Assembly: GCF_011806385.1 (NCBI RefSeq)
Contig: NZ_JAATOX010000002.1
Location: 1 to 64,000 of the forward strand
Length of the DNA stretch: 64,000 bases
Reading direction: 5' to 3'
From: Phaeobacter sp. HF9A
GTDB taxonomy: Bacteria; Pseudomonadota; Alphaproteobacteria; Rhodobacterales; Rhodobacteraceae
A model generated the notes under the pieces. The model had not been told where the DNA came from and made no database searches. It was given only the letters and a program-made list of their open reading frames with translations. Position 1 is the stretch's first letter; each line of letters begins with the position of its first letter. Both the position numbers and the translations under genes were made by a program. Positions 1 to 64,000 of the stretch are shown in pieces.

Positions 1-258
1 GTGCCGCAGGGCGAGCTCTGGCATGCGGATCTCTATCGGCTCAGCCATGTGGACGAGGTCGAGGAACTTGGCCTGATCACCGCCTTTGACGAGGCCATTT
101 GCCTGGTGGAATGGCCGGACAAGCTCGAAGAGCTGCGCCCACAATCCGCCCTCACCCTGCGCCTGTCCTTGGACAAGACCGCCGAAGACGCCCGCACCGC
201 AGAGCTGAGCTGGCAGGATGATCACTGGGGCGCACGGCTGGACGGGATCCTGTCATGA
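1..258 (+). CDS. tsaE: TsaE, tRNA threonylcarbamoyladenosine biosynthesis ATPase (3' part)
   Basis: This is the C-terminal part of TsaE, the small ATPase that works with TsaD and TsaB to make the t6A37 modification on ANN-decoding tRNAs. The frame is open at the window's left edge, so the Walker A region lies outside and the GTG at base 1 is not a real start. The visible stretch carries the family signature HADLYRL followed by a WPDKL segment. Its TGA overlaps the ATG of amgK by 4 bases (ATGA), so the two are translationally coupled. The order tsaE-amgK-murU-addB-addA is common in alphaproteobacteria, which supports the call. Confidence 0.9.
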
Positions 259-1253
259 CCCCCCGCGACGCGGAGATTTCGCGCTTTCAAACCGCCTGTG
301 GTTCTGGCGACTGGACCTCCGTGAGTCTCGCCGGGGATGCCTCCGCGCGTCGCTATCTGCGGCTGACCTCCCCTGAGGGAAAAACCGCCATCGTGATGGA
401 CTGGCCCCCGACCGAAGGCGGCGATACCCAGTGTTTCGCAGAGCTTGCCGCCTATCTCCTTGGCCTTGGGGTCTCCGCGCCCCGGACTCTTGCTCAGGAT
501 CACGCGCGCGGTCTTCTCCTGATAGAAGATCTGGGCGACGGGCTTTTTACCGAGGTCATCCGAAACACCCCCGACGCCGAAGTCGATCTCTATCGAGCCG
601 CGACGGATATGCTGGTGCATCTGCACCAGACCCCGCCGCCGGATCTGCCCACGCTGGATCCCGCCACGCTGGCCGGGATGACGGATCTCGCCTTTACGCA
701 ATATCGGCGGGGCATTCTTGGCGACGACGCGCCCGCCCTTTGGGCGCAGTTCGAAACGGCCTTCAAAGCAATGTTGAGCGACGCGCTTGGCCCCGAGATG
801 GTCTTTGTTCACCGGGATTTTCACGCGCAAAACCTGCTGTGGCTGCCCGAACGCAAAGGCATCGCACGGGTCGGCGTGATTGATTTTCAGGACGCCAGAC
901 GCGGCCCTGCCGCCTATGATCTGGTGTCGCTCTTGCAAGACGCGCGACGGGATGTGCCCGAAGCACTCGAAGAGCAGATGATCCGCCACTACATCGCAAG
1001 AACCGGCGTCGATGACCAAGCCTTTCGCCGCGCCTATGCAGTGCTTGGGGTACAGCGAAACATGCGCATTCTCGGCATCTTTGCGCGCCTCTCACGGGCA
1101 GGAAAGCCGCAATATATCACCTATGTGCCACGGGTCTGGGCGCATTTCGAGCGTGGCCTGAAACTGCCGGCGCTGGCGCCGGTGGCAGATCTTCTGCGCA
1201 CCGCCCTGCCCGCCCCGGATGCCACGGCCCTTGCGAGGTTACGCGAACAATGA
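255..1253 (+). CDS. amgK: AmgK-type aminosugar kinase (aminoglycoside phosphotransferase fold)
   Basis: Probable anomeric N-acetylmuramate/N-acetylglucosamine kinase, the first step of the peptidoglycan recycling route that bypasses de novo UDP-MurNAc synthesis. The 332-residue protein has the phosphotransferase catalytic motif HRDFHAQN (about residues 190-197) and the metal-binding DFQD (about 210-213) typical of the APH family. It starts inside the tsaE stop and its own stop overlaps the next start by 4 bases. Pairing with a MurU-like nucleotidyltransferase directly downstream is the main reason to prefer AmgK over a generic phosphotransferase. Substrate is inferred. Confidence 0.85.
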
Positions 1254-1936
1254 CTCCAGACGCCGTTATGATCTTTGCCGCCGGATTTGGCACCCGCATG
1301 GGGGTGCTGACCGCCGACAGACCCAAGCCGATGATCCCTGTTGCAGGTCGGCCGCTGATCGACCACGCGCTGGACATCGCCCGCGCCGCAAATCCCGCGC
1401 GCATCGTGGTCAACACACACTACAAAGCCGAGGTGCTGCATGCGCATCTGGCCAATCAGGACGTGCGGATCAGCCACGAGGCCGACGCGATCCTGGATAC
1501 CGGCGGCGGTTTGAAACAGGCACGTGATCTGCTCGACAGCGCCTGCGTCTACACGCTGAACCCGGATGTCATCTGGCGCGGCCCCAACCCGCTGCACCTC
1601 CTGGCGGAGGGCTGGCAGTGGGGCGACATGGATGCGCTGCTGCTCTGCGTGCCAACCGCCCGCGCCATTGGGCGGCTGGGGCCCGGCGATTTTTCCACAA
1701 GCCCGGATGGCCGCATCTCGCGTGGGGGGGATCTGGTCTATACCGGCGCGCAAATCCTCAAACCGGCCCTGTTGGACCGGCTTCACGAGCGCGCCTTTTC
1801 CCTGAACGCGCTGTGGGATCTGCTGATCGCCGAGGGCCGCGCCTCCCTTGTTGAATATCCCGGCCAATGGTGCGACGTGGGCCGCCCTGAGGGCATCCCC
1901 CTTGCCGAAAGCTTGCTGGCGGGCGCCGATGTTTAA
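1250..1936 (+). CDS. murU: MurU, N-acetylmuramate-1-phosphate uridylyltransferase
   Basis: A 228-residue nucleotidyltransferase that would convert MurNAc alpha-1-phosphate and UTP to UDP-MurNAc after AmgK acts. The N-terminus has the sugar-nucleotide transferase signature AAGFGTRMG followed by [14 protein letters not shown]. The size fits the short MurU class rather than the longer GlmU/RmlA proteins. It overlaps amgK by 4 bases and addB by 8 bases. Together the pair forms a cell-wall sugar salvage module, which in Pseudomonas and Caulobacter relatives is associated with intrinsic fosfomycin tolerance; that consequence is inferred here. Confidence 0.85.
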
Positions 1937-4862
1937 CCCGCATGAAACCTCGCCCCGTCTGTTCGCCGTGCCCTGCGGCGTGGATTTTCCCCGCGCGCTG
2001 GTGGAGGGGCTCAGTCAGCGATGTGCAAATCAGCCGCCCGAAGCCCTGGCCCGGGTGGAACTGATCCTGAACACCGCGCGGATGCAACGCCGGGTGCGGC
2101 AGTTGTTCGACAGCGGACCGGCCTGCCTTCTGCCCCGGATTTCGCTGCTGTCCGGTCTCAGCAAACAGGCCAATCTGCGCGGCCTGCCCCCGGCGTTGCC
2201 ACCGCTTCGGCGTCGGTTGGAGCTGTCGCAACTGATCGCCAAGCTCCTGGACACGCAGCCCGATCTGGCGGCGCGCGCCTCGCTCTATGATCTCTCGGAC
2301 AGCCTCGCCGAGCTTATCGACGAAATGCAAAGCGAGGGCGTCAACACCGATCAGATCCGGGCGCTGGATGTGTCGGATATGTCGGGCCACTGGGCGCGGG
2401 CGCAGTCCTTCATTGGCATCGCGGATGAGTTCGTGGACCTGCACGAAGGCGCGCTGGACGTAAATGCGCGGCAACGCCAGCTGGTTCTGGACCTGATCGC
2501 CGAGTGGGAGCAAAACCCGCCGCAACACCCTGTCATCCTTGCGGGCTCCACCGGGTCACGCGGCACCACGCTGCTGCTGATGCAGGCGATCGCCCGACTG
2601 CCCCAGGGCGCGGTGGTGCTGCCCGGGTTTGACTTTGATCAGCCAACTGAGGTCTGGGAGAACCTCACCAATGGGCTGCTGGCCGAGGATCATCCGCAAT
2701 ATCGCTTTTGCAAGCTGATGCGCGATCTCGACCTTGGTCCCGGCGATATTCACCGCTGGAATGACACCCCGCCCGTTTCCGCGCCCCGCAATCGGCTGGT
2801 CTCCCTCGCGCTGCGCCCCGCCCCGGTGACCGATGCCTGGATGAGCGAAGGCCCGCAGCTGACCGGACTGGATCGCGCAACCGAGGCGCTGACACTGGTT
2901 GAGGCCGACGGGCCGCGCAGCGAGGCGCTGGCGATTGCGCTGCGTCTGCGACAGGCGGCGGAGGACGGCCAGACCGCTGCGCTGATCACCCCGGACCGGA
3001 TGCTGACGCGGCAGGTCTCTGCGGCGCTGGATCGCTGGAACATCCTGCCCGATGATTCCGCTGGTCTGCCGCTACAGCTTTCACCGCCCGGGCGCTTCCT
3101 GCGGCATGTGGCGGATCTGTTCTGCCGCCCGCTTCAGGCGGATATGTTGCTGACCTTGCTGAAACATCCGCTGACCCATTCCGGCGCGGAGCGTGGTCGC
3201 CATCTGCTGCACGCACGGGACCTGGAGCTACATCTGCGCCGCTATGGGCCGCCCTTCCCGGATCACGACAGCCTGAGCGCCTTTGGCAGCACCCGCGAAT
3301 TGCTGCCCGGCTGGGCCGATTGGCTGGCGCGCAGTTTTGCGGATCGCGCGTGGTCCGGCCCCCGCAAGCTGAGCGAGTGGGTCAGCGACCTGCGCCGCAG
3401 TGCCGAAGCCATTGCCGCCGGGGCTCAAATCGAGGGCAGCGGCGAGCTTTGGGACAAGAAGGCAGGCATAGCCGCCCGCGACATCATGGACGAGCTGGAG
3501 GCCGAAGCCCCCCATGGTGGCGAGATGACAGCGCGCGATTTTGCCGATCTCCTCGGCGCATTGCTGTCACAGGGCGAGGTGCGCGACCGCGATGCGCCCT
3601 ATGGCTCGATCATGATCTGGGGCACGCTGGAGGCCCGGGTGCAGGGCGCCGATCTGGTGATCCTTGGGGGCCTCAACGAGGGCAGCTGGCCAGAGGCCGC
3701 CCGCCCCGATCCCTGGCTGAACCGCAAGCTGCGACACGAGGCCGGGCTCTTGCTGCCGGAACGCCGGATCGGCCTCTCCGCCCATGACTTCCAGCAGGCC
3801 GTGGCTGCGCCCGAGGTCTGGCTGACCCGCGCGACCCGCTCCGAGGAGGCCGATACCGTGCCCTCGCGCTGGCTCAACCGTCTGTGCAACCTGCTGAACG
3901 GGCTGCCGGATCAGGGTGGGCAGGCAGCGCTTTCGGCGATGCGGATGCGCGGGCAGCTCTGGCTCGACCGGGCCAGCGTGCTGGATGCGCCGATCGCCTC
4001 TGCCGCCAGCCCGCGCCCCTCGCCGCGCCCGCCGGTCAGCGCCCGTCCACGGCGGCTGACCGTGACCGAAATCCCGAAACTGATCCGCGACCCCTATGCG
4101 ATCTATGCCAAACATGTGCTGCGCCTGCGGCCCGTTGATCCGCTGCTGCAAGAGCCCGACGCGCTGCTGCGTGGCACGGTAATCCACAAGGTTCTGGAGG
4201 ATTTCATCAAGGAGGCCCGGGACGCACCGGAAAAGTTGACAGCTGACATCTTTATTTCCAAATCCTTAACGCTGCTGGAACAAGAGGTGCCTTGGCCGGT
4301 CGCCCGCACCCTTTGGCTGACGCGCCTGCGCAAGGTCGCGCGGGATTTTGTCAGCGGCGAAGGTGAACGCCAGAGCCGCGCGCGCCCCTCGGGGTTTGAA
4401 GTATCCGGCAGCGTCCGGCTTGCCCCGCTTGATTTCGAAATCGCCGCCAAGGCGGACCGGATCGACGTGGATACCCGCGGCTTGCTGCATCTTTATGATT
4501 ACAAGACCGGCGATCCGCCGTCAGAGAACCGGCAAAAAGCCTTTGAAAAACAGCTGCTGATCGAGACCGCCATGGCCGAACAGGGTGCTTTTGCCGACTA
4601 TGGTGCCGCGCGGGTGGAACGCGCGCTTTATATCGGCCTGAAACCACCGGTGAAGGAGGTCGCAGCGCCGATCCTTGACGAGCCCCCGGCCAAGGTCTGG
4701 GCCGAGTTGCGCAGCCTGATCGAGGCCTATTTCGATGTCAGCCAGGGCTACAGCAGCCGCCGCATGGTGCATCGCGATGATTTTGCGGGCGATTACGACC
4801 ATCTTGCGCGCTACGGCGAATGGGACCGCAGCTCGGACCCGCAAGCGGAGGATCTGACATGA
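1929..4862 (+). CDS. addB: AddB, double-strand-break repair nuclease subunit
   Basis: AddB subunit of the AddAB helicase-nuclease that resects double-strand breaks for RecA-dependent repair. I place the start at the ATG inside the murU stop region (977 residues). A longer in-frame extension to 1848 lies wholly within murU and is rejected. The N-terminal P-loop looks degenerate (AGSTGSRGT), as in the alphaproteobacterial AddB class. A C-terminal PD-(D/E)xK nuclease is seen as ADRIDVD followed by LYDYKTGDP and a Q-rich helix. Its stop overlaps the addA start (ATGA). Confidence 0.93.
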   Translation: MFNPHETSPRLFAVPCGVDFPRALVEGLSQRCANQPPEALARVELILNTARMQRRVRQLFDSGPACLLPRISLLSGLSKQANLRGLPPALPPLRRRLELSQLIAKLLDTQPDLAARASLYDLSDSLAELIDEMQSEGVNTDQIRALDVSDMSGHWARAQSFIGIADEFVDLHEGALDVNARQRQLVLDLIAEWEQNPPQHPVILAGSTGSRGTTLLLMQAIARLPQGAVVLPGFDFDQPTEVWENLTNGLLAEDHPQYRFCKLMRDLDLGPGDIHRWNDTPPVSAPRNRLVSLALRPAPVTDAWMSEGPQLTGLDRATEALTLVEADGPRSEALAIALRLRQAAEDGQTAALITPDRMLTRQVSAALDRWNILPDDSAGLPLQLSPPGRFLRHVADLFCRPLQADMLLTLLKHPLTHSGAERGRHLLHARDLELHLRRYGPPFPDHDSLSAFGSTRELLPGWADWLARSFADRAWSGPRKLSEWVSDLRRSAEAIAAGAQIEGSGELWDKKAGIAARDIMDELEAEAPHGGEMTARDFADLLGALLSQGEVRDRDAPYGSIMIWGTLEARVQGADLVILGGLNEGSWPEAARPDPWLNRKLRHEAGLLLPERRIGLSAHDFQQAVAAPEVWLTRATRSEEADTVPSRWLNRLCNLLNGLPDQGGQAALSAMRMRGQLWLDRASVLDAPIASAASPRPSPRPPVSARPRRLTVTEIPKLIRDPYAIYAKHVLRLRPVDPLLQEPDALLRGTVIHKVLEDFIKEARDAPEKLTADIFISKSLTLLEQEVPWPVARTLWLTRLRKVARDFVSGEGERQSRARPSGFEVSGSVRLAPLDFEIAAKADRIDVDTRGLLHLYDYKTGDPPSENRQKAFEKQLLIETAMAEQGAFADYGAARVERALYIGLKPPVKEVAAPILDEPPAKVWAELRSLIEAYFDVSQGYSSRRMVHRDDFAGDYDHLARYGEWDRSSDPQAEDLT

Positions 4863-7800
4863 GCCGCAACGCCGCCTCCGAGGCGCAGTTTCGCGCCGCC
4901 CGCCCCGATGCCTCCACCTGGCTGGCGGCCAATGCGGGCTCGGGCAAGACCAAGGTGCTGACCGACCGGGTGGCGCGGCTGCTGCTGCGCGGGGTAGAGC
5001 CGCAGCATATCCTCTGCCTGACCTACACCAAGGCCGCCGCCAGCGAGATGCAGAACCGGCTGTTTCAGCGGCTGGGTGAATGGGCAATGCTGCCGGATGC
5101 CACATTGCGCGCCGCGCTGGTGGACCTCGGCGCCGAGGATGCCGCAACGGTGGAGGGGCTGGCACAGGCGCGCACCCTCTTTGCCCGCGCGATCGAGACG
5201 CCGGGCGGGCTCAAGATCCAGACCATCCACTCTTTCTGTTCGTCCCTCCTGCGCCGTTTTCCGCTGGAGGCCGGGGTCAGCCCGCAGTTTTCCGAGATGG
5301 AAGATCGCGCCGCGACCCTGCTGCGTGCAGAGATCGTCGAAGACATGGCGCAAGGCCCCGACGCCGCGGTGGTGGAGGCAGCCTCCTACCACATCGGCGG
5401 GCTGGATTTTGACAGTCTGACCGCCGAAATCTGTCGCCACCAGGCCGGGTTTGATCCCGATCTGGATCGTGACAGGCTCGGCGATGTGTTCGATCTGCCG
5501 AAGGGGTACGATCTGGCGGCGCTGAGGGCGGAGGTTTTCCTCGGCACTGAGGCCGAGATCCTGTCGCGCACCATCGAGATGCTGCGCGCGGGCGGCACAA
5601 ATGACAACAAGGCAGCGGATAAGCTGGCCTGCATCCCTGAGATCACCACCGATGCCCTGCCGATTCTGGAGGATGTCTTCCTCACCGGCAAGAGCGCCAA
5701 GGACCCCTTTTCCGCCAAGATCGGCAGCTTTCCCACCAAGAAGTTGCAGGCGAATTTCCCGGATCTGATGGACCAGCTGGAGCCCTTGATGGCGCGGGTG
5801 GAAACCGCGCGCGCACGGCGTCTGGCGCTGGATGCAATGGAAAAATCGCTTATCCTGCATGACTTTGCCCGGGTATTCCTGCCGGAATACGCGCGGCGAA
5901 AACAGCTGCGCGGGTGGCTCGATTTTGACGATTTGATCGTCAAGGCCCGCAATTTGTTGAATGATCCCGCCGTGGCAACATGGGTGCTCTACCGGCTGGA
6001 CGGGGGCATTGACCATATTCTGGTGGACGAGGCGCAGGACACCAGCCCGGTGCAATGGGATGTGGTGGAAAAGCTGGCGCAGGAGTTCACCGCCGGCGAA
6101 GGCGCCCGTGCCGAGGTGGAACGCACCATTTTTGTGGTCGGCGACAAGAAACAGTCGATTTATTCGTTTCAGGGCGCGGACCCGGATGCCTTTGACCGGA
6201 TGCAGGCAGAGTTTGGCCAGCGGCTGGCGAAAACCGGCGAGGGGCTGCAAAACGCCAGCCTCGCGTTTTCCTTCCGCTCCTCTGCCGCGATCCTCGGGCT
6301 GGTTGATGTGGTGTTTGACGGGCAAAGTCGCGCGGGATTTGTGCAGGACGCCAAACACCAGGCCTTCAAATCCGATCTGCCGGGGCGGGTGGATCTCTGG
6401 CCGCTGGTGGAGAAAACCGAGGAAGAAGAAGACCGCGACTGGACCGATCCCGTTGATCGCCCCAGCCCGCGCCACCATGCGGTGATTCTGGCCGAGCGCA
6501 TCGCCGGACAGATCAAGGCGATGATCGACAGCGGCGTCACCATCCCCGAAGATGGCCCCGAGCGCGGCAGTTTCCAGCGCCGCCCGGTGCATGCGGGGGA
6601 TTTCCTGATCCTGGTGCAGCGGCGCTCGGACCTGTTTTCCGAGATCATCCGCGCCTGCAAGGTGGCCAACCTGCCGATCGCCGGGGCGGACCGGCTGAAG
6701 GTCGGTGCGGAGCTGGCGGTCAAGGATATCGCGGCGCTGCTGCGGTTTCTTGCCCTGCCCGAGGATTCGCTCTCGCTGGCGGAGGCGCTGAAATCGCCGA
6801 TCTTCGGCTGGAGCGAACAGGCGCTGTTTGACCTCGCCCATCGCCGCACTGAAATGCACCTCTGGCCCGCGCTGCGCGCCCGTGCCGAGGAGTTTCCCGA
6901 CACGATGGCGATCCTGAATGACCTGCGCGGGCAGGCGGATTTCCTGCGTCCCTTTGACCTGATCGAACGCATCCTGACCCGCCATCTGGGCCGCGCCAAG
7001 CTGCTTGGGCGTCTGGGAAACGAGGCTCAGGACGGCATCAACGCGCTTTTGTCACAGGCGCTGGCCTATGAGCGCACCGAGGTGCCGAGCCTGACGGGTT
7101 TCCTGGTCTGGATGCAGACCGACGATCTGGAGATCAAACGTCAGATGGGCGCTGCCAGCGCGATGATCCGGGTGATGTCGGTGCATGGCTCCAAAGGTCT
7201 GGAAGCGCCGATCGTGATCCTGCCAGACACCACCAAACGCCGCCCCTCGCCGCCCTCGGAGGTGATGGAGGTCGCGGGCACGCCGCTCTGGCGGGTGTCC
7301 AGCGAGCAGATGCCCCCCGCGATGGAAGCGGCCAAGCTGCTGGCGCAGGAAAAACAGGCCAACGAGCGGTTGCGGCTCTTGTATGTGGCGCTGACCCGGG
7401 CGGAGAAATGGCTGATCGTGGCCGGGGCTGGCGATCTCGATAAGGGCGGTGACAGCTGGTATCAGCGCGTCGAGGCGGCGATGAAAACCATGGGCGCCCT
7501 GCCCTTTGACGCGCCCGGTGGCGAGGGGCTCCGCTGGGCGCATGGGGACTGGGACGCGCTGCCCTTCGTGCCCTCGGACCTCTCGGAAGAAGAAGAGATC
7601 ACCCTACCCGAGGTGTTTCGCCGCCCGGCCCCGGCCTATGTTGCGCCACCCGCCACCCTGCGCCCTTCGGAGGATCTGGGCGGGGCCAAGGCGCTGCCCG
7701 GCGACAGCGGCCTCAGCGAGGAGGAGGCCAAGGACCGCGGCACCGCGCTGCATCTGCTGCTGGAACATCTGCCGGACCTGCCCGAACCCGAATGGCAGAC

Positions 7801-8224
7801 GCGCGCCGCCGACATCGCCCAGCACGAGGACTGGCAAAACCTGCTGACCGAAGCCAGCCGGGTGCTGTCGGCGCCCGACTGTGCCGAGGTCTTTGCGCCG
7901 GATGCGCTGGCCGAAGTCGCCATCAGCGCCGAATTGGGCAGCGAGCGGCTGCATGGGGTCATCGACCGGCTGGTGATCACCCCGCAGCGTATTCTCGCCG
8001 TGGATTTCAAATCCAACGCAGTGGTGCCCGACAGCCCCGAGACCTGCCCCGAGGGGCTGTTGCGGCAGATGGGCGCCTATGACGCGGCGCTGCGCCAGAT
8101 CTACCCGGATCGCGAAATCGAGACCGCAATCCTCTGGACTCGCAGTGCCAGCCTGATGCGGCTTCCGGTCTCTCTGGTCACACAGGCGCGTGAACGCGGT
8201 ACTTTCCAGCGACTGGAACCTTGA
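4859..8224 (+). CDS. addA: AddA, double-strand-break repair helicase-nuclease subunit
   Basis: AddA is a UvrD-like 3'-5' helicase fused to a RecB-type nuclease and partners with AddB. The 1121-residue protein has Walker A ANAGSGKT near residue 24-31, the early motif CLTYTKAAASEM, motif II ILVDEAQDTSPVQW, the GDKKQSIYSFQGA motif, and a late VHGSKGLEAPIVILPD motif. The C-terminus holds the nuclease core VIDRLV and AVDFKSN. The start is the ATG that overlaps the addB stop. An upstream in-frame start at 4820 lies inside addB and is not used. Confidence 0.95.
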   Translation: MSRNAASEAQFRAARPDASTWLAANAGSGKTKVLTDRVARLLLRGVEPQHILCLTYTKAAASEMQNRLFQRLGEWAMLPDATLRAALVDLGAEDAATVEGLAQARTLFARAIETPGGLKIQTIHSFCSSLLRRFPLEAGVSPQFSEMEDRAATLLRAEIVEDMAQGPDAAVVEAASYHIGGLDFDSLTAEICRHQAGFDPDLDRDRLGDVFDLPKGYDLAALRAEVFLGTEAEILSRTIEMLRAGGTNDNKAADKLACIPEITTDALPILEDVFLTGKSAKDPFSAKIGSFPTKKLQANFPDLMDQLEPLMARVETARARRLALDAMEKSLILHDFARVFLPEYARRKQLRGWLDFDDLIVKARNLLNDPAVATWVLYRLDGGIDHILVDEAQDTSPVQWDVVEKLAQEFTAGEGARAEVERTIFVVGDKKQSIYSFQGADPDAFDRMQAEFGQRLAKTGEGLQNASLAFSFRSSAAILGLVDVVFDGQSRAGFVQDAKHQAFKSDLPGRVDLWPLVEKTEEEEDRDWTDPVDRPSPRHHAVILAERIAGQIKAMIDSGVTIPEDGPERGSFQRRPVHAGDFLILVQRRSDLFSEIIRACKVANLPIAGADRLKVGAELAVKDIAALLRFLALPEDSLSLAEALKSPIFGWSEQALFDLAHRRTEMHLWPALRARAEEFPDTMAILNDLRGQADFLRPFDLIERILTRHLGRAKLLGRLGNEAQDGINALLSQALAYERTEVPSLTGFLVWMQTDDLEIKRQMGAASAMIRVMSVHGSKGLEAPIVILPDTTKRRPSPPSEVMEVAGTPLWRVSSEQMPPAMEAAKLLAQEKQANERLRLLYVALTRAEKWLIVAGAGDLDKGGDSWYQRVEAAMKTMGALPFDAPGGEGLRWAHGDWDALPFVPSDLSEEEEITLPEVFRRPAPAYVAPPATLRPSEDLGGAKALPGDSGLSEEEAKDRGTALHLLLEHLPDLPEPEWQTRAADIAQHEDWQNLLTEASRVLSAPDCAEVFAPDALAEVAISAELGSERLHGVIDRLVITPQRILAVDFKSNAVVPDSPETCPEGLLRQMGAYDAALRQIYPDREIETAILWTRSASLMRLPVSLVTQARERGTFQRLEP

Positions 8225-8249
8225 CGTGACGCCCAAGCGTCCATAGGTT
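8221..8249 (+). promoter_or_regulatory. Probable trxA promoter
   Basis: A TTGACG -35 hexamer is followed 17 bases later by TAGGTT as the -10, and lies 38 bases upstream of the trxA ATG. The -35 overlaps the addA stop codon. An inverted repeat (GGAACC at 8215 and AGGTTCC at 8245) surrounds the spacer. The promoter gives trxA a transcript independent of the addAB operon; this is inferred from sequence match only. Confidence 0.45.
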
Positions 8250-8286
8250 CCGGGTCCAGTTGCCAAACTTGTCAGGAGACATTCCC

Positions 8287-8607
8287 ATGTCCACCGTAGC
8301 CGTTACCGACGCCACCTTTGACGCCGAAGTCAAGAATTCCGATATCCCCGTTGTGGTGGACTTCTGGGCCGAATGGTGCGGCCCCTGTAAGCAGATCGGC
8401 CCCGCCCTGGAAGAGCTGGCCGCCGAATATGCTGGCAAGATCAAGGTTGCCAAGGTCGATGTCGACAGCAACCCGAACTCTGCCGCTGCCATGGGCGTGC
8501 GTGGCATTCCCGCGCTTTTCGTGTTCAAGGACGGTCAGGTTGTCTCCAACCGCGCCGGTGCCGCGCCGAAAGCCGCGCTGAAAAGCTGGATCGACGAATC
8601 CATCTGA
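8287..8607 (+). CDS. trxA: Thioredoxin TrxA
   Basis: Cytoplasmic thioredoxin of 106 residues that reduces protein disulfides using electrons from thioredoxin reductase. The active site is WCGPC with cysteines at residues 31 and 34, and the cis-proline motif IPALFVF follows. The start is the ATG preceded by AGGAGA at 7 bases. An in-frame ATG nine codons upstream has no ribosome site. A strong terminator follows the stop, so the gene ends its transcript. Position after addA is conserved in Rhodobacteraceae by my recollection. Confidence 0.97.
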
Positions 8608-8630
8608 TCCAACGGATCACCGAAATAGGA

Positions 8631-8662
8631 AAAAGGCGCGTCCCGAGGGAGGCGCCTTTTTT
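8631..8662 (+). terminator. Rho-independent terminator of trxA
   Basis: Stem AAAAGGCGC pairs with GCGCCTTTT around a GTCCCGAGGGAG loop, ending in a run of six T. It starts 24 bases after the trxA stop. Confidence 0.9.
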
Positions 8663-8687
8663 CATGCGGGGCAGATCCGCGAGGCCG

Positions 8688-8721
8688 GAAAAAGGAAAAG
8701 CCGCCCTGCGTCAGGACGGCT
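8688..8721 (-). terminator. Terminator of the DUF1127 gene
   Basis: On the minus strand a 10-bp stem with one mismatch (AGCCGTCCTG / CAGGGCGGCT) is followed by TTTCCTTTTT. It lies about 30 bases after the DUF1127 stop. Confidence 0.7.
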
Positions 8722-8749
8722 CTTACTTCACCGGATATGTCATTGTGAC

Positions 8750-8944
8750 TTACAGAGCCTCAACGTCGGCGCGGGTCATGCCGATGTCTTCCAGCTGCGC
8801 ATTGGTCAGCTCGGCCAGTGCCTTGCGGGTGATGCGGGCTTCGTTCCAGTCCACCAGATTGGCGCGGAGGTTGTAGAAGAAATCGACTGCGCGCAGAACA
8901 GCGACGGAGCCGGCGGGTGCAATAACGTTGTTTGCGTTTGCCAT
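8750..8944 (-). CDS. DUF1127 domain protein
   Basis: A 64-residue protein with the DUF1127 signature in its second half: an Arg-rich helix, then ALAELTNAQLEDIGMTRADVEAL. DUF1127 proteins are small, often abundant and stress-responsive; in Rhodobacter sphaeroides a relative (CcaF1) acts in RNA metabolism. Here the domain follows a roughly 20-residue N-terminal extension with a hydrophobic patch (AGSVAVLRAVDFFYNL). The leader contains a short CCGAC/GTCGG hairpin at 8970-8984, and the gene ends in its own terminator, so it is monocistronic. The molecular role of this copy is not known. Confidence 0.85.
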   Translation of the reverse strand: MANANNVIAPAGSVAVLRAVDFFYNLRANLVDWNEARITRKALAELTNAQLEDIGMTRADVEAL

Positions 8945-9154
8945 GATCGTGGTCCTAGTAAAATCAGCCGACCCTGTGTCGGTTGTTGACGTTCATGTAA
9001 GCGGGAGAGCCGAGTCTCACAATTGCCCATTATTCAGCCCCGATTTGCACCCAACGCATAGCAAATGAGCGCTTTGAAAATAATTTCGTAACCTTGCCCC
9101 CGGCGAATCCCCGGGGCGACGCAGCGCAGACCGAACCGGGGGCGGCCTGCTCCC

Positions 9155-9183
9155 CTTGTGCCGCAAGGGCGATGCTTCCATAT
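9155..9183 (+). promoter_or_regulatory. Candidate heat-shock-type promoter of hslVU
   Basis: CTTG at 9155-9158 and CCATAT at 9178-9183, 19 bases apart, resemble the sigma-32 pattern (CTTG ... CCATNT). The element lies 28 bases before the hslV start. Similar CCATAT or CTATAT hexamers precede hrcA and hslO in this window. HslVU is a known heat-shock regulon member in many proteobacteria. Confidence 0.4.
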
Positions 9184-9210
9184 AGGTCAGCAAAGGATAC
9201 GGAGGCTTTT

Positions 9211-9768
9211 ATGGCAGAGGATCAATTTCCCGGCTGGCACGGCACCACCATTATCGGCGTCCGCAAAGGCGGCGAAGTGGTGATCGCAGGCGATGGGCAG
9301 GTGTCCCTGGGACAAACGGTGATCAAGGGCACGGCGCGCAAGGTCCGCCGCCTGTCCCCCGGCGGCTATGACGTGGTGGCCGGCTTCGCGGGATCCACCG
9401 CCGACGCCTTTACCCTGCTGGAACGGCTGGAAGCCAAGCTGGAGGCGACCCCCGGGCAGTTGCAGCGTGCCAGCGTTGAACTCGCCAAGGACTGGCGCAC
9501 CGACAAATACCTGCAAAAACTGGAGGCAATGCTGATCGTCACCGATGGCAGCGATCTCTATGTGATCACCGGCGCGGGTGACGTGCTGGAGCCGGAACAT
9601 GATGTGGCGGCGATCGGATCGGGCGGCAATTTTGCCCTGGCGGCGGCGCGCGGCATGATAGACAGCGACCGCGATGCCGAAACGGTGGCGCGCGATGCGA
9701 TGGCGATTGCCGCCGATATCTGCGTCTACACCAATGGCAATCTGACGGTGGAGCGCATCTCCAAATGA
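9211..9768 (+). CDS. hslV: HslV, ATP-dependent protease peptidase subunit
   Basis: Proteasome-like threonine peptidase that forms stacked hexamers capped by HslU and degrades misfolded proteins. The 185-residue protein has an 11-residue propeptide; the expected mature N-terminus is Thr12 in [10 protein letters not shown]. The beta-type motif [10 protein letters not shown] and a C-terminal ERISK tail fit the family. I use the ATG behind GGAGGC; the frame is open 39 codons further upstream but without family similarity. Unusually, it is separated from hslU by a membrane-protein gene whose ATG overlaps the hslV stop. Confidence 0.96.
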
Positions 9769-10820
9769 TCTCGCGCGATGATCTGAGGGCGGCTGTCGGC
9801 TCCGGGCTGTTGTCCGAAGCGCAGGCAGCCTCTCTCGCGGCGCTGGCCGACAGCCGCCGGGGCGCGCGTGAGAATCTTGGCCCCGGCGATGAACCCTTTG
9901 AGCTGTTCAAGGGGTTCAACGAGATCTTCATCGTTGTCGGGCTTGGCATTCTGGCGATGGGCTGGGTCGCGGTTGTCTCCACCTCCATGCTGACCGGATT
10001 CGTGAACTATCAGCGCCATATGGTCAGCGCCGCAGTGGTGGGCGCGTTGATACTCTGGGCCTTGTCCGAGTATTTTATCCGCCGCCGCCGTATGGTCGCC
10101 CCGGCGATCGCCCTGTCGGTGATGTTTGCGGGCAATGCGGTCCTGGGCATGACTTCCCAATTCGGCGAGATTTTCATGATCGCGCAGGGGAGCTATTCCT
10201 CCCTGCCCTTTGCGCTTGGCCTCTCGACGCTGGCGCTGGCGATCTATTGGTGGCGTTTCCGGGTGCCCTTTGCGATGGCCTTGATCGCCTTGGGCGTCTT
10301 TGCGGTCTCGCTGATCTGGGCTGCGGATAATGCCGGCGCACCAACCGATCCGACCGATCTGTTCCTGCTGAGCGCAAACGGCCCCTTCGCGCTGATCACG
10401 CTGGTGGTTGGGCTTGTGGTCTTTTCGATCGCCATGGCCTTTGACATGAGCGACCCGCATCGGGTGACGCGGCGCTCGGCGCAGGGGTTCTGGCTGCATG
10501 TGGTCGCCGCCCCAGCGCTGGTCAATACCATCGCGCTGACACTGCTGGAGAGCGACCGGCAGATCCTTCTGGCGCTTGTGCTGGGGCTGTTTGCCCTGAT
10601 CGCCATCATCATCGACCGCCGCTCCTTCCTGATCACGGCGATCGGCTATATCGTCGCCCTGAGCGCAACCGTGCTCGACGTTGAAGGCACCGGATATGGC
10701 ATCCTGGCGCTTGGCGTCGGGCTGGTCATCCTGGGCGCCTTCTGGGCGCGGATCCGCGCCGCGCTGCTTTCACCTCTTTCTGCTGTGCTGCCGTTACACC
10801 GGCTGCCACCTTCACACTGA
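9765..10820 (+). CDS. Unknown multi-spanning membrane protein inserted between hslV and hslU
   Basis: A 351-residue integral membrane protein with about ten hydrophobic segments after a roughly 45-residue soluble N-terminus ([23 protein letters not shown]), which resembles the short N-terminal region of DUF2157-type membrane proteins. I cannot assign a function. It overlaps the hslV stop by 4 bases and ends 15 bases before hslU, so it is co-transcribed and probably translationally coupled with the protease genes. No catalytic motif is visible. A role in membrane stress or in delivering substrates to HslVU is only a guess from position. Confidence 0.85.
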
Positions 10821-10835
10821 ACATAAGGGATAGAC

Positions 10836-12146
<1,311 letters not shown>

Positions 12147-12167
12147 ACCTTTGCGTCACGATCGTTA

Positions 12168-12195
12168 CCCTGCCTGAGACACCGCTCGGGCAGGG
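12168..12195 (+). other. Strong hairpin after hslU without a T tract
   Basis: CCCTGCCTGAG pairs with CTCGGGCAGGG over 11 bp (one G-T pair). It lies 22 bases after the hslU stop and is not followed by T residues, so it is either a 3'-end stabiliser or an attenuator before the hydrolase gene rather than a canonical terminator. Confidence 0.5.
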
Positions 12196-12241
12196 GTGGA
12201 TCAGACAGCGACGGATCACGCAGGGATAGGGGCCCCGGAAC

Positions 12242-13363
12242 ATGTGGAAATTCATGCTGGTACTCTGCTCTGCATTCGTCCTTGTGGCCTGTGCGGATCG
12301 GGATCTGATGCCGATCGTTCCCGACGCCGTGCATGTGGGCACGCCGCTCAACATCTTTGCCACCACCACCCGCGCGCAGGAGCCGGACGGAACCTATGGG
12401 TTTCACCGCTCGGAAAAGCTGCGGATGATGGAATTGACGGTGACCATCCCGCCAAACCACAGCCCCGGAGAGCTCTCCTACCGCCACAAGAACCCTGATC
12501 CTCTCAAGGATTTCACCATCGCCAAAGAGATCGCCCTGCCGACGGTCGCCAATCTGCGCCAGAGGTTCATGCAAGAACAGGAAAGCCACGGATGGCCGCT
12601 GCGCGAGGTGACGATCTTTGTGCATGGCTACAACAGCAGCCATCCCGAAACCGCCTATCGCGCGGCACAGCTGGCCTATGATGTGGAGCTTCCCGGCTCT
12701 TTGGTGATGTATTCCTGGCCCAGCCGGGGACGCGCCTTTGGCTACGCCTATGACATCGACAGCATGCTTTTCGCCCGTGACGGGCTGGAGGAAACCCTGC
12801 GTCGGGTCAAAGCGGCCGGCGCAGAGCGGATTGTTCTGGTTGCGCATTCCATGGGCGCAGCCCTCACGATGGAGATGCTGCGGCAATCGGATTTGCAGCA
12901 CCCGGGCTGGGCCGCGCGTACGCTCAACGGTGGCGTGATCCTGATCTCTCCCGATCTGGACGTGGATCTGTTCCAAAGCCAGATGGGCGATCTGAAACGC
13001 ATTCCACAGCCCTTTGCGGTGATGGTCTCGTCAAAAGACCGGGTGCTGGATATCTCCGCCCGTTTGCGTGGCACCAGCCAGAGCGAGCGGCTCGGCAATC
13101 TCCAATCCGCCGATACGCTCAAGCCCTGGCCGATCCAAATCATCGACCTTACCGCCTTTAACAGTGATGCTGCCTCCAGTCACTTTGTGGCCGCAACCTC
13201 GCCCAGCCTGATTGCGGTGATCCGCGCCGGACGCAACGTTGACCGGGTTTTTGGGCGCGTCGATCCCGGGCTGATAGAACAGATCCTGCCAAAACCGCAA
13301 AAGATCGCGAGCCCAGGATATAAAGAGCGGGAGGAGCGTCAGAAGCGCTTTGACGCACGCTAG
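12242..13363 (+). CDS. Lipoprotein alpha/beta hydrolase (DUF900 type)
   Basis: A 373-residue secreted esterase/lipase-like protein of unknown substrate. The N-terminus is a lipoprotein signal with lipobox LVAC (Cys17), predicting anchoring in the envelope. The hydrolase core shows FVHGYNSS (oxyanion region), the DUF900 feature MYSWPSRG, and the nucleophile elbow VAHSMGAAL with the likely catalytic serine near residue 203. It has its own short upstream region after the hslU hairpin. It is convergent with the Smr-domain gene, leaving 14 bases between the two stops. Confidence 0.88.
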   Translation: MWKFMLVLCSAFVLVACADRDLMPIVPDAVHVGTPLNIFATTTRAQEPDGTYGFHRSEKLRMMELTVTIPPNHSPGELSYRHKNPDPLKDFTIAKEIALPTVANLRQRFMQEQESHGWPLREVTIFVHGYNSSHPETAYRAAQLAYDVELPGSLVMYSWPSRGRAFGYAYDIDSMLFARDGLEETLRRVKAAGAERIVLVAHSMGAALTMEMLRQSDLQHPGWAARTLNGGVILISPDLDVDLFQSQMGDLKRIPQPFAVMVSSKDRVLDISARLRGTSQSERLGNLQSADTLKPWPIQIIDLTAFNSDAASSHFVAATSPSLIAVIRAGRNVDRVFGRVDPGLIEQILPKPQKIASPGYKEREERQKRFDAR

Positions 13364-13377
13364 AGAGCCGTTTGCCC

Positions 13378-13980
13378 CTAACGATTGCGCCGCAAATAGA
13401 CGTAATAGGCGCCATCGCCGCCATGGCTGATATGCGCAGGGGTCACCTGCAACACGGCCTGCGCCAGCGGCGGCAAACTCAGCCATTGCGGCACCTGATG
13501 ACGCAGCACCCCGCGCGGCACCGGCATCGGACCCGGCTCGTCGCGGTCTTTCCCTTTGCCGGTGATCACCAGGACCAGCCGTTTATCCGACGCCTGTCCG
13601 TTCAGAATGAACCGCACCAGCGCCCCATGCGCGGCATCGACCCGCATGCCGTGCAGATCGAGCTTGCCTTCGGGTTTCAGCTTGCCGCGTTTCATCCGGC
13701 GAAAGGCTTTTTCGTCCATCCGCATCGGGGCAGACGTCAGTTTCTGCCGGGGTGACGGTTTCAGATCATGGCCGGGCATCTTGCCGCGCGCCTTGCTGCC
13801 GACCTCGAAATGGGGCAGCGCGGCATTTGGCGTGCGTTGCGGCTTTGGCTTGGGTTTTGGGGCAGGGGGATCGGCGTGATCGCCGGCCTTGTCCAGCCGC
13901 GCGCTATGCAGACGCTCGGCGTGCTGCACGACCTTTTGCCAGAGGTCGATTTCCTCGTCTGTCAGTTTGCGCCGGCTCAT
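13378..13980 (-). CDS. Smr-domain protein (putative DNA/RNA endonuclease)
   Basis: A 200-residue protein with a basic, proline-rich N-terminal half and a C-terminal Smr (small MutS-related) domain. The Smr core is seen as KLDLHGMRVDAAHGAL, VLVITGKGK and HGGDGAYYVYLRR, matching the LDLHG and TGxG motifs. Smr domains are nicking endonucleases acting on nucleic acids or ribosome-bound mRNA; the substrate of this one is unknown. The start abuts the mltA stop, making it the third gene of a timA-mltA-smr operon. Confidence 0.88.
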   Translation of the reverse strand: MSRRKLTDEEIDLWQKVVQHAERLHSARLDKAGDHADPPAPKPKPKPQRTPNAALPHFEVGSKARGKMPGHDLKPSPRQKLTSAPMRMDEKAFRRMKRGKLKPEGKLDLHGMRVDAAHGALVRFILNGQASDKRLVLVITGKGKDRDEPGPMPVPRGVLRHQVPQWLSLPPLAQAVLQVTPAHISHGGDGAYYVYLRRNR

Positions 13981-15038
13981 TACAGATCATCCGACAACAA
14001 GGCATAGGCGCGCTGAATGGGCATCAGGACCAGCATGCGCCCGGGATCCCGCAGTTTGCCAGCCGCCAGGCCCGCTTCATCGCCGGTTCCAAAGAAGATA
14101 TCCGCCCGCTGCGCGCCTTTGATGGCGGAACCTGTGTCCTGCGCGATCATCAGGCGGTGAAGTTCGCTTTCGCCGTTCTTTTCAATCCAGACCGGCGCGC
14201 CGAGCGGTGTATAGGCGGGATCTACGGCAACCGAACGCATCCTGGTGATCGAGCGGTTCATCGCGCCAAGCGGCCCTTTATTGGCGGCGACGCGATTGAC
14301 CTCGCGGAAGAACACATAAGATGGGTTGTGCATCAGCAATTCAGAGCCGGTATCGGGGTTGCGCCGGACCCAGGTCTTGATCACCTGGGCGCTGACCTGA
14401 TGAATGCTGAAGATCCCGCGCCGCACCAGCTCCTGCCCGATCGAGCGGTATTGATGCCCGTTGGCACCGCCATAGCCCACCCGGATGGTGGAGCCGTTTT
14501 CCAGGCGGATGCGGCCAGATCCTTGAATTTGAAGAAAGAACAGCTCTACCGGGTCATCCACCCAGGCAATTTCAAGACCGCGCCCTTCCATCACGCCGCT
14601 GGTCAGGATCTCGCGCCGCGGCAGCCATTGCGAGGTTTGCCGCGCTTCCGGCGGCATACGATAGACCGGATAGCGATAGCGCGCGGTCCGTACCCGCGAG
14701 CCGTTCAATTCGGGTTCAAAATAGCCGGTAAACAGCGCCTCTTTGCCGTCTTCGATCAGCACCGGGCGAAAGAACAGCTCGAAAAAGGCGCGCGCGCCAC
14801 TGTCATCGGCATTCTGCGCCATGGCGCAGAGGGATTGCCAATCCGAGCCCTCCATATCCATGCAGGTTTCACGGAACACGCGCAGCGCTTCGACGTGGTT
14901 GTCGAGATCCCAGTCCGGCAGATCGGCAAAGCTCAGAATACGATGAGACGGTTCGATCGTGGATTGCGCCCCGGCGCTGGAACAGACGGCTACAGTCAGA
15001 CAGACCGCGCCCAATCCCCGCCGAAGCGCCCCGGTCAT
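13980..15038 (-). CDS. mltA: MltA, membrane-bound lytic murein transglycosylase A
   Basis: Peptidoglycan lytic transglycosylase that cleaves the MurNAc-GlcNAc bond to form 1,6-anhydroMurNAc. The 352-residue protein starts with a cleavable signal peptide (LTVAVCSSAGAQS) but no lipobox, unlike E. coli MltA. The MltA barrel is seen as FTGYFEPEL, and the 3D domain is at the C-terminus (GAPVWIEK, LMIAQDTGSAIKG, RADIFFGTG), which includes the conserved catalytic-aspartate context. It overlaps the timA stop by 4 bases. Products would feed recycling enzymes such as AmgK and MurU, encoded about 12 kb away. Confidence 0.93.
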   Translation of the reverse strand: MTGALRRGLGAVCLTVAVCSSAGAQSTIEPSHRILSFADLPDWDLDNHVEALRVFRETCMDMEGSDWQSLCAMAQNADDSGARAFFELFFRPVLIEDGKEALFTGYFEPELNGSRVRTARYRYPVYRMPPEARQTSQWLPRREILTSGVMEGRGLEIAWVDDPVELFFLQIQGSGRIRLENGSTIRVGYGGANGHQYRSIGQELVRRGIFSIHQVSAQVIKTWVRRNPDTGSELLMHNPSYVFFREVNRVAANKGPLGAMNRSITRMRSVAVDPAYTPLGAPVWIEKNGESELHRLMIAQDTGSAIKGAQRADIFFGTGDEAGLAAGKLRDPGRMLVLMPIQRAYALLSDDL

Positions 15039-15691
15039 GCGTCCGTCGCCACCAACAGCCAGTTCGGATCGTCCCGCCCCATCTGGCGCGAGAAGGTCCA
15101 GGTGTCTTTTTGACGTTTGACTGCTTTTGGATCGCCCTCGATGATTTCGCCGCTGCGATCCCGCACAACGGAGGTCAGCTCGCCCACGAAACGCACGGTG
15201 ATCTCGGCGGTTGACGTTGCGGCATCAAAGGTCGCGTCCGCGATGGCGGTTTCGCGCACCCCGATGAACTCCGCGTCGATGCTCAGCCCCTGGTCTTCAC
15301 GCGCGGCGACCGCATCCACGAAGCTCTGGAAGATTTCATCCGAGATGAACGGTTGAATACCGTCCAGCTCGCCGGTTTCAAACCCCATCAGGATCATCTC
15401 GTAGGCACCGCGTGCGCCCTGCACGAACTCCGCCACCTGAAACGAGGAATCCGCGCGCTTCATGTCCGCCAGAGCAAAGGCCGCTGCGGTGCCTTCATCG
15501 ACATAGGCCACGATATCATCGTCCGGGCTGCCTTCGATCACTTCGAACTTGCGATCAGGTTTCCGGGTTTCGAGATCCGACAAGGGCGGTTTTTCAAACC
15601 CCTCCCGTGTCCCCAAAACGCTTTTCAGGCGCAGGATCAAAAACACCGCGATACCGGCCAGAACCAAAAGCTCTATCAAGGGCGACTCCAT
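15035..15691 (-). CDS. timA: Tim44/TimA-family membrane-anchored protein
   Basis: A 218-residue protein with one N-terminal membrane segment (LIELLVLAGIAVFLILRL) and a C-terminal Tim44-like domain (from about residue 80: FVQGARGAYEMILMGFETG). It is the alphaproteobacterial relative of mitochondrial Tim44, proposed to act in envelope protein handling. I use the inner ATG behind GAAGAGG; an ATG 14 codons upstream is possible. The gene leads timA-mltA-smr and is divergent from fxsA, with secB beyond, so translocation-related genes cluster here. Function in bacteria is not settled. Confidence 0.85.
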   Translation of the reverse strand: MESPLIELLVLAGIAVFLILRLKSVLGTREGFEKPPLSDLETRKPDRKFEVIEGSPDDDIVAYVDEGTAAAFALADMKRADSSFQVAEFVQGARGAYEMILMGFETGELDGIQPFISDEIFQSFVDAVAAREDQGLSIDAEFIGVRETAIADATFDAATSTAEITVRFVGELTSVVRDRSGEIIEGDPKAVKRQKDTWTFSRQMGRDDPNWLLVATDA

Positions 15692-15805
15692 TTGTACCTC
15701 TTCGTCCGTCAGGACCTGTTGGTTTGAAACCAACGCGTTCTGCTCTTATGTAGGTGACAGGCGGGATCAAGTCCACCGTTCTGCCCCAAGGAGAGAACAC
15801 CTATC

Positions 15806-16309
15806 ATGCCCCTTTTTCTGGCTTTTTTGCTGGTTCCAATCATTGAAATCGCCCTGTTTATACAGGTCGGTGGGTTAATTGGCCTGTTTCCGACGCTTTT
15901 GATCGTCGTGCTGACCGCCATTCTCGGCACCTGGCTGGTGCGCAGGGAGGGCCGCATCGCTTTGGGGCAGGTTCGCAATTCTTTTGAACAGCTGTCCGAC
16001 CCGACTGAACCGCTCGCCCATGGGGCAATGATCCTGCTTGCAGGCGCGCTGCTGCTGACGCCCGGCTTTTTTACAGACGCGATCGGCTTTCTGCTGTTGA
16101 TCCCCGGATTTCGCACCCGGGCCTTTGCCTATCTGCGCAGCAAGGTCACCGTGGCCCGTTTCCAGATGGGCACCGCGCCCGGGTCGGGGCCGCATCGACC
16201 GTCTGGCCGCGGGCAAGGTACGGGCGACGTGATCGACGGCGACTATGAAGACGTGACGCCCCGTCCGCCGTCGGATCGGCCCTCCGGTTGGGTTGAAGGC
16301 CCTAAATAA
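15806..16309 (+). CDS. fxsA: FxsA family membrane protein
   Basis: A 167-residue inner-membrane protein. FxsA in E. coli relieves exclusion of phage T7 by the F plasmid and its normal role is unclear. Two long hydrophobic segments and the conserved LLIVVLTAILGTWLVRREG and LTPGFFTDAIGFLLLIPGFR blocks identify the family. The C-terminal 45 residues are polar and Gly/Pro-rich. It has its own upstream region shared with divergent timA and lies 64 bases before secB. Confidence 0.92.
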   Translation: MPLFLAFLLVPIIEIALFIQVGGLIGLFPTLLIVVLTAILGTWLVRREGRIALGQVRNSFEQLSDPTEPLAHGAMILLAGALLLTPGFFTDAIGFLLLIPGFRTRAFAYLRSKVTVARFQMGTAPGSGPHRPSGRGQGTGDVIDGDYEDVTPRPPSDRPSGWVEGPK

Positions 16310-16373
16310 GACTTTGAGGAAGCCTTCCCAAACTGCTAAGCACGCAACGAAAAGATAACTTCAGGAGATTTCC

Positions 16374-16877
16374 ATGGCCGAAAATGGCGCAGCAACCGCA
16401 GAGGGCGCGGGTCAACCGCAAGTCCAGATGAACATCCTCGGGCAGTTCATCCGGGATATGTCCTTTGAGAATGTGATGGCCCAAAAAGGCGTCGGCGGCG
16501 AAGTTCAGCCCGACGTGAGCGTGCAGGTCGCGCTGGACGCCAAGAAGCGCAGCGCGGAAAACCAGTACGAAGTCATCACCAAGCTCAACATCGAGTCCAA
16601 GAACAAGGCCGGTGGCGAGACCCTGTTTCTTCTGGAACTGGAATATGTTGGCATCTTCAACATCTCGGGCGTGCCGGAAGAGCAGCTGCATCCCTTCCTT
16701 CTGATCGAATGCCCGCGCATGCTGTTCCCCTTCCTGCGCCGCATCGTGTCCGACGTCAGCCGCGACGGTGGCTTCCCGCCGCTGAACCTGGACAACATTG
16801 ATTTTGTTGCGATCTACCGCAACGAGCTGGCGCGTCGTCAGTCGCAAACCGAAGCAGCCGGCGAAGTTCCGAACTGA
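16374..16877 (+). CDS. secB: SecB protein-export chaperone
   Basis: Tetrameric cytosolic chaperone that keeps preproteins unfolded and hands them to SecA. The 167 residues match the family length; recognisable blocks are ILGQFIRDMSFENV near residues 20-33 and CPRMLFPFLRRIVSDV near 117-132. The ATG follows CAGGAGA. A strong terminator follows. The secB - dnaQ - coaE - aroE - maf arrangement next to the origin is conserved across alphaproteobacteria. Confidence 0.96.
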   Translation: MAENGAATAEGAGQPQVQMNILGQFIRDMSFENVMAQKGVGGEVQPDVSVQVALDAKKRSAENQYEVITKLNIESKNKAGGETLFLLELEYVGIFNISGVPEEQLHPFLLIECPRMLFPFLRRIVSDVSRDGGFPPLNLDNIDFVAIYRNELARRQSQTEAAGEVPN

Positions 16878-16904
16878 GCCGACCAGCTGACCAAATGACC
16901 AGAG

Positions 16905-16936
16905 AGCGCCGCACCACCGGGTTGCGGCGCTTTTTT
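16905..16936 (+). terminator. Rho-independent terminator of secB
   Basis: AGCGCCGCA pairs with TGCGGCGCT, followed by six T. It ends at the stop codon of the convergent dnaQ gene. Confidence 0.92.
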
Positions 16937-17666
16937 ATTCGGCAGCAGCCTTCCAGAGGGCGGCGTCGCCAAGTTTATCGACAAAGGCCTCATGCGCGGC
17001 CTTTTCCTCGGCCGTCAGCCGCGCGGGCAGGGGGCTGGGGCGTGGTGTCGGACGCCAATTGCTATCCACGTCAGTCTGACCGCCCGACGACTGCGTCGAG
17101 AGGCCGAAATCAGGCTGCCGGCCACCGATCAGCTCCAGATAGACCTCGGCGAGGATTTCCGAGTCAAGGAGCGCGCCGTGCAGGGTCCGGTTGGAGTTAT
17201 CAATGCTGAACCGACGACACAGCGCGTCCAGTGTCGCGGGAGAGCCGGGAAAGCGTTTGCGCGCCATCGCCAGCGTGTCGATCGCCTGATCCATCGGCAA
17301 CTGTGGCAGGTTGAGCCAGCCCAGTTCCGCGTTCAGGAATTTCATATCAAAGCTGGCGTTATGGATGACCAGCTTGGCGTCGCGCACAAAATCCAGGAAC
17401 TGCTGTCCCACGGCGGCAAACAGCGGCTTGTCCTTCAGCGTGACCTGACCGGGGCCCGCAGGTTGCGGCGGCTCCAGAAGATCCGGGCCGATCCCGTGCA
17501 CGCCAAAGGCCTCCTGCGGCATCGACCGCTGGGGGTTGATATAGACGTGAAAGGTTTCGCCCGTCGGCATGTGGTTGAACAGCTCGACCGCGCCGATTTC
17601 CACGATGCGATCCCCGGAGAAGGGATCAAAGCCGGTGGTTTCCGTATCCAGTACGATTTCACGCAT
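16935..17666 (-). CDS. dnaQ: DnaQ, DNA polymerase III epsilon subunit (3'-5' exonuclease)
   Basis: Proofreading exonuclease of the replicative polymerase. The 243-residue protein has the DEDDh motifs: Exo [12 protein letters not shown] at residues 6-16, Exo [16 protein letters not shown], and Exo [17 protein letters not shown]. The C-terminal tail (about 190-243) would bind the alpha subunit. Its start overlaps the coaE stop by 8 bases. It is last in the maf-aroE-coaE-dnaQ run and ends on the secB terminator. Confidence 0.95.
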
Positions 17667-18252
17667 GCGTCATCCTCCGCCGAATATCTGCGAGTATCTC
17701 GTCCACCTGCGCGCGCGCGTGGTCGAGCGTATCGGTTTCAATCCTGTAATCGCTCTTTGCGAGCTTCTGTTCAATCGGCATCTGTTTCGCCAGGATCTGC
17801 GCGAACTGTGCTTGCGTCATCGTGCCCCGCTCCAGCACCCGCGCCCGTTGGCTGGCGGCATCCACATAGACGCAGGCGACCGCATCCATCGCGGCCTCGC
17901 CCCCGGTTTCAAAGAGCAGCGGGACATCGAAGACAAGGATATCCGCCTGCGCGTTTGCGCGAAACTGCTCGCGGTCGGCCTGCACCAGCGGGTGGACAAT
18001 GGATTCGATTGCGGAAAGAACGGTTTTATCTTTTGATATCAGATCCTTGAGGATATCGCGATCCACATGACCCGCCGCTGTTGCCTGCGGATACAGCGCC
18101 CGGATCGGGGCAACCGCCGCGCCACCGACGGCATAGAGCCGGTGCACGGCGGCATCGGCATCCCAGACCTCGCAGCCTGCGTCAGCAAACAGCCGGGCAG
18201 TGGTGGATTTGCCCATGCCGATGGAACCTGTCAGCCCAAGCGCGAAACTCAT
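17659..18252 (-). CDS. coaE: Dephospho-CoA kinase
   Basis: Catalyses the last step of coenzyme A synthesis, phosphorylating the ribose 3'-hydroxyl of dephospho-CoA. The 197-residue P-loop kinase begins [21 protein letters not shown] and has the family's [10 protein letters not shown] block and the [11 protein letters not shown] motif. Its start overlaps the aroE stop by 4 bases and its stop overlaps dnaQ. Confidence 0.95.
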
Positions 18253-19082
18253 GCAAGCACGGCGTCCCGGGTCTCGTCGTTGATTTCCGGCTGATGGGCG
18301 AACCAGCGCTCAAATCCTGGAACCGCCTGATGGAGCAACATACCAAGACCATCAACCGTGTGGCAGCCCGCCGCCTCGGCCGCCAACAAAAGCTCTGTCT
18401 TCAGTGGGGTGTAGACCAGATCGGTCACCACGGTGCTCGGCTGCAACCCGTCCAGCGGCACCCGCAAGCGGCGCTGCCCGACCATGCCGAGCGACGTTGT
18501 GTTCACCACCAGCGCTGCATCCTCGATGATATTGCCGGCCTGCACCCAATCGACCACTCGAATGCGTTTGCCGAACATTCTGGCAAATTCCTCGGCCCGT
18601 TCGCGGGTCCGGTTGGTGATGCGGATCTCGGGCACGCCCGCCTCCACCAGCGAGGCGACGACCGCACGGCTTGCGCCACCTGCACCAAAGACGGTCGCGG
18701 GGCCGGATTTTGGATCCCAGTCCGGGGCACCCTGATGCAGGTTGGTGATAAAGCCATAGCCGTCGGTGTTATCTGCCACGATGCTGCCGTCCTCACGGAA
18801 GATCAACGTATTGGCCGCGCCCATCAGCTTTGCGCGATCGGTGACCTTATCAGCGATCTCCATGATCGCTTCTTTATGCGGGATCGTCACATTGGCGCCG
18901 ACAAACCCCATCCTGGGCATCATCCGCACCACCGCTTCCAGGTCTTCGGGCTCCACATGCATGGGCACGTAATGCCCCTTGATGCCATAGGTCCGAAGCC
19001 AGTGACCATGAAGTTGCGGGGATTTTGAATGGGCGATCGGACAGCCGATCACACCGGCCAGCGGGATTTTTTCTTCACTCAT
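18249..19082 (-). CDS. aroE: Shikimate dehydrogenase (NADP+)
   Basis: Reduces 3-dehydroshikimate to shikimate in aromatic amino acid synthesis. The 277-residue protein shows the shikimate-binding motif CPIAHSKSPQLHG, the catalytic-lysine block GANVTIPHKEA, the aspartate in ADNTDGYGF, and the nucleotide-binding FGAGGASRAV. Length is normal. It overlaps both maf and coaE by 4 bases, indicating one transcript reading away from the proposed origin. Confidence 0.95.
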   Translation of the reverse strand: MSEEKIPLAGVIGCPIAHSKSPQLHGHWLRTYGIKGHYVPMHVEPEDLEAVVRMMPRMGFVGANVTIPHKEAIMEIADKVTDRAKLMGAANTLIFREDGSIVADNTDGYGFITNLHQGAPDWDPKSGPATVFGAGGASRAVVASLVEAGVPEIRITNRTRERAEEFARMFGKRIRVVDWVQAGNIIEDAALVVNTTSLGMVGQRRLRVPLDGLQPSTVVTDLVYTPLKTELLLAAEAAGCHTVDGLGMLLHQAVPGFERWFAHQPEINDETRDAVLA

Positions 19083-19678
19083 TGTTCGATAATCCCCTGT
19101 AATCCCAGATAGTTCATGAGTTCCAACATCGGCAATCCCAAAACATTAAAGTAGCTGCCGTCAATGGTCGTAAACAGCCGCACGCCTTCTTCTTCCAGCT
19201 TGTAGCCCCCGACCGCGTGCCGAATGCTGTCCCAGTTGCGCGCGACATAGCCCTCCAGATAGTGATCGCTGGCCTGGCGCATGACAAGCCGCACCTGACC
19301 AACATGCCGCCACAACGGTTGACCGTCCCGATAGATCACCGCCGCAGACAAGAGCATATGACGTTTGCCGCGCATGTCCATCAGCTGCTGCAAGGCCTGT
19401 TCCGGGGTTTGCGGTTTCGATAACAGCCGCCCCTCGAAATCCAGCACCTGGTCACAGCCCAGAACCATCACGCCCGGATGGCGACCGGAGACCTTGCGGG
19501 CTTTTGCTTCGGCAAGGGCATCGGCAATATCCCGGGGCGCTGCCTCTTCGGCGCGCAATGCCGCCTTGATGGCGTCTTCATCGACGCGGGCGACCTCCAC
19601 CTGGAAGTCAACATGCGCCTGTCGCAGCAGTTGGGCGCGGATCTCGGAGCCGGAAGCGAGCAGGATGTGGGTATTCAT
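19079..19678 (-). CDS. maf: Maf-family nucleotide pyrophosphatase
   Basis: Maf proteins hydrolyse non-canonical or selected nucleoside triphosphates to monophosphates and are linked to septum inhibition. The 199-residue protein begins with the Maf signature LASGSEIRAQLLRQA (other members have LASxSPRR) and carries the conserved VLGCDQVLDFEG block. I start at the ATG at 19678. The same frame stays open a further 65 codons into the origin region, but that part shows no family similarity. It is the first gene of the leftward origin-proximal operon. Confidence 0.92.
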   Translation of the reverse strand: MNTHILLASGSEIRAQLLRQAHVDFQVEVARVDEDAIKAALRAEEAAPRDIADALAEAKARKVSGRHPGVMVLGCDQVLDFEGRLLSKPQTPEQALQQLMDMRGKRHMLLSAAVIYRDGQPLWRHVGQVRLVMRQASDHYLEGYVARNWDSIRHAVGGYKLEEEGVRLFTTIDGSYFNVLGLPMLELMNYLGLQGIIEQ

Positions 19679-20094
19679 GTGGACAACCCTATGGGAAAAC
19701 CTCTGATCAGTCAGGGACGTTTTGTATGATTTTCCCGGCTCAGCGCAAGGGTGGGACAACTCTCGAAATCTCACCTGAGTCGTCCGCGATTCCTCCCTCC
19801 GGTATTGGGATAACTTTCCGATCGTGGATAACTGACTTGTCCAAGTTTCTCCCGGCCTTATCCCCAAGTTCATCTTTGTAAATATTTTGTTAACGGCCTT
19901 ATTTTATATGACGTTAACGACTTGTTCACCATGATGGCGGGAATAAGGCAGCGATTTTGTCCACCCTGTGAAGAACCCCGGTGAAGACTCAGTAATCCAC
20001 CGATTTGAGGGTGCACTACAAAAACATCATCCTTATAAACTTATTAATTTATATAGGGTGGGTCATCGGACCTGACCGCAAAGAGGATACCGGG
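19679..20094. other. oriC: Predicted chromosomal replication origin (oriC)
   Basis: A 416-base gap between divergent maf and hemJ with no supported gene. It holds several DnaA-box-like 9-mers: CGTGGATAA at 19823 and TTATCCCCA at 19858 (one mismatch each), plus TTGGGATAA at 19805, TTGTCCACC at 19957 and TAATCCACC at 19993 (two mismatches each). AT-rich blocks lie at 19875-19918 and 20019-20056, and GTTAAC occurs at 19889 and 19913. A near-CtrA site TTAT-N7-TTAA is at 20033-20047. Genes on both sides run outward, and the maf/hemJ-rho/mnmEG/parAB neighbourhood is the classic alphaproteobacterial origin context. Confidence 0.75.
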
Positions 20095-20550
20095 ATGGAC
20101 CTGACCGATCTGATGTTCACGCTGTACCCATACGTGAAGTCGCTCCATATCATGGCGGTGATCAGCTGGATGGCCGGGCTCTTCTATCTGCCCCGTCTGT
20201 TCGTGTATCACGTGGAAGAGGCTCAGAAAGTTGACGCTGTGACGCCGATCTTCCTCACTATGGAGCACAAGCTCCTGAAGGTGATCATGGGCCCAGCGAG
20301 CGTGGTGACCTGGCTGGCAGGGCTGTTCATGGTGTTTACACCGGGGATCGTGGATTGGTCTTACCTCTGGCCCTGGACCAAAGGCGCATCGGTGATCGCA
20401 ATGACATGGTTTCACCATTGGCTGATCTGGCGTCACAAGGACTTCAACGCGGGTCAAAACAGGCTCACAGGGCGCCAGTATCGCATGATGAACGAGGTGC
20501 CGACCTTGCTGATGGTGGTGATCGTGGTCTCGGTGATCTTCAAGTTCTAA
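20095..20550 (+). CDS. hemJ: HemJ, protoporphyrinogen IX oxidase
   Basis: Membrane enzyme oxidising protoporphyrinogen IX to protoporphyrin IX, the step before ferrochelatase. The 151-residue protein has four hydrophobic segments and the family's conserved histidine and arginine residues (SLHIMAVISWMAGLFYLPRLFVYHVE, split over residues 18-43). I use the ATG at 20095 giving MDLTDLMFTLYPYVK; an in-frame start 30 codons upstream falls in the AT-rich origin sequence. Other haem genes in the window are hemW and hemH, both far away. Confidence 0.92.
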   Translation: MDLTDLMFTLYPYVKSLHIMAVISWMAGLFYLPRLFVYHVEEAQKVDAVTPIFLTMEHKLLKVIMGPASVVTWLAGLFMVFTPGIVDWSYLWPWTKGASVIAMTWFHHWLIWRHKDFNAGQNRLTGRQYRMMNEVPTLLMVVIVVSVIFKF

Positions 20551-20558
20551 CGCGGGGT

Positions 20559-20587
20559 TTGACTCGTAAGGCGGAACCGACTACTTA
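20559..20587 (+). promoter_or_regulatory. Possible rho promoter
   Basis: TTGACT is followed after 17 bases by TACTTA, located directly after the hemJ stop and about 90 bases before the rho ATG. The -35 is good and the -10 weak, so this is tentative. Confidence 0.35.
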
Positions 20588-20643
20588 GCGACAAAGCGGT
20601 CCCGTCCGGGAATCCCGCATCTTCCGTATTTTATACTGTGACG

Positions 20644-20661
20644 CCCTCTGTTGGCAGAGGG
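20644..20661 (+). promoter_or_regulatory. Hairpin in the rho leader
   Basis: CCCTCTG and CAGAGGG form a perfect 7-bp stem with a TTGG loop ending 18 bases before the rho start codon. In other bacteria rho expression is autoregulated by attenuation in its leader, so the hairpin may be part of such control or of ribosome-site accessibility. No T tract follows. Confidence 0.5.
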
Positions 20662-20679
20662 AACAAGGGCCATGTGCAT

Positions 20680-21951
20680 ATGACCGAGCAATCTCTCAAT
20701 CTTTCCGATCTCAAGGCGCAAAGCCCCAAATCTCTTCTGTCCCTCGCCGAAGAGTTGGAGATCGAAAACGCCTCCACCATGCGCAAGGGTGAGATGATGT
20801 TCCAGATCCTGCGTGAACGCGCGGATGAGGGCTGGAACATCGGCGGCGACGGGGTGCTCGAAGTGCTCCAGGACGGGTTCGGGTTTCTGCGCTCGCCAGA
20901 GGCCAACTATCTGCCGGGCCCGGATGATATCTATGTGTCGCCCGAGATGATCCGCCAGTGGTCTCTGCGCACCGGTGACACCGTTGAGGGTCAGATCAAG
21001 GCGCCGCTGGAAAATGAGCGCTATTTCGCACTGACCGCAGTGACAAAAATCAACTTCGAAGCGCCGGAAAAAGCCCGTCACAAGATCGCCTTTGACAACC
21101 TGACGCCGCTCTATCCTGACGAGCGTATGAACATGGAGATCCAGGATCCCACCGTGAAGGACCGTTCCGCGCGGGTGATTGATCTGGTCTCTCCGATCGG
21201 CAAAGGCCAGCGGTCACTGATCGTGGCGCCGCCGCGGACCGGCAAGACGGTTCTTCTGCAAAATATTGCCCATTCGATCGAGCGGAACCACCCGGAATGC
21301 TATCTGATCGTTCTGTTGATCGACGAACGCCCGGAAGAGGTGACGGATATGCAGCGCTCGGTAAAGGGCGAAGTTGTTTCCTCCACCTTTGACGAACCCG
21401 CCGCCCGCCACGTTGCGGTTTCGGAAATGGTGATCGAAAAAGCCAAACGTCTGGTAGAGCATAAACGAGATGTTGTGATTCTTCTCGACTCCATCACAAG
21501 ACTTGGTCGCGCCTTCAACACGGTTGTGCCGTCCTCCGGCAAGGTTCTGACCGGTGGTGTGGACGCGAATGCCCTGCAACGCCCCAAGCGTTTCTTTGGT
21601 GCTGCCCGGAATATCGAGGAAGGTGGTTCGCTGACCATCATCGCGACCGCCCTGATTGATACAGGCAGCCGGATGGATGAAGTGATCTTTGAAGAGTTCA
21701 AAGGCACCGGTAACTCGGAAATCGTGCTGGATCGTAAAATCGCAGACAAACGCGTGTTCCCGGCGATCGACATCCTTAAATCCGGCACCCGGAAAGAGGA
21801 TCTTCTGGTCGATAAGGGCGATCTGGCCAAGACCTTTGTTCTGCGGCGTATTCTCAACCCGATGGGCACCACGGATGCGATCGAGTTCCTGTTGTCAAAG
21901 CTCAAACAGACCAAATCGAACGCAGAGTTCTTTGACTCGATGAACACCTAA
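20680..21951 (+). CDS. rho: Transcription termination factor Rho
   Basis: Hexameric RNA helicase that ends transcription at Rho-dependent sites. The 423-residue protein has the N-terminal Rho_N helix bundle (about 8-45), a cold-shock-like RNA-binding domain ([22 protein letters not shown]), Walker [11 protein letters not shown] near residue 183, and the Q/R-loop region with [16 protein letters not shown] use the ATG at 20680; an in-frame start 14 codons upstream would include the leader hairpin. The gene is 129 bases from hemJ and 30 bases before mnmE. Confidence 0.97.
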
Positions 21952-21981
21952 ACGGGGCAGGGCGGAGAAAGAGGCCATCCC

Positions 21982-23268
21982 ATGGATACGATCTTTGCGT
22001 TGGCCACCGCTCAGGGTAAGGCCGGTGTTGCCGTCATTCGGGTATCTGGCCCGGATGCGATCACGGTCGGCAATAAGCTAACTGGCAACAAACTGCCCGG
22101 GCGCGGCATGACATTTTCAACCCTTCGCGATGCGCAAGGGGAGACCCTGGACAGTGGGATTGTTCTGTCCTTTTCTGCTCCCGATAGCTTTACCGGTGAA
22201 AATATTGTTGAATTTCAAGTACATGGAAGCACCGCCGTTGTTTCCGCCCTGTTAGATGAACTGCAACGTTCAGATCTGGCGCGCTTGGCCGAGCCCGGGG
22301 AGTTCACCCGCCGCGCGTTGGAGAACGGAAAGCTGGACCTGACGCAAGTCGAGGGGCTAGCTGATCTTATCGACGCCGAAACCGAAGCGCAGCGCAAACA
22401 AGCGCAGGTTATTCTGTCTGGAGCGCTTGGACAGCGCGCAGAGGTCTGGCGGCAAGACCTCATTCGTGCGGCCTCTCTAATCGAGGTTACGATCGACTTT
22501 GCAGACGAAGAGGTGCCAGTTGACGTGACCCCGGAAGTTCACGCGCTTCTGTCGTCCGTCCTGGCCGATCTCGAAAGAGAGGCGGCAGGCGTCGGAATTG
22601 CGGAACGGATTCGTCATGGTTTCGAGGTCGCGATCGTGGGGTCGCCAAATGTTGGAAAATCTACGCTTCTCAATGCGTTAGCAGGACGGAAGGCGGCAAT
22701 AACCTCAGAATTTGCCGGTACAACCCGCGACGTTATCGAAGTCAGAATGGACTTGGCTGGGCTGCCTGTCACCCTGTTGGATACGGCGGGTTTGCGGCAG
22801 ACAGATGATCATGTTGAGGGCATTGGAATCGAATTGGCCCGGGAGCGGGCCCGTACCGCCGATATCCGCGTCTTCCTCGTTGAAGCTGATGAGAATCTCG
22901 ACGTTCCCTTCATGGCTGGCGATATTCGTCTTCTGCCAAAAGCAGACCTGCGAGAAGATTCTGATACCGCGATTTCAGGAGTGTCAGGGCAGGGGATCGA
23001 TTCGTTGATTTCACATCTCTCGTCGACGTTGAAGAATCGCTCTATCCATGATGGGATAGCGACACGCGCGCGTCACCGCGAGACGCTCAACCGCGCATGC
23101 GAGAGCTTATCATCCGCAATTGACGTTCTTGGACGAGGGCCAGATCTGTACGAATTGGCAGCCGAAGACATGAGATCGGCTATTCGGTCGTTGGAGCTTC
23201 TCGTCGGACGAATAGACGTTGAAAATCTCTTGGATGAGATTTTCTCCAGTTTTTGCCTAGGAAAATGA
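21982..23268 (+). CDS. mnmE: MnmE, tRNA uridine-5-carboxymethylaminomethyl GTPase
   Basis: Works with MnmG to make cmnm5U at the wobble position of several tRNAs. The 428-residue protein has the N-terminal formyl-THF-binding domain, helical domain, an inserted G domain with Walker [10 protein letters not shown] near residue 220 and DTAG, and the terminal FCLGK motif bearing the catalytic cysteine. The G4 motif appears as PKAD rather than NKxD, so the usual asparagine is replaced. Codon use becomes more AT-rich within this gene. It ends 12 bases before the preferred mnmG start. Confidence 0.95.
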
Positions 23269-23272
23269 GGAG

Positions 23273-23288
23273 TGTTTCACGTGAAACA
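23273..23288. promoter_or_regulatory. parS: parS centromere site 1
   Basis: A perfect 16-bp palindrome TGTTTCACGTGAAACA, the consensus binding site for ParB/Spo0J. It covers the spacer after the mnmG ribosome site and the GTG start codon. It is about 3.2-3.6 kb from the proposed oriC and 3.3 kb before parB. Segregation of the origin by ParABS is the expected role. Confidence 0.93.
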
Positions 23289-25155
23289 TTCGCAGTTTGA
23301 TGTAATCGTTGTAGGTGGCGGACACGCCGGCACCGAGGCGGCCCACGCGGCAGCTCGGATGGGGGCAAATACCGCGCTGGTCACCCTGCGCCGCGATGGG
23401 ATCGGTGTGATGTCCTGCAATCCGGCGATCGGGGGCCTTGGAAAAGGCCATCTCGTCCGAGAAATTGACGCTCTGGATGGGATAATGGGTCGCATGGCTG
23501 ATCTTGCTGGCATCCAGTTTCGCCTCCTAAACCGGCGAAAAGGCCCGGCCGTACAAGGCCCTCGAGCGCAGGCAGACCGAGCGATCTATCAACGCGAATC
23601 ACTCCGCGCGACTGAAGAACAGGAAAATCTCACCATCGTTGAAGGCGAGGTGACAGATTTCATCATGACAGATAGCCATACGGTATCTGGAGTGATCTTG
23701 GCAGACGGGCTAACTTTGTCTGCGCAGGCTGTAGTATTGACGTCCGGCACCTTCCTGAACGGAATTATCCATATTGGTGATGTCTCCAGGCCAGGCGGTC
23801 GGATGGGCGATAGGCCGTCGGTAAAGCTGGCTGAACGGCTCGCCGGCTTTGACCTGCCACTGGGCCGATTGAAGACGGGAACCCCGCCGCGCTTGGATGG
23901 AAAGACGATAAACTGGGATATTCTTGATCATCAACCTGGTGACGATGATCCAACGATGTTCTCTTTCCTCAATACCAAACCGAGTGCACGCCAGATTTCT
24001 TGTGGTATCACACATACCAATGAACAAACGCACGAGATCATACGGAGCAACCTCGACCGATCTGCGATGTATGGCGGACATATAGAAGGTATTGGACCTC
24101 GATATTGTCCGTCCATTGAAGATAAGGTCGTCCGATTTGCAGAAAAGACATCGCATCAGATCTTCCTCGAACCAGAAGGTCTGGAGGATGATACGGTTTA
24201 TCCAAACGGCATTTCGACAAGCCTCCCAGAAGACGTTCAACTCGACTATGTGCGTTCGATCGTCGGGCTCGAACATGCGAAAATCCTTCAGCCGGGTTAC
24301 GCGATCGAATACGACTATGTGGACCCAAGGGCACTGAAGCATACGCTAGAATTGCGCTCAGTTGATGGGCTGTTTCTCGCCGGTCAGATTAATGGCACAA
24401 CAGGTTACGAGGAAGCGGCCGCGCAGGGGCTGGTCGCGGGGCTCAATGCGGCTGCGAAAGCCAAGAGACAGGAGGCGATCACATTCAGCCGATCATCCAG
24501 CTATATCGGGGTGATGATTGACGATCTGACAACGCGCGGCGTTACTGAACCATATAGAATGTTCACTTCGAGAGCGGAGTTTCGCTTGTCGCTGAGGGCC
24601 GACAATGCCGACCAGCGACTGACCCCGATGGGTATTGAGATTGGTTGTGTGGGTGAGGAGAGACGAGCTGTCTTTCTGGAAAAAGATCGCAAGTTGGACA
24701 GAGCGAGGACGCAGCTAACTGGGTCCACTTTTACACCCAAAGATCTCGCCGTCGCTGGAATTAAGGTGAATCAAGACGGAAACAAGCGGAACGGCATGGA
24801 TGTCCTGGCATTTCCCGAGACGAGTTTTGAGGACATCCTGCGTCTTCTACCCGACCTCTCTGAAACGTCTCACGATATACGGGAACAATTGATGCGAGAG
24901 TCCCTGTATGCCAATTATATTGATCGACAAAAAAGAGAAGTTGAAGCGATGCAACGTGATGAAATGCACGCGATTCCCGCCGACTTTTCCTACGTGATCG
25001 ATGGGTTGTCGACCGAACTTCAGCAGAAGCTCTCCAAGGCAAAACCCGAGAACATCGCCCAAGCTGCGCGGATTGATGGCATTACCCCCGCGGCACTGGC
25101 GCTCATCCTATCGGTGCTAAAGCGGCGGGTCAGAGAAGGCGCGAAGCAAGCATGA
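23281..25155 (+). CDS. mnmG: MnmG (GidA), tRNA wobble-uridine modification FAD enzyme
   Basis: FAD-dependent partner of MnmE. The protein begins with the dinucleotide-binding motif [15 protein letters not shown] and has the conserved [22 protein letters not shown] block and the C-terminal helical domain that contacts MnmE. I prefer the GTG at 23281 (624 residues) because GAGGAG at 23267-23272 is then 8 bases upstream. A GTG at 23272, used by analogy in many annotations (start reading MFHVKHS), would overlap the ribosome site itself. Either start is tied to the parS palindrome. The stop overlaps rsmG by 4 bases. GC content is visibly lower than in the flanking regions. Confidence 0.95.
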
Positions 25156-25769
25156 GTGTGCTGGCGATTACATCTCGATATGATGTTTCACGTGAAACAC
25201 TCGAGCGTCTTCAGATCTATGTCGCAACACTGGAAAAGTGGAATCCGCGCATTAATCTTGTATCTAAGCGAAGCCTCGAGGATATCTGGACGCGTCATAT
25301 TCTTGACAGTGTCCAGATATATAAGGCCGTCGAGCCTTCACACTCCTGGGTGGATCTCGGAAGCGGGGGAGGGTTGCCGGGAATCGTCGTGGCGATCCTC
25401 GCTGCAGAGGCGTCTCCTGATACGATAGTAACGCTGGTCGAGAGCGATCAAAGAAAGTCCGCATTTCTTCGGAGTGCCGCTCGCGAATGCGGCATCAAGA
25501 TATCGGTCAAGTCAGAGCGAATCGAGAGCATTGATCCTCTTCGTGCCGATGTTCTTTCGGCACGCGCCCTCGCTGATCTCTCGGATCTATTGGCCTATTC
25601 AGAACAGCATCTCGCAAGCGACGGGACTGCGGTGTTTCCGAAAGGGGCAAGCTGGAAAAAAGAAGTGGATAACGCGCGCAAACGTTGGAGCTTTGATTGG
25701 GAAGGTATTACAAGTGTAACTGAGCCAGAGGCTGTCATTCTCAAGATCAGGGGAGTAAAGCGTGCCTGA
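25152..25769 (+). CDS. rsmG: RsmG (GidB), 16S rRNA m7G527 methyltransferase
   Basis: SAM-dependent methyltransferase that modifies G527 in the 530 loop of 16S rRNA; loss gives low-level streptomycin resistance. The 205-residue protein has the early [19 protein letters not shown] block and SAM motif [14 protein letters not shown]. The codons DVSRET (residues 12-17) are formed by a parS palindrome. The start overlaps the mnmG stop and the stop overlaps the parA GTG start, so mnmG-rsmG-parA are translationally linked. Confidence 0.95.
25184..25199. promoter_or_regulatory. parS: parS centromere site 2
   Basis: A second perfect TGTTTCACGTGAAACA palindrome, identical to the copy at the mnmG start and 1,911 bases downstream of it. 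It is inside the coding sequence of rsmG, read as D-V-S-R-E-T in a different frame from the mnmG copy, which shows that the DNA site rather than the peptide is what is conserved. Confidence 0.93.
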
Positions 25770-26574
25770 ATTTTCCCGTTTTGGAAATCCAAGGATCATC
25801 GCGATCGCCAACCAAAAAGGCGGAGTTGGAAAGACCACGACGGCGATCAATCTCGCTGCCGCGTTGGTAGAAGAGGGGATGCGCGTTCTTCTTGTTGATC
25901 TTGATCCGCAAGGCAATGCCTCGACCGGCCTTGGTATCGACGTAGATCACAGAACGCACACGACCTACGATCTGCTGGTAGAATCCGCAGATCTAAAGGA
26001 TGTTATTCGGCAAACGGAAATGGATGACCTGTGCATCGTTCCGGCAACTGTCGATCTGAGCTCTGCGGATATTGAACTTATCTCCAATGAAAAACGCAGC
26101 TATCTTCTGCACGATGCACTTCGGCAGCCTGCTATGGCGGAGTACGATTGGGACTATATCCTGATTGACTGCCCGCCGTCTTTGAACCTGCTGACAGTGA
26201 ATGCGATGGTCGCGGCGCATTCCGTTCTTATTCCGCTGCAAAGTGAATTTTTTGCGTTGGAAGGTCTCTCTCAACTGATGTTGACGATCAGAGAAGTGCG
26301 GCAGGCGGCGAATCCCGCGCTGAGAATTGAGGGCGTCGTGCTAACGATGTATGATCGACGCAATAACCTGTCGCAGCAGGTCGAACAGGACGCGCGCGAA
26401 AACCTTGGCGATTTGGTCTTCCGCACAAAGATTCCGCGAAATGTCCGCGTGAGCGAGGCGCCATCATATGCCATGTCGGTTTTGAACTATGATACCTCAT
26501 CCCTGGGGGCAAAGGCGTATCGGCAATTGGCAGCAGAGTTGGTTGCAAATCATCAAAAAATTGCGGCAGAATAA
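25762..26574 (+). CDS. parA: ParA chromosome-partitioning ATPase
   Basis: Walker-type ATPase that moves ParB-parS complexes to opposite cell poles. The 270-residue protein has the deviant Walker A KGGVGKTTT at residues 19-27 with the signature lysine, and VDLDPQGNASTG. It lacks an N-terminal DNA-binding extension, typical of chromosomal ParA (Soj). The start is a GTG overlapping the rsmG stop, with GGGGAG upstream. parB follows after 18 bases. Confidence 0.96.
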   Translation: MPEFSRFGNPRIIAIANQKGGVGKTTTAINLAAALVEEGMRVLLVDLDPQGNASTGLGIDVDHRTHTTYDLLVESADLKDVIRQTEMDDLCIVPATVDLSSADIELISNEKRSYLLHDALRQPAMAEYDWDYILIDCPPSLNLLTVNAMVAAHSVLIPLQSEFFALEGLSQLMLTIREVRQAANPALRIEGVVLTMYDRRNNLSQQVEQDARENLGDLVFRTKIPRNVRVSEAPSYAMSVLNYDTSSLGAKAYRQLAAELVANHQKIAAE

Positions 26575-26592
26575 AAAATACGGGGGCAAATA

Positions 26593-27489
26593 ATGGCAGA
26601 TAATAAATCCAAACCGCGCGGGCTTGGCCGTGGATTGTCAGCGTTGATGGCAGATGTGAATGCTGAGCCTGTCAGCACCGAGGCGAGCCGGCTCCCTCGA
26701 AATGCAGAGATCCTGATCCCGATCGAGAAGGTACAAGCGAACCCAGATCAGCCGCGACGGCAGTTTTTGCAAGAAGATCTGGATGATCTGACCGCCTCGA
26801 TTAAAGAGAAGGGCGTGTTGCAGCCTTTGATCGTGCGTCCGCGCGATGGCGGTCAATATGAGATCGTGGCCGGGGAACGCCGCTGGCGCGCGGCACAAGC
26901 CGCCCAGTTGCATGAAGTTCCCGTGCTTATTCGCGAGTATTCCGATGTGGAAATGCTCGAAGTGGCGATTATCGAGAATATTCAGCGCTCTGATCTGAAT
27001 GCGCTGGAGGAGGCGCAAAGCTATAAACAGCTGATGGACAAGTTCGGCCATACGCAGGAGAAAATGGCCGAAGCGCTTGGCAAGAGCCGCAGCCATATCG
27101 CGAACCTGGTGCGGCTGCTGCATCTGCCAAAGGATGTGCAAGAGTTGGTCCTGGACCGGAAGCTGTCGGCCGGACACGCCCGCGCCTTGATCACCTCTGA
27201 CAATGCGTCTGAACTTGCCAAGAAAATCGTCAAGGGTGGCCTGTCTGTGCGCGCGACCGAAGCATTGGTCAAGAAGGATGCTGCGGGACCAAGCACATCC
27301 GCGCCGAGAAAGCAAAAGACCCAGGCTGAGAAGGATGCGGATACAAAGGCGTTGGAGAGTGATCTGTCGGCGATGATCCGCATGAAAGTGTCGATTGATC
27401 ATAAACCGGGAGGGGAATCTGGCGTGCTTACGATTTCCTATGAAACCCTGGATCAACTCGACGATATTTGTAATCTGCTTAGCCGTTAG
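26593..27489 (+). CDS. parB: ParB chromosome-partitioning protein (CTPase)
   Basis: Binds parS and spreads along DNA as a CTP-dependent clamp. The 298-residue protein has the conserved start KPRGLGRGLSALM, the CTP-binding GERRWRAAQ near 94-102, the ENIQRSDLN box, an HTH region KMAEALGKSRSHIANLVRLL, and a C-terminal dimerisation domain. Two cognate parS sites lie upstream. Its stop overlaps the end of the convergent DUF454 gene by 11 bases, so transcription must terminate inside that gene (see terminator at 27587). Confidence 0.96.
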   Translation: MADNKSKPRGLGRGLSALMADVNAEPVSTEASRLPRNAEILIPIEKVQANPDQPRRQFLQEDLDDLTASIKEKGVLQPLIVRPRDGGQYEIVAGERRWRAAQAAQLHEVPVLIREYSDVEMLEVAIIENIQRSDLNALEEAQSYKQLMDKFGHTQEKMAEALGKSRSHIANLVRLLHLPKDVQELVLDRKLSAGHARALITSDNASELAKKIVKGGLSVRATEALVKKDAAGPSTSAPRKQKTQAEKDADTKALESDLSAMIRMKVSIDHKPGGESGVLTISYETLDQLDDICNLLSR

Positions 27490-27832
27490 GGCGCGACCAG
27501 ATAAATATCATGACCCCACCCAATGTGATCGCTTGGATAAGCAAGACATGGATGGGGAGCTTTAGGATAAGCGACAGTAAAAAGACGGCGGCAACGGAAA
27601 CGGTTGCCGCCTTTTTTGCGCTTGGCCGGATGGCGCCGTGTTCGTTCCAGTCAACGATTGCGGGGCCAAAGGTCCTGTGGGATAGCAACCAAGCGTGAAG
27701 TCGTTCCGAAGAGCGCGCGAAGAAAAATGCGGCCAACAGCAGGAAGGGAACCGTGGGAAGGAGGGGAAGGGCGATTCCTATCAATGCAAAAAGAACGCTG
27801 AGCAAGCCGAGGCAAAGATAGAGAAACTTCAT
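27479..27832 (-). CDS. DUF454 (YbaN-like) small membrane protein
   Basis: A 117-residue inner-membrane protein with three hydrophobic segments. The family signature is the block LPLLPTVPFLLLAAFFFARSS; E. coli YbaN is the best-known member and has no assigned function. It begins 3 bases after hemW, so it is last in rph-rdgB-hemW-DUF454. Its 3' end overlaps parB, and the parAB terminator lies antisense within its coding sequence. Confidence 0.88.
   Translation of the reverse strand: MKFLYLCLGLLSVLFALIGIALPLLPTVPFLLLAAFFFARSSERLHAWLLSHRTFGPAIVDWNEHGAIRPSAKKAATVSVAAVFLLSLILKLPIHVLLIQAITLGGVMIFIWSRPNG
27587..27617 (+). terminator. parAB terminator, inside the opposite-strand DUF454 gene
   Basis: GGCGGCAAC pairs with GTTGCCGCC around GGAAACG and is followed by six T on the plus strand. 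It lies about 98 bases beyond the parB stop, within the coding region of the convergent gene. Confidence 0.8.
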
Positions 27833-27835
27833 TTT

Positions 27836-28999
27836 TCAATCCGTCAGAAGGTCTCGCAGAACCGCATTTAGAACAGCGCGCCCTGCGGAGGTAGCGCGAA
27901 GACGGTTGCAGTCCAGCGTTATCATGCCGATCTCTTGCAGCTCTTGCAGCTCTTGGAGCTTCTTGGCGGATAGCGGCGCACCCGCAAGTGTTGCATGGCG
28001 ATCCATATCCAACCCCTCATGTAGACGCATTCCCATCATGAGGTGTTCGACGACCTGATCCTCCATAGACAGGAGCTCTCGTGTCGGGGTGCCGTCTCCC
28101 TTCTTGACGGCGTTCAGCCATGCACCAGGCGCGGTTGGTGTCTCGGTCGCGTAGCGTTGACCGGCAATCGTCAAACGTCCATGCGCGCCGGGGCCGATTC
28201 CGACATAATCGCCATATCGCCAATAGATCTGGTTATGTCGGCTTTCGGCGCCGGGGATCGCGTGATTGGAAATCTCATAGCCGGGCAGGCCGTGGGCGGC
28301 GCAGATGTCTTGCGTTGCGAGATACATATCCGCCGCCGTGTCATCCGTGGGCAGGTCGCGCAGCTTGCCACGAGCATAGCGATCACCAAAGGCGGTGCCG
28401 GTTTCGATCGTCAACTGATAGAGCGACAGATGGTCGATTGCCATGTTGAGCGCCTCTGACAGTTCGGCCTGCCAGGCGTCTAGGGTTTGTCCCTGGCGGG
28501 CATAGATCAGGTCGAAACTCACGCGGTCAAAGCAATGGCGTGCGATGTCAAAAGCCTTGCGCGCTTCCTCGACCGAGTGAATTCGGCCAAGGCGGCGCAG
28601 ATCCTCGTTGTTCAGCGCCTGAATGCCCATGGAGATCCGATTTACGCCTGCATCACGGTAGCCAGCAAAGCGTCCGGCCTCGACCGATCCGGGATTGGCC
28701 TCCAGCGAGATTTCAATGTCATTGGCAAAGGGCCAGATATCCTGGGCAGTCTCGATCACGGCGGCGACGGTGTCCGGGTGCATCAGGGAAGGGGTGCCGC
28801 CGCCGAAGAAGATACTGTTGAGCAGACGGTTTGGCAGCAGCGCGCCCATACGGCGGAGTTCGGTCTGATAGGCGGTCACCCAGGCTGACTGATCAATCTG
28901 GGAAACCACATGGCTGTTGAAATCGCAGTAGGGGCATTTGGCCTGACAAAACGGCCAATGCACGTAGAGCCCAAAGCCCCCGTTGCGCCAATCATCCAC
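27836..28999 (-). CDS. hemW: HemW, heme chaperone (radical SAM)
   Basis: HemW delivers haem to acceptor proteins and was formerly mistaken for oxygen-independent coproporphyrinogen oxidase. I start at the GTG at 28999, where GTGGATGA overlaps the rdgB stop, giving 387 residues. The 4Fe-4S motif is C18-x3-C22-x2-C25 in FCQAKCPYCDFN, without the extra cysteine seen in HemN, which favours HemW. The frame remains open 44 codons further upstream within rdgB, and that extension is rejected. Confidence 0.92.
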   Translation of the reverse strand: MDDWRNGGFGLYVHWPFCQAKCPYCDFNSHVVSQIDQSAWVTAYQTELRRMGALLPNRLLNSIFFGGGTPSLMHPDTVAAVIETAQDIWPFANDIEISLEANPGSVEAGRFAGYRDAGVNRISMGIQALNNEDLRRLGRIHSVEEARKAFDIARHCFDRVSFDLIYARQGQTLDAWQAELSEALNMAIDHLSLYQLTIETGTAFGDRYARGKLRDLPTDDTAADMYLATQDICAAHGLPGYEISNHAIPGAESRHNQIYWRYGDYVGIGPGAHGRLTIAGQRYATETPTAPGAWLNAVKKGDGTPTRELLSMEDQVVEHLMMGMRLHEGLDMDRHATLAGAPLSAKKLQELQELQEIGMITLDCNRLRATSAGRAVLNAVLRDLLTD

Positions 29000-29606
29000 C
29001 GAAACAGCTCTGCACAAATTGCGCCAGCGCACGGCCACGGTGGCTGATCCGGTTTTTCTCCGACTTGTCCATCTCGGCGCAGGTGATGTCATAGCCGTCG
29101 GGCATGAACATCGGGTCATAGCCAAAGCCATGTTCGCCGCGGATGGGCCAGACCAGAGTGCCGGGCATCACGCCCTCAAAGATCTCGTCATGGCCGTCGG
29201 GCCAGGCGAGAACAAGGGTGCAGCGGAACTGTGCCGTGCGGGGGGCGTCGGGACCTTTTGCGGTAATTTCATCATTGGCGCGGGTCATCGCCATCATGAA
29301 ATCACGGCCATTGCCGGTTTCGGCCCAATCGGCGGTATAGACACCGGGAGCCCCGTCAAGCGCGTCGATGGTGATGCCGCTGTCATCGGACAGGGCGGGC
29401 AGGCCGGTTGCCTTGGCTGCGGCATGGGCCTTGATCCGTGCGTTGCCGACAAAGGTGTCTTCGGTCTCTTCCGGCTCGGGCAGCTCCATCGCGGCGGCAC
29501 CAACGACCTTGACGCCAAAGGGGGCGAGGATCTCTGTGATCTCGCCCAGCTTGCCTTTGTTATGGGTGGCGACCAGCAATGTGTCGCCGTCGAATTTGCG
29601 GGTCAT
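28992..29606 (-). CDS. rdgB: RdgB/HAM1 non-canonical purine NTP pyrophosphatase
   Basis: Removes dITP, XTP and similar damaged purine nucleotides from the pool. The 204-residue protein shows the N-terminal [14 protein letters not shown] motif, [16 protein letters not shown], and the late SHRGRAL block characteristic of the family. It overlaps rph by 4 bases and hemW by 8 bases. The rph-rdgB pairing is widespread in bacteria. Confidence 0.95.
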
Positions 29607-30316
29607 GCGCAGGCTGCCTTTTGCATCTCCGCCAATTGCGCGGTGCCTTCTGTGGCCAAGTCCATCAGCTGGTTCATCTGATCACGCGAGAAGACGGAGC
29701 CTTCGGCGCTCATTTGGACTTCGATCAACTTGCCGGAGCCGGTCATGATGAAATTGCCATCCACGCCTGCTTCGGAATCTTCGGGGTAGTCCAGATCGAG
29801 CACCGGCTGGCCAGCGTAGATGCCGCAGGAAATCGCCGAGACCGGATCCACCAGCGGATCCATTTTGCCGTCGCCGATCTTCATCAGCTTGTTGACCGCC
29901 AGCCGCAGCGCGACCCAACCGCCAGTGATAGAGGCGCAGCGGGTGCCGCCATCGGCTTGCAGCACGTCGCAGTCCACGGTGATTTGACGCTCTCCCAGGG
30001 CAACACGATCCACGCCGGCGCGCAGGGCACGGCCGATCAGACGCTGGATTTCAACGGTGCGGCCGCCTTGCTTGCCCGAGGCGGCCTCGCGGCGCATGCG
30101 GGTGTTGGTGGCGCGGGGCAGCATGCCGTATTCGGCGGTTACCCAACCCAGGCCGGAGCCTTTGATAAAGGGGGGGACGCGGTCCTCGATCGTGGCGGTG
30201 CACAAGACATGGGTGTCGCCCATCTTGATCAGGCAGGAACCTTCTGCATGTTTGGTAAAGCCGGTCTCGATCGAGACGGCGCGCATTTCATTCAGGGCAC
30301 GTCCGGAGGGTCGCAT
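29603..30316 (-). CDS. rph: Ribonuclease PH
   Basis: Phosphorolytic 3'-5' exoribonuclease that trims tRNA precursors. The 237-residue protein starts [12 protein letters not shown] and contains the phosphate-binding [16 protein letters not shown] and the catalytic [12 protein letters not shown] block. I use the ATG at 30316; the frame is open 23 codons further up. It heads the rph-rdgB-hemW-DUF454 operon and is divergent from hrcA, so their promoters share a 131-base gap. Confidence 0.95.
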
Positions 30317-30359
30317 GGGGATATCCTTTTGTTGTTGCCCGTCGATACCGCTCGGGGGG

Positions 30360-30387
30360 TTGGCGATGCAAGGGTCATTGACCATAT
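30360..30387 (+). promoter_or_regulatory. Candidate heat-shock-type promoter of hrcA-grpE
   Basis: TTGGCG and CCATAT are separated by 16 bases, about 60 bases before the hrcA ATG. The CCATATCTAG stretch is close to CCATATAGG upstream of hslV. No CIRCE palindrome (TTAGCACTC-N9-GAGTGCTAA) is visible here, so HrcA autoregulation is not supported by this upstream sequence. Confidence 0.35.
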
Positions 30388-30447
30388 CTAGCGAAGCGCT
30401 TTAGTGACAATGAGAGGCTAAGGTTGGCGGAATACGTCGGGAGTGCC

Positions 30448-31512
30448 ATGACTGATCCAAATTCCATTCTGCAGGAGATGAACGAACGTTCGCGCGAAGT
30501 CTTTCGGCTTCTGGTGGAAAGCTATCTCGAAAGCGGCGGGCCGGTGGGCAGCCGCACCTTGACCCGATCACTGAGCGAAAAGGTCAGCGCTGCCACGGTG
30601 CGCAACGTGATGCAGGATTTGGAATATCTTGGTCTGTTGGACAGCCCGCATGTCAGCGCGGGGCGTATTCCGACGCAGATGGGCTTACGGCTGTTTGTCG
30701 ATGGCCTGTTGCAGATGGGCGATCCCAACTCCCAGGACCGCGAGATGATTGACCGCACGTTGGGGAACAACTCCAGCGACGTTGGCGGCATGCTGGATCG
30801 GGTCGGAGCGGCGCTGTCGGGGGTGACCCATGGGGCCTCGCTGGTGTTGACGCCGAAATACGAGGCCGAGCTGCGCCATATCGAGTTTGTCTCGCTGGCG
30901 CAGGATCGGGCCCTGGTTGTGCTGGTGTTCTCGGATGGCCACGTGGAAAATCGTTTGTTCACGCCGCCGCCGGGGCAAACCCCGAGCTCGATGCGGGAGG
31001 CGGCGAATTTTCTCAACGCGATGATCGACGGGCGAACCCTGAGCGATGTGCGGGTGGATGTTCAGGCCGAGATCGAGAAACGGCGTCAGGAAATCGACAC
31101 GCTGGCCAGCGATATGATCGAGAGCGGCCTTGCCGCATGGGAAGACGAGGGCAGCGATCAGGCCCGTTTGATCGTGCGCGGTCGGGCGAATCTCCTCTCT
31201 GAGGATGGCGCGCCGGACGAGTTGGAGAAGATCCGCACCCTGTTTGACGACCTGGAACGTAAACGAGATATTGCCGAGTTCCTCGAACTGGCCGAAGACG
31301 GCGACGGTGTACGCATTTTTATCGGCTCGGAGAACAAACTTTTCTCACTTTCGGGTTCCTCTTTGGTGGTGTCTCCCTATATGAACGCGGATCGAAAGAT
31401 CATCGGTGCGGTGGGGGTCATCGGCCCCACGCGCCTGAACTACGGACGAATTGTGCCGATCGTGGACTACACGGCGCAGCTGGTTGGGAAAATGGTCTCC
31501 GACCGGAGTTAG
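30448..31512 (+). CDS. hrcA: HrcA heat-inducible transcription repressor
   Basis: Repressor that binds CIRCE elements upstream of groESL/dnaK operons and is released on heat shock. The 354-residue protein has an N-terminal winged helix (SAATVRNVMQDLEYLGLLDSP, split near residues 46-66, followed by HVSAGRIPT) and the HrcA effector domain. I prefer the ATG at 30448 over a TTG eight codons upstream. grpE follows after 9 bases, the usual order. Confidence 0.95.
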   Translation: MTDPNSILQEMNERSREVFRLLVESYLESGGPVGSRTLTRSLSEKVSAATVRNVMQDLEYLGLLDSPHVSAGRIPTQMGLRLFVDGLLQMGDPNSQDREMIDRTLGNNSSDVGGMLDRVGAALSGVTHGASLVLTPKYEAELRHIEFVSLAQDRALVVLVFSDGHVENRLFTPPPGQTPSSMREAANFLNAMIDGRTLSDVRVDVQAEIEKRRQEIDTLASDMIESGLAAWEDEGSDQARLIVRGRANLLSEDGAPDELEKIRTLFDDLERKRDIAEFLELAEDGDGVRIFIGSENKLFSLSGSSLVVSPYMNADRKIIGAVGVIGPTRLNYGRIVPIVDYTAQLVGKMVSDRS

Positions 31513-31521
31513 AGGTGAATT

Positions 31522-32085
31522 ATGGCAGAGCCCAGGAACGACGATTTTTTGGATGACATCGAGGCAGCTGAAGCCGAAGAGCTGTCGGCTCAGACCGAAG
31601 AAGTAGATGAGGAAGCGCTGGAGCTGGAAGCCCTGCGCGCCGAGCGGGACGAGTATAAGGATCGCTTTATGCGGGCGCTCGCCGATGCCGAGAACGCGCG
31701 CAAGCGTGGTGACAAGGCGCGTCGTGAAGCCGAGCAATATGGCGGCTCCAAACTGGCGCGTGACATGCTGCCGGTCTATGACAACATGAAACGCGCGCTT
31801 GAGGCCGCGACCGAGGAGCAGAAAGCGGTTTCGGCTGCGCTGATCGAAGGTGTTGAGCTGACCATGCGCGCCCTGCTGGATGTGTTCCAGAAACACGGCA
31901 TGCAAGTGATCGCGCCGCAGGTGGGTGATCGTTTTGATCCTCAGGTGCATGAGGCGATGTTTGAAGCGCCGCTGCCGGGCACAAAGGCGGGCGACATTAT
32001 TCAGGTCTCCACCGAGGGCTTTATGTTGCACGACCGGCTGCTGCGTCCGGCGCAGGTCGGCGTGTCGTCAGCGCCCGCATCCTGA
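31522..32085 (+). CDS. grpE: GrpE nucleotide exchange factor
   Basis: Releases ADP from DnaK during the chaperone cycle. The 187-residue protein has an acidic N-terminal coiled-coil region rich in E and A, the DRFMRALADAENARKRGDKARREA helix (about residues 50-73), and the C-terminal beta domain with the conserved PGTKAGDIIQVSTEGF block. It is the second gene of hrcA-grpE; dnaK is not in the window. Confidence 0.95.
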   Translation: MAEPRNDDFLDDIEAAEAEELSAQTEEVDEEALELEALRAERDEYKDRFMRALADAENARKRGDKARREAEQYGGSKLARDMLPVYDNMKRALEAATEEQKAVSAALIEGVELTMRALLDVFQKHGMQVIAPQVGDRFDPQVHEAMFEAPLPGTKAGDIIQVSTEGFMLHDRLLRPAQVGVSSAPAS

Positions 32086-32094
32086 TGCGATGAC

Positions 32095-32134
32095 GGGCCC
32101 CGCGGGGCCCGTGCCTCCGGCGGGGATATTTTTG
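32095..32134 (+). repeat. GC palindrome and CCTCCGGCGGGG motif after grpE (possible dispersed repeat)
   Basis: A perfect 16-base palindrome GGGCCCCGCGGGGCCC (32095-32110) is followed by CCTCCGGCGGGGATATTTT. From memory, strings very like the second part recur between genes in Rhodobacteraceae genomes. I see only one copy here, so its repeat status is unproven. Confidence 0.4.
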
Positions 32135-32142
32135 AAAAGATG

Positions 32143-32178
32143 AAAGAGCGACATGCGTCAGGCAGGTCGCTCTTTTTT
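32143..32178 (+). terminator. Terminator between grpE and mutS
   Basis: AAAGAGCGAC pairs with GTCGCTCTTT and a run of six T closes the plus-strand side. The 3' half overlaps the end of the convergent mutS coding sequence. Confidence 0.85.
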
Positions 32179-34812
32179 GTTCTGGGCTTCGTCTTTCAGC
32201 CGATAGAGCGCTTCCAGCGCCTCACGCGGGGTGAGGTCGTCGGGATTGATCTCGTCGAGCAACGTCAGGACCGGTGAGGTGGCCGCTGCTTTTGGCTGAG
32301 GCGGCGGGGCTGCGGCAAAGAGCGGCAGGTCGTCGATCTGGACCTTGCCAGCGCCGCCGCCTTTGCGGCTGCTTTCCTCCAGCATATCGAGGACATCGCG
32401 GGCACGGGCCACCACCGAGGCTGGCAAGCCGGCGAGTTGCGCAACCTGCACACCATAGGAGCGATCCGCCGCGCCTTTTTTGACCTCATGCAGGAAGATG
32501 ACCTCGCCGTTCCATTCCTTGACCGTGACGGTGGCGTTGTCGACGCCGGGGAGTTTGGCGGCAAGTTGCGTCAGCTCGTGATAATGGGTGGCAAACAGCG
32601 CGCGGGATCGGTTGACCTCGTGCAGATGCTCTAGCGTAGCCCAGGCGATCGACAGCCCGTCGTAGGTTGCGGTGCCACGGCCAATTTCGTCCAGGATGAC
32701 CAGGGCGCGGTCATCGGCCTGGTTGAGGATGGCGGCGGTTTCGACCATTTCGACCATGAAGGTCGAGCGTCCCCGGGCAAGGTCATCCGAGGCGCCGACA
32801 CGGCTGAAGAGCTGGCTGATCATGCCGATATGCGCGGTGTCTGCCGGCACATAGCTGCCCATCTGCGCGAGCACGGCGATCAGTGCGTTCTGGCGCAGGA
32901 AGGTTGATTTACCGGCCATGTTGGGACCGGTGAGCAGCCAGACGGCGGCGCCATCCTCGGTGCTGAGGTCGCAGTCATTGGCGACAAATGTCTCGCCGCC
33001 CTGCTGCCGCAGGGCTTGTTCAACGACGGGGTGGCGCCCGCCATCCACGTGAAACGCGCGGGAGGTGTCGACGCGGGGGCGGGTCCAGTTTTCCCCCCGC
33101 GCCAGATCCGCCAGCGCTGTGACCAGATCCAGCTCGGCAAAGCCGCGTGCGGCTTGATTGAGCCGCGCCGCGCAGTCAAGAATAGCGCCAGAAAGCCTTT
33201 GATAGAGCCGCTTTTCGATCTCCAGGGCCAAATTCCCCGCATTGAGGATCTTGCTCTCGATCTCGCTCAGCTCCACCGTGGTAAATCTTACCTGATTGGC
33301 CGTGGTCTGGCGGTGGATGTAGGTTTCCGACATCGGTGCGGATTGCATTTTGCCGGCATGGGTCGCGGTGGTTTCGATGAAGTAGCCAAGCACATTGTTG
33401 TGCTTGATCTTCAGCGAGGAGATGCCGGTATGCTCGGCGTATTTCTGTTGCAGCCCGGCGATGACGGAGCGCCCCTCGTCCCGCAGGGTGCGGGCCTCGT
33501 CGAGGTCCGGGTCGAACCCGGTGGCGATGAAGCCGCCGTCGCGGGCCAGCAGTGGCGGTTCGGCGACCAAGGCGGCATCCAGCAGCGACAGAAGTTCCTC
33601 AAAGCCGCGCAGCGATTGCACGGCCTGGGTGAGCAGGGGCGCCAGATCCTGACCTTGCACGGCGCGCTCGATCTCTTCGCCCTGGGCCAGAGCGTTGCGG
33701 ATGGCGGCGAGGTCGCGCGGCCCGCCACGATCCAGCGCCAGCCGGGACAGGGCCCGGTCGATATCGGGCGTCTTGCGCAAGAAGCTGCGCAGGGTCTCGC
33801 TGCGGGTGGGATCCTCAACCGCGTTATCCAGCGCGGCGAGACGATCCGTGATCACGTCGAGGCTTCGCGAGGGGCTGGACAGGCGTTGCTCCAGCAGCCG
33901 GGCACCGCCGGGGGTTACGGTCCGGTCGATCACTGACAAGAGCGACCCGGCCCGCCCACCAGAGAGGGAGCGGGTGAGTTCTAGATTGCGCCGGGTGGAA
34001 GCGTCGATCTGGACGGTGCGGTCCTCGGCCTCTTGCAGAGGGGGCTGCAACAGCGGCAGTTTGCCTTTTTGGGTGATTTCGAGATAGTCGACCACCGCGC
34101 CCATGGCGGAAATCTCGGCGCGGCTGAAGGTGCCAAAGCCGTCAAGGGCCCCGACATTAAACAGGGCGCAGAGCCGTTTTTCGGCGGCGCTGCTGTCAAA
34201 ACTGGCCTTGCCGAGCGGGGTTAGCGGGATCTTGTATTCATCGGCCAGCGGGCGTGTCTCGTTATAGACCGGACCGTCGGCGACCAGCAGCTCTGACGGA
34301 GCGAGGCGGGCAAGTTCCGGGCTGAGGCGCACCCGGGCGATGGGCATCACGTGGAATACGCCGGTGGAGATATCGGCCCAGGCCAGCGCCGCCTGATCGC
34401 GCAGCTCGGCATAGGCGACCAGGAAATTGTGACGGCGGGCTTCGAGAAGGGAATCTTCGGTGAGGGTGCCGGGGGTGACCAGCCGCACCACGTCCCGTTT
34501 GACCACCGATTTGTTGCCGCGCTTCTTGGCTTCGGCGGGGCTTTCCAGCTGTTCACCGACCGCGACGCGAAACCCTTTGCGGATCAGGGTGAGCAGATAG
34601 CCCTCGGCGGCGTGGACGGGAACGCCGCACATGGGGATGTCCTGATCCTCGTGTTTGCCGCGTTTGGTGAGCGCAATATCCAGCGCTTCGGCGGCGTTGA
34701 CCGCGTCCTCAAAGAACATCTCGTAGAAATCGCCCATGCGATAGAACAACAGCGCGTCTTTGTATTGCGCTTTGATCTCAAGATATTGCGCCATCATCGG
34801 CGTGACAGACAT
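32158..34812 (-). CDS. mutS: MutS DNA mismatch repair ATPase
   Basis: Recognises mismatches and small loops and starts repair with MutL. The 884-residue protein has the mismatch-wedge motif FYRMGDFYEMF near residue 24-34, connector, lever and clamp domains, Walker A GPNMAGKST near residue 630, Walker B LVILDEIGRGT, and the FATHYHELT motif. The start is the ATG at 34812 behind GGGGGC; another ATG four codons up is possible. It is monocistronic; mutL is not in the window. Confidence 0.96.
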   Translation of the reverse strand: MSVTPMMAQYLEIKAQYKDALLFYRMGDFYEMFFEDAVNAAEALDIALTKRGKHEDQDIPMCGVPVHAAEGYLLTLIRKGFRVAVGEQLESPAEAKKRGNKSVVKRDVVRLVTPGTLTEDSLLEARRHNFLVAYAELRDQAALAWADISTGVFHVMPIARVRLSPELARLAPSELLVADGPVYNETRPLADEYKIPLTPLGKASFDSSAAEKRLCALFNVGALDGFGTFSRAEISAMGAVVDYLEITQKGKLPLLQPPLQEAEDRTVQIDASTRRNLELTRSLSGGRAGSLLSVIDRTVTPGGARLLEQRLSSPSRSLDVITDRLAALDNAVEDPTRSETLRSFLRKTPDIDRALSRLALDRGGPRDLAAIRNALAQGEEIERAVQGQDLAPLLTQAVQSLRGFEELLSLLDAALVAEPPLLARDGGFIATGFDPDLDEARTLRDEGRSVIAGLQQKYAEHTGISSLKIKHNNVLGYFIETTATHAGKMQSAPMSETYIHRQTTANQVRFTTVELSEIESKILNAGNLALEIEKRLYQRLSGAILDCAARLNQAARGFAELDLVTALADLARGENWTRPRVDTSRAFHVDGGRHPVVEQALRQQGGETFVANDCDLSTEDGAAVWLLTGPNMAGKSTFLRQNALIAVLAQMGSYVPADTAHIGMISQLFSRVGASDDLARGRSTFMVEMVETAAILNQADDRALVILDEIGRGTATYDGLSIAWATLEHLHEVNRSRALFATHYHELTQLAAKLPGVDNATVTVKEWNGEVIFLHEVKKGAADRSYGVQVAQLAGLPASVVARARDVLDMLEESSRKGGGAGKVQIDDLPLFAAAPPPQPKAAATSPVLTLLDEINPDDLTPREALEALYRLKDEAQNKKERPA

Positions 34813-34879
34813 GCAAGCCCCCATTGCTCAGGTTGCATGACGTTTACATGGCTGGAGTCGCAAGGAAAACCCGACAATC

Positions 34880-34914
34880 CAAAAGGCCGAACCCCGCTTG
34901 CGCAGAGTTCGGCC
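34880..34914 (-). terminator. Terminator of the flagellin gene
   Basis: GGCCGAAC pairs with GTTCGGCC, followed on the minus strand by TTTTGG. It lies 23 bases after the flagellin stop and before mutS. Confidence 0.7.
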
Positions 34915-34937
34915 CAAGTGTCAGATCGGAGCGCTGC

Positions 34938-35786
34938 TCAGGAATAGAGCGAGCGCAACGAGCCTGGCGAGGCATTGGCGATCGACAGTGACAAACCGCC
35001 AAGTTGGCTCTGTGCGTCCAATGCGCTGTAGCGGGCAGAGGCGTCTTCCATATCGGTGTCTGTGAGCTCACTGATGCCCATTTGAACCGCATCGCTCAGC
35101 TTGTTCATAAAGACATCCTGCTCCGCCATTTGCTGTGCGCTGGCGCCAAGCGAGGCGGCGCTGTCGGTGGCATAGCGCAGGAAGCCCTCGATTTCGCCCA
35201 GAGCGGTGCGCGCCGAGGCCGCATCGGTGATCGTGGTGCGATTGTTGATGTCAAAACTCGCGCTGCCTTCGAAATCGACGCTGTCCACGGTGATTGACGA
35301 GAGCGTTGGTGCATCATCGCCGGAACGATCCTGTGACGCCGCGACCGAAAGGCTGGTGCCGCCATTGCCATCTGTATCGGTGGCCAAGAGATTGACGCCG
35401 TTGAAGCCCGAGGAGGAGATGATCGTGTTGATCTGCTCGGTTTTCTGGGCCAGCTGCTCTTCGATCATGGAATAATCGGCGGTGCCGCTATTGGCCCGGA
35501 TGGTCAGCTCTTTCATGTCGGTGAGCAGGGAGGTGATTTGCTCCGCCCCGGCGGAGGCAACCGCAACGGTGGCCTCGCCGACGTTCAACCCTTGCGACGT
35601 GGCCTCGAAGCCGGCCAGATCGGATCCCATGACTTCGGAAATGGCCCAGATCGCCGCGGCATCCTTGGCGTGGTCCACCTCCTTGCCAGTGGAGATATCT
35701 TCCTGGACTTCTTCCTTCTCGACGTTTTTGTCCGTCAATATCCTCAGCGCGATCTCCGCGCCGGGATTGGTATTTATACTTGTCAT
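34938..35786 (-). CDS. Divergent orphan flagellin
   Basis: A 282-residue flagellin-family protein. The N-terminal D0/D1 pattern is clear (MTSINTNPGAEIALRIL; ISTGKEVDHAKDAAAIWAISEVM; GLNVGEATVAVASAGAEQIT), and the C-terminal D1/D0 region ends SLSIANASPGSLRSLYS. The first helix has an unusual acidic run (EKEEVQED) where standard alphaproteobacterial flagellins have neutral or basic residues. No other flagellar gene and no sigma-28 or sigma-54 promoter is evident nearby. I use the ATG at 35786; a longer frame upstream lacks similarity. It may be a minor filament subunit, a specialised filament, or a flagellin-like secreted protein. Confidence 0.85.
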   Translation of the reverse strand: MTSINTNPGAEIALRILTDKNVEKEEVQEDISTGKEVDHAKDAAAIWAISEVMGSDLAGFEATSQGLNVGEATVAVASAGAEQITSLLTDMKELTIRANSGTADYSMIEEQLAQKTEQINTIISSSGFNGVNLLATDTDGNGGTSLSVAASQDRSGDDAPTLSSITVDSVDFEGSASFDINNRTTITDAASARTALGEIEGFLRYATDSAASLGASAQQMAEQDVFMNKLSDAVQMGISELTDTDMEDASARYSALDAQSQLGGLSLSIANASPGSLRSLYS

Positions 35787-36104
35787 ATCTGCACCCCTAA
35801 AACTGGTACTTGGTATGCGTGAAGATTGGCCTCGCCCGGATGTTCCAGACAAGGCGGGGAGGCCTTCTGACATATGCAGTCGACAGATCCGCCGCTGCGC
35901 CACTCGACGCGCAAGTGCACTCATTACTCACCATGGAAATATAGCACTGCAGGGCCTGAAATGGGGCGAAACTTTGACAAACCCTTTCAGGTTTAAGTTA
36001 TGATTTGAGCAAAATCTTAATTGTCGAATTGATACGGCAGTGGATTGAGGGGGGCTCTTGGCTGGGATATGACTGTTTCGGAGTAGGAGAGGACAGAGAC
36101 CAAC
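35787..36104. other. Intergenic region between flagellin and maeB
   Basis: 318 bases between divergent genes. It holds a maeB promoter candidate at 35974. Short open frames exist, but none has a ribosome site or recognisable similarity. I see no flagellar promoter for the leftward gene. Confidence 0.6.
35974..36004 (+). promoter_or_regulatory. Probable maeB promoter
   Basis: A perfect TTGACA is followed by TATGAT after 19 bases (or TTATGA after 18), about 100 bases before the maeB ATG, in a locally AT-rich stretch. Confidence 0.5.
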
Positions 36105-38360
36105 ATGCCCAAAGCGAAGATCACCAACGAAGAGGCGCTGGCCTTTCACCTGGAGCCCACACCGGGCAAATGGGAAGTGACCGCAACGGTGCCCATGACC
36201 ACCCAGCGCGACCTGTCGCTGGCCTATAGTCCTGGCGTGGCGGTCCCCTGCGAGGCGATCGCGGAAAACCCGGAACTGGCCTATGACTATACAAACAAAG
36301 GCAATCTTGTTGCGGTGATCTCCAACGGGACGGCGGTTCTTGGTCTTGGCAATCTTGGCGCGCTGGGCTCCAAGCCGGTGATGGAAGGCAAGTCGGTCCT
36401 GTTTAAACGCTTTGCCGATGTGAATTCGATCGACATCGAGCTGGACACCGAGGACCCGGATGAATTCATCAAGGCGGTGAAGCTGATGGGGCCGACCTTC
36501 GGCGGCATCAACCTCGAAGACATCAAGGCACCGGAGTGTTTCATCATCGAGCAGAAGCTCAAGGAAGAGATGGATATCCCGGTCTTCCACGATGACCAGC
36601 ATGGCACGGCGGTGATCTGCGCGGCGGGGCTGATCAACGCGCTGCATCTGTCGGGCAAGAAGATCGAAGATGTGCGAATCGTCCTCAACGGTGCCGGGGC
36701 GGCGGGTATTGCCTGCATTGAGTTGCTGAAATCCATGGGCGCGCGGCACGAGAATTGTATCGTCTGCGACACCAAGGGCGTGATCTATCAGGGCCGCACC
36801 GAAGGCATGAACCAATGGAAGTCCGCCCATGCGGTGAAGACCGAACTGCGCTCGCTGGAGGATGCGATGCAGGGGGCGGATGTCTTCCTCGGCGTGTCGG
36901 CCAAAGGTGCGGTGACCCAGGAGATGGTCAAATCCATGGCCGACAATCCGGTCATCTTCGCCATGGCGAACCCGGACCCGGAAATCACCCCGGAAGAAGC
37001 GCATGAGGTGCGGGTGGATGCGATCGTGGCGACCGGGCGTTCGGACTACCCGAACCAGGTCAACAACGTTCTTGGCTTTCCCTATCTGTTCCGCGGTGCG
37101 CTCGATATTCACGCCCGTGCCATCAACGACGAGATGAAGATCGCCTGCGCCCATGCGCTGGCCAGCATCGCGCGCGAGGATGTGCCGGATGAGGTGGCGC
37201 TCGCCTATGGCAAGTCGCTGACCTTTGGCCGTGACTACATCATCCCGACGCCATTTGATCCGCGATTGATCCACCGTATTCCCACCGCCGTCGCCAAGGC
37301 CGGCATGGACACCGGCGTGGCGCGCCGTCCGATCATCGACATGGAAGCCTATGAGCACGGTTTGCGCGGTCGGATGGATCCGACGCAATCCATCCTGCGC
37401 GGGCTCAATGCGCGGGCGCGCGCGGCGCAATCGCGGATGATCTTTGCCGAGGGCGACGATCCGCGCGTGTTGCGGGCTGCGGTGACCTATCAGCGCTCCG
37501 GTTTTGGCAAGGCGCTGGTTGTCGGTCGACCCGAGGACGTCAAGGCCAAGCTGGAGAAAGCGGGTATCGGCGATGCGGCGCGGGAACTGGAAATCGTGAA
37601 TGCCGCGAACTCGCAGCATTTCGATATCTACAAGGATTTCCTCTATAACCGATTGAACCGCAAAGGGTTTGATCACAAGGATATCCATCGTCTGGTGGGC
37701 CGCGACCGGCATGTCTTTTCCGCCTTGATGCTGGCGCATGGCCATGGCGATGGTCTGGTCACCGGCGCAACCCGCAAATCCGCACATGTGCTGGAGCGGA
37801 TCAACCATGTCTTCAACGCCGATGCGGCCCATGGAGCGGCGGGGGTCACGGCGCTGTTGCACAAGGGTCGGATCGTGCTGATCAGTGATACATTGGTGCA
37901 TGAGTGGCCGGACGAGAACGACCTCGCCAATATCGCCGAACGCGCCGCCGGTGTTGCACGTCATATGGGGCTGGAGCCTCGGGTTGCCTTTGTCAGCTTC
38001 TCGACCTTTGGCTATCCGATGTCGGAGCGGGCAGAAAAAATGCATATCGCGCCCACAGTTCTCGATAAACGCGGCGTTGATTTCGAATATGAGGGCGAAA
38101 TGACCGTGGATGTGGCCCTGAACACCCGGGCGCAGCGCTACTACCCGTTCCAGCGTCTGTCCGGTCCGGCCAATATCCTGGTGGTTCCGGCGCGGCATTC
38201 GGCCTCGATCTCGGTCAAGCTGATGCAGGAAATGGGCGGCGCGACGGTTGTGGGGCCAATCCTCTCTGGCGTGGACAAGCCGATCCAGATTTGCTCCACC
38301 ACCTCGACCACCAATGACGTGCTGAACATGGCCGTTCTGGCGGCAAGCAATATCGGCTGA
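36105..38360 (+). CDS. maeB: NADP-dependent malic enzyme with C-terminal phosphotransacetylase-like domain
   Basis: Decarboxylates malate to pyruvate with NADP+, supplying NADPH and pyruvate. The 751-residue protein has the malic N-domain (LAYSPGVAVPCEAIAENP), the catalytic HDDQHGTAVICAAGL block, a Rossmann segment (VLNGAGAAGIACIEL), and from about residue 430 a phosphate acetyltransferase-like domain (AEGDDPRVLRAA; GATRKSAHVLERI). This hybrid layout is normal for proteobacterial MaeB; the C-terminal domain is regulatory, not an active transacetylase. It has its own promoter and is followed 19 bases later by the kinase gene. Confidence 0.95.
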   Translation: MPKAKITNEEALAFHLEPTPGKWEVTATVPMTTQRDLSLAYSPGVAVPCEAIAENPELAYDYTNKGNLVAVISNGTAVLGLGNLGALGSKPVMEGKSVLFKRFADVNSIDIELDTEDPDEFIKAVKLMGPTFGGINLEDIKAPECFIIEQKLKEEMDIPVFHDDQHGTAVICAAGLINALHLSGKKIEDVRIVLNGAGAAGIACIELLKSMGARHENCIVCDTKGVIYQGRTEGMNQWKSAHAVKTELRSLEDAMQGADVFLGVSAKGAVTQEMVKSMADNPVIFAMANPDPEITPEEAHEVRVDAIVATGRSDYPNQVNNVLGFPYLFRGALDIHARAINDEMKIACAHALASIAREDVPDEVALAYGKSLTFGRDYIIPTPFDPRLIHRIPTAVAKAGMDTGVARRPIIDMEAYEHGLRGRMDPTQSILRGLNARARAAQSRMIFAEGDDPRVLRAAVTYQRSGFGKALVVGRPEDVKAKLEKAGIGDAARELEIVNAANSQHFDIYKDFLYNRLNRKGFDHKDIHRLVGRDRHVFSALMLAHGHGDGLVTGATRKSAHVLERINHVFNADAAHGAAGVTALLHKGRIVLISDTLVHEWPDENDLANIAERAAGVARHMGLEPRVAFVSFSTFGYPMSERAEKMHIAPTVLDKRGVDFEYEGEMTVDVALNTRAQRYYPFQRLSGPANILVVPARHSASISVKLMQEMGGATVVGPILSGVDKPIQICSTTSTTNDVLNMAVLAASNIG

Positions 38361-38379
38361 GCCATAGGAGGCCCAAGAC

Positions 38380-39252
38380 ATGGCGATCTGGAACCTAGGC
38401 TCGATCAATATCGACATGGTCTATGCGCTGCCACATATGCCCGCCCCGGGCGAGACTTTGGCGGCGACAACCCTGGACCAGGGTCTCGGCGGCAAGGGGG
38501 CGAATATGTCCGTTGCCGGGGCGCGAGCCGGGGCGCATGTCTGCCATATCGGGGCGGTGGGCCCCGAGGGCAAATGGTGTGTGGACCGGCTGATGGAATA
38601 TGGCGTCGACACCCGCCATATCTTGCAGAGCGAAAGCGCGACCGGCCACGCCATCATTGCTGTCGACCCGTCTGGCGAAAACCAGATCATTCTCTATCCC
38701 GGGGCCAATCAGGCGCTCAGCGAAGCGCAGATCGGCCAGGCGCTCTCCTCGGCCAATGCGGGTGATATTCTGGTGATGCAGAATGAAACCAACATGCAGG
38801 CCGAAGCGGCGCGGATGGGCCGCGATCTGGGGCTGCGGGTGGCCTATGCCGCTGCGCCCTTTGATGCGGCGGCGGTGCAGGCGGTTCTGCCCTATATCGA
38901 CCTGTTGTTCCTGAACGAGGTCGAGGCGGCGCAATTGCAGCAGGCAACCGGCAAGGCGCCCGAGGATCTGGGCATTGCGGATGTTGTCGTCACGCTTGGC
39001 GCCAAGGGGGCGCGGCATTTTGACGGGCGCACAGGGCAGGTCGCGGATATCCCGGCCCAGAAGGTCACGCCGGTGGATACCACCGGGGCAGGGGACACCT
39101 TCACCGGCTACGTGCTGGCCGCCCTGGATCGCGGCATGCCGATGGCGCAGGCCATGGCGCAGGCCTCGCGCGCCGGTGCATTGATGGTGACCCGCCACGG
39201 CGCTGCGGATGTGATCCCCGACCTGAAAGAGGTTCAGGACGCCAAATTCTGA
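38380..39252 (+). CDS. rbsK: Ribokinase-like PfkB-family sugar kinase
   Basis: A 290-residue ATP-dependent kinase. The two PfkB signatures are present: GLGGKGANMSVAGARAGAHV near residues 32-51 and the anion-hole/catalytic DTTGAGDTFTGYVLA near 232-246. Closest in pattern to ribokinase (phosphorylates ribose at O5), but no ribose transporter or regulator is adjacent, so the substrate could be another sugar or nucleoside. It follows maeB by 19 bases behind TAGGAGG and may be co-transcribed. Confidence 0.8.
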   Translation: MAIWNLGSINIDMVYALPHMPAPGETLAATTLDQGLGGKGANMSVAGARAGAHVCHIGAVGPEGKWCVDRLMEYGVDTRHILQSESATGHAIIAVDPSGENQIILYPGANQALSEAQIGQALSSANAGDILVMQNETNMQAEAARMGRDLGLRVAYAAAPFDAAAVQAVLPYIDLLFLNEVEAAQLQQATGKAPEDLGIADVVVTLGAKGARHFDGRTGQVADIPAQKVTPVDTTGAGDTFTGYVLAALDRGMPMAQAMAQASRAGALMVTRHGAADVIPDLKEVQDAKF

Positions 39253-39354
39253 GCGCCGACCTGCTGCCATGTTCGCAGCCGGTGACGGTAGTTTATCGGT
39301 TGGAACGCGGCGAGCTTTTGTCTAGCGTCGGCAAAAATCACTGAGGTCAGGAAG

Positions 39355-40074
39355 ATGCAAATGCGGATTGCCATGTGGTCGGGGCCTCGGAACCTCTCCA
39401 CCGCGATGATGTATGCCTTTGGCGCGCGCAGTGATTGCGCCGTGGTGGATGAGCCCTTTTACGCGGCCTATCTGGCGCGCACGGGCCTTCAGCATCCCAT
39501 GCGCGACGAAATTCTGGAAAGCCAGCCGCAGGACCCATCCGACGTCGTGGCCCAGCTCTTGGGGCCGATCCCCGGCGCACGACCGTATTATTATCAAAAA
39601 CATATGTCCCAACATATGATCGAGGGCGTGCCGCGCGACTGGATCCGGGAGGTGAGCAATGTCTTCCTGATCCGCCATCCGGCGCGGGTCATTGCGTCAT
39701 TCGCGGCGAAATATCAACAGATCGGCCTGGAGGATATCGGTTTTCGCCAACAGGTGGAATTGATCGCCCAGTTGCGCGACTGGGGTCACAAACCCATTGT
39801 GGTAGACAGTTTTGATATCCGCGAGAACCCGGCTGGCAAGCTGGAGCAGCTCTGCGATGCGCTCCAGATGCCGTTCTCTCCTGAGATGCTGAGCTGGCCC
39901 ATGGGAGGGCATAAGGACGATGGAGTCTGGGCCGCACATTGGTACGGCGCAGTCTGGAAATCCACCGGCTTTGCCGGACCGGAGGGGGCCTTGCCTGAGG
40001 TGCCGGAGCAGCTTCGCCCCGTGTTGGATGAGGCGATGGGCTACTACGAGGAGATGCGCGCGCTCAAGATCTGA
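39355..40074 (+). CDS. Sulfotransferase-like P-loop protein
   Basis: A 239-residue protein with the sulfotransferase-type nucleotide loop near the start (MWSGPRNLSTAMMYAFG) and the second PAPS-contact pattern VFLIRHPARVIASFAAKY. These suggest PAPS-dependent transfer of sulfate, but the acceptor is unknown and neighbours give no clue. The ATG follows AGGAAG; a second in-frame ATG two codons later is possible. It is convergent with a DUF1036 gene, 33 bases between stops. Confidence 0.75.
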   Translation: MQMRIAMWSGPRNLSTAMMYAFGARSDCAVVDEPFYAAYLARTGLQHPMRDEILESQPQDPSDVVAQLLGPIPGARPYYYQKHMSQHMIEGVPRDWIREVSNVFLIRHPARVIASFAAKYQQIGLEDIGFRQQVELIAQLRDWGHKPIVVDSFDIRENPAGKLEQLCDALQMPFSPEMLSWPMGGHKDDGVWAAHWYGAVWKSTGFAGPEGALPEVPEQLRPVLDEAMGYYEEMRALKI

Positions 40075-40077
40075 GCA

Positions 40078-40105
40078 AAACGCAGGTCAAGACCCGCATT
40101 GGCGC
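40078..40105 (-). terminator. Weak terminator of the DUF1036 gene
   Basis: On the minus strand GCGGGTC and GACCTGC can pair with one G-T pair, followed by GTTTTG. The loop is very short, so this is a weak call. Confidence 0.35.
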
Positions 40106-40107
40106 GA

Positions 40108-40494
40108 TCAATTGGTCAGGTTCTGCGTCCAGTCCAGCGCATTGCCGGTATCGACCTCAAAGAAGCCACCGGTTTTGTAGCCGCGCGCGGTGCAGTTTTC
40201 ATCGCCGCGGATGGTGTAGGCTTCGTCAATATAGCAAAAGGAATAATCGCCGGTCCAATTGCCGGTGCTGCTTTCGCCACGGATATAGTAGTAGCGGTTC
40301 TTCAGATCGCCAACGACCGGAATGCTGCAATCGCCCGGTTGAATGGTCCACCACCCCTCGGAGACCCATTCGCCGTCTTCCTTGTAGCCGATCGACACAA
40401 AGGTCTTGCTGCCGGTCTTGTTGCAGATCTCGAAGTCAGCCAAGAGGGGCGATGCCATAAAGATCATCAGACCGCTGAGAAAAATAGGCTTCAT
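40108..40494 (-). CDS. Secreted DUF1036 protein
   Basis: A 128-residue protein with an N-terminal signal peptide (FLSGLMIFMASPLLA) and a DUF1036 domain seen as FEICNKTGSKTFVSIGYKE, WTIQPGDC and YYYIRGES. Several conserved cysteines (FEIC, GDC, FCYID, ENC) suggest disulfide bonds in the periplasm. The family has no assigned biochemical function. It is transcribed alone, divergent from nothing close, and ends convergent with the sulfotransferase-like gene. Confidence 0.85.
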   Translation of the reverse strand: MKPIFLSGLMIFMASPLLADFEICNKTGSKTFVSIGYKEDGEWVSEGWWTIQPGDCSIPVVGDLKNRYYYIRGESSTGNWTGDYSFCYIDEAYTIRGDENCTARGYKTGGFFEVDTGNALDWTQNLTN

Positions 40495-40598
40495 GGAATG
40501 CTCCCTTCCGTGCGTTGGTCGAGGAAAAGACTAGCAATATTCCTGTGCTGTTGGACAGGTGTTTTGCGCGTCATTTTCCCCGTTCCCCCGGGCGGCGG

Positions 40599-41066
40599 TC
40601 AGTTTTCTGAGATTTCCCGCAGCGTCTGCGCGCAGGGTGCACTCTCAAAGAAGACCCGGAGAACCTCGGCGCATTGCGCAGGTGCATTGGGCGCGGCCGC
40701 GAACAGGGTCATCGAGGAGCGGAGCTTGGTCGCGTCCACGTCGCCCAGAATGGCATCGGGCGCGGCACCTTCGTGGGACAGCATCAGATCGCAAACCTCG
40801 ATAAGCCGCTGGCGCAGAACCGGCTGGTCCAAATAGACGCGTGCCTCGTTCAGATCCTCCAGCCCGTAGAGCTGCGACATATGCGACTGGCCGAGGCTTG
40901 CCAGTTGCGGAAAGACGAACCACATCCAGTGGCTCGTCTTCTTTCCAGCTTTTAGCTCGGCGACGACCGTGTCCCAGACCGCGTCCTGCGCCTCCACAAA
41001 CATGTCGAGCTCTTCTTCCAGATCGTCTTCCGGGAAGTCTTCTTCAAAGTCGTCGTCGATGCTCAT
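40599..41066 (-). CDS. DUF1810 protein
   Basis: A 155-residue protein with an acidic N-terminus (about 20 residues rich in D and E) followed by the DUF1810 domain: FVEAQDAVWDTVVAELKAGKKTSHWMWFVFPQ (near 24-55, shown here as the recognisable family block) and LRSSMTLFA. E. coli relatives of this fold are uncharacterised; a link to ADP-ribose-type (YbiA-like) chemistry is not supported here. The ATG overlaps the argG stop (TGATG), so it is translated after argG. A GTG one codon upstream is an alternative start. Confidence 0.82.
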   Translation of the reverse strand: MSIDDDFEEDFPEDDLEEELDMFVEAQDAVWDTVVAELKAGKKTSHWMWFVFPQLASLGQSHMSQLYGLEDLNEARVYLDQPVLRQRLIEVCDLMLSHEGAAPDAILGDVDATKLRSSMTLFAAAPNAPAQCAEVLRVFFESAPCAQTLREISEN

Positions 41067-42289
41067 CACTTCACGCGGCGGTTACGGGCAGCCAGGAGTT
41101 TCAGGCGCAGCGCGTTGAGCTGAATAAAGCCCTGCGCGTCCTTCTGATCATAGGCGCCCGCGTCTTCTTCAAAGGTCACATGGGCCTCGGAATAAAGCGA
41201 ATGCTCGGACCAGCGGCCCACGGTCTTGGCGGAGCCTTTGTAGAGCTTCAGACGCACGGTGCCGGTGACGTGTTTCTGGCTTTCGTCAATCAGCGCTTGC
41301 AGCATCTCGCGCTCGGGCGAGTACCAGAAGCCGTTGTAGATCAGCTCGGCATAGCGCGGCATGATCGAATCCTTGAGGTGGCCGGCGCCGCTGTCCAGGG
41401 TGATCTGTTCGATACCGCGGTGCGCTTCCAGCAGGATGTCGCCGCCGGGGGTCTCGTAGATGCCGCGGGACTTCATGCCGACAAAACGGTTCTCGACGAA
41501 ATCGAGACGACCGATGCCGTGCTTGCGACCATATTCATTGAGCTGGGTCAGGATCGTCGCCGGGCTCATGGCCTCGCCGTTGATCGCCACCGCGTCGCCT
41601 TTTTCAAAAGAAATCTCGATGAACTCGGGCTCGTTCGGCGCATCCTCGGGGTTCACGGTGCGCTGATAGACGTAATCCGGCGCCATTTCGGCGGGATTTT
41701 CCAGCACTTTGCCTTCAGAGGAGGTGTGCAGCAGGTTGGCATCGACCGAGAAGGGCGCCTCGCCGCGTTTGTCCTTGGCGATCGGAATCTGGTTGGCCTC
41801 CGCGAATTCCAGCAGCTTGGTGCGGGAGGTCAGATCCCATTCACGCCAGGGCGCGATCACCTTGATGTCGGGGTTCAGCGCATAGGCCGAAAGCTCAAAC
41901 CGCACCTGGTCGTTGCCCTTGCCGGTGGCACCATGGGACACCGCATCGGCACCGGTGGCTTCGGCGATCTCGACCAGACGTTTGGAGATCAGCGGACGCG
42001 CGATCGAGGTGCCCAGCAGATAGAGCCCCTCATAGACCGCATTGGCGCGGAACATCGGGAAGACGAAATCGCGCACGAATTCTTCGCGGATGTCCTCGAT
42101 GTAGATGTTTTCCGGCTTGATGCCGAGCAGCTCAGCCTTTTTGCGGGCCGGCTCCAGCTCCTCGCCCTGACCGAGATCGGCGGTGAAGGTGACAACCTCG
42201 CAGCCGTATTCGGTCTGCAACCATTTCAGGATGATCGAAGTATCAAGGCCACCGGAGTAGGCCAACACAACTTTCTTGGGCGCGGACAT
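41066..42289 (-). CDS. argG: Argininosuccinate synthase
   Basis: Condenses citrulline and aspartate with ATP to argininosuccinate in arginine synthesis. The 407-residue protein has the N-type ATP pyrophosphatase loop [10 protein letters not shown] near residues 9-18 and the conserved [16 protein letters not shown] block. Length is typical of the short bacterial class. It has its own promoter region (138 bases to the divergent membrane-protein gene), and its stop overlaps the DUF1810 start. Confidence 0.97.
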
Positions 42290-42427
42290 GGGTTTTCCTC
42301 TTGGTCAGAACGTCTGCGAGGTAGCGCCTTTTCCGTAGGGGTGCAAGGTTTTCGGGGGTTTTCGGGTAGAAACCAACTGCTATGTAGGCGCAAAAAGCAG
42401 AGATTATATATTGAAGGGAAGATTTAA

Positions 42428-43183
42428 ATGAACGGATGGGATCTGCTCAAGCATGCGGCCTACATGCTTCTGCGCAATCTTGGGGATGTGCTGCGAATTT
42501 TCCTTGTGCCGACACTGGTCGCGGTTGCAGGCATCTATTGTCTTGCGCAGGTTCTGGGGGTTTATGACGTCTTCGTCGATGCAACCGCAGGACGCCCGCC
42601 CCGAAACCCCGGATCGTTTATCGGTTCAGCGCTATTGATTATCGTTTTCTTTTTCTTGGTCTACACTTGGCCGATCGTGGCATGGCATCGCTATGTTTTG
42701 CTGGAAGAGCCCGTATCCGGGTTTGTTCCAGAAATTAAAGCTGACCGGATCATCGGTTACATCGGTCAAGCGTTTCTTCTGTCGCTGCTGCTGCTGCTGT
42801 TGATGATCCCGGTTGGTGTCGTGATTTCAATCGTCCTGAGGATGGCGGGTGCTCAGATAGTCGGTTTGATGCCGATCATTGGTCCGGGCCTGGCGATACT
42901 TCCGACCTGGGTTTTCATGCGATTGTCCGTGTCGCTGCCGTCAGTCGCGTTGGGGAACAAAATGCGCCTTGGTGACATATGGTCCGCAACAAGCGGCGGC
43001 GCGGTGCTGGGCTTGACCGTGCTGGTCATGATCTTGCAGGCCGCGCTGGAATTCAGCTACGGGCTGCTCCCCGGGATTGCGGGCACCGTTTGGTGGCTCG
43101 TTGGGACGACTGTGTTCAGTCTGCTCCAGATCAGTATCGTCACCACGCTCTATGGCTATTACATCGAAAAACGCCCGATCTGA
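42428..43183 (+). CDS. Unknown membrane protein with six or so hydrophobic segments
   Basis: A 251-residue integral membrane protein that I do not recognise. Hydrophobic segments lie roughly at residues 20-45, 60-82, 108-130, 140-165, 185-210 and 215-240. The topology and the amphipathic start (WDLLKHAAYMLLRNLGDVLRIFLVP) resemble loosely defined DUF-type membrane proteins such as the glycerophosphoryl-diester-phosphodiesterase-type membrane domains, but no catalytic motif is present. The ATG follows AAGGGAAG. A terminator follows. Confidence 0.8.
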   Translation: MNGWDLLKHAAYMLLRNLGDVLRIFLVPTLVAVAGIYCLAQVLGVYDVFVDATAGRPPRNPGSFIGSALLIIVFFFLVYTWPIVAWHRYVLLEEPVSGFVPEIKADRIIGYIGQAFLLSLLLLLLMIPVGVVISIVLRMAGAQIVGLMPIIGPGLAILPTWVFMRLSVSLPSVALGNKMRLGDIWSATSGGAVLGLTVLVMILQAALEFSYGLLPGIAGTVWWLVGTTVFSLLQISIVTTLYGYYIEKRPI

Positions 43184-43215
43184 TCCGGGGTCGTCTGCAT
43201 ACCAAGGAATGCTTT

Positions 43216-43245
43216 GCCGCGCCCCCTTGCCTTGGGCGCGGCTTT
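43216..43245 (+). terminator. Terminator before ilvA
   Basis: GCCGCGCCC pairs with GGGCGCGGC around CCTTGCCTT, followed by TTT. It ends transcription of the upstream membrane-protein gene and lies 17 bases before the ilvA ATG, so it could also act as an ilvA leader element. Confidence 0.6.
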
Positions 43246-43261
43246 GGGTCACCAAATTCAC

Positions 43262-44488
43262 ATGACCGATTTCCGAACCCAGGCCAAAGCGGCCGAGGTG
43301 GCGATGCGCGATGTGTTTCCGCCCACGCCGCTTCAACGCAATGAACTGCTGTCCCACCGCTATGGGGCGGAGATTTACCTCAAGCGCGAGGATCTGAGCC
43401 CGGTGCGCTCCTACAAGCTGCGTGGGGCGCTGAATGCGATGCGCAAACAGGCGGGCAAGGATCTGTTTGTCTGCGCCTCGGCGGGCAATCACGCGCAGGG
43501 CATGGCCTTCATGTGCCGACAGATGAACAAGCGGGGCGTGATCTTCATGCCGGTGACCACGCCGCAGCAAAAGATCCAGAAGACCCGGATGTTTGGCGGC
43601 GATAACATCGAAATCCACCTTGTTGGCGACTACTTCGACGACACATTGGCCGCCGCGCAGGCGTGGTGCGTCAAGGAAGGCGGCTATTTCCTGTCGCCTT
43701 TTGACGATCCGGATGTGATCGAAGGTCAGGCCTCGATCGCGGTGGAAATCGAAGAGCAACTGGGAAAAGCGCCGGATCACATCGTGTTGCCGGTCGGCGG
43801 CGGCGGCATGTCCTCCGGCGTGGCCGGGTATTTTGGCGAGGACGTGCATGCGCTTTTTGTCGAACCCAAGGGCGGCGCCTGCCTGAAAGCGGCGCTGGAG
43901 GCCGGTCAGCCTGTGTCATTGAGCCAGGTGGATACATTTGTCGACGGCGCTGCCGTCGGCCGCATCGGTGCCCGCCCGTTCGAGCTGTTGCGCAATGTGC
44001 CGCTGCCCGATGTGCTGACCCTCAGCGAAGACCGGATCTGCACCACCATTCTGGAAATGTTGAACGTCGAAGGCATCGTGCTGGAACCGGCCGGCGCGCT
44101 GGCGATCGAGGCGCTGGGCGATTTGCGGACCTGGATCAAGGGCAAGACGGTTGTCTGCCTCACCTCGGGCGGCAATTTTGATTTCGAGCGCCTCCCCGAG
44201 GTCAAGGAGCGGGCGCAGCGCTATTCAGGGGTGAAAAAATATTTTCTGCTGCGGATGCCGCAACGTCCCGGCGCGCTAAAGGAATTTCTCAACAGTCTTG
44301 GCCCGGAAGATGATATTGCGCGTTTTGAATATATGAAAAAATCCGCCCGAAACTTTGGCTCGGTTCTGATCGGTATCGAAACCAAGCGACCGGAGAATTT
44401 CGAAGCGCTCTTTGCGCAACTCGATGCGGCGGGTTTTACCTATACAGACATCACCAATGACGAAACATTGGCGCAATTCGTGATCTAG
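43262..44488 (+). CDS. ilvA: Threonine ammonia-lyase (threonine dehydratase)
   Basis: PLP enzyme converting threonine to 2-oxobutyrate for isoleucine synthesis. The 408-residue protein has the PLP-lysine motif SPVRSYKLRGALNAM, ASAGNHAQGMA, the phosphate-binding VGGGGMSSGV, and a single C-terminal ACT-like regulatory region (about 325-405). The start is the ATG at 43262; the upstream open frame runs through the terminator and is rejected. No strong ribosome site is visible (CACATG context). Confidence 0.93.
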   Translation: MTDFRTQAKAAEVAMRDVFPPTPLQRNELLSHRYGAEIYLKREDLSPVRSYKLRGALNAMRKQAGKDLFVCASAGNHAQGMAFMCRQMNKRGVIFMPVTTPQQKIQKTRMFGGDNIEIHLVGDYFDDTLAAAQAWCVKEGGYFLSPFDDPDVIEGQASIAVEIEEQLGKAPDHIVLPVGGGGMSSGVAGYFGEDVHALFVEPKGGACLKAALEAGQPVSLSQVDTFVDGAAVGRIGARPFELLRNVPLPDVLTLSEDRICTTILEMLNVEGIVLEPAGALAIEALGDLRTWIKGKTVVCLTSGGNFDFERLPEVKERAQRYSGVKKYFLLRMPQRPGALKEFLNSLGPEDDIARFEYMKKSARNFGSVLIGIETKRPENFEALFAQLDAAGFTYTDITNDETLAQFVI

Positions 44489-44515
44489 CCGGTCAAAAAC
44501 AAACCCTGTGCAGCC

Positions 44516-44839
44516 CTAGGTATTTGACCCGAGCCCAGCGAGAAAGTTCTGCTTTGAATTGTCATATATCGCAACGACTTGTTCCAGATCCACGGTGGCT
44601 TGCTGGCCCTCAGCGGACAGGCGTTCGCCCCGTAGGCAGGCGTCGGAAAACTCTTGAAAACCGAGGTTCAGCGCGCTGCCTTTCAGGAAATGGAGATCCT
44701 GCTCCAGCTGCGATCTGTCGCCGGTCTTCAGCTTGGCGATCACCTCTTCCACCTCTTCCAGGAAGAGCTCGACCACCTCGTCAAAGCCATCTTCACCGAC
44801 TTCTTCTTTCAGTTCGCGCACACGTGGCCAGTCAATCAT
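44516..44839 (-). CDS. Hpt phosphotransfer protein
   Basis: A 107-residue single Hpt-domain protein. The phosphorylatable histidine is H50 in the motif LHFLKGSALNLGF. Such proteins shuttle phosphoryl groups between a hybrid histidine kinase and response regulators. It is divergent from the response-regulator phosphatase 210 bases away, which makes that protein the likely partner; no histidine kinase gene is in the window. Confidence 0.9.
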   Translation of the reverse strand: MIDWPRVRELKEEVGEDGFDEVVELFLEEVEEVIAKLKTGDRSQLEQDLHFLKGSALNLGFQEFSDACLRGERLSAEGQQATVDLEQVVAIYDNSKQNFLAGLGSNT

Positions 44840-44932
44840 CGCCTTGGTCCAAATCTTACTCCTTCGTCATCTCTATCCTATGTCAAACCCAGTAAAAGTA
44901 TAGTAAAGAGAGAAAATTAGCTAATTTTTATT

Positions 44933-44955
44933 GTTCACTGGCTATTAAGCCGAAC
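44933..44955. repeat. Inverted repeat between the Hpt and response-regulator genes
   Basis: GTTC-ACT-GGCT-ATTA-AGCC-GAAC forms an interrupted dyad in an AT-rich stretch between the two divergent genes. It could be an operator or a leader hairpin. Confidence 0.35.
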
Positions 44956-45049
44956 AGGTGTTTTCTATGACAGTCACGAGGGGACACGCCGCGTTAATGA
45001 GGGATTGTCGGTGCTGCCAGAGCATTCAGTACAAGGCGAAGAGTTGGTC

Positions 45050-46282
45050 ATGAGCGGATCCATCCGGCGCGTGCTGGTCGTGGATGACAGCCGCTTGCAG
45101 CGTCGTATCCTCGTTGCCTCGCTGAAAAAATGGGGATTTGAGGTCGTCGAAGCCGAGGGCGGCGAAGAGGCGATGGAGATCTGCCGCGCCGATCCGCCGG
45201 ATCTCATTCTCAGTGACTGGATGATGCCGGGCATGAATGGAATCGAATTCTGCCGGGCGTTTCGCGCCGAATCCCATGAGGCCTACAGCTATTTCATCCT
45301 GCTGACCTCCAAGAGCGAAAAAAACGAGGTCGCCGAAGGGCTTGATGCTGGGGCCGATGATTTTCTGACCAAACCGGTGAGCTCGGACGAGCTGCGGGCG
45401 CGCATCTCTGCGGGGGAGCGAATCCTGCGGATGCAGCGGGAACTGTTTGAAAAGAACAGGATCGTGTCCGAAACGCTGGGTGAACTGCAAACCGTCTATG
45501 ATGCGATCGACAAGGATCTGATGCAGGCGCGCAAGATCCAGGAATCATTGGTGCCGGAACTGACCCGTTCCTTTGGCGCTTCAAACGTGCATCTGCTGCT
45601 GGAACCCTGCGGCCATATCGGCGGTGATCTGGTTGGTATGTTTTCCCCTGGTCTGAATCGATTGGGGTTTTATTTCATTGATTTGTCCGGTCACGGCATC
45701 ACATCCGCGATGATGACGGCGCGGTTGGGGGGCTATCTCTCCTCCACCTATTTTGACCAAAACGTCGGAATGGAGAAGAAATTCAACCGCTTCTACGCGC
45801 TGCGCCCGCCTGAGGAGGTGGCCAGTTTGCTCAACGCGCGGCTGATCGCGGATACCGGCATCGAAGAATATTTCACCATGGCCTATTGCATCGCCGATCT
45901 GCGCACCGGCGTGGTCAAGATGGTGCAGGCCGGCCATCCGCACCCGCTGTTGTTGCGGGCCGATGGGACGATGGAATTCATCGGCAAGGGCGGGGTGCCG
46001 GTCGGTCTGGTGCCGGATGTCAGCTATGATCAGGAACAATTCGTGATGCAGAAGGGTGATCGCCTGCTGCTCTATTCCGATGGTTTCACCGAGGCGCATC
46101 TGAAAGACGGCTCAATGCTGGATACAGATGGTCTGGTCGATCTGGTCAAACGCTGCGATCCGACGCTCGGCGGTAAGGAATTTCTCGATCAGCTCTATTG
46201 GAATCTCACGCAGGTGATGGGCGACGACAAGGGGCTGGAAGATGATATCTCCGCCACCTTGTTCGAGTATAAAGGCCCCTGA
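45050..46282 (+). CDS. Response regulator with PP2C-type serine phosphatase output (RsbU/SpoIIE-like)
   Basis: A 410-residue two-domain regulator. The receiver (1-125) has the acidic pair D12-D13, phospho-acceptor D56 (LILSDWMMPG) and K108 (TKPV). A coiled-coil linker (about 125-180) leads to a PP2C/SpoIIE domain with GGDLVGMFS, DLSGHGITSAMM and DDISATLFEY metal-binding blocks. Such proteins dephosphorylate anti-sigma antagonists in partner-switching pathways; no antagonist or anti-sigma gene is adjacent. I use the ATG at 45050 behind GAAGAG; an alternative start lies 15 codons upstream. Confidence 0.92.
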   Translation: MSGSIRRVLVVDDSRLQRRILVASLKKWGFEVVEAEGGEEAMEICRADPPDLILSDWMMPGMNGIEFCRAFRAESHEAYSYFILLTSKSEKNEVAEGLDAGADDFLTKPVSSDELRARISAGERILRMQRELFEKNRIVSETLGELQTVYDAIDKDLMQARKIQESLVPELTRSFGASNVHLLLEPCGHIGGDLVGMFSPGLNRLGFYFIDLSGHGITSAMMTARLGGYLSSTYFDQNVGMEKKFNRFYALRPPEEVASLLNARLIADTGIEEYFTMAYCIADLRTGVVKMVQAGHPHPLLLRADGTMEFIGKGGVPVGLVPDVSYDQEQFVMQKGDRLLLYSDGFTEAHLKDGSMLDTDGLVDLVKRCDPTLGGKEFLDQLYWNLTQVMGDDKGLEDDISATLFEYKGP

Positions 46283-46284
46283 GC

Positions 46285-46725
46285 CTATAAATCCGCCAAA
46301 AGAGCTGCAAAATGCCGATCTCCACTGTTGCCGAGAATCGCGGCCGCATCTTGGATCGGCATCCAGATCGCACGGTGGTTTGCCTCGACCGGGTCTGAGA
46401 GCCGCAGGACAGGGCGCGCCAGATAGATATGGCACAGCTTTTCCGCCCAGAGGTCATATTCCGGCATGTAGACAAAGCGGCGAAAGGCGCCGATGCGGCG
46501 CGGCGCGGCGATTTTCCAACCGGTTTCCTCATAGACTTCGCGGTGAAGCGCCGGAATCGGGGATTCGCCCGGGTCAATGCCGCCACCCGGAAGCTGAATA
46601 TCCGGCGCCGGATCATATTGGCAGGTCAGCAGCAATTGCCCATCGCGGGGCAGTAGCGCATATGCGCCAGGGCGCGGGCGATAGGTTTGATCGGCGCGCG
46701 GCACCTCTCCAAAACGTCTGATCAC
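46285..46725 (-). CDS. NUDIX hydrolase
   Basis: A 146-residue NUDIX pyrophosphohydrolase of unknown substrate. The NUDIX box reads GGGIDPGESPIPALHREVYEETGW (near 68-91), matching G-x5-E-x7-REVxEExG. It is convergent with the response-regulator phosphatase, with only 2 bases between stops. Its start faces hslO across a 76-base gap. No neighbour suggests a pathway. Confidence 0.9.
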   Translation of the reverse strand: MIRRFGEVPRADQTYRPRPGAYALLPRDGQLLLTCQYDPAPDIQLPGGGIDPGESPIPALHREVYEETGWKIAAPRRIGAFRRFVYMPEYDLWAEKLCHIYLARPVLRLSDPVEANHRAIWMPIQDAAAILGNSGDRHFAALLADL

Positions 46726-46734
46726 GGCTGCCCC

Positions 46735-46764
46735 CTTTCCTCTGATGTCGAAAATCCTATATAG
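46735..46764 (+). promoter_or_regulatory. Candidate heat-shock-type promoter of hslO
   Basis: CTTT at 46735-46738 and CTATAT at 46757-46762, 18 bases apart, lie about 40 bases before the hslO ATG. Spacing and -10 resemble the hslV element. Confidence 0.35.
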
Positions 46765-46801
46765 CCTCGGTATGCCAATAGCCGGCCGTTAAGGAAACCC
46801 C

Positions 46802-47779
46802 ATGACACTTGGTACAAAAATCGCGTGGGACGATACCGTCCTGCCCTTCCAGCTTGATGCATCCGATATGCGGGGCCGCGTGGCGCGGCTGGATGGCGTG
46901 TTGGACGGCATTCTGAAACAGCACGACTATCCGCAGGTGGTCGAGGCGCTGGTGGCGGAGATGGCGCTGCTGACCGCGCTGATCGGCCAGACCATGGCGC
47001 TGCGCTGGAAGCTCTCCTTGCAGGTGCAATCCAAGGGGGCGGTCCGCATGATCGCAACCGATTATTACGCGCCGACGAAGGAGGGCGAGTCCGCCCGTAT
47101 CCGCGCCTATGCCAGCTATGATGCCGAGCGCCTCACCGATGGTGCGCCCTTTGATCAAGTGGGCGACGGCTACTTTGCGATCCTGATTGATCAGGGCGAG
47201 GGCACCCAGCCCTATCAGGGGATCACGCCGCTCGCCGAAAAGTCGCTGTCCAGCTGCGCCGAAGCCTATTTTGCGCAGTCCGAACAGCTGCCGACCCGTT
47301 TTGAGCTCAGCTTTGGAAAATCGTCGGAACCGGGCAACCCGGAACATTGGCGCGCCGGTGGCATCATGCTGCAACATATGCCCAAGGCCTCGCCCTTTGC
47401 CGCGCAGCAAGAGGGCAGCGGCGAGGTTCTGAAAGCGTCGGATCTGGTTTCCGGCGACGAAGAAGAAAACTGGAACCGGGTCAATATGCTGCTGCAAACG
47501 GTCGAGGATCTGGAACTGATCGGCCCCTCCGTGTCGCCCAGCGAGCTGCTGCTGCGCCTGTTTCACGAGGAACGCCCGCGTGTCTATGATGCGCAATCGG
47601 TCCGTTTTGGTTGCACCTGTTCCGAGGAGCGCGTCCGCCAGAGCTTGTCGATCTACTCCGCCAAGGACATCAAGACGATGACCACTGACGAGGGACGGGT
47701 GACCGCGGATTGTCAGTTCTGCGGTGCTCATTACGACCTGGACCCCGCCACGCTGGGCTTTGACGCCACAAAGGAATGA
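46802..47779 (+). CDS. hslO: Hsp33 redox-activated chaperone
   Basis: Cytosolic holdase activated by oxidation of a zinc centre. The 325-residue protein has the C-terminal zinc-binding cysteines as CTCS and CQFCG (C-x-C and C-x2-C), and an N-terminal domain starting after a short extension. It is preceded by AAGGAAA and a heat-shock-like promoter candidate. The stop overlaps an alternative start of the next NUDIX gene, and a hslO-NUDIX-cca operon follows. Confidence 0.94.
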   Translation: MTLGTKIAWDDTVLPFQLDASDMRGRVARLDGVLDGILKQHDYPQVVEALVAEMALLTALIGQTMALRWKLSLQVQSKGAVRMIATDYYAPTKEGESARIRAYASYDAERLTDGAPFDQVGDGYFAILIDQGEGTQPYQGITPLAEKSLSSCAEAYFAQSEQLPTRFELSFGKSSEPGNPEHWRAGGIMLQHMPKASPFAAQQEGSGEVLKASDLVSGDEEENWNRVNMLLQTVEDLELIGPSVSPSELLLRLFHEERPRVYDAQSVRFGCTCSEERVRQSLSIYSAKDIKTMTTDEGRVTADCQFCGAHYDLDPATLGFDATKE

Positions 47780-47784
47780 CCGCT

Positions 47785-48384
47785 ATGTCTGCGCTTGCGG
47801 ACCATATCACCACAGCGCTGACGCGTGAGGGCGGGGCAACATCCGATTTCGACCTGAACCCGGATGTTGTCTTGCCCGCCGGGCGCAAGCTGCGGGCCGC
47901 GAGCGTGTTGCTGGCGATCGAGACCTATGGCGCGGAGCCTTCGGTGATCCTGACCAAGCGTTCCTCAGCCCTGAAACACCACCCGGGGCAGATCGCCTTT
48001 CCCGGGGGCAAGCAAGACGCCGGTGATCGCGATGTCATTGATACGGCATTGCGCGAAGCCTGGGAGGAAATCAGCCTGCCGCGGGATCTCCCCCGTATTC
48101 TGGGCACCATGCCCGCGCATGAGACGGTGACCAGCTTTCAGGTCACGCCGATCGTGGCGCTGATTGACCGCCCATTTGAGACCCGCGCCGAAGCGGGCGA
48201 AGTGGCCGAGGTCTTTCGCACGCCGCTTGCCCATGTGCTCGATACATCCCGCTATCGGGTTCAGTCCCGCCATTGGCGCGGGGTGGAGCGGCGCTATTTC
48301 GTGGTGCCATTCGGCCCCTATTATATCTGGGGGGCCACGGCGCGTATGCTGCGCAATTTCGCCGCCCTGATGGAGAGCGCATGA
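47785..48384 (+). CDS. NUDIX CoA pyrophosphatase-like protein
   Basis: A 199-residue NUDIX protein of the CoA-pyrophosphatase (NudL/YeaB) type, which cleaves CoA to 4'-phosphopantetheine and 3',5'-ADP. The family-specific LTKRSSALKHHPGQIAFPGGK (near residues 56-76) precedes the NUDIX box GDRDVIDTALREAWEEISL. I choose the ATG at 47785, 9 bases after AAGGA, over the ATG at 47776 that overlaps the hslO stop. It overlaps cca by 4 bases. Confidence 0.85.
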   Translation: MSALADHITTALTREGGATSDFDLNPDVVLPAGRKLRAASVLLAIETYGAEPSVILTKRSSALKHHPGQIAFPGGKQDAGDRDVIDTALREAWEEISLPRDLPRILGTMPAHETVTSFQVTPIVALIDRPFETRAEAGEVAEVFRTPLAHVLDTSRYRVQSRHWRGVERRYFVVPFGPYYIWGATARMLRNFAALMESA

Positions 48385-49535
48385 GAATCGACCAGCCCTG
48401 GCTCCATGCGCCATCAACACGCGCAGTCTGCGAGGCGCTGACTGCCGGGGGGGGCGAGGTCTATTTTGTCGGGGGATGCGTGCGCAACGCTTTGCTCGGC
48501 GAGCCTGTTTCCGACCTTGATCTGTCGACCAACATTCTGCCGCAGGAGGTTGTCGAGTGTGCGGACCGCGCTGGGCTCAAGGCGATTCCTACGGGCATCG
48601 ACCATGGCACGGTGACTGTGGTCGCCGAGGGCATTCCCTATGAGATCACCACCTTCCGCAAGGATGTCGCGACCGACGGACGGCGCGCGGTCGTCGCCTT
48701 TGCCAGCGATATCGCGGAGGATGCGCGACGCCGCGATTTCACCATGAACGCGATCTATGCGCGCCCCGATGGCACGGTCGTGGATCCGCTGGGCGGCCTG
48801 CCGGATCTTCAGGCGCGCAAAGTGGTCTTTATTGGCACTGCCGAAAATCGCATCCGCGAGGATTACCTGCGCATCTTGCGGTATTTCCGTTTTCACAGCT
48901 GGTACGGCAACGCCGCTGACGGTTTTGACCCGGAGGCGCTGGCCGCGATTGCCGAAAACCTGGACGGGCTCGACCAACTCTCCCGCGAACGTGTCGGAGC
49001 CGAGATGGTGAAACTGCTGAATGCCACTGATCCCGCGCCGGCGGTGGCGGTGATGCGGCAGATCGGGGTTCTGGCGCATGTTCTTCCGGGCGCGGATGAT
49101 CGCGCCCTCGCGCCCCTGATCCACTTGGAGGCGGACCTGCCCACAGAGGCGGAGACCCGCCTCGCGGCGCTGGGCGGCGAAAACCTGCGCGATCACCTGC
49201 GCTTGAGCAAGGCCATGGCGGCCCGAGTTGAGCTGCTGCGTGACCTCGCTGTGGGCGGACAATCCTCGGCGGAGGTCGCCTATCGCCACGATGCCGAGAC
49301 CGCGCGGCGGGCGATGCTTCTGCGGTCGGCTCTGCTTGAAATGCCTCTAGATGCCAATTTAGAGACTGATATCGAGCTGGGCGCCACGGCTCGGTTTCCG
49401 ATCAAGGCCAAGGATCTGATGCCCTATGTGCAGGGCGCGGCGCTGGGCCAAACGCTCCGGGAGTTGGAGGCCGCCTGGATCGGGTCCGGTTTTGCCCTCA
49501 CGCGCGCGGATCTACTGGCAAAGCTTCGCCTGTAG
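48381..49535 (+). CDS. cca: CCA tRNA nucleotidyltransferase / poly(A) polymerase family
   Basis: Adds or repairs the CCA end of tRNAs. The 384-residue class II enzyme has the nucleotidyltransferase signature YFVGGCVRNALLGEPVSDLDL, the DFTMNAIYA motif, and RIREDYLRILRYFRF. The first motif has VRN where most members have VRD. The start is the ATG overlapping the NUDIX stop; the upstream extension to 48273 lies inside that gene. It ends the hslO-NUDIX-cca operon. Confidence 0.92.
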   Translation: MRIDQPWLHAPSTRAVCEALTAGGGEVYFVGGCVRNALLGEPVSDLDLSTNILPQEVVECADRAGLKAIPTGIDHGTVTVVAEGIPYEITTFRKDVATDGRRAVVAFASDIAEDARRRDFTMNAIYARPDGTVVDPLGGLPDLQARKVVFIGTAENRIREDYLRILRYFRFHSWYGNAADGFDPEALAAIAENLDGLDQLSRERVGAEMVKLLNATDPAPAVAVMRQIGVLAHVLPGADDRALAPLIHLEADLPTEAETRLAALGGENLRDHLRLSKAMAARVELLRDLAVGGQSSAEVAYRHDAETARRAMLLRSALLEMPLDANLETDIELGATARFPIKAKDLMPYVQGAALGQTLRELEAAWIGSGFALTRADLLAKLRL

Positions 49536-49628
49536 CCTGCTCCGGATCACATCCAGAATGTCGTGACAGGAAAAGCGTGACAAACTGAGTTTCGCGCGCT
49601 ACCTCTATGCGTGTATCGCTGAACATGC

Positions 49629-49671
49629 AGGAGGAATGCTGATGTATTACGGGGTCTGGAACGACGACTGA
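49629..49671 (+). CDS. Possible micro-ORF / leader peptide before the ABC exporters
   Basis: A perfect AGGAGG (49629-49634) is followed 7 bases later by an ATG at 49642 encoding MYYGVWNDD and a TGA at 49669 (an in-frame ATG two codons earlier is too close to the ribosome site). It lies 101 bases upstream of the first ABC gene. The ribosome site is stronger than that of most genes here. A GGTGGC/GCCGCC hairpin can form just downstream. A regulatory leader peptide is plausible but unproven. Confidence 0.35.
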
Positions 49672-49772
49672 CATCGCTGTCCAACCCGTAGGGTGAACCG
49701 GTGGCTGGCGCCGCCGTAATTTGCCATGCGCATCACTTTCCAAGATTATTGCTCAATTGATGGAGCATCCGC

Positions 49773-51611
49773 ATGTTTCGCTTTTTCGAAAATCTCGTAG
49801 ACCCCTATTGCGACTATCCCGAGGACGACCGCCCGCCAACGCGCCTCTGGCCCTTCCTGCGCACCTACGCGCGCCCTTTCAAGATGGTGTTCTGGTACGC
49901 CGGGCTGATGTCCGTCGTCGTCGCCGCCGTGGAGATCGGGCTGATCTCCTACATGGGGCGCGTGGTCAATGTGCTGTCCGGGCCGCCAGCCGAGGTCTGG
50001 GCCAGCCACGGCACAGAGCTGATATTGGTCGCCCTGTTTATTCTCTGTGTGCGTCCAGTCTTGCAGCTGATCGACGTGCTCTTGCTGAACAACACGATCC
50101 TGCCGAACTTTGGCACCCTGATCCGGTGGCGTGCGCATAAACATGTTTTGCGGCAATCGGTTGGCTGGTTCGAGAATGACTTTGCCGGTCGGATCTCCAA
50201 CCGGATCATGCAGACCCCGCCCGCCGCCGGAGAGGTGGTGTTTCAGGTCTTTGACGCGATCACTTTTGCGCTGGCCTATCTGGTCGGCGCGGCGGTGCTG
50301 CTCTGGAGTGCGGATCCAAAGCTGATGTTGCCGCTGGTGATCTGGTTTGCGCTTTATGCGTTGCTGATCAAATGGACGATTGCGCGGGTCGGGCCGGCCA
50401 GCCAGGCGGCCTCTGACGCGCGGTCCTTGGTCAATGGGCGGGTGGTGGACAGCTACTCCAACATTCACTCGGTGAAGATGTTCGCTCATCACGAGCGCGA
50501 GCTGTCCTATGCCAAGGAGGCCATCGACGAGACGCGCAGGACCTTCCTCACTGAAATGCGCATATATACCATCATGGATGCGACCCTGGTGATGCTGAAC
50601 GGGCTGCTCATCGTCGGGGTTGTGGGCTGGGGGATTGCGCTTTGGATGCAAGGGCTTGCCTCTGTCGGGGTGGTCGCCGCCGCCACCGCGCTGACGCTGC
50701 GGCTCAACGCCATGACCGGTTGGATCATGTGGGCGCTGACGACGTTCTTTCGCCAGCTTGGTGTTGTCGCCGAGGGGATGGAAACCATCGCCCAGTCGAT
50801 CGACCTTGTGGACGCCAAAGATGCGCGCCCCTTGCAGCTGCAACAGGGTGAAATCAGCTTTGACAGCGTGTCGCATCACTATGGGCGTGGTGCGGGCGGG
50901 CTTGATGAGCTGCAACTGACCATTCGCCCGGGCGAAAAAGTCGGCCTGGTGGGGCGCTCAGGTGCTGGCAAATCGACCCTGGTGAAACTGCTTTTGCGGT
51001 TTTACGACAGCGAAGGTGGCCGCATTCTGATCGACGGGCAGGATATCGCCAAGGTGACGCAGGACAGTTTGCGCCAAAATATCGGGATGGTGCAGCAGGA
51101 TAGCTCGCTGTTGCACCGTTCGGTCCGCGATAACCTGCTCTATGGTCGGCCAGAGGCAACAGAGGAAGAGATGATCGCCGCCGCCCGCAAGGCGCATGCG
51201 CATGAGTTCATCCTCGACCTGAAAGATCCGGAGGGCCGTCGCGGATATGATGCGCATGTGGGCGAACGCGGGGTGAAACTCTCCGGTGGGCAACGTCAGC
51301 GGGTCACCCTGGCGCGCGTGATCCTCAAGGACGCGCCGATCCTGCTCCTGGACGAGGCGACCTCTGCGCTCGATTCCGAGGTGGAAGCCGCCATTCAGGA
51401 AACCCTCTATGGCATGATGGAGGGGAAAACTGTTATCGCTATCGCGCACCGGCTCTCTACCATCGCGCAGATGGACCGTATTCTGGTTCTGGACGCGGGA
51501 AAGATCGTCGAGGAAGGCAGCCACGAGGCGCTTTTGTCGACGGGGGGCCTATATGCAGAATTCTGGGCGCGCCAGTCTGGTGGGTTCCTGAACGTAGAGG
51601 CAGCAGAATGA
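49773..51611 (+). CDS. ABC exporter half-transporter, first of a pair
   Basis: A 612-residue ABC half-exporter with an N-terminal six-helix membrane domain (about 30-310) and a C-terminal nucleotide-binding domain. The NBD has Walker A GRSGAGKST, signature LSGGQ, and Walker B ILLLDEATSALDSE, all intact. It overlaps the second transporter by 4 bases and is the same length, so the two probably form a heterodimer. Substrate is unknown; lipid, peptide or drug export are all possible for this class. Confidence 0.92.
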   Translation: MFRFFENLVDPYCDYPEDDRPPTRLWPFLRTYARPFKMVFWYAGLMSVVVAAVEIGLISYMGRVVNVLSGPPAEVWASHGTELILVALFILCVRPVLQLIDVLLLNNTILPNFGTLIRWRAHKHVLRQSVGWFENDFAGRISNRIMQTPPAAGEVVFQVFDAITFALAYLVGAAVLLWSADPKLMLPLVIWFALYALLIKWTIARVGPASQAASDARSLVNGRVVDSYSNIHSVKMFAHHERELSYAKEAIDETRRTFLTEMRIYTIMDATLVMLNGLLIVGVVGWGIALWMQGLASVGVVAAATALTLRLNAMTGWIMWALTTFFRQLGVVAEGMETIAQSIDLVDAKDARPLQLQQGEISFDSVSHHYGRGAGGLDELQLTIRPGEKVGLVGRSGAGKSTLVKLLLRFYDSEGGRILIDGQDIAKVTQDSLRQNIGMVQQDSSLLHRSVRDNLLYGRPEATEEEMIAAARKAHAHEFILDLKDPEGRRGYDAHVGERGVKLSGGQRQRVTLARVILKDAPILLLDEATSALDSEVEAAIQETLYGMMEGKTVIAIAHRLSTIAQMDRILVLDAGKIVEEGSHEALLSTGGLYAEFWARQSGGFLNVEAAE

Positions 51612-53446
51612 ACCTGGCAAATATGATCGACGCGTTTCAGCCCGCAAAGGGCCCCCCGCCGCAAAGGTTGGGGGCCTTTATCGGCTGGTGCCTGTCGGGG
51701 GCCTGGCCGATGTTGCTGGTTGCGGCGCTCTGTTCGGCCCTGGCCGGGGGGATGGAGGCGGGCACCGCCTATATCCTTGGTTTGGTTATAGATACGGCAA
51801 TCGCCAGCGGGCCTGATGGTTTCTTTTCCAACAATCTGGCGACCATCCTCGGGGCGCTGGCCTTTTTCCTGCTGCTGCGCCCGGTTCTGTTTGGGCTTTC
51901 TGCGGCTTCCAACGCGATCATCGTGCAGCCCAATGTCGGCCCGCTTGTGCTGTCCCGCCTGACCCGCTGGACTCTGGGGCAATCGGTGCGGTTCTTTGAC
52001 GATGATTTCGCGGGGCGGATTGCGCAGAAACAGATGCAGACCTCCAATGCCGTGACCAACGTGGCAGTGGAGATCATCAACGTTGTCGCCTTTGCGCTGG
52101 CGTCGCTGGTGGGGGCGCTGATCCTGCTTGGGGCGGTTGATCTGCGCATAACGCTGTTGTTTCTGGTCTGGCTGCTGGCCTATTTCGCGCTGATCCGATG
52201 GTTTCTGCCGCGCATCCGTGAACGCTCTGCCGGGCGGGCCGGAGCGCGCGCCAATGTGACGGGGCAGGTGGTGGACACGATCACCAATATCAAGACGGTG
52301 CAGCTCTTTGCCCATGCCGATCACGAAGAACGCGGCGCGCAGGATGCGATGGTCACATTCCGCGACAAGGCGCTGTCCTTTGGCTATCTTTCGGCGTCGT
52401 TTCGGTTCTGCCTGATGGCGCTGGCGGGGGTCTTGCCGGTGTTCCTGATCGGCGCGACGCTTTGGCTCTGGCAGACGGGTGGCGCCACTGAGGGCGATAT
52501 CGTTGCTGCCGGCGCGGTCTCCATCCGCATTGCGCAGATGACCGGTTGGGTCAGCTTCACCTTGATGGGGATTTACTCCAACGTCGGCGAGATTGAAAAC
52601 GGCATGAAGACTCTGGCGCGGCCGGATCGGATCGAGGATGCCGAGGGCGCGCGGGATCTGGAAATCAGCCAGGGCGAGATCGTGTTTGACGGTCTGAGCT
52701 TTGCCTACGGACGGGATATCGGCGGGATATCGGACATTTCTCTGACCGTTCATGCGGGCGAAAAACTCGGGATCGTCGGGGCCTCTGGTGCCGGAAAATC
52801 GACCTTGGTTTCTCTTCTCCTGCGGCTCTATGAAACGGAATCTGGGCGTATTTTGATTGATGGAGCGGATATTGCAACCGTCGCGCAAAACAGCCTGCGC
52901 AGCCAGATCGGCATGGTGACGCAGGAAACCGCGATGTTCAATCGCTCTGCCATGGCGAATATCCTCTATGGTCGCCCCGAAGCCAGCGAGGCGGAGGTTA
53001 TTGCCGCCGCCGAGGCCGCCGAGGCGCATGAGTTCATCGCCAATCTGGAAGACGGGCAGGGGAACACGGGCTATGACGCCTATCTGGGCGAACGGGGAGT
53101 GAAGCTCTCGGGCGGGCAGAGGCAGCGGATTGCCCTGGCCCGTGCGATCCTGAAAGACGCGCCGATCTTGGTGCTGGACGAAGCGACCTCAGCTTTGGAT
53201 TCCGAGGTGGAAGCCTCGATCAAATCGGCCCTGTCGCGGGTGATGGAGGGCAAGACGGTTCTGGCAATCGCGCACCGTCTCTCGACACTGGTTGAAATGG
53301 ATCGGATCATCGTCATGGATGCGGGGCGGATCGTCGAACAGGGCAGTCACGAGGAACTGCTGGCGCGACAGGGGCTTTATGCGCGGTTCTGGGACCGGCA
53401 ATCTGGTGGGTTTATCGGCACCGAGGCGGAAGAGGCGGCGGAGTAA
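51608..53446 (+). CDS. ABC exporter half-transporter, second of a pair
   Basis: A 612-residue ABC half-exporter similar along its length to the preceding gene, indicating an old tandem duplication (for example both have FALA-LVGA in the membrane domain and ERGVKLSGGQRQR in the NBD). Walker A GASGAGKST, signature LSGGQ and Walker B ILVLDEATSALDSE are intact, so both ATP sites of a heterodimer should be catalytic. Its start overlaps the stop of the first gene. Confidence 0.92.
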   Translation: MNLANMIDAFQPAKGPPPQRLGAFIGWCLSGAWPMLLVAALCSALAGGMEAGTAYILGLVIDTAIASGPDGFFSNNLATILGALAFFLLLRPVLFGLSAASNAIIVQPNVGPLVLSRLTRWTLGQSVRFFDDDFAGRIAQKQMQTSNAVTNVAVEIINVVAFALASLVGALILLGAVDLRITLLFLVWLLAYFALIRWFLPRIRERSAGRAGARANVTGQVVDTITNIKTVQLFAHADHEERGAQDAMVTFRDKALSFGYLSASFRFCLMALAGVLPVFLIGATLWLWQTGGATEGDIVAAGAVSIRIAQMTGWVSFTLMGIYSNVGEIENGMKTLARPDRIEDAEGARDLEISQGEIVFDGLSFAYGRDIGGISDISLTVHAGEKLGIVGASGAGKSTLVSLLLRLYETESGRILIDGADIATVAQNSLRSQIGMVTQETAMFNRSAMANILYGRPEASEAEVIAAAEAAEAHEFIANLEDGQGNTGYDAYLGERGVKLSGGQRQRIALARAILKDAPILVLDEATSALDSEVEASIKSALSRVMEGKTVLAIAHRLSTLVEMDRIIVMDAGRIVEQGSHEELLARQGLYARFWDRQSGGFIGTEAEEAAE

Positions 53447-53549
53447 TGCGCGGCTCTGGTCCGCTGAGGCTGGAGAATATTCATTTCCGAGCCAGAACGT
53501 GCGGCGTTTCCACCTTTTGCAGGGACGCATCTCGCGCTAAGGCAAGGGC

Positions 53550-54797
53550 ATGACAAACGCAGCCAGAACCACAGCAACGATTGACCGATTGGGCCATCAG
53601 GGCGATGGAATTGCCCCCGGCCCCCTCTATGCGCCGCGCACGCTTCCGGGCGAGGTGATCAGCGGCATCGCCGAGGGGCAGAGCCTGAGTGATATCCGCA
53701 TTGAAACCCCTTCCGGGGATCGCGTGCAGGCGCCTTGCCGCCACTATAAATCCTGCGGCGGCTGCCAGTTGCAGCACGCCAGCGATGATTTTGTGGCTGA
53801 GTGGAAGAGCGATGTGGTGCGCAACGCGCTGGCATCACGCGGGTTAGAGACGGAATTTCGCCCCATCCTGACCTCGCCTGCGCGGTCGCGTCGCCGGGCG
53901 ACACTCTCGGTCAAACGCACCAAGAAGGGCGCCATGGCTGGGTTCCATGGCCGCGCGTCCGACATCATTACCGCCATTTCCGATTGTCACCTGCTTGCGC
54001 CCGAGCTGATGGCGGCGATCCCGGTGGCGGAGGATCTGGCGATGATCGGGGCCAGCCGCAAGGCGCCGCTGGCGGTTACCGTGACCACCTCGAACATGGG
54101 GCTCGACGTTCTGGTGAAGAACGGCAAACCGCTGGACGGGCCGCTGCGGATTGAACTCGCGCAGGCGACCGAGCGGCACAAGCTGTCGCGGCTGACCTGG
54201 GACGATGAACCCATCGGCATGGAACAGCCCCCCATGCAAAGCTTTGGCCCGGCACAGGTCTGCCCGCCTCCGGGCGCATTTCTACAGGCCACGCCGGAGG
54301 GTGAAGCGGCGCTGGTCGCGGCGGTGCAGGAGATTGTCGGCGATGCGCGTCGCGTGGCCGATCTCTTTGCGGGCTGCGGGACGTTTTCACTGCCCTTGGC
54401 GCAGCGCGCAGAGGTGCACGCGGTGGAAGGCGAGCGCGCCATGATGCAGGCGCTGGAGCAGGGCTGGCGCAAGGCAAAGGGGCTGCGCAAGGTCACCACC
54501 GAAACCCGGGATCTGTTTCGCAACCCGCTTCTGCCCGAGGATCTCAACCCCTTTGGCGCTGCGTTTGAGGCCGTGGTCATCGACCCCCCGCGCGCCGGAG
54601 CCGAGGCGCAGGTTGCCGAGCTTGCCAAGGCCCGCGTGCCGGTCATTGCCTATGTGTCCTGTAATCCGGTGAGCTTTGCCCGTGATGCAGAAACCCTTGT
54701 TGCGGCGGGATATCGGCTGAATTGGGTACAGGTTGTTGACCAGTTCCGATGGTCCACCCATACCGAACTTGCCGCCAGCCTGACACTGACCCGATAG
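53550..54797 (+). CDS. TRAM-domain class I RNA m5U methyltransferase family protein
   Basis: A 415-residue RumA/RlmD-type enzyme expected to form 5-methyluridine in rRNA or tRNA. An N-terminal TRAM-like region is followed by the 4Fe-4S cysteines CRHYKSCGGCQLQH (residues 62-75 region) and a later cysteine in ISDCHL, SAM motif ADLFAGCGTFSLPLA, and the catalytic VSCNPVSFARD. Whether it targets U747 or U1939 cannot be told from sequence. It is monocistronic or read with the downstream channel gene, 21 bases away. Confidence 0.87.
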   Translation: MTNAARTTATIDRLGHQGDGIAPGPLYAPRTLPGEVISGIAEGQSLSDIRIETPSGDRVQAPCRHYKSCGGCQLQHASDDFVAEWKSDVVRNALASRGLETEFRPILTSPARSRRRATLSVKRTKKGAMAGFHGRASDIITAISDCHLLAPELMAAIPVAEDLAMIGASRKAPLAVTVTTSNMGLDVLVKNGKPLDGPLRIELAQATERHKLSRLTWDDEPIGMEQPPMQSFGPAQVCPPPGAFLQATPEGEAALVAAVQEIVGDARRVADLFAGCGTFSLPLAQRAEVHAVEGERAMMQALEQGWRKAKGLRKVTTETRDLFRNPLLPEDLNPFGAAFEAVVIDPPRAGAEAQVAELAKARVPVIAYVSCNPVSFARDAETLVAAGYRLNWVQVVDQFRWSTHTELAASLTLTR

Positions 54798-54818
54798 CGC
54801 CCAAGGAGAGCTGCCAGT

Positions 54819-55604
54819 ATGATCAACCGCCTGAACTCCGTGCTGGAGAGTCCCAGCTTTGGCCGTTTCATCACCGCGGTCATCCTGCTGAACGCTGTGA
54901 CCCTGGGGCTGGAAACGTCCGATATGGTCATGGCCCATGCGGGCGGCTTTGTGCATCTGGTGGATAATCTCTGCCTGCTGATCTTTGTCCTGGAGATTGT
55001 CAGCAAGCTGATCGTGCGGCGGCTGTCCTTCTTCCTCAGTGGCTGGAGCGTTTTCGATTTTCTGATCGTCGGGATTTCGCTGGTGCCGGGCGCCGAAGGC
55101 TTCTCGGTGCTGCGGGCCTTGCGGATCTTGCGGGTGCTGCGCGTGGTCTCGGTGGCGCCGCGCCTGCGGCGGGTGGTCGAAGGCTTCATCACCGCGCTGC
55201 CGGGCATGGCTTCGGTGTTCCTGCTGATGGCGATCATTTTCTACATTGGCTCTGTCATGGCGACCAAGCTGTTTGGTCATAGTTTCCCGGAATGGTTCGG
55301 CACCATGGGGCGTTCCGCCTATTCCCTGTTCCAGATCATGACATTGGAAAGCTGGTCCATGGGCATCGTGCGCCCGGTGATGGAGATCTACCCGCACGCT
55401 TGGGCCTTCTTTGTGCCCTTCATCATGGTGACGACCTTTGCGGTGGTGAACCTCCTGGTGGGTCTGATCGTGAACTCCATGCAGGATGCCCATTCCGAAG
55501 AGGCGGGCGAACGCACCGATGCCTATCGCGATCAGGTGATGTCGCGGCTTGAGGCGATCGAGACGCACCTGGAACGGATCCAGAGCAGCTCGACGCAAAA
55601 GTGA
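54819..55604 (+). CDS. Bacterial voltage-gated sodium channel (NaV, NavSp-like)
   Basis: A 261-residue six-helix ion channel that would assemble as a homotetramer. S4 has four gating arginines at R99, R102, R105 and R108 (LRALRILRVLR), and the pore loop carries the sodium-selective filter TLESWS at residues 175-180. S6 ends in NLLVGLIVNSMQDAH and the C-terminus forms a coiled coil (MSRLEAIETHLERIQ). The filter and overall size match BacNav proteins such as the one from Ruegeria (Silicibacter) pomeroyi. The roles proposed for BacNavs include motility, pH and chemotaxis; none is shown by neighbours here. Confidence 0.93.
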   Translation: MINRLNSVLESPSFGRFITAVILLNAVTLGLETSDMVMAHAGGFVHLVDNLCLLIFVLEIVSKLIVRRLSFFLSGWSVFDFLIVGISLVPGAEGFSVLRALRILRVLRVVSVAPRLRRVVEGFITALPGMASVFLLMAIIFYIGSVMATKLFGHSFPEWFGTMGRSAYSLFQIMTLESWSMGIVRPVMEIYPHAWAFFVPFIMVTTFAVVNLLVGLIVNSMQDAHSEEAGERTDAYRDQVMSRLEAIETHLERIQSSSTQK

Positions 55605-55678
55605 TTATCAAATTCGTATAAAATTTGCTGTAGTGCCCAAAAAGAGCACGAAGCCAGTCAGAGCGGACAGAAAAGAAA

Positions 55679-56194
55679 ATGCACAGGCGTACATTTGGGG
55701 TGGGCATCTTGGCTGCCCTTGGCACAGCGGGCTGTTCGAGCGGCCCACATGTGTCGCGGTATAACGGGCCTCCGGTTACATCCATTGTGGTGAACAAAGG
55801 CGCGCGAAAACTGTATCTGCTGAACGAGCACACGGTGCTGCGGGAGTATCAGGTCGGGCTTGGCTTTGCGCCGCTTGGGCATAAGCAGCTGGAGGGCGAT
55901 GGCCGCACGCCGGAGGGCACCTATCTGATCGACCGCCGCAATCCGCGCAGCAAGTATCATCTGTCGCTGGGCATTTCTTATCCAAATGCGGCCGACCGGG
56001 CTGCGGCGCGTGCGCTGGGGGTTCGACCGGGCGGTGATATCTTTATTCATGGCGAGCCCAACAGCCGCGAGGATCGCAAGCGCGCGGCACGGGTTCAGGA
56101 CTGGACTGCAGGATGCATCGCCGTGCGCAACGAGGAGATCGAGGAGATCTGGTCGATGGTGACGGATGGAACCTTGATCACCCTGCGCCCCTAG
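55679..56194 (+). CDS. L,D-transpeptidase (YkuD) lipoprotein
   Basis: A 171-residue periplasmic enzyme likely to cross-link peptidoglycan or attach protein to it. A lipobox GTAGC puts the lipidated cysteine at C19. The YkuD active site is H124 in IFIHGEPN and the nucleophile C146 in DWTAGCIAVRNEEI. Substitution of the usual S/T-x-G-C-IR/GCIRM form by AGCIAV is minor. The upstream 74 bases are AT-rich and may hold the promoter. It ends at a bidirectional terminator. Confidence 0.9.
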   Translation: MHRRTFGVGILAALGTAGCSSGPHVSRYNGPPVTSIVVNKGARKLYLLNEHTVLREYQVGLGFAPLGHKQLEGDGRTPEGTYLIDRRNPRSKYHLSLGISYPNAADRAAARALGVRPGGDIFIHGEPNSREDRKRAARVQDWTAGCIAVRNEEIEEIWSMVTDGTLITLRP

Positions 56195-56221
56195 ATCGGC
56201 CTTCCGAGAGGGTGATCAACA

Positions 56222-56254
56222 AAAAAGCCGCGTCTCATGTGAGCGCGGCTTTTG
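56222..56254. terminator. Bidirectional terminator
   Basis: AAAAGCCGCG pairs with CGCGGCTTTT around TCTCATGTGAG. T runs follow on both strands, serving the L,D-transpeptidase on the plus strand and the CAP gene on the minus strand. Confidence 0.88.
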
Positions 56255-56276
56255 CTATTTCTGGAGGCTGGCGATC

Positions 56277-56771
56277 TTAATCGGCCATCACCAGGGTCCA
56301 CCAGATCTTGCCATTGGGTTCCTGGAACCACGAAAAGCCCATGTTCACCGCTTTGGGGTCCATGATGACGGCACGGGTGCTGCTGTCTTCCATCCAGGCG
56401 GTGAGGGTTTGCACCTCGTTCTCGTAGGTTTCAGAGATGGTCTCGCCCAGAAGCGATCCGGTGTAGCCCACGCGCGCGATGCGATCCAGCGGCGAGGAGC
56501 CGTCAGAGCCGAAATGCCAGGGGCGGTTTTGCACCGACATATCGCGGGAATGTGTGGCGGCAGCGGCGTTGAGCTTGGCGTTCAACTGCACAGGCTGGCT
56601 GCCAGCGGCTTCGCGCAGCGCGTTGACCGAATCCAGCATGCGGAACTGGACACGCTCCTCGTTTCTAATCCTGTATACGCCAGCGCCGCTCGACGAGCCG
56701 TCGTTGCCAGCGGTACAGGCCGCCAGGATGAAAGACGTCAATGTCGCCAGAATCAGAAATACGCGTGTCAT
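56277..56771 (-). CDS. CAP (SCP/PR1-like) domain lipoprotein
   Basis: A 164-residue secreted protein with lipobox LAAC (Cys19) and a CAP domain: LDSVNALREAAGSQPVQLNAKL, THSRDM and GETISETYENE blocks. Bacterial CAP proteins are often envelope-located and of unknown function, some with metal-binding or protease-like activity. I use the ATG at 56771; another lies four codons up. It sits between two L,D-transpeptidase genes, convergent with the first and divergent from the second. Confidence 0.88.
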   Translation of the reverse strand: MTRVFLILATLTSFILAACTAGNDGSSSGAGVYRIRNEERVQFRMLDSVNALREAAGSQPVQLNAKLNAAAATHSRDMSVQNRPWHFGSDGSSPLDRIARVGYTGSLLGETISETYENEVQTLTAWMEDSSTRAVIMDPKAVNMGFSWFQEPNGKIWWTLVMAD

Positions 56772-56873
56772 TCCAAGTCCCAAAAAGTGATGATTTCACA
56801 GCGTCCCATAGCTCTCCTGTGACTTATAGGCAAACGCAGGTGGGTCACAATGCTGCGATTCGGCGGGATTGAA

Positions 56874-56902
56874 TTGCGACTGAGGCTTTCCGGCAATAGA
56901 CT
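56874..56902 (+). promoter_or_regulatory. Promoter of the Tat L,D-transpeptidase gene
   Basis: TTGCGA and TAGACT are 17 bases apart and 41 bases before the ATG. Confidence 0.45.
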
Positions 56903-56942
56903 GCCGAAAAAATCCCGCACAATCATTGCAGAGTAGCACGTC

Positions 56943-57560
56943 ATGACACGCAAATCGTTTTGGGCCCCAAGCCGCCGCCAATTTCTGGCGGGCTCGGCCT
57001 CGTTGATCGTCACACCGGCGCTGGCGCAGGAGGCAGCAGAAGCAGAGGAGGCGACCTACGACCCGCTGCGGCCGCCGCCGAAAGAAGAACCAAATGTGCG
57101 GCGCAATATTTCAGCGTTCCGGGCAAAGGACTGGCGTCCTTACTTTGATAACCTGCGGCGCGGGGCGATTCTGGTCGATATCGACAGCCGCGCCCTGCAT
57201 TTCTGGTCGCAAGACGAATCGGTCTACAAGCTGTTTCCCTCGTCGGTGCCGCTGACAAATGACCTGACTCGCCGTGGCCGGACCAAGATTGTTCGCAAAG
57301 TTGTCGGTCCGAGCTGGTCGCCGACGCCCAATATGCGCAAACGCAACCCGGAATGGCCCGCCTTTATCCCGCCGGGGCCGGATAATCCGCTCGGCACCCA
57401 TGCGCTTTACCTCAGCTGGAAGTATTATCGCATCCACGGCACGCATGACACGCGCAAAATCGGGCGTCGCTCGTCCAATGGTTGCATCGGTCTCTACAAC
57501 GAACATATCGCCCAGCTGTATGAGTTGACCCAAACCGGCACGCAGGTGTTGCTAATTTGA
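56943..57560 (+). CDS. L,D-transpeptidase with Tat signal
   Basis: A 205-residue YkuD-family enzyme. The N-terminus has a twin-arginine signal (SRRQFLAGSASLIVTPALA), predicting folded export. Active-site residues are H165 in YRIHGTHD and nucleophile C181 in RRSSNGCIGLYNEHI. It resembles the ErfK/YbiS-type catalytic domain without a LysM or other binding domain. Two different export routes (lipoprotein Sec and Tat) for two L,D-transpeptidases within 2 kb suggest separate roles. It has its own promoter candidate. Confidence 0.92.
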   Translation: MTRKSFWAPSRRQFLAGSASLIVTPALAQEAAEAEEATYDPLRPPPKEEPNVRRNISAFRAKDWRPYFDNLRRGAILVDIDSRALHFWSQDESVYKLFPSSVPLTNDLTRRGRTKIVRKVVGPSWSPTPNMRKRNPEWPAFIPPGPDNPLGTHALYLSWKYYRIHGTHDTRKIGRRSSNGCIGLYNEHIAQLYELTQTGTQVLLI

Positions 57561-57602
57561 CGACAACCGTACCGGCGGCGCGCATCGAGATTTAACAAGC
57601 AA

Positions 57603-57632
57603 TTGCAATCTGATGGGTTTACTGCTTAGAAA
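57603..57632 (+). promoter_or_regulatory. Promoter candidate of the 60-residue protein gene
   Basis: TTGCAA and TAGAAA are 18 bases apart, about 70 bases before the ATG at 57704. Confidence 0.4.
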
Positions 57633-57655
57633 AACCCACGAGGTAAGTCTTGAGT

Positions 57656-57681
57656 GCGCACGCCATATGTGTGCCGTGCGC
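57656..57681 (+). other. Leader hairpin of the 60-residue protein gene
   Basis: GCGCACG pairs with CGTGCGC around a 12-base loop, just before the GGAGG ribosome site. Stable leader hairpins of this kind often protect abundant small mRNAs. Confidence 0.5.
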
Positions 57682-57703
57682 GTATTCTGGAGGTTAAGTT
57701 AAC

Positions 57704-57886
57704 ATGAAGAAACTCGTTCTCGCTGCTGCCCTGGCCGCTTCCGCGTCCGCCGCGACCGCTGGCTCCCTGGCAGAACCGATCGTTGAAGCACCGGTTATCG
57801 TTGAAGAAGCAACTTCTTCTTCTTCCGGCATCCTGCTGCCGCTGCTGCTGCTGGTCGTTGTGGCCGCTGCTGCTGCAAGCAACTAA
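57704..57886 (+). CDS. Small secreted/membrane protein, 60 residues
   Basis: An unrecognised 60-residue protein with a signal peptide (KKLVLAAALAASASAATAG), a short Glu/Val/Pro-rich segment (EPIVEAPVIVEE), a TSSSS linker and a C-terminal hydrophobic helix (GILLPLLLLVVVAAAAASN). It would be held in the inner membrane by its last helix. Promoter, leader hairpin, strong ribosome site and terminator all fit a short, highly expressed monocistronic mRNA. No function can be assigned. Confidence 0.85.
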   Translation: MKKLVLAAALAASASAATAGSLAEPIVEAPVIVEEATSSSSGILLPLLLLVVVAAAAASN

Positions 57887-57906
57887 GTGTTGCACAAGAA
57901 TTGAAG

Positions 57907-57937
57907 AAAGGCGGCTGAGTTTCAGCCGCCTTTTTTT
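57907..57937 (+). terminator. Terminator of the 60-residue protein gene
   Basis: GGCGGCTGA pairs with TCAGCCGCC, followed by seven T. It starts about 20 bases after the stop and precedes the convergent hemH. Confidence 0.93.
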
Positions 57938-57962
57938 GTGTCTGCTGTTTTGGAAAGCGGGC

Positions 57963-59024
57963 TCAGTCGAGCCAGCCCGCCAGATTTTCCCGCAGCACCT
58001 GCGACAGCGCCTCAACATGGCTCGGCGCGTCGTTGAGACAGGGAATATAGGTGAACTCCTCGCCACCCGCGTGTTCGAAGCTCTCGCGAATCTCTTCGTT
58101 GATCTCTTCCAGCGTCTCGATGCAGTCGGCAGAAAACGCCGGCGCGATCACCGCGATGCGTTTCTTTCCTTGCTTTGCCAGCTCGGCGACATGTTCCACC
58201 GTATAGGGGCGCAGCCATTCCTCGGGGCCAAAGACCGATTGAAAGGTCGTGGTGATCTGCGTCTCATCCCAGCCCAGACGTTCCCGCAGCAGCCGCGTGG
58301 TTTTCTGGCATTGGCAGTGATAGGGGTCGCCCTGACGCAGATAGCGCTGCGGCATGCCATGATAGGACACCACCAGAATATCCGGCTTCTGTTCCTGCTT
58401 GGCATAGCCCTCCTCGACCGATTTGGCGAGCGCCTCGATATAGGCGGGGTGATCGAAATAGGGCTCGATGGTGCGCACGGCAGGTTGCCAGGTCTGCCGC
58501 ATCAGCGCGCGGAAGAACTGGTCATTGGCAGTGGCAGAGGTCGCCCCGGCATATTGCGGATAAAGCGGCACAAACAGGATCTTGCGACAGCCCGCCGCGA
58601 CCATGGCCTCGACCTTTGCCTCGGTTGAGGGGTTGCCGTAGCGCATGCAGAAATCGACCATGACCTGATCGCCATAGGTCTCTTCCATCGCCTGTGCGAT
58701 CGCCTGGGTCTGATCCTTGGTGATCGTCATCAGCGGGCTTTCGCCCTTGTCGTGATTCCAGATGGATTTATAGGCCGCACCCGAGGAAAACGGGCGCTTG
58801 GTCAGGATGATGAGCTGCAAAAGCGGCTGCCACTTCCACGCCGGGTAGTCGATCACCCGCTTATCGGAGAGGAATTCGCTCAGATATCGCCGCATTGGCC
58901 AATAGCTGTAGTGATCCGGTGTGCCGAGGTTCGCCAGCAGGATGCCGACTTTCTCCCTGGTGACAGGCGGGTGATCCGCAGGGGCATGGGCAGGGCAGGT
59001 CGCGGAGGGTGTCTTGTCCAGCAT
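57963..59024 (-). CDS. hemH: Ferrochelatase
   Basis: Inserts Fe2+ into protoporphyrin IX, the last step of haem b synthesis, after HemJ. The 353-residue protein has the early VGILLANLGTPD block, the conserved VSYHGMPQRYLRQGDPYHCQC region with catalytic histidine, and the late HVEALSQVLRENL segment. The cysteines in YHCQCQKT are typical of members with or without a 2Fe-2S cluster; cluster status is not clear. It is monocistronic here. Confidence 0.95.
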   Translation of the reverse strand: MLDKTPSATCPAHAPADHPPVTREKVGILLANLGTPDHYSYWPMRRYLSEFLSDKRVIDYPAWKWQPLLQLIILTKRPFSSGAAYKSIWNHDKGESPLMTITKDQTQAIAQAMEETYGDQVMVDFCMRYGNPSTEAKVEAMVAAGCRKILFVPLYPQYAGATSATANDQFFRALMRQTWQPAVRTIEPYFDHPAYIEALAKSVEEGYAKQEQKPDILVVSYHGMPQRYLRQGDPYHCQCQKTTRLLRERLGWDETQITTTFQSVFGPEEWLRPYTVEHVAELAKQGKKRIAVIAPAFSADCIETLEEINEEIRESFEHAGGEEFTYIPCLNDAPSHVEALSQVLRENLAGWLD

Positions 59025-59131
59025 GGGAAGATGTCCTGTATGAGGTCACGAATGTGAGTTTGTCGTTAGATACGGCGATCCCGCGAGAAAGGCCAATCGG
59101 ATCACCTGACTGCGACCATTGGCTCAGGTTA

Positions 59132-59968
59132 TCACGCCCCGTCGGGCAATTTGCTTTCCGGCACTTTCAGCGCCTCGGCCAGCCGCATCTTGGCCGACCC
59201 CGGACGCAGCGGTTGTGGCTGGCTGTCCGCCGGCGACCACCCGGTGAGGCAGATCAGCTCGAAGGTGGCGTTCAGTTTGCCGTTCTCGCTGGCGAAGTTC
59301 TGACGATAGATGTGATCGGCCAGCTCGAACAGGGCGCGGGGTGTCGGTTTGCGCAAGCGGTTGGTCATCGCGTTGGTTTCGCCCATGTCGCGCAGATCCC
59401 GCATCAGATGAGGCAGGTCGCGATATTGCACCGTCAGCGGCACCAGATCCGCCACCGGCAGGGCAAAGCCCGCCCGTTGCAGCAGCGCGCCAAACTCGCG
59501 AATCTCTCCCATCGGGGCGACCCTTGGCGACAGCCCGCCGCTGACATAGGTCTCCGCCTCGGCCAGGGCGCTGCGCAATTCATGCAACGTCTGCCCGCCA
59601 AGCGTGACCACCAGGAGCAGGCCATCTTCCTTTAGCGCACGGCGGCACTGGATCAGCTGTCCGACCGGGTCGTTGGCCCAATGCAGCGACATCACGTGAA
59701 TCACCAGATCATGGGCCTGAGGCGCGAGATCCAGCAGCTCGCCATCTGCGATGATCTTTGCCCCGGGCAGCAGCCCCTCCCAGCGTTCCGCAAAAGGCGC
59801 GATAATCGCGGGATTGGTAAAGACTCTCTTAACCATGGAGAGCCGATCCTCGATCTCGTCTCTGGCCAAGTCGTGCAGGAACATCGCCTCCGGTTTACGC
59901 CGGGCGCGGCGCAGTCGAAGTGCGTCAAGGTCAAAGATCTGGGGATGAGCCATCGGTTCTTGTGTCAT
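59132..59968 (-). CDS. NDUFAF5/BioC-like methyltransferase-fold protein lacking the SAM glycine motif
   Basis: A 278-residue relative of NDUFAF5, the mitochondrial complex I assembly factor that hydroxylates an arginine of the NDUFS7 subunit. Matches to that family are HDLVIHVMSLHWANDPVGQL, LGGQTLHELRSALAEAE and RDLRDMGETNAMTNR. However, the region where the class I SAM motif (DxGxGxG) should stand reads GLLPGAKIIADGELLDLAP, with no glycine-rich loop and a shortened first beta-alpha unit. It may be a non-methyltransferase or a structural factor. It is divergent from comF by 11 bases. Confidence 0.82.
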   Translation of the reverse strand: MTQEPMAHPQIFDLDALRLRRARRKPEAMFLHDLARDEIEDRLSMVKRVFTNPAIIAPFAERWEGLLPGAKIIADGELLDLAPQAHDLVIHVMSLHWANDPVGQLIQCRRALKEDGLLLVVTLGGQTLHELRSALAEAETYVSGGLSPRVAPMGEIREFGALLQRAGFALPVADLVPLTVQYRDLPHLMRDLRDMGETNAMTNRLRKPTPRALFELADHIYRQNFASENGKLNATFELICLTGWSPADSQPQPLRPGSAKMRLAEALKVPESKLPDGA

Positions 59969-59979
59969 GAGGTGTACCT

Positions 59980-60711
59980 ATGACGTTGCGCGCACGGATT
60001 CAAACGGCAGTTTCACTGGTCTATCCCGCGCGCTGTCTGAACTGCGGCGGGCTGGTCGAGAGCGACTTTGGTCTGTGCAGCGCCTGCTGGCGGGAGACCT
60101 CCTTTATTTCGGGCCTCGTGTGCGATGCTTGCGGCGTCCCGTTGCCGGGCGAGGATGACGGTCAGCTGGTGCATTGCGACGCCTGTTTGCAGAACCCACG
60201 CGTTTGGGCGCAGGGGCGGGCGGCGTTTCTTTATGACGGGCAGGGGCGGCGTCTGGTTTTGGCGCTGAAGCATGGGGATCGCACGGATCTGGCGGGGCCG
60301 GCGTCGGGTTGGATGGCCCGCGCGGCCACTGATCTGTTGCAGGGTGACCCGCTGCTGCTGCCGGTTCCGCTGCATTGGACCCGCCTTCTGCGACGGCGCT
60401 ACAATCAATCCGCCCTCCTTGCGCAAGCACTGGCCGCGCGGACGGGCTGTGACTGTTGCCCGGATGGATTGCTGCGGCGCAAACAAACGCCGATGCTGGA
60501 AGGGCGCAGTCGGAACGAACGGCATGCCCTGCTGGATCATGCGATCAGCATAAATCCGCGTATGCGGGACCGGTTCCTGGGGCGAAAAATCCTGTTGGTG
60601 GATGACGTGATGACCAGCGGGGCAACATTGTCTGCCTGTTCCCGCGCCTGTCTGGACGCGGGCGCCGAGGAGGTAGGCGTTGTGGTTCTCGCCCGGGTCT
60701 CAGTGCTGTGA
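59980..60711 (+). CDS. comF: ComF family protein (phosphoribosyltransferase fold)
   Basis: A 243-residue protein with N-terminal zinc-binding cysteine pairs (CLNCGG, CSAC, CDACG, CDAC) and a C-terminal phosphoribosyltransferase domain with the PRPP loop ILLVDDVMTSGAT. ComF proteins act in DNA uptake during natural transformation in several bacteria; the enzymatic role is unknown. The start is 11 bases from the divergent methyltransferase-fold gene. grxC follows after 73 bases. Confidence 0.9.
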   Translation: MTLRARIQTAVSLVYPARCLNCGGLVESDFGLCSACWRETSFISGLVCDACGVPLPGEDDGQLVHCDACLQNPRVWAQGRAAFLYDGQGRRLVLALKHGDRTDLAGPASGWMARAATDLLQGDPLLLPVPLHWTRLLRRRYNQSALLAQALAARTGCDCCPDGLLRRKQTPMLEGRSRNERHALLDHAISINPRMRDRFLGRKILLVDDVMTSGATLSACSRACLDAGAEEVGVVVLARVSVL

Positions 60712-60784
60712 AAAGACTGGCAAAGCTTGTATAGAACCCCCACATGGCGCAAAACCCCGCCAAACAACGCGCATGGAGTGCCCT

Positions 60785-61042
60785 ATGAAACCGGTTGAAA
60801 TCTATACATCTCCCCTTTGCGGCTTCTGCCACGCGGCAAAGCGGCTGCTGACCCAAAAGGGCGTGAGCTTTTCCGAGATCGACGTTCTGGCCGATCCCTC
60901 GCGCAAGACCGAGATGATTCAGCGCGCCAATGGTGGGCGCACCGTGCCGCAGATCTTTGTCGGCGAGATCCATGTCGGCGGCTGCGACGATCTTTATGCG
61001 CTGGAAAACGCGGGCAAGCTTGACCCGCTGCTGAGCGCCTGA
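60785..61042 (+). CDS. grxC: Glutaredoxin 3-type
   Basis: An 85-residue dithiol glutaredoxin that uses glutathione to reduce disulfides. The active site is C12-G-F-C15 rather than the classic CPYC; the GSH-binding TVPQIFVGEIHVGGCDDL block is intact. I use the ATG at 60785; the frame is open upstream into the comF end but lacks similarity. The amidase gene follows 8 bases later and so is probably co-transcribed. Confidence 0.93.
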   Translation: MKPVEIYTSPLCGFCHAAKRLLTQKGVSFSEIDVLADPSRKTEMIQRANGGRTVPQIFVGEIHVGGCDDLYALENAGKLDPLLSA

Positions 61043-61050
61043 GGTCCGCG

Positions 61051-61881
61051 ATGCGCGCTGCCCTGCTGCAAATGACATCCTCCGACGACCCGGAGGAAAA
61101 CCTGGCCACAGCGACCGCCATGATTTCGGACGCGGTGGCGCAGGGGGCGGGGTTCGTGCTGACGCCCGAGGTGACCAATTGCCTCTCCACCAGTCGTCAG
61201 CACCAGCGCGAGGTCCTTTGCCACGAGGACGGCGACCCAACCCTGGCAGGGCTGCGCCAGGTCGCGGCCCGGCATGGCATCTGGCTGTCGATCGGCTCTC
61301 TGGGGCTCAAGACCCATGACGTGGACGGGCGCTTTGCCAATCGGCAGTTTCTGATCACGCCAACCGGTGACATCGCGGCGCGCTATGACAAGATCCATAT
61401 GTTCGATGTGGAGGTCACGCCCGAGGAAACCTATCGCGAATCAGATGGCTATCGTCCGGGCACGCGGGCCGTTGTGGCCGATGCTGGCTTTGCGCGGATC
61501 GGGTTGACGATCTGCTATGATCTGCGCTTTCCGGCGTTGCACAGGCGTTTGGCACAGGCCGGGGCAGAGATCCTCACCGCGCCAGCAGCCTTTTCCCATG
61601 TGACCGGAGCCGACCACTGGCACAGCCTTCTGCGGGCACGGGCGATCGAGACGGGATGTTTTGTTCTGGCGGCGGCCCAGGTCGGAACCCATCCGGCCAG
61701 CCGGGGCGGCACGCGCCAGACCTACGGGCATTCGCTGGTGGTCGCCCCCTGGGGAGAGGTGCTGGCGGATGCGGGCACCGACGTCGGCGTGACCTGTGTT
61801 GATCTCGATCTCGATGCGGTCAGGAATGCGCGCAGCCGCGTGCCCTCATTGACCCACGACCGGGAGTTCGATGGGCCCTGA
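61051..61881 (+). CDS. Carbon-nitrogen hydrolase, likely deaminated-glutathione amidase type
   Basis: A 276-residue nitrilase-superfamily amidase. The catalytic triad is E40 (LTPEVTN), K114 (RYDKIHMFDV) and C155 (TICYDLRFP). The DKIHMFDVEV and CYDLRFPALHR patterns match the Nit1/YbeM branch that repairs deaminated glutathione, and placement directly after a glutaredoxin gene is consistent with glutathione metabolism. That substrate is inferred, not shown. The stop overlaps the MarR start by one base (TGATG). Confidence 0.85.
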   Translation: MRAALLQMTSSDDPEENLATATAMISDAVAQGAGFVLTPEVTNCLSTSRQHQREVLCHEDGDPTLAGLRQVAARHGIWLSIGSLGLKTHDVDGRFANRQFLITPTGDIAARYDKIHMFDVEVTPEETYRESDGYRPGTRAVVADAGFARIGLTICYDLRFPALHRRLAQAGAEILTAPAAFSHVTGADHWHSLLRARAIETGCFVLAAAQVGTHPASRGGTRQTYGHSLVVAPWGEVLADAGTDVGVTCVDLDLDAVRNARSRVPSLTHDREFDGP

Positions 61882-62321
61882 TGGATGAGAATCACTCCCT
61901 GGCGATTTCGCTGTTCAGCGAGATCTTGATGGCCGACCAACTGGCCCGCTCGCGGCTGAGCAAGGCGCTGCCCAAGGGGATGGAACTGTCGCATTTTTCG
62001 GTTCTGAACCATCTGGCGCGCGCCGGGTTGGAACGATCCCCGGCGCAACTGGCCAAGGCCTTTCATGTCACCCGTGGTGCCATGACCAATACGATTCACA
62101 AGCTGGAGGTGGCAGGCTACGTGCATGTGCGCCCGGATTGGGATGACGCCCGGCGCAAGATGGTCGCGATCAGCCCCGCAGGTCGCAAGGCCCGCGACGC
62201 GGCGCTGACCTCGATCATTCCGATGATTTCCGAGGTGGTGAGCGAGCTTGGCGGCGAGCGTGTCCGCTCCGCCCTGCCCATTCTTCGAGAGTTCCGCGGC
62301 AAGTTGGAAAGCGAAGACTAG
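61881..62321 (+). CDS. MarR-family transcriptional regulator
   Basis: A 146-residue winged-helix regulator. The DNA-binding region is SPAQLAKAFHVTRGAMTNTIHKLEVAGYVHVRPDWDDARRK (near 47-87), with the typical wing DWDDARRK and the following VAISPAGRKA. It is co-translated with the amidase gene, so it may regulate that operon or respond to an oxidative or phenolic signal. No cysteine suggestive of OhrR-type redox sensing is present. Confidence 0.9.
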   Translation: MDENHSLAISLFSEILMADQLARSRLSKALPKGMELSHFSVLNHLARAGLERSPAQLAKAFHVTRGAMTNTIHKLEVAGYVHVRPDWDDARRKMVAISPAGRKARDAALTSIIPMISEVVSELGGERVRSALPILREFRGKLESED

Positions 62322-62365
62322 GCGCCGCATCGCCCCCTTGTGAAAAACAAAAAAGAGCGTGAAAC

Positions 62366-62403
62366 ACAAAAAAAGAGCGTCGGAAAATGCCGACGCTCTT
62401 TTT
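62366..62403. terminator. Bidirectional terminator
   Basis: AAAAAGAGCGTCGG pairs perfectly with CCGACGCTCTTTTT around AAAATG. T runs follow on both strands, so it can end marR transcription and also a minus-strand transcript from 62.6 kb. Confidence 0.93.
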
Positions 62404-62580
62404 GATAGTTAGGGCCGTGAGTGGTGTGAGTGCGCCCCAATTTTACACATAGTCCTCGAACATGATGCCATGAGTGTGCGAGTGCGGCATCACGGAGGTC
62501 CCAACGCGTAGCTGCCAAACTATTCAGGAACAACAGCGGGCACAATCGCTCTATGGGATGTGTTTTTATACCAAAGTATA
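62366..62580 (-). ncRNA. Candidate minus-strand non-coding RNA
   Basis: Reading leftward, TATACT- and TATAAA-like boxes near 62565-62580 precede about 190 bases without a gene, ending in a strong terminator. The RNA could fold as a long interrupted rod: TGATGCC/GGCATCA closes a 16-base loop, then CCTC/GAGG, TACGCG/TGTGTA and AGTTT/AAATT pair outward with bulges. This rod shape resembles 6S RNA, but I cannot confirm the family. Confidence 0.4.
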
Positions 62581-62649
62581 GGCTGGCTTTCATTGCAAGG
62601 GTGAAACCGGGTTTTGACCCTGTCTCACCCTCGATGCGTTGCTATCTGA

Positions 62650-63393
62650 CTATGAATTTATGCTTGCCGTTACGTAATTTACACTCAGATCACGATCAGA
62701 AATCGACCAGCGCCACAGTAGGGGATTGAACACGAACCCCTTGCGATCAACCGGGGATAGTCCGGCCTGGCGCAGCAGGTCGAACAGTTCGTCGGGGGTG
62801 ATGAATTTTGACCATTCATGGGTGCCACGCGGCAGCCACCGCATGACCACTTCGGCCCCAAAGATCGCCATGGCATAGCTTTTGGGATTGCGGTTGATGG
62901 TCGAGCAGATCTCCAGCCCGCCGGGTTTCAAGAGCTGCCGGGTGGCGGTGAGATAGGCCAGCGGGTCGGCAACATGTTCGACCACCTCCATATTCAGCAC
63001 CACGTCAAAGGTCTCGCCGGCCTCGGCCATCGCTTCGGCTGTGGTGTGGCGATAATCAATCTCCAGCCCGGACTGTTCGGCGTGAATGCGGGCGACGGGC
63101 AGGTTGCCTTCGGCGGCATCGGCCCCGACCACCTCGGCGCCAAGCCGCGCCATCGGCTCGCTGAGCAGGCCACCGCCGCAGCCGATATCCAGCACGCGCA
63201 GCCCGGCAAAGGGCTCTGCGGTGGTCAGGTCACGGTCGAATTCCCCGGCGATCTGGCCTGTGATATAATCCAGCCGGCAGGGGTTCAGCATGTGAAGCGG
63301 TTTGAATTTCCCGTTCGGATCCCACCATTCTGCGGCCATCGCCTCGAACTTGGCGATCTCGGAGGGGTCCACCGTGGACTGTTGCGCTTGCAT
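62650..63393 (-). CDS. ubiG: UbiG, ubiquinone O-methyltransferase
   Basis: Carries out both O-methylations in ubiquinone synthesis. The 247-residue protein begins with the family block [27 protein letters not shown] (near 8-34) and LDYI, and has SAM motif [19 protein letters not shown]. The terminal region [15 protein letters not shown] is typical. Length is normal. It is divergent from pip by 50 bases and does not share an operon with other ubi genes here. Confidence 0.95.
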
Positions 63394-63443
63394 TCCTGTC
63401 TCCGTGTGTTTTCTTGTGTCCCAAGGTGTCAGTTAGGTCAGTA

Positions 63444-64000
63444 ATGGACAAATACCCGGATCAAAAGCGCGCAGTGCAGTTTCTCTACCCGCCGATCGAG
63501 CCCTTCGATCAGCGGATGCTGGAGGTTGGGCAGGGGCATCGCATCTATATGGAGCAATGCGGCAACCCCGAGGGGGTGCCCGTTATCGTCTGCCATGGCG
63601 GCCCCGGTGGCGGCACCAGCCCTGCGATGCGGCGATATTTCGACCCGCGCGTCTATCGTATCATCCTGTTTGATCAGCGCGGTTGCGGGCGATCCCGGCC
63701 GCATGCCTCTTGCGAGGACAATACGACGTGGCATCTGGTCGCAGATATGGAAGTGATCCGCGAGCTGCTGGAGATCGACGCCTGGATGTTGTTTGGCGGC
63801 AGCTGGGGCGCGACGCTGGCCTTGGTCTATGCGCAGACCCATCCCGACCGGGTGACGCATATGATTCTGCGCGGTGTCTTCCTGATGACGCAGGCGGAGC
63901 TCGACTGGTTCTATGGCGGTGGTGCGGGGAAATTCTGGCCCGAGACCTGGGCACGCTTTGCCGATCTCATTCCCGCCGGGGGGGAGGGCGGTTTGATCGC
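63444..64000 (+). CDS. pip: Proline iminopeptidase (5' part)
   Basis: An alpha/beta hydrolase that removes N-terminal proline from peptides. The 185 codons present include the oxyanion motif HGGPGGG near residue 50-56, ILFDQRGCGRSRPH, and the nucleophile elbow FGGSWGATLAL with catalytic serine near residue 119. These are the standard S33-family signatures. The gene runs off the right edge of the window, so the aspartate and histidine of the triad are not seen. Confidence 0.92.
   Translation, partial: MDKYPDQKRAVQFLYPPIEPFDQRMLEVGQGHRIYMEQCGNPEGVPVIVCHGGPGGGTSPAMRRYFDPRVYRIILFDQRGCGRSRPHASCEDNTTWHLVADMEVIRELLEIDAWMLFGGSWGATLALVYAQTHPDRVTHMILRGVFLMTQAELDWFYGGGAGKFWPETWARFADLIPAGGEGGLI

Follow-up and report, generated by a model that had tools for sequence, protein, structure and literature searches.

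The gap between ubiG and a MarR-type regulator gene in Phaeobacter sp. HF9A most likely contains a gene for a regulatory RNA of about 140 bases, belonging to marine bacteria. Sequence comparisons make us confident that a small-RNA gene under the control of an operator lies here on the minus strand, and we give about even chances to a fuller reading, in which this RNA would be driven by a response regulator and would pair with, and probably titrate, two further RNA candidates (S1 and S2), thereby acting as a decoy. The stretch of DNA that was analyzed (the window, 64,000 nucleotides) lies on contig 111 of a draft genome of 262 contigs (G000). Within it, the gap (62322-62649, 328 nt) separates the convergent MarR-type gene (61881-62321, plus strand; PF12802 and PF01047) from ubiG (62650-63393, minus strand; TIGR01983, 277.9 bits). 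The latter is the upstream neighbour of the predicted RNA, on the same strand, and its closest counterparts in the named collection are Rhodobacteraceae ubiG genes. The initial annotation had described a gene-free stretch of 328 bases beside ubiG, of which both the size and the neighbour proved correct, and had proposed that its minus strand encodes a structured RNA missed by annotation, for which conservation, operator, promoter pattern and terminator now provide good support.

When the gap was used as a query in a DNA search, 8 of the 17 other genus genomes matched at E < 1e-4, mostly with its 3' part. Tracing the conservation by anchoring on ubiG was more productive, and a unit consisting of box, promoter and RNA was found between ubiG and the MarR gene in all 18 genus genomes. 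By a motif test the unit was also present at 12 of 80 named ubiG loci (uncultured Roseobacter, Roseobacter sp. MED193, four Leisingera, Phaeobacter sp. 11ANDIMAR09, a Phaeobacter MAG, a Rhodobacteraceae MAG, the Bugula symbiont AB1, Alg231_04 and Parasedimentitalea denitrificans); in the last of these it was recognised by eye, and two loci (L106 and L122) were left out of the 80-locus assessment. The same test detected no unit at 66 of the 80 loci, including those of Ruegeria, Shimia and Sulfitobacter, and in many relatives ubiG and the MarR gene nearly abut, with no operator, promoter pattern or loop between them. A conserved small open reading frame was not seen in six relatives, which held just unrelated short ORFs or none. 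We found no paper linking Rhodobacteraceae, small RNA and ubiG, and none of the titles listed concerned this RNA. Ruegeria pomeroyi is a related marine bacterium, from a genus whose named ubiG loci were without the unit by the motif test. A 6S RNA has been reported for it, along with 99 small RNAs that are uncharacterised; the main text of that paper does not contain the word 'ubiG' (PMC4809877).

The unit starts with an operator-like palindromic box, TATACTTTGGTATA (62567-62580, minus strand), which is conserved in 34 distinct ubiG-linked loci and is preceded by CC at 62581-62582. A third half-site, CATCCC, lies at 62555-62560 on the same strand; in most loci ATCC is found 5-8 nt behind the box core. 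The whole operator region (62555-62580) reads TATAC-N4-GTATA plus this third half-site, and the consensus across loci is mostly TAT[A/C]C-N4-G[T/G]ATA, then ATCC or similar after 5-8 nt. Comparison of the loci also revealed a promoter pattern behind the box, TTG-N17-TANNNT (62517-62545). The putative -35 element is TTGTGC (62540-62545, minus strand); in 32 of the 34 distinct loci, TTG or TTT follows the box at a distance of 21-23 nt. The putative -10 element is TAGTTT (62517-62522, minus strand), with NANNNT at a spacing of 16-18 in 24 of the 34 against a background of 12-18%; this count used whichever TTG came first within a range of 14 nt. Promoter-like boxes, which the initial annotation had mentioned, became visible only when loci were compared, and a generic sigma-70 scan of the region returned no promoters. 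The positions of the two elements place the expected start of the RNA near 62510, some 70 nt within the rod that had been proposed earlier.

Some pair changes had raised the possibility that the palindrome forms the 5' RNA hairpin of the transcript. We rejected this, because similar boxes precede unrelated genes and the promoter pattern comes after the palindrome. A TTGC box 14 nt before the palindrome was also discarded as a -35 element, having the wrong spacing and being confined to one sub-clade. The palindrome is not a frequent operator in the window's genome, where 13 matches with up to 2 mismatches were found as compared to 30 in the control. Between ubiG and the box there is an imperfect hairpin (62598-62631, minus strand, 13 of 15 pairs), with no T tract behind it.

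The predicted RNA (62367-62510, minus strand) is delimited by the promoter position and the terminator, and its start may be off by a few bases. In the predicted fold it forms three separate hairpins, and none of 200 shuffles folded as well (z -5.79). Hairpin 1 spans 62444-62510 with its loop at 62471-62484, hairpin 2 spans 62409-62440 with an 18-nt loop at 62416-62433 (GCACUCACACCACUCACG), and the third is an intrinsic terminator identified by a terminator scan (62370-62403, arms 62370-62383 and 62390-62403), all on the minus strand. The perfect 14-bp stem of the terminator, already pointed out in the initial annotation, is a real inverted repeat, and its T tract can be read on both strands. 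It was the single terminator-like site in a scan of 62250-62800, on the minus strand, which is unremarkable as a count because shuffles give 0.6 on average. Minus-strand segments of 215 nt and 185 nt also folded better than shuffles (z -4.53 and z -3.96, 0 of 200 as good in each). The 'almost continuous rod' described before was not confirmed as such: part of it is DNA of the operator and promoter, which probably precedes the transcript. The sequence AAAAAGAGCGT occurs twice in direct orientation beside the terminator (62350-62360 and 62370-62383), and the other terminator arm could therefore pair with either copy.

Comparative folding showed that eight close relatives keep hairpin 2 and the terminator, both of which have changes on both sides of the stem (5 of 21 pairs). 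The loop of hairpin 2 is unpaired in the predicted ensemble, and its motif is CACCACUCACGG (62415-62426, minus strand). Among the 34 loci, 26 have the form CCACTCAC, four CCACTCGC, two TCACTCAC and two neither; the last two (L129 and L176), both outside the genus, disrupt the motif. In Leisingera the loop reads CGCCACUCACGG. As a marker of the family the motif alone is of no use, since across 394 genomes it gave 27 matches when up to 2 mismatches were allowed, as against 28 in the control, and a second copy in hairpin 1 was dismissed, exact CCACTCGC being there in just 2 of 9 close genomes. Counts of G.U and A.C pairs in the window's RNA were 5 and 2 on the minus strand and 10 and 3 on the plus strand, which is neutral as to the strand. 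The minus strand was assigned because of the orientation of box and promoter and because the terminator lies directly behind the loop.

The rod with a large bubble had earlier been taken to resemble 6S RNA. Like 6S RNA (RF00013), the window's RNA is structured, unannotated and of similar length, and the minus strand is self-complementary, but its predicted fold is different, consisting of three hairpins with no central bubble. The Rfam 6S model gave no match up to E 10 in 61000-64000, and the genome's 6S match lies elsewhere (G000:C166:5435-5587, L001; 31.4 bits, E 2.2e-4), where it would be overlooked at the default threshold because the score is below the gathering score of 46.4. With the model match absent, the fold different and the 6S match at another site, we excluded 6S RNA, which has next to no chance of being correct here. 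No other known family was recognised: in an Rfam scan of the 64-kb window no family attained its gathering score, and the best weak match at the gap was to a Streptococcus family (E 0.16). Rfam 15 gave three matches up to E 10 at 14 ubiG loci, all under gathering, and at seven loci drawn from S1, S2 and further motif clusters tRNAs alone scored over gathering.

To find other sites of the operator, we used a covariance model of the box (R1), trained on 28 loci of which 18 were genus loci. At E up to 0.1, 72 of 394 family genomes contained hits, for a total of 94, and the neighbourhoods of 70 hits were examined. Eight of these adjoin ubiG, three being already represented in the training (L172, L173 and L175), and 23 adjoin a gene for a LuxR-type response regulator and/or a molybdopterin-type exported protein, as identified by tblastn. 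The remaining 39 have other or no recognised neighbours, and several of them are probably chance hits. In L177 and L178 the box separates the molybdopterin-type gene from a nucleotidyl-transferase or sugar-transferase gene, and in L197 it stands before a polysaccharide-biosynthesis gene.

The molybdopterin-type protein (PF00174, 23.7 bits, just under the cut-off of 24) was found in 15 of the 18 genus genomes with a 70-residue query, and in all 15 loci the response-regulator gene adjoins it. Eight of these 15 loci have an exact copy of the signalling box TATACGAAAGTCTA, three have close variants (L254-L256) and four fail the pattern. In the window's genome (L258) the box (4885-4898) lies between the gene for the LuxR-type response regulator (4765-4040, minus strand; PF00072 and PF00196) and the molybdopterin-type gene (4994-5467, plus strand; just below the PF00174 cut-off), which is followed by a hybrid kinase gene with PAS, HisKA, HATPase, receiver and Hpt domains, the whole signalling set extending over 4040-7983. 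The box, a similar form of which lies at the RNA gene, seems to be the operator of this LuxR-type response regulator. We abandoned the idea that RNA and signalling locus have matching half-sites in each lineage: it is true in the close genomes, where both boxes have TATAC half-sites, but fails in G002 and G007, where the RNA box has TATCC and the signalling box TATAC. We found no paper on this regulator set in connection with exopolysaccharide.

The sequence ACCACTCACG occurs exactly at 61 sites in the nine close genomes, as compared to 39 for the reversed control. Clustering covered 55 of these sites, the other six being copies of the window's RNA, and besides that RNA two intergenic contexts (S1 and S2) recur in all nine genomes. 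Window's RNA, S1 and S2 together make up 27 of the 61 sites, the other 34 being at control level. The S1 candidate (G000:C248, about 5155-5275, minus strand; L335 and L353) is flanked by tsf (PF00889) and a convergent gene for an autoinducer-binding LuxR-type protein (PF03472). It was found in all 18 genus genomes, in some weakly (E up to 0.006), and carries GUUCCGUGAGUGGUGGC in every one of them; the LuxR-type gene is present at all 18 loci and tsf at 16. The S2 candidate (G000:C2, about 9245-9400, plus strand; L295 and L380) lies behind an OmpA-family gene (PF00691) and has CCGUGAGUGGUG and a terminator-like hairpin; it is present in 9 of 9 close genomes, with just weak matches elsewhere. 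Further copies of ACCACTCACG are found directly behind a tRNA gene in five of the nine close genomes (L303, L319, L327, L328 and L338).

When S1 is read on the CCACUCAC strand, the mismatches are mainly A.C, which turn into G.U on the opposite strand. On the GUGAGUGG strand, 18 S1 sequences have 93 G.U and 16 A.C pairs with an energy of -61.2, against 15, 40 and -36.5 on the opposite strand; for nine S2 sequences the corresponding values are 36, 2 and -62.5 against 10, 11 and -56.1. Because this base-pair pattern favours that strand, the S1 and S2 RNAs probably have CCGUGAGUGGUG, which is exactly complementary to the loop motif of the window's RNA.

In all nine close genomes the complementarity is exact over 12 pairs with S1 and 12-13 pairs with S2 (duplex -22.3 kcal/mol), of which a 10-nt match is given by construction because both candidates were found through the motif search. 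Across the other nine genomes of the genus, the longest run of Watson-Crick pairs with S1 ranges from 9 to 12, and shuffled S1 sequences gave a mean of 6.9 and a maximum of 10 in 360. Once G.U pairs are allowed, the run length fails to discriminate, because shuffles are then as long as the real runs (mean 10.0, maximum 15), and the duplex energies are mostly within the shuffle range (z -0.3 to -5.8). In G002, G007, G012 and G017 the loop has G for A (CCACTCGC), by which a G.U pair is kept with an unchanged S1. In the predicted ensemble the motif stretch is open in the window's RNA, partly paired in S1 and mostly paired in S2. This analysis of partners covered the genus genomes.

In the mechanism that we propose, the LuxR-type response regulator, encoded beside the molybdopterin-type exported protein and the hybrid kinase, would bind the box and activate the TTG-N17-TANNNT promoter, giving a transcript of about 140 nt. 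Hairpin 2 of this RNA would expose CACCACUCACGG in its loop, which would pair in the cell with CCGUGAGUGGUG of S1, behind tsf, and of S2, behind the OmpA-family gene. S1/S2-like RNAs would repress mRNAs with CCACUCAC close to the start codon, and the window's RNA would be a decoy that lifts this repression while the signalling system is on. The decoy was proposed because in other genera the mRNAs of some box-bearing genes carry CCACUCAC near the start codon; an RNA with GUGAGUGG would target such mRNAs, and an RNA offering CCACUCAC would compete with them. CCACTCRC was found within 330 nt behind 8 of 61 non-ubiG boxes on the same strand and behind none on the other strand, with counts of 2 and 0 in the upstream windows and about 1 predicted from the locus-wide rate. 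By inspection, four of the eight sites lie in mRNAs: that of L197 immediately precedes a start codon, and those of L191, L199 and L207 fall within early codons. No gene start was recognised at the other four, and in three of them (L184, L213 and L239, the fourth being L183) a terminator-like hairpin follows the motif.

Complementarity is symmetric, and the same gene, regulator and pairing could also serve with the roles reversed, S1 and S2 silencing the window's RNA, which would itself be an mRNA regulator. The S1 stretch is unchanged in 18 of 18 genomes, in line with such a role, but same-sense CCACUCAC near start codons suits S1/S2-like RNAs better as the mRNA regulators, and we regard the reversal as quite unlikely. 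The conserved operator, promoter and loop, together with duplex energies that are weak against shuffles, would also fit a small RNA under response-regulator control whose CCACUCAC loop acts on mRNAs or a protein, with the match to S1 and S2 being irrelevant in the cell. We consider this unlikely, given that the excess of the motif over the control is accounted for by the window's RNA, S1 and S2 (27 of 61; control 39) and that S1 and S2 favour the complementary strand. There is little to suggest that ubiG and the MarR gene simply share a terminator and 3' region in the gap, where DNA sites would be conserved but no separate RNA made: the place of the terminator between convergent genes and the T tract on both strands agree with this, but conservation upstream of the terminator includes operator, promoter pattern and loop, and the many relatives in which the two genes nearly abut are without these elements.

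The decoy reading, which we prefer, resembles the GacS/GacA (BarA/UvrY) system with RsmY/RsmZ/CsrB, where RNA titrates CsrA. Common to both are a hybrid kinase, a LuxR-type response regulator, a palindromic upstream box (judged by sequence alone, a similar box lies at the regulator's gene and at the RNA gene), an exposed loop motif of the repeated type and the proposed titration. CsrA (PF02599), however, had no match in any of the 18 genus genomes, as compared to 3 of 14 control genomes, and we rejected a CsrA decoy; the titrated partner here would be RNA. The Gac box also differs from the window's box, and the response regulator scores well under the family cut-offs for NarL (108.9 of 250 bits) and UvrY/GacA (67.8 of 280 bits). 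The sponge RNAs SroC and 3'ETS-leuZ base-pair with small RNAs and relieve the repression that these exert, as the window's RNA would do with S1 and S2, to which it is complementary and which are themselves predictions. SroC and 3'ETS-leuZ are by-products of mRNA or tRNA, whereas the window's RNA is predicted to have an independent gene with its own putative response-regulator box. We tentatively suggest a Gac-like circuit without CsrA, in which the kinase/regulator pair, with a molybdopterin-type exported protein, switches on a decoy RNA that captures two sibling RNAs by loop pairing and frees mRNAs bearing CCACUCAC near their start; in some genera the freed mRNAs would be those of genes in the same regulon and of a polysaccharide gene.

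If the proposed reading is right, our analysis adds three RNA candidates without a match in Rfam 15. A two-component system would then steer RNA-RNA titration in a genus with no CsrA match, and the recurrent set of kinase, response regulator and molybdopterin-type protein would gain a hypothesis of its function. The RNA, its operator and promoter, a likely regulator and two likely partners form a network that is open to testing in culturable marine bacteria.
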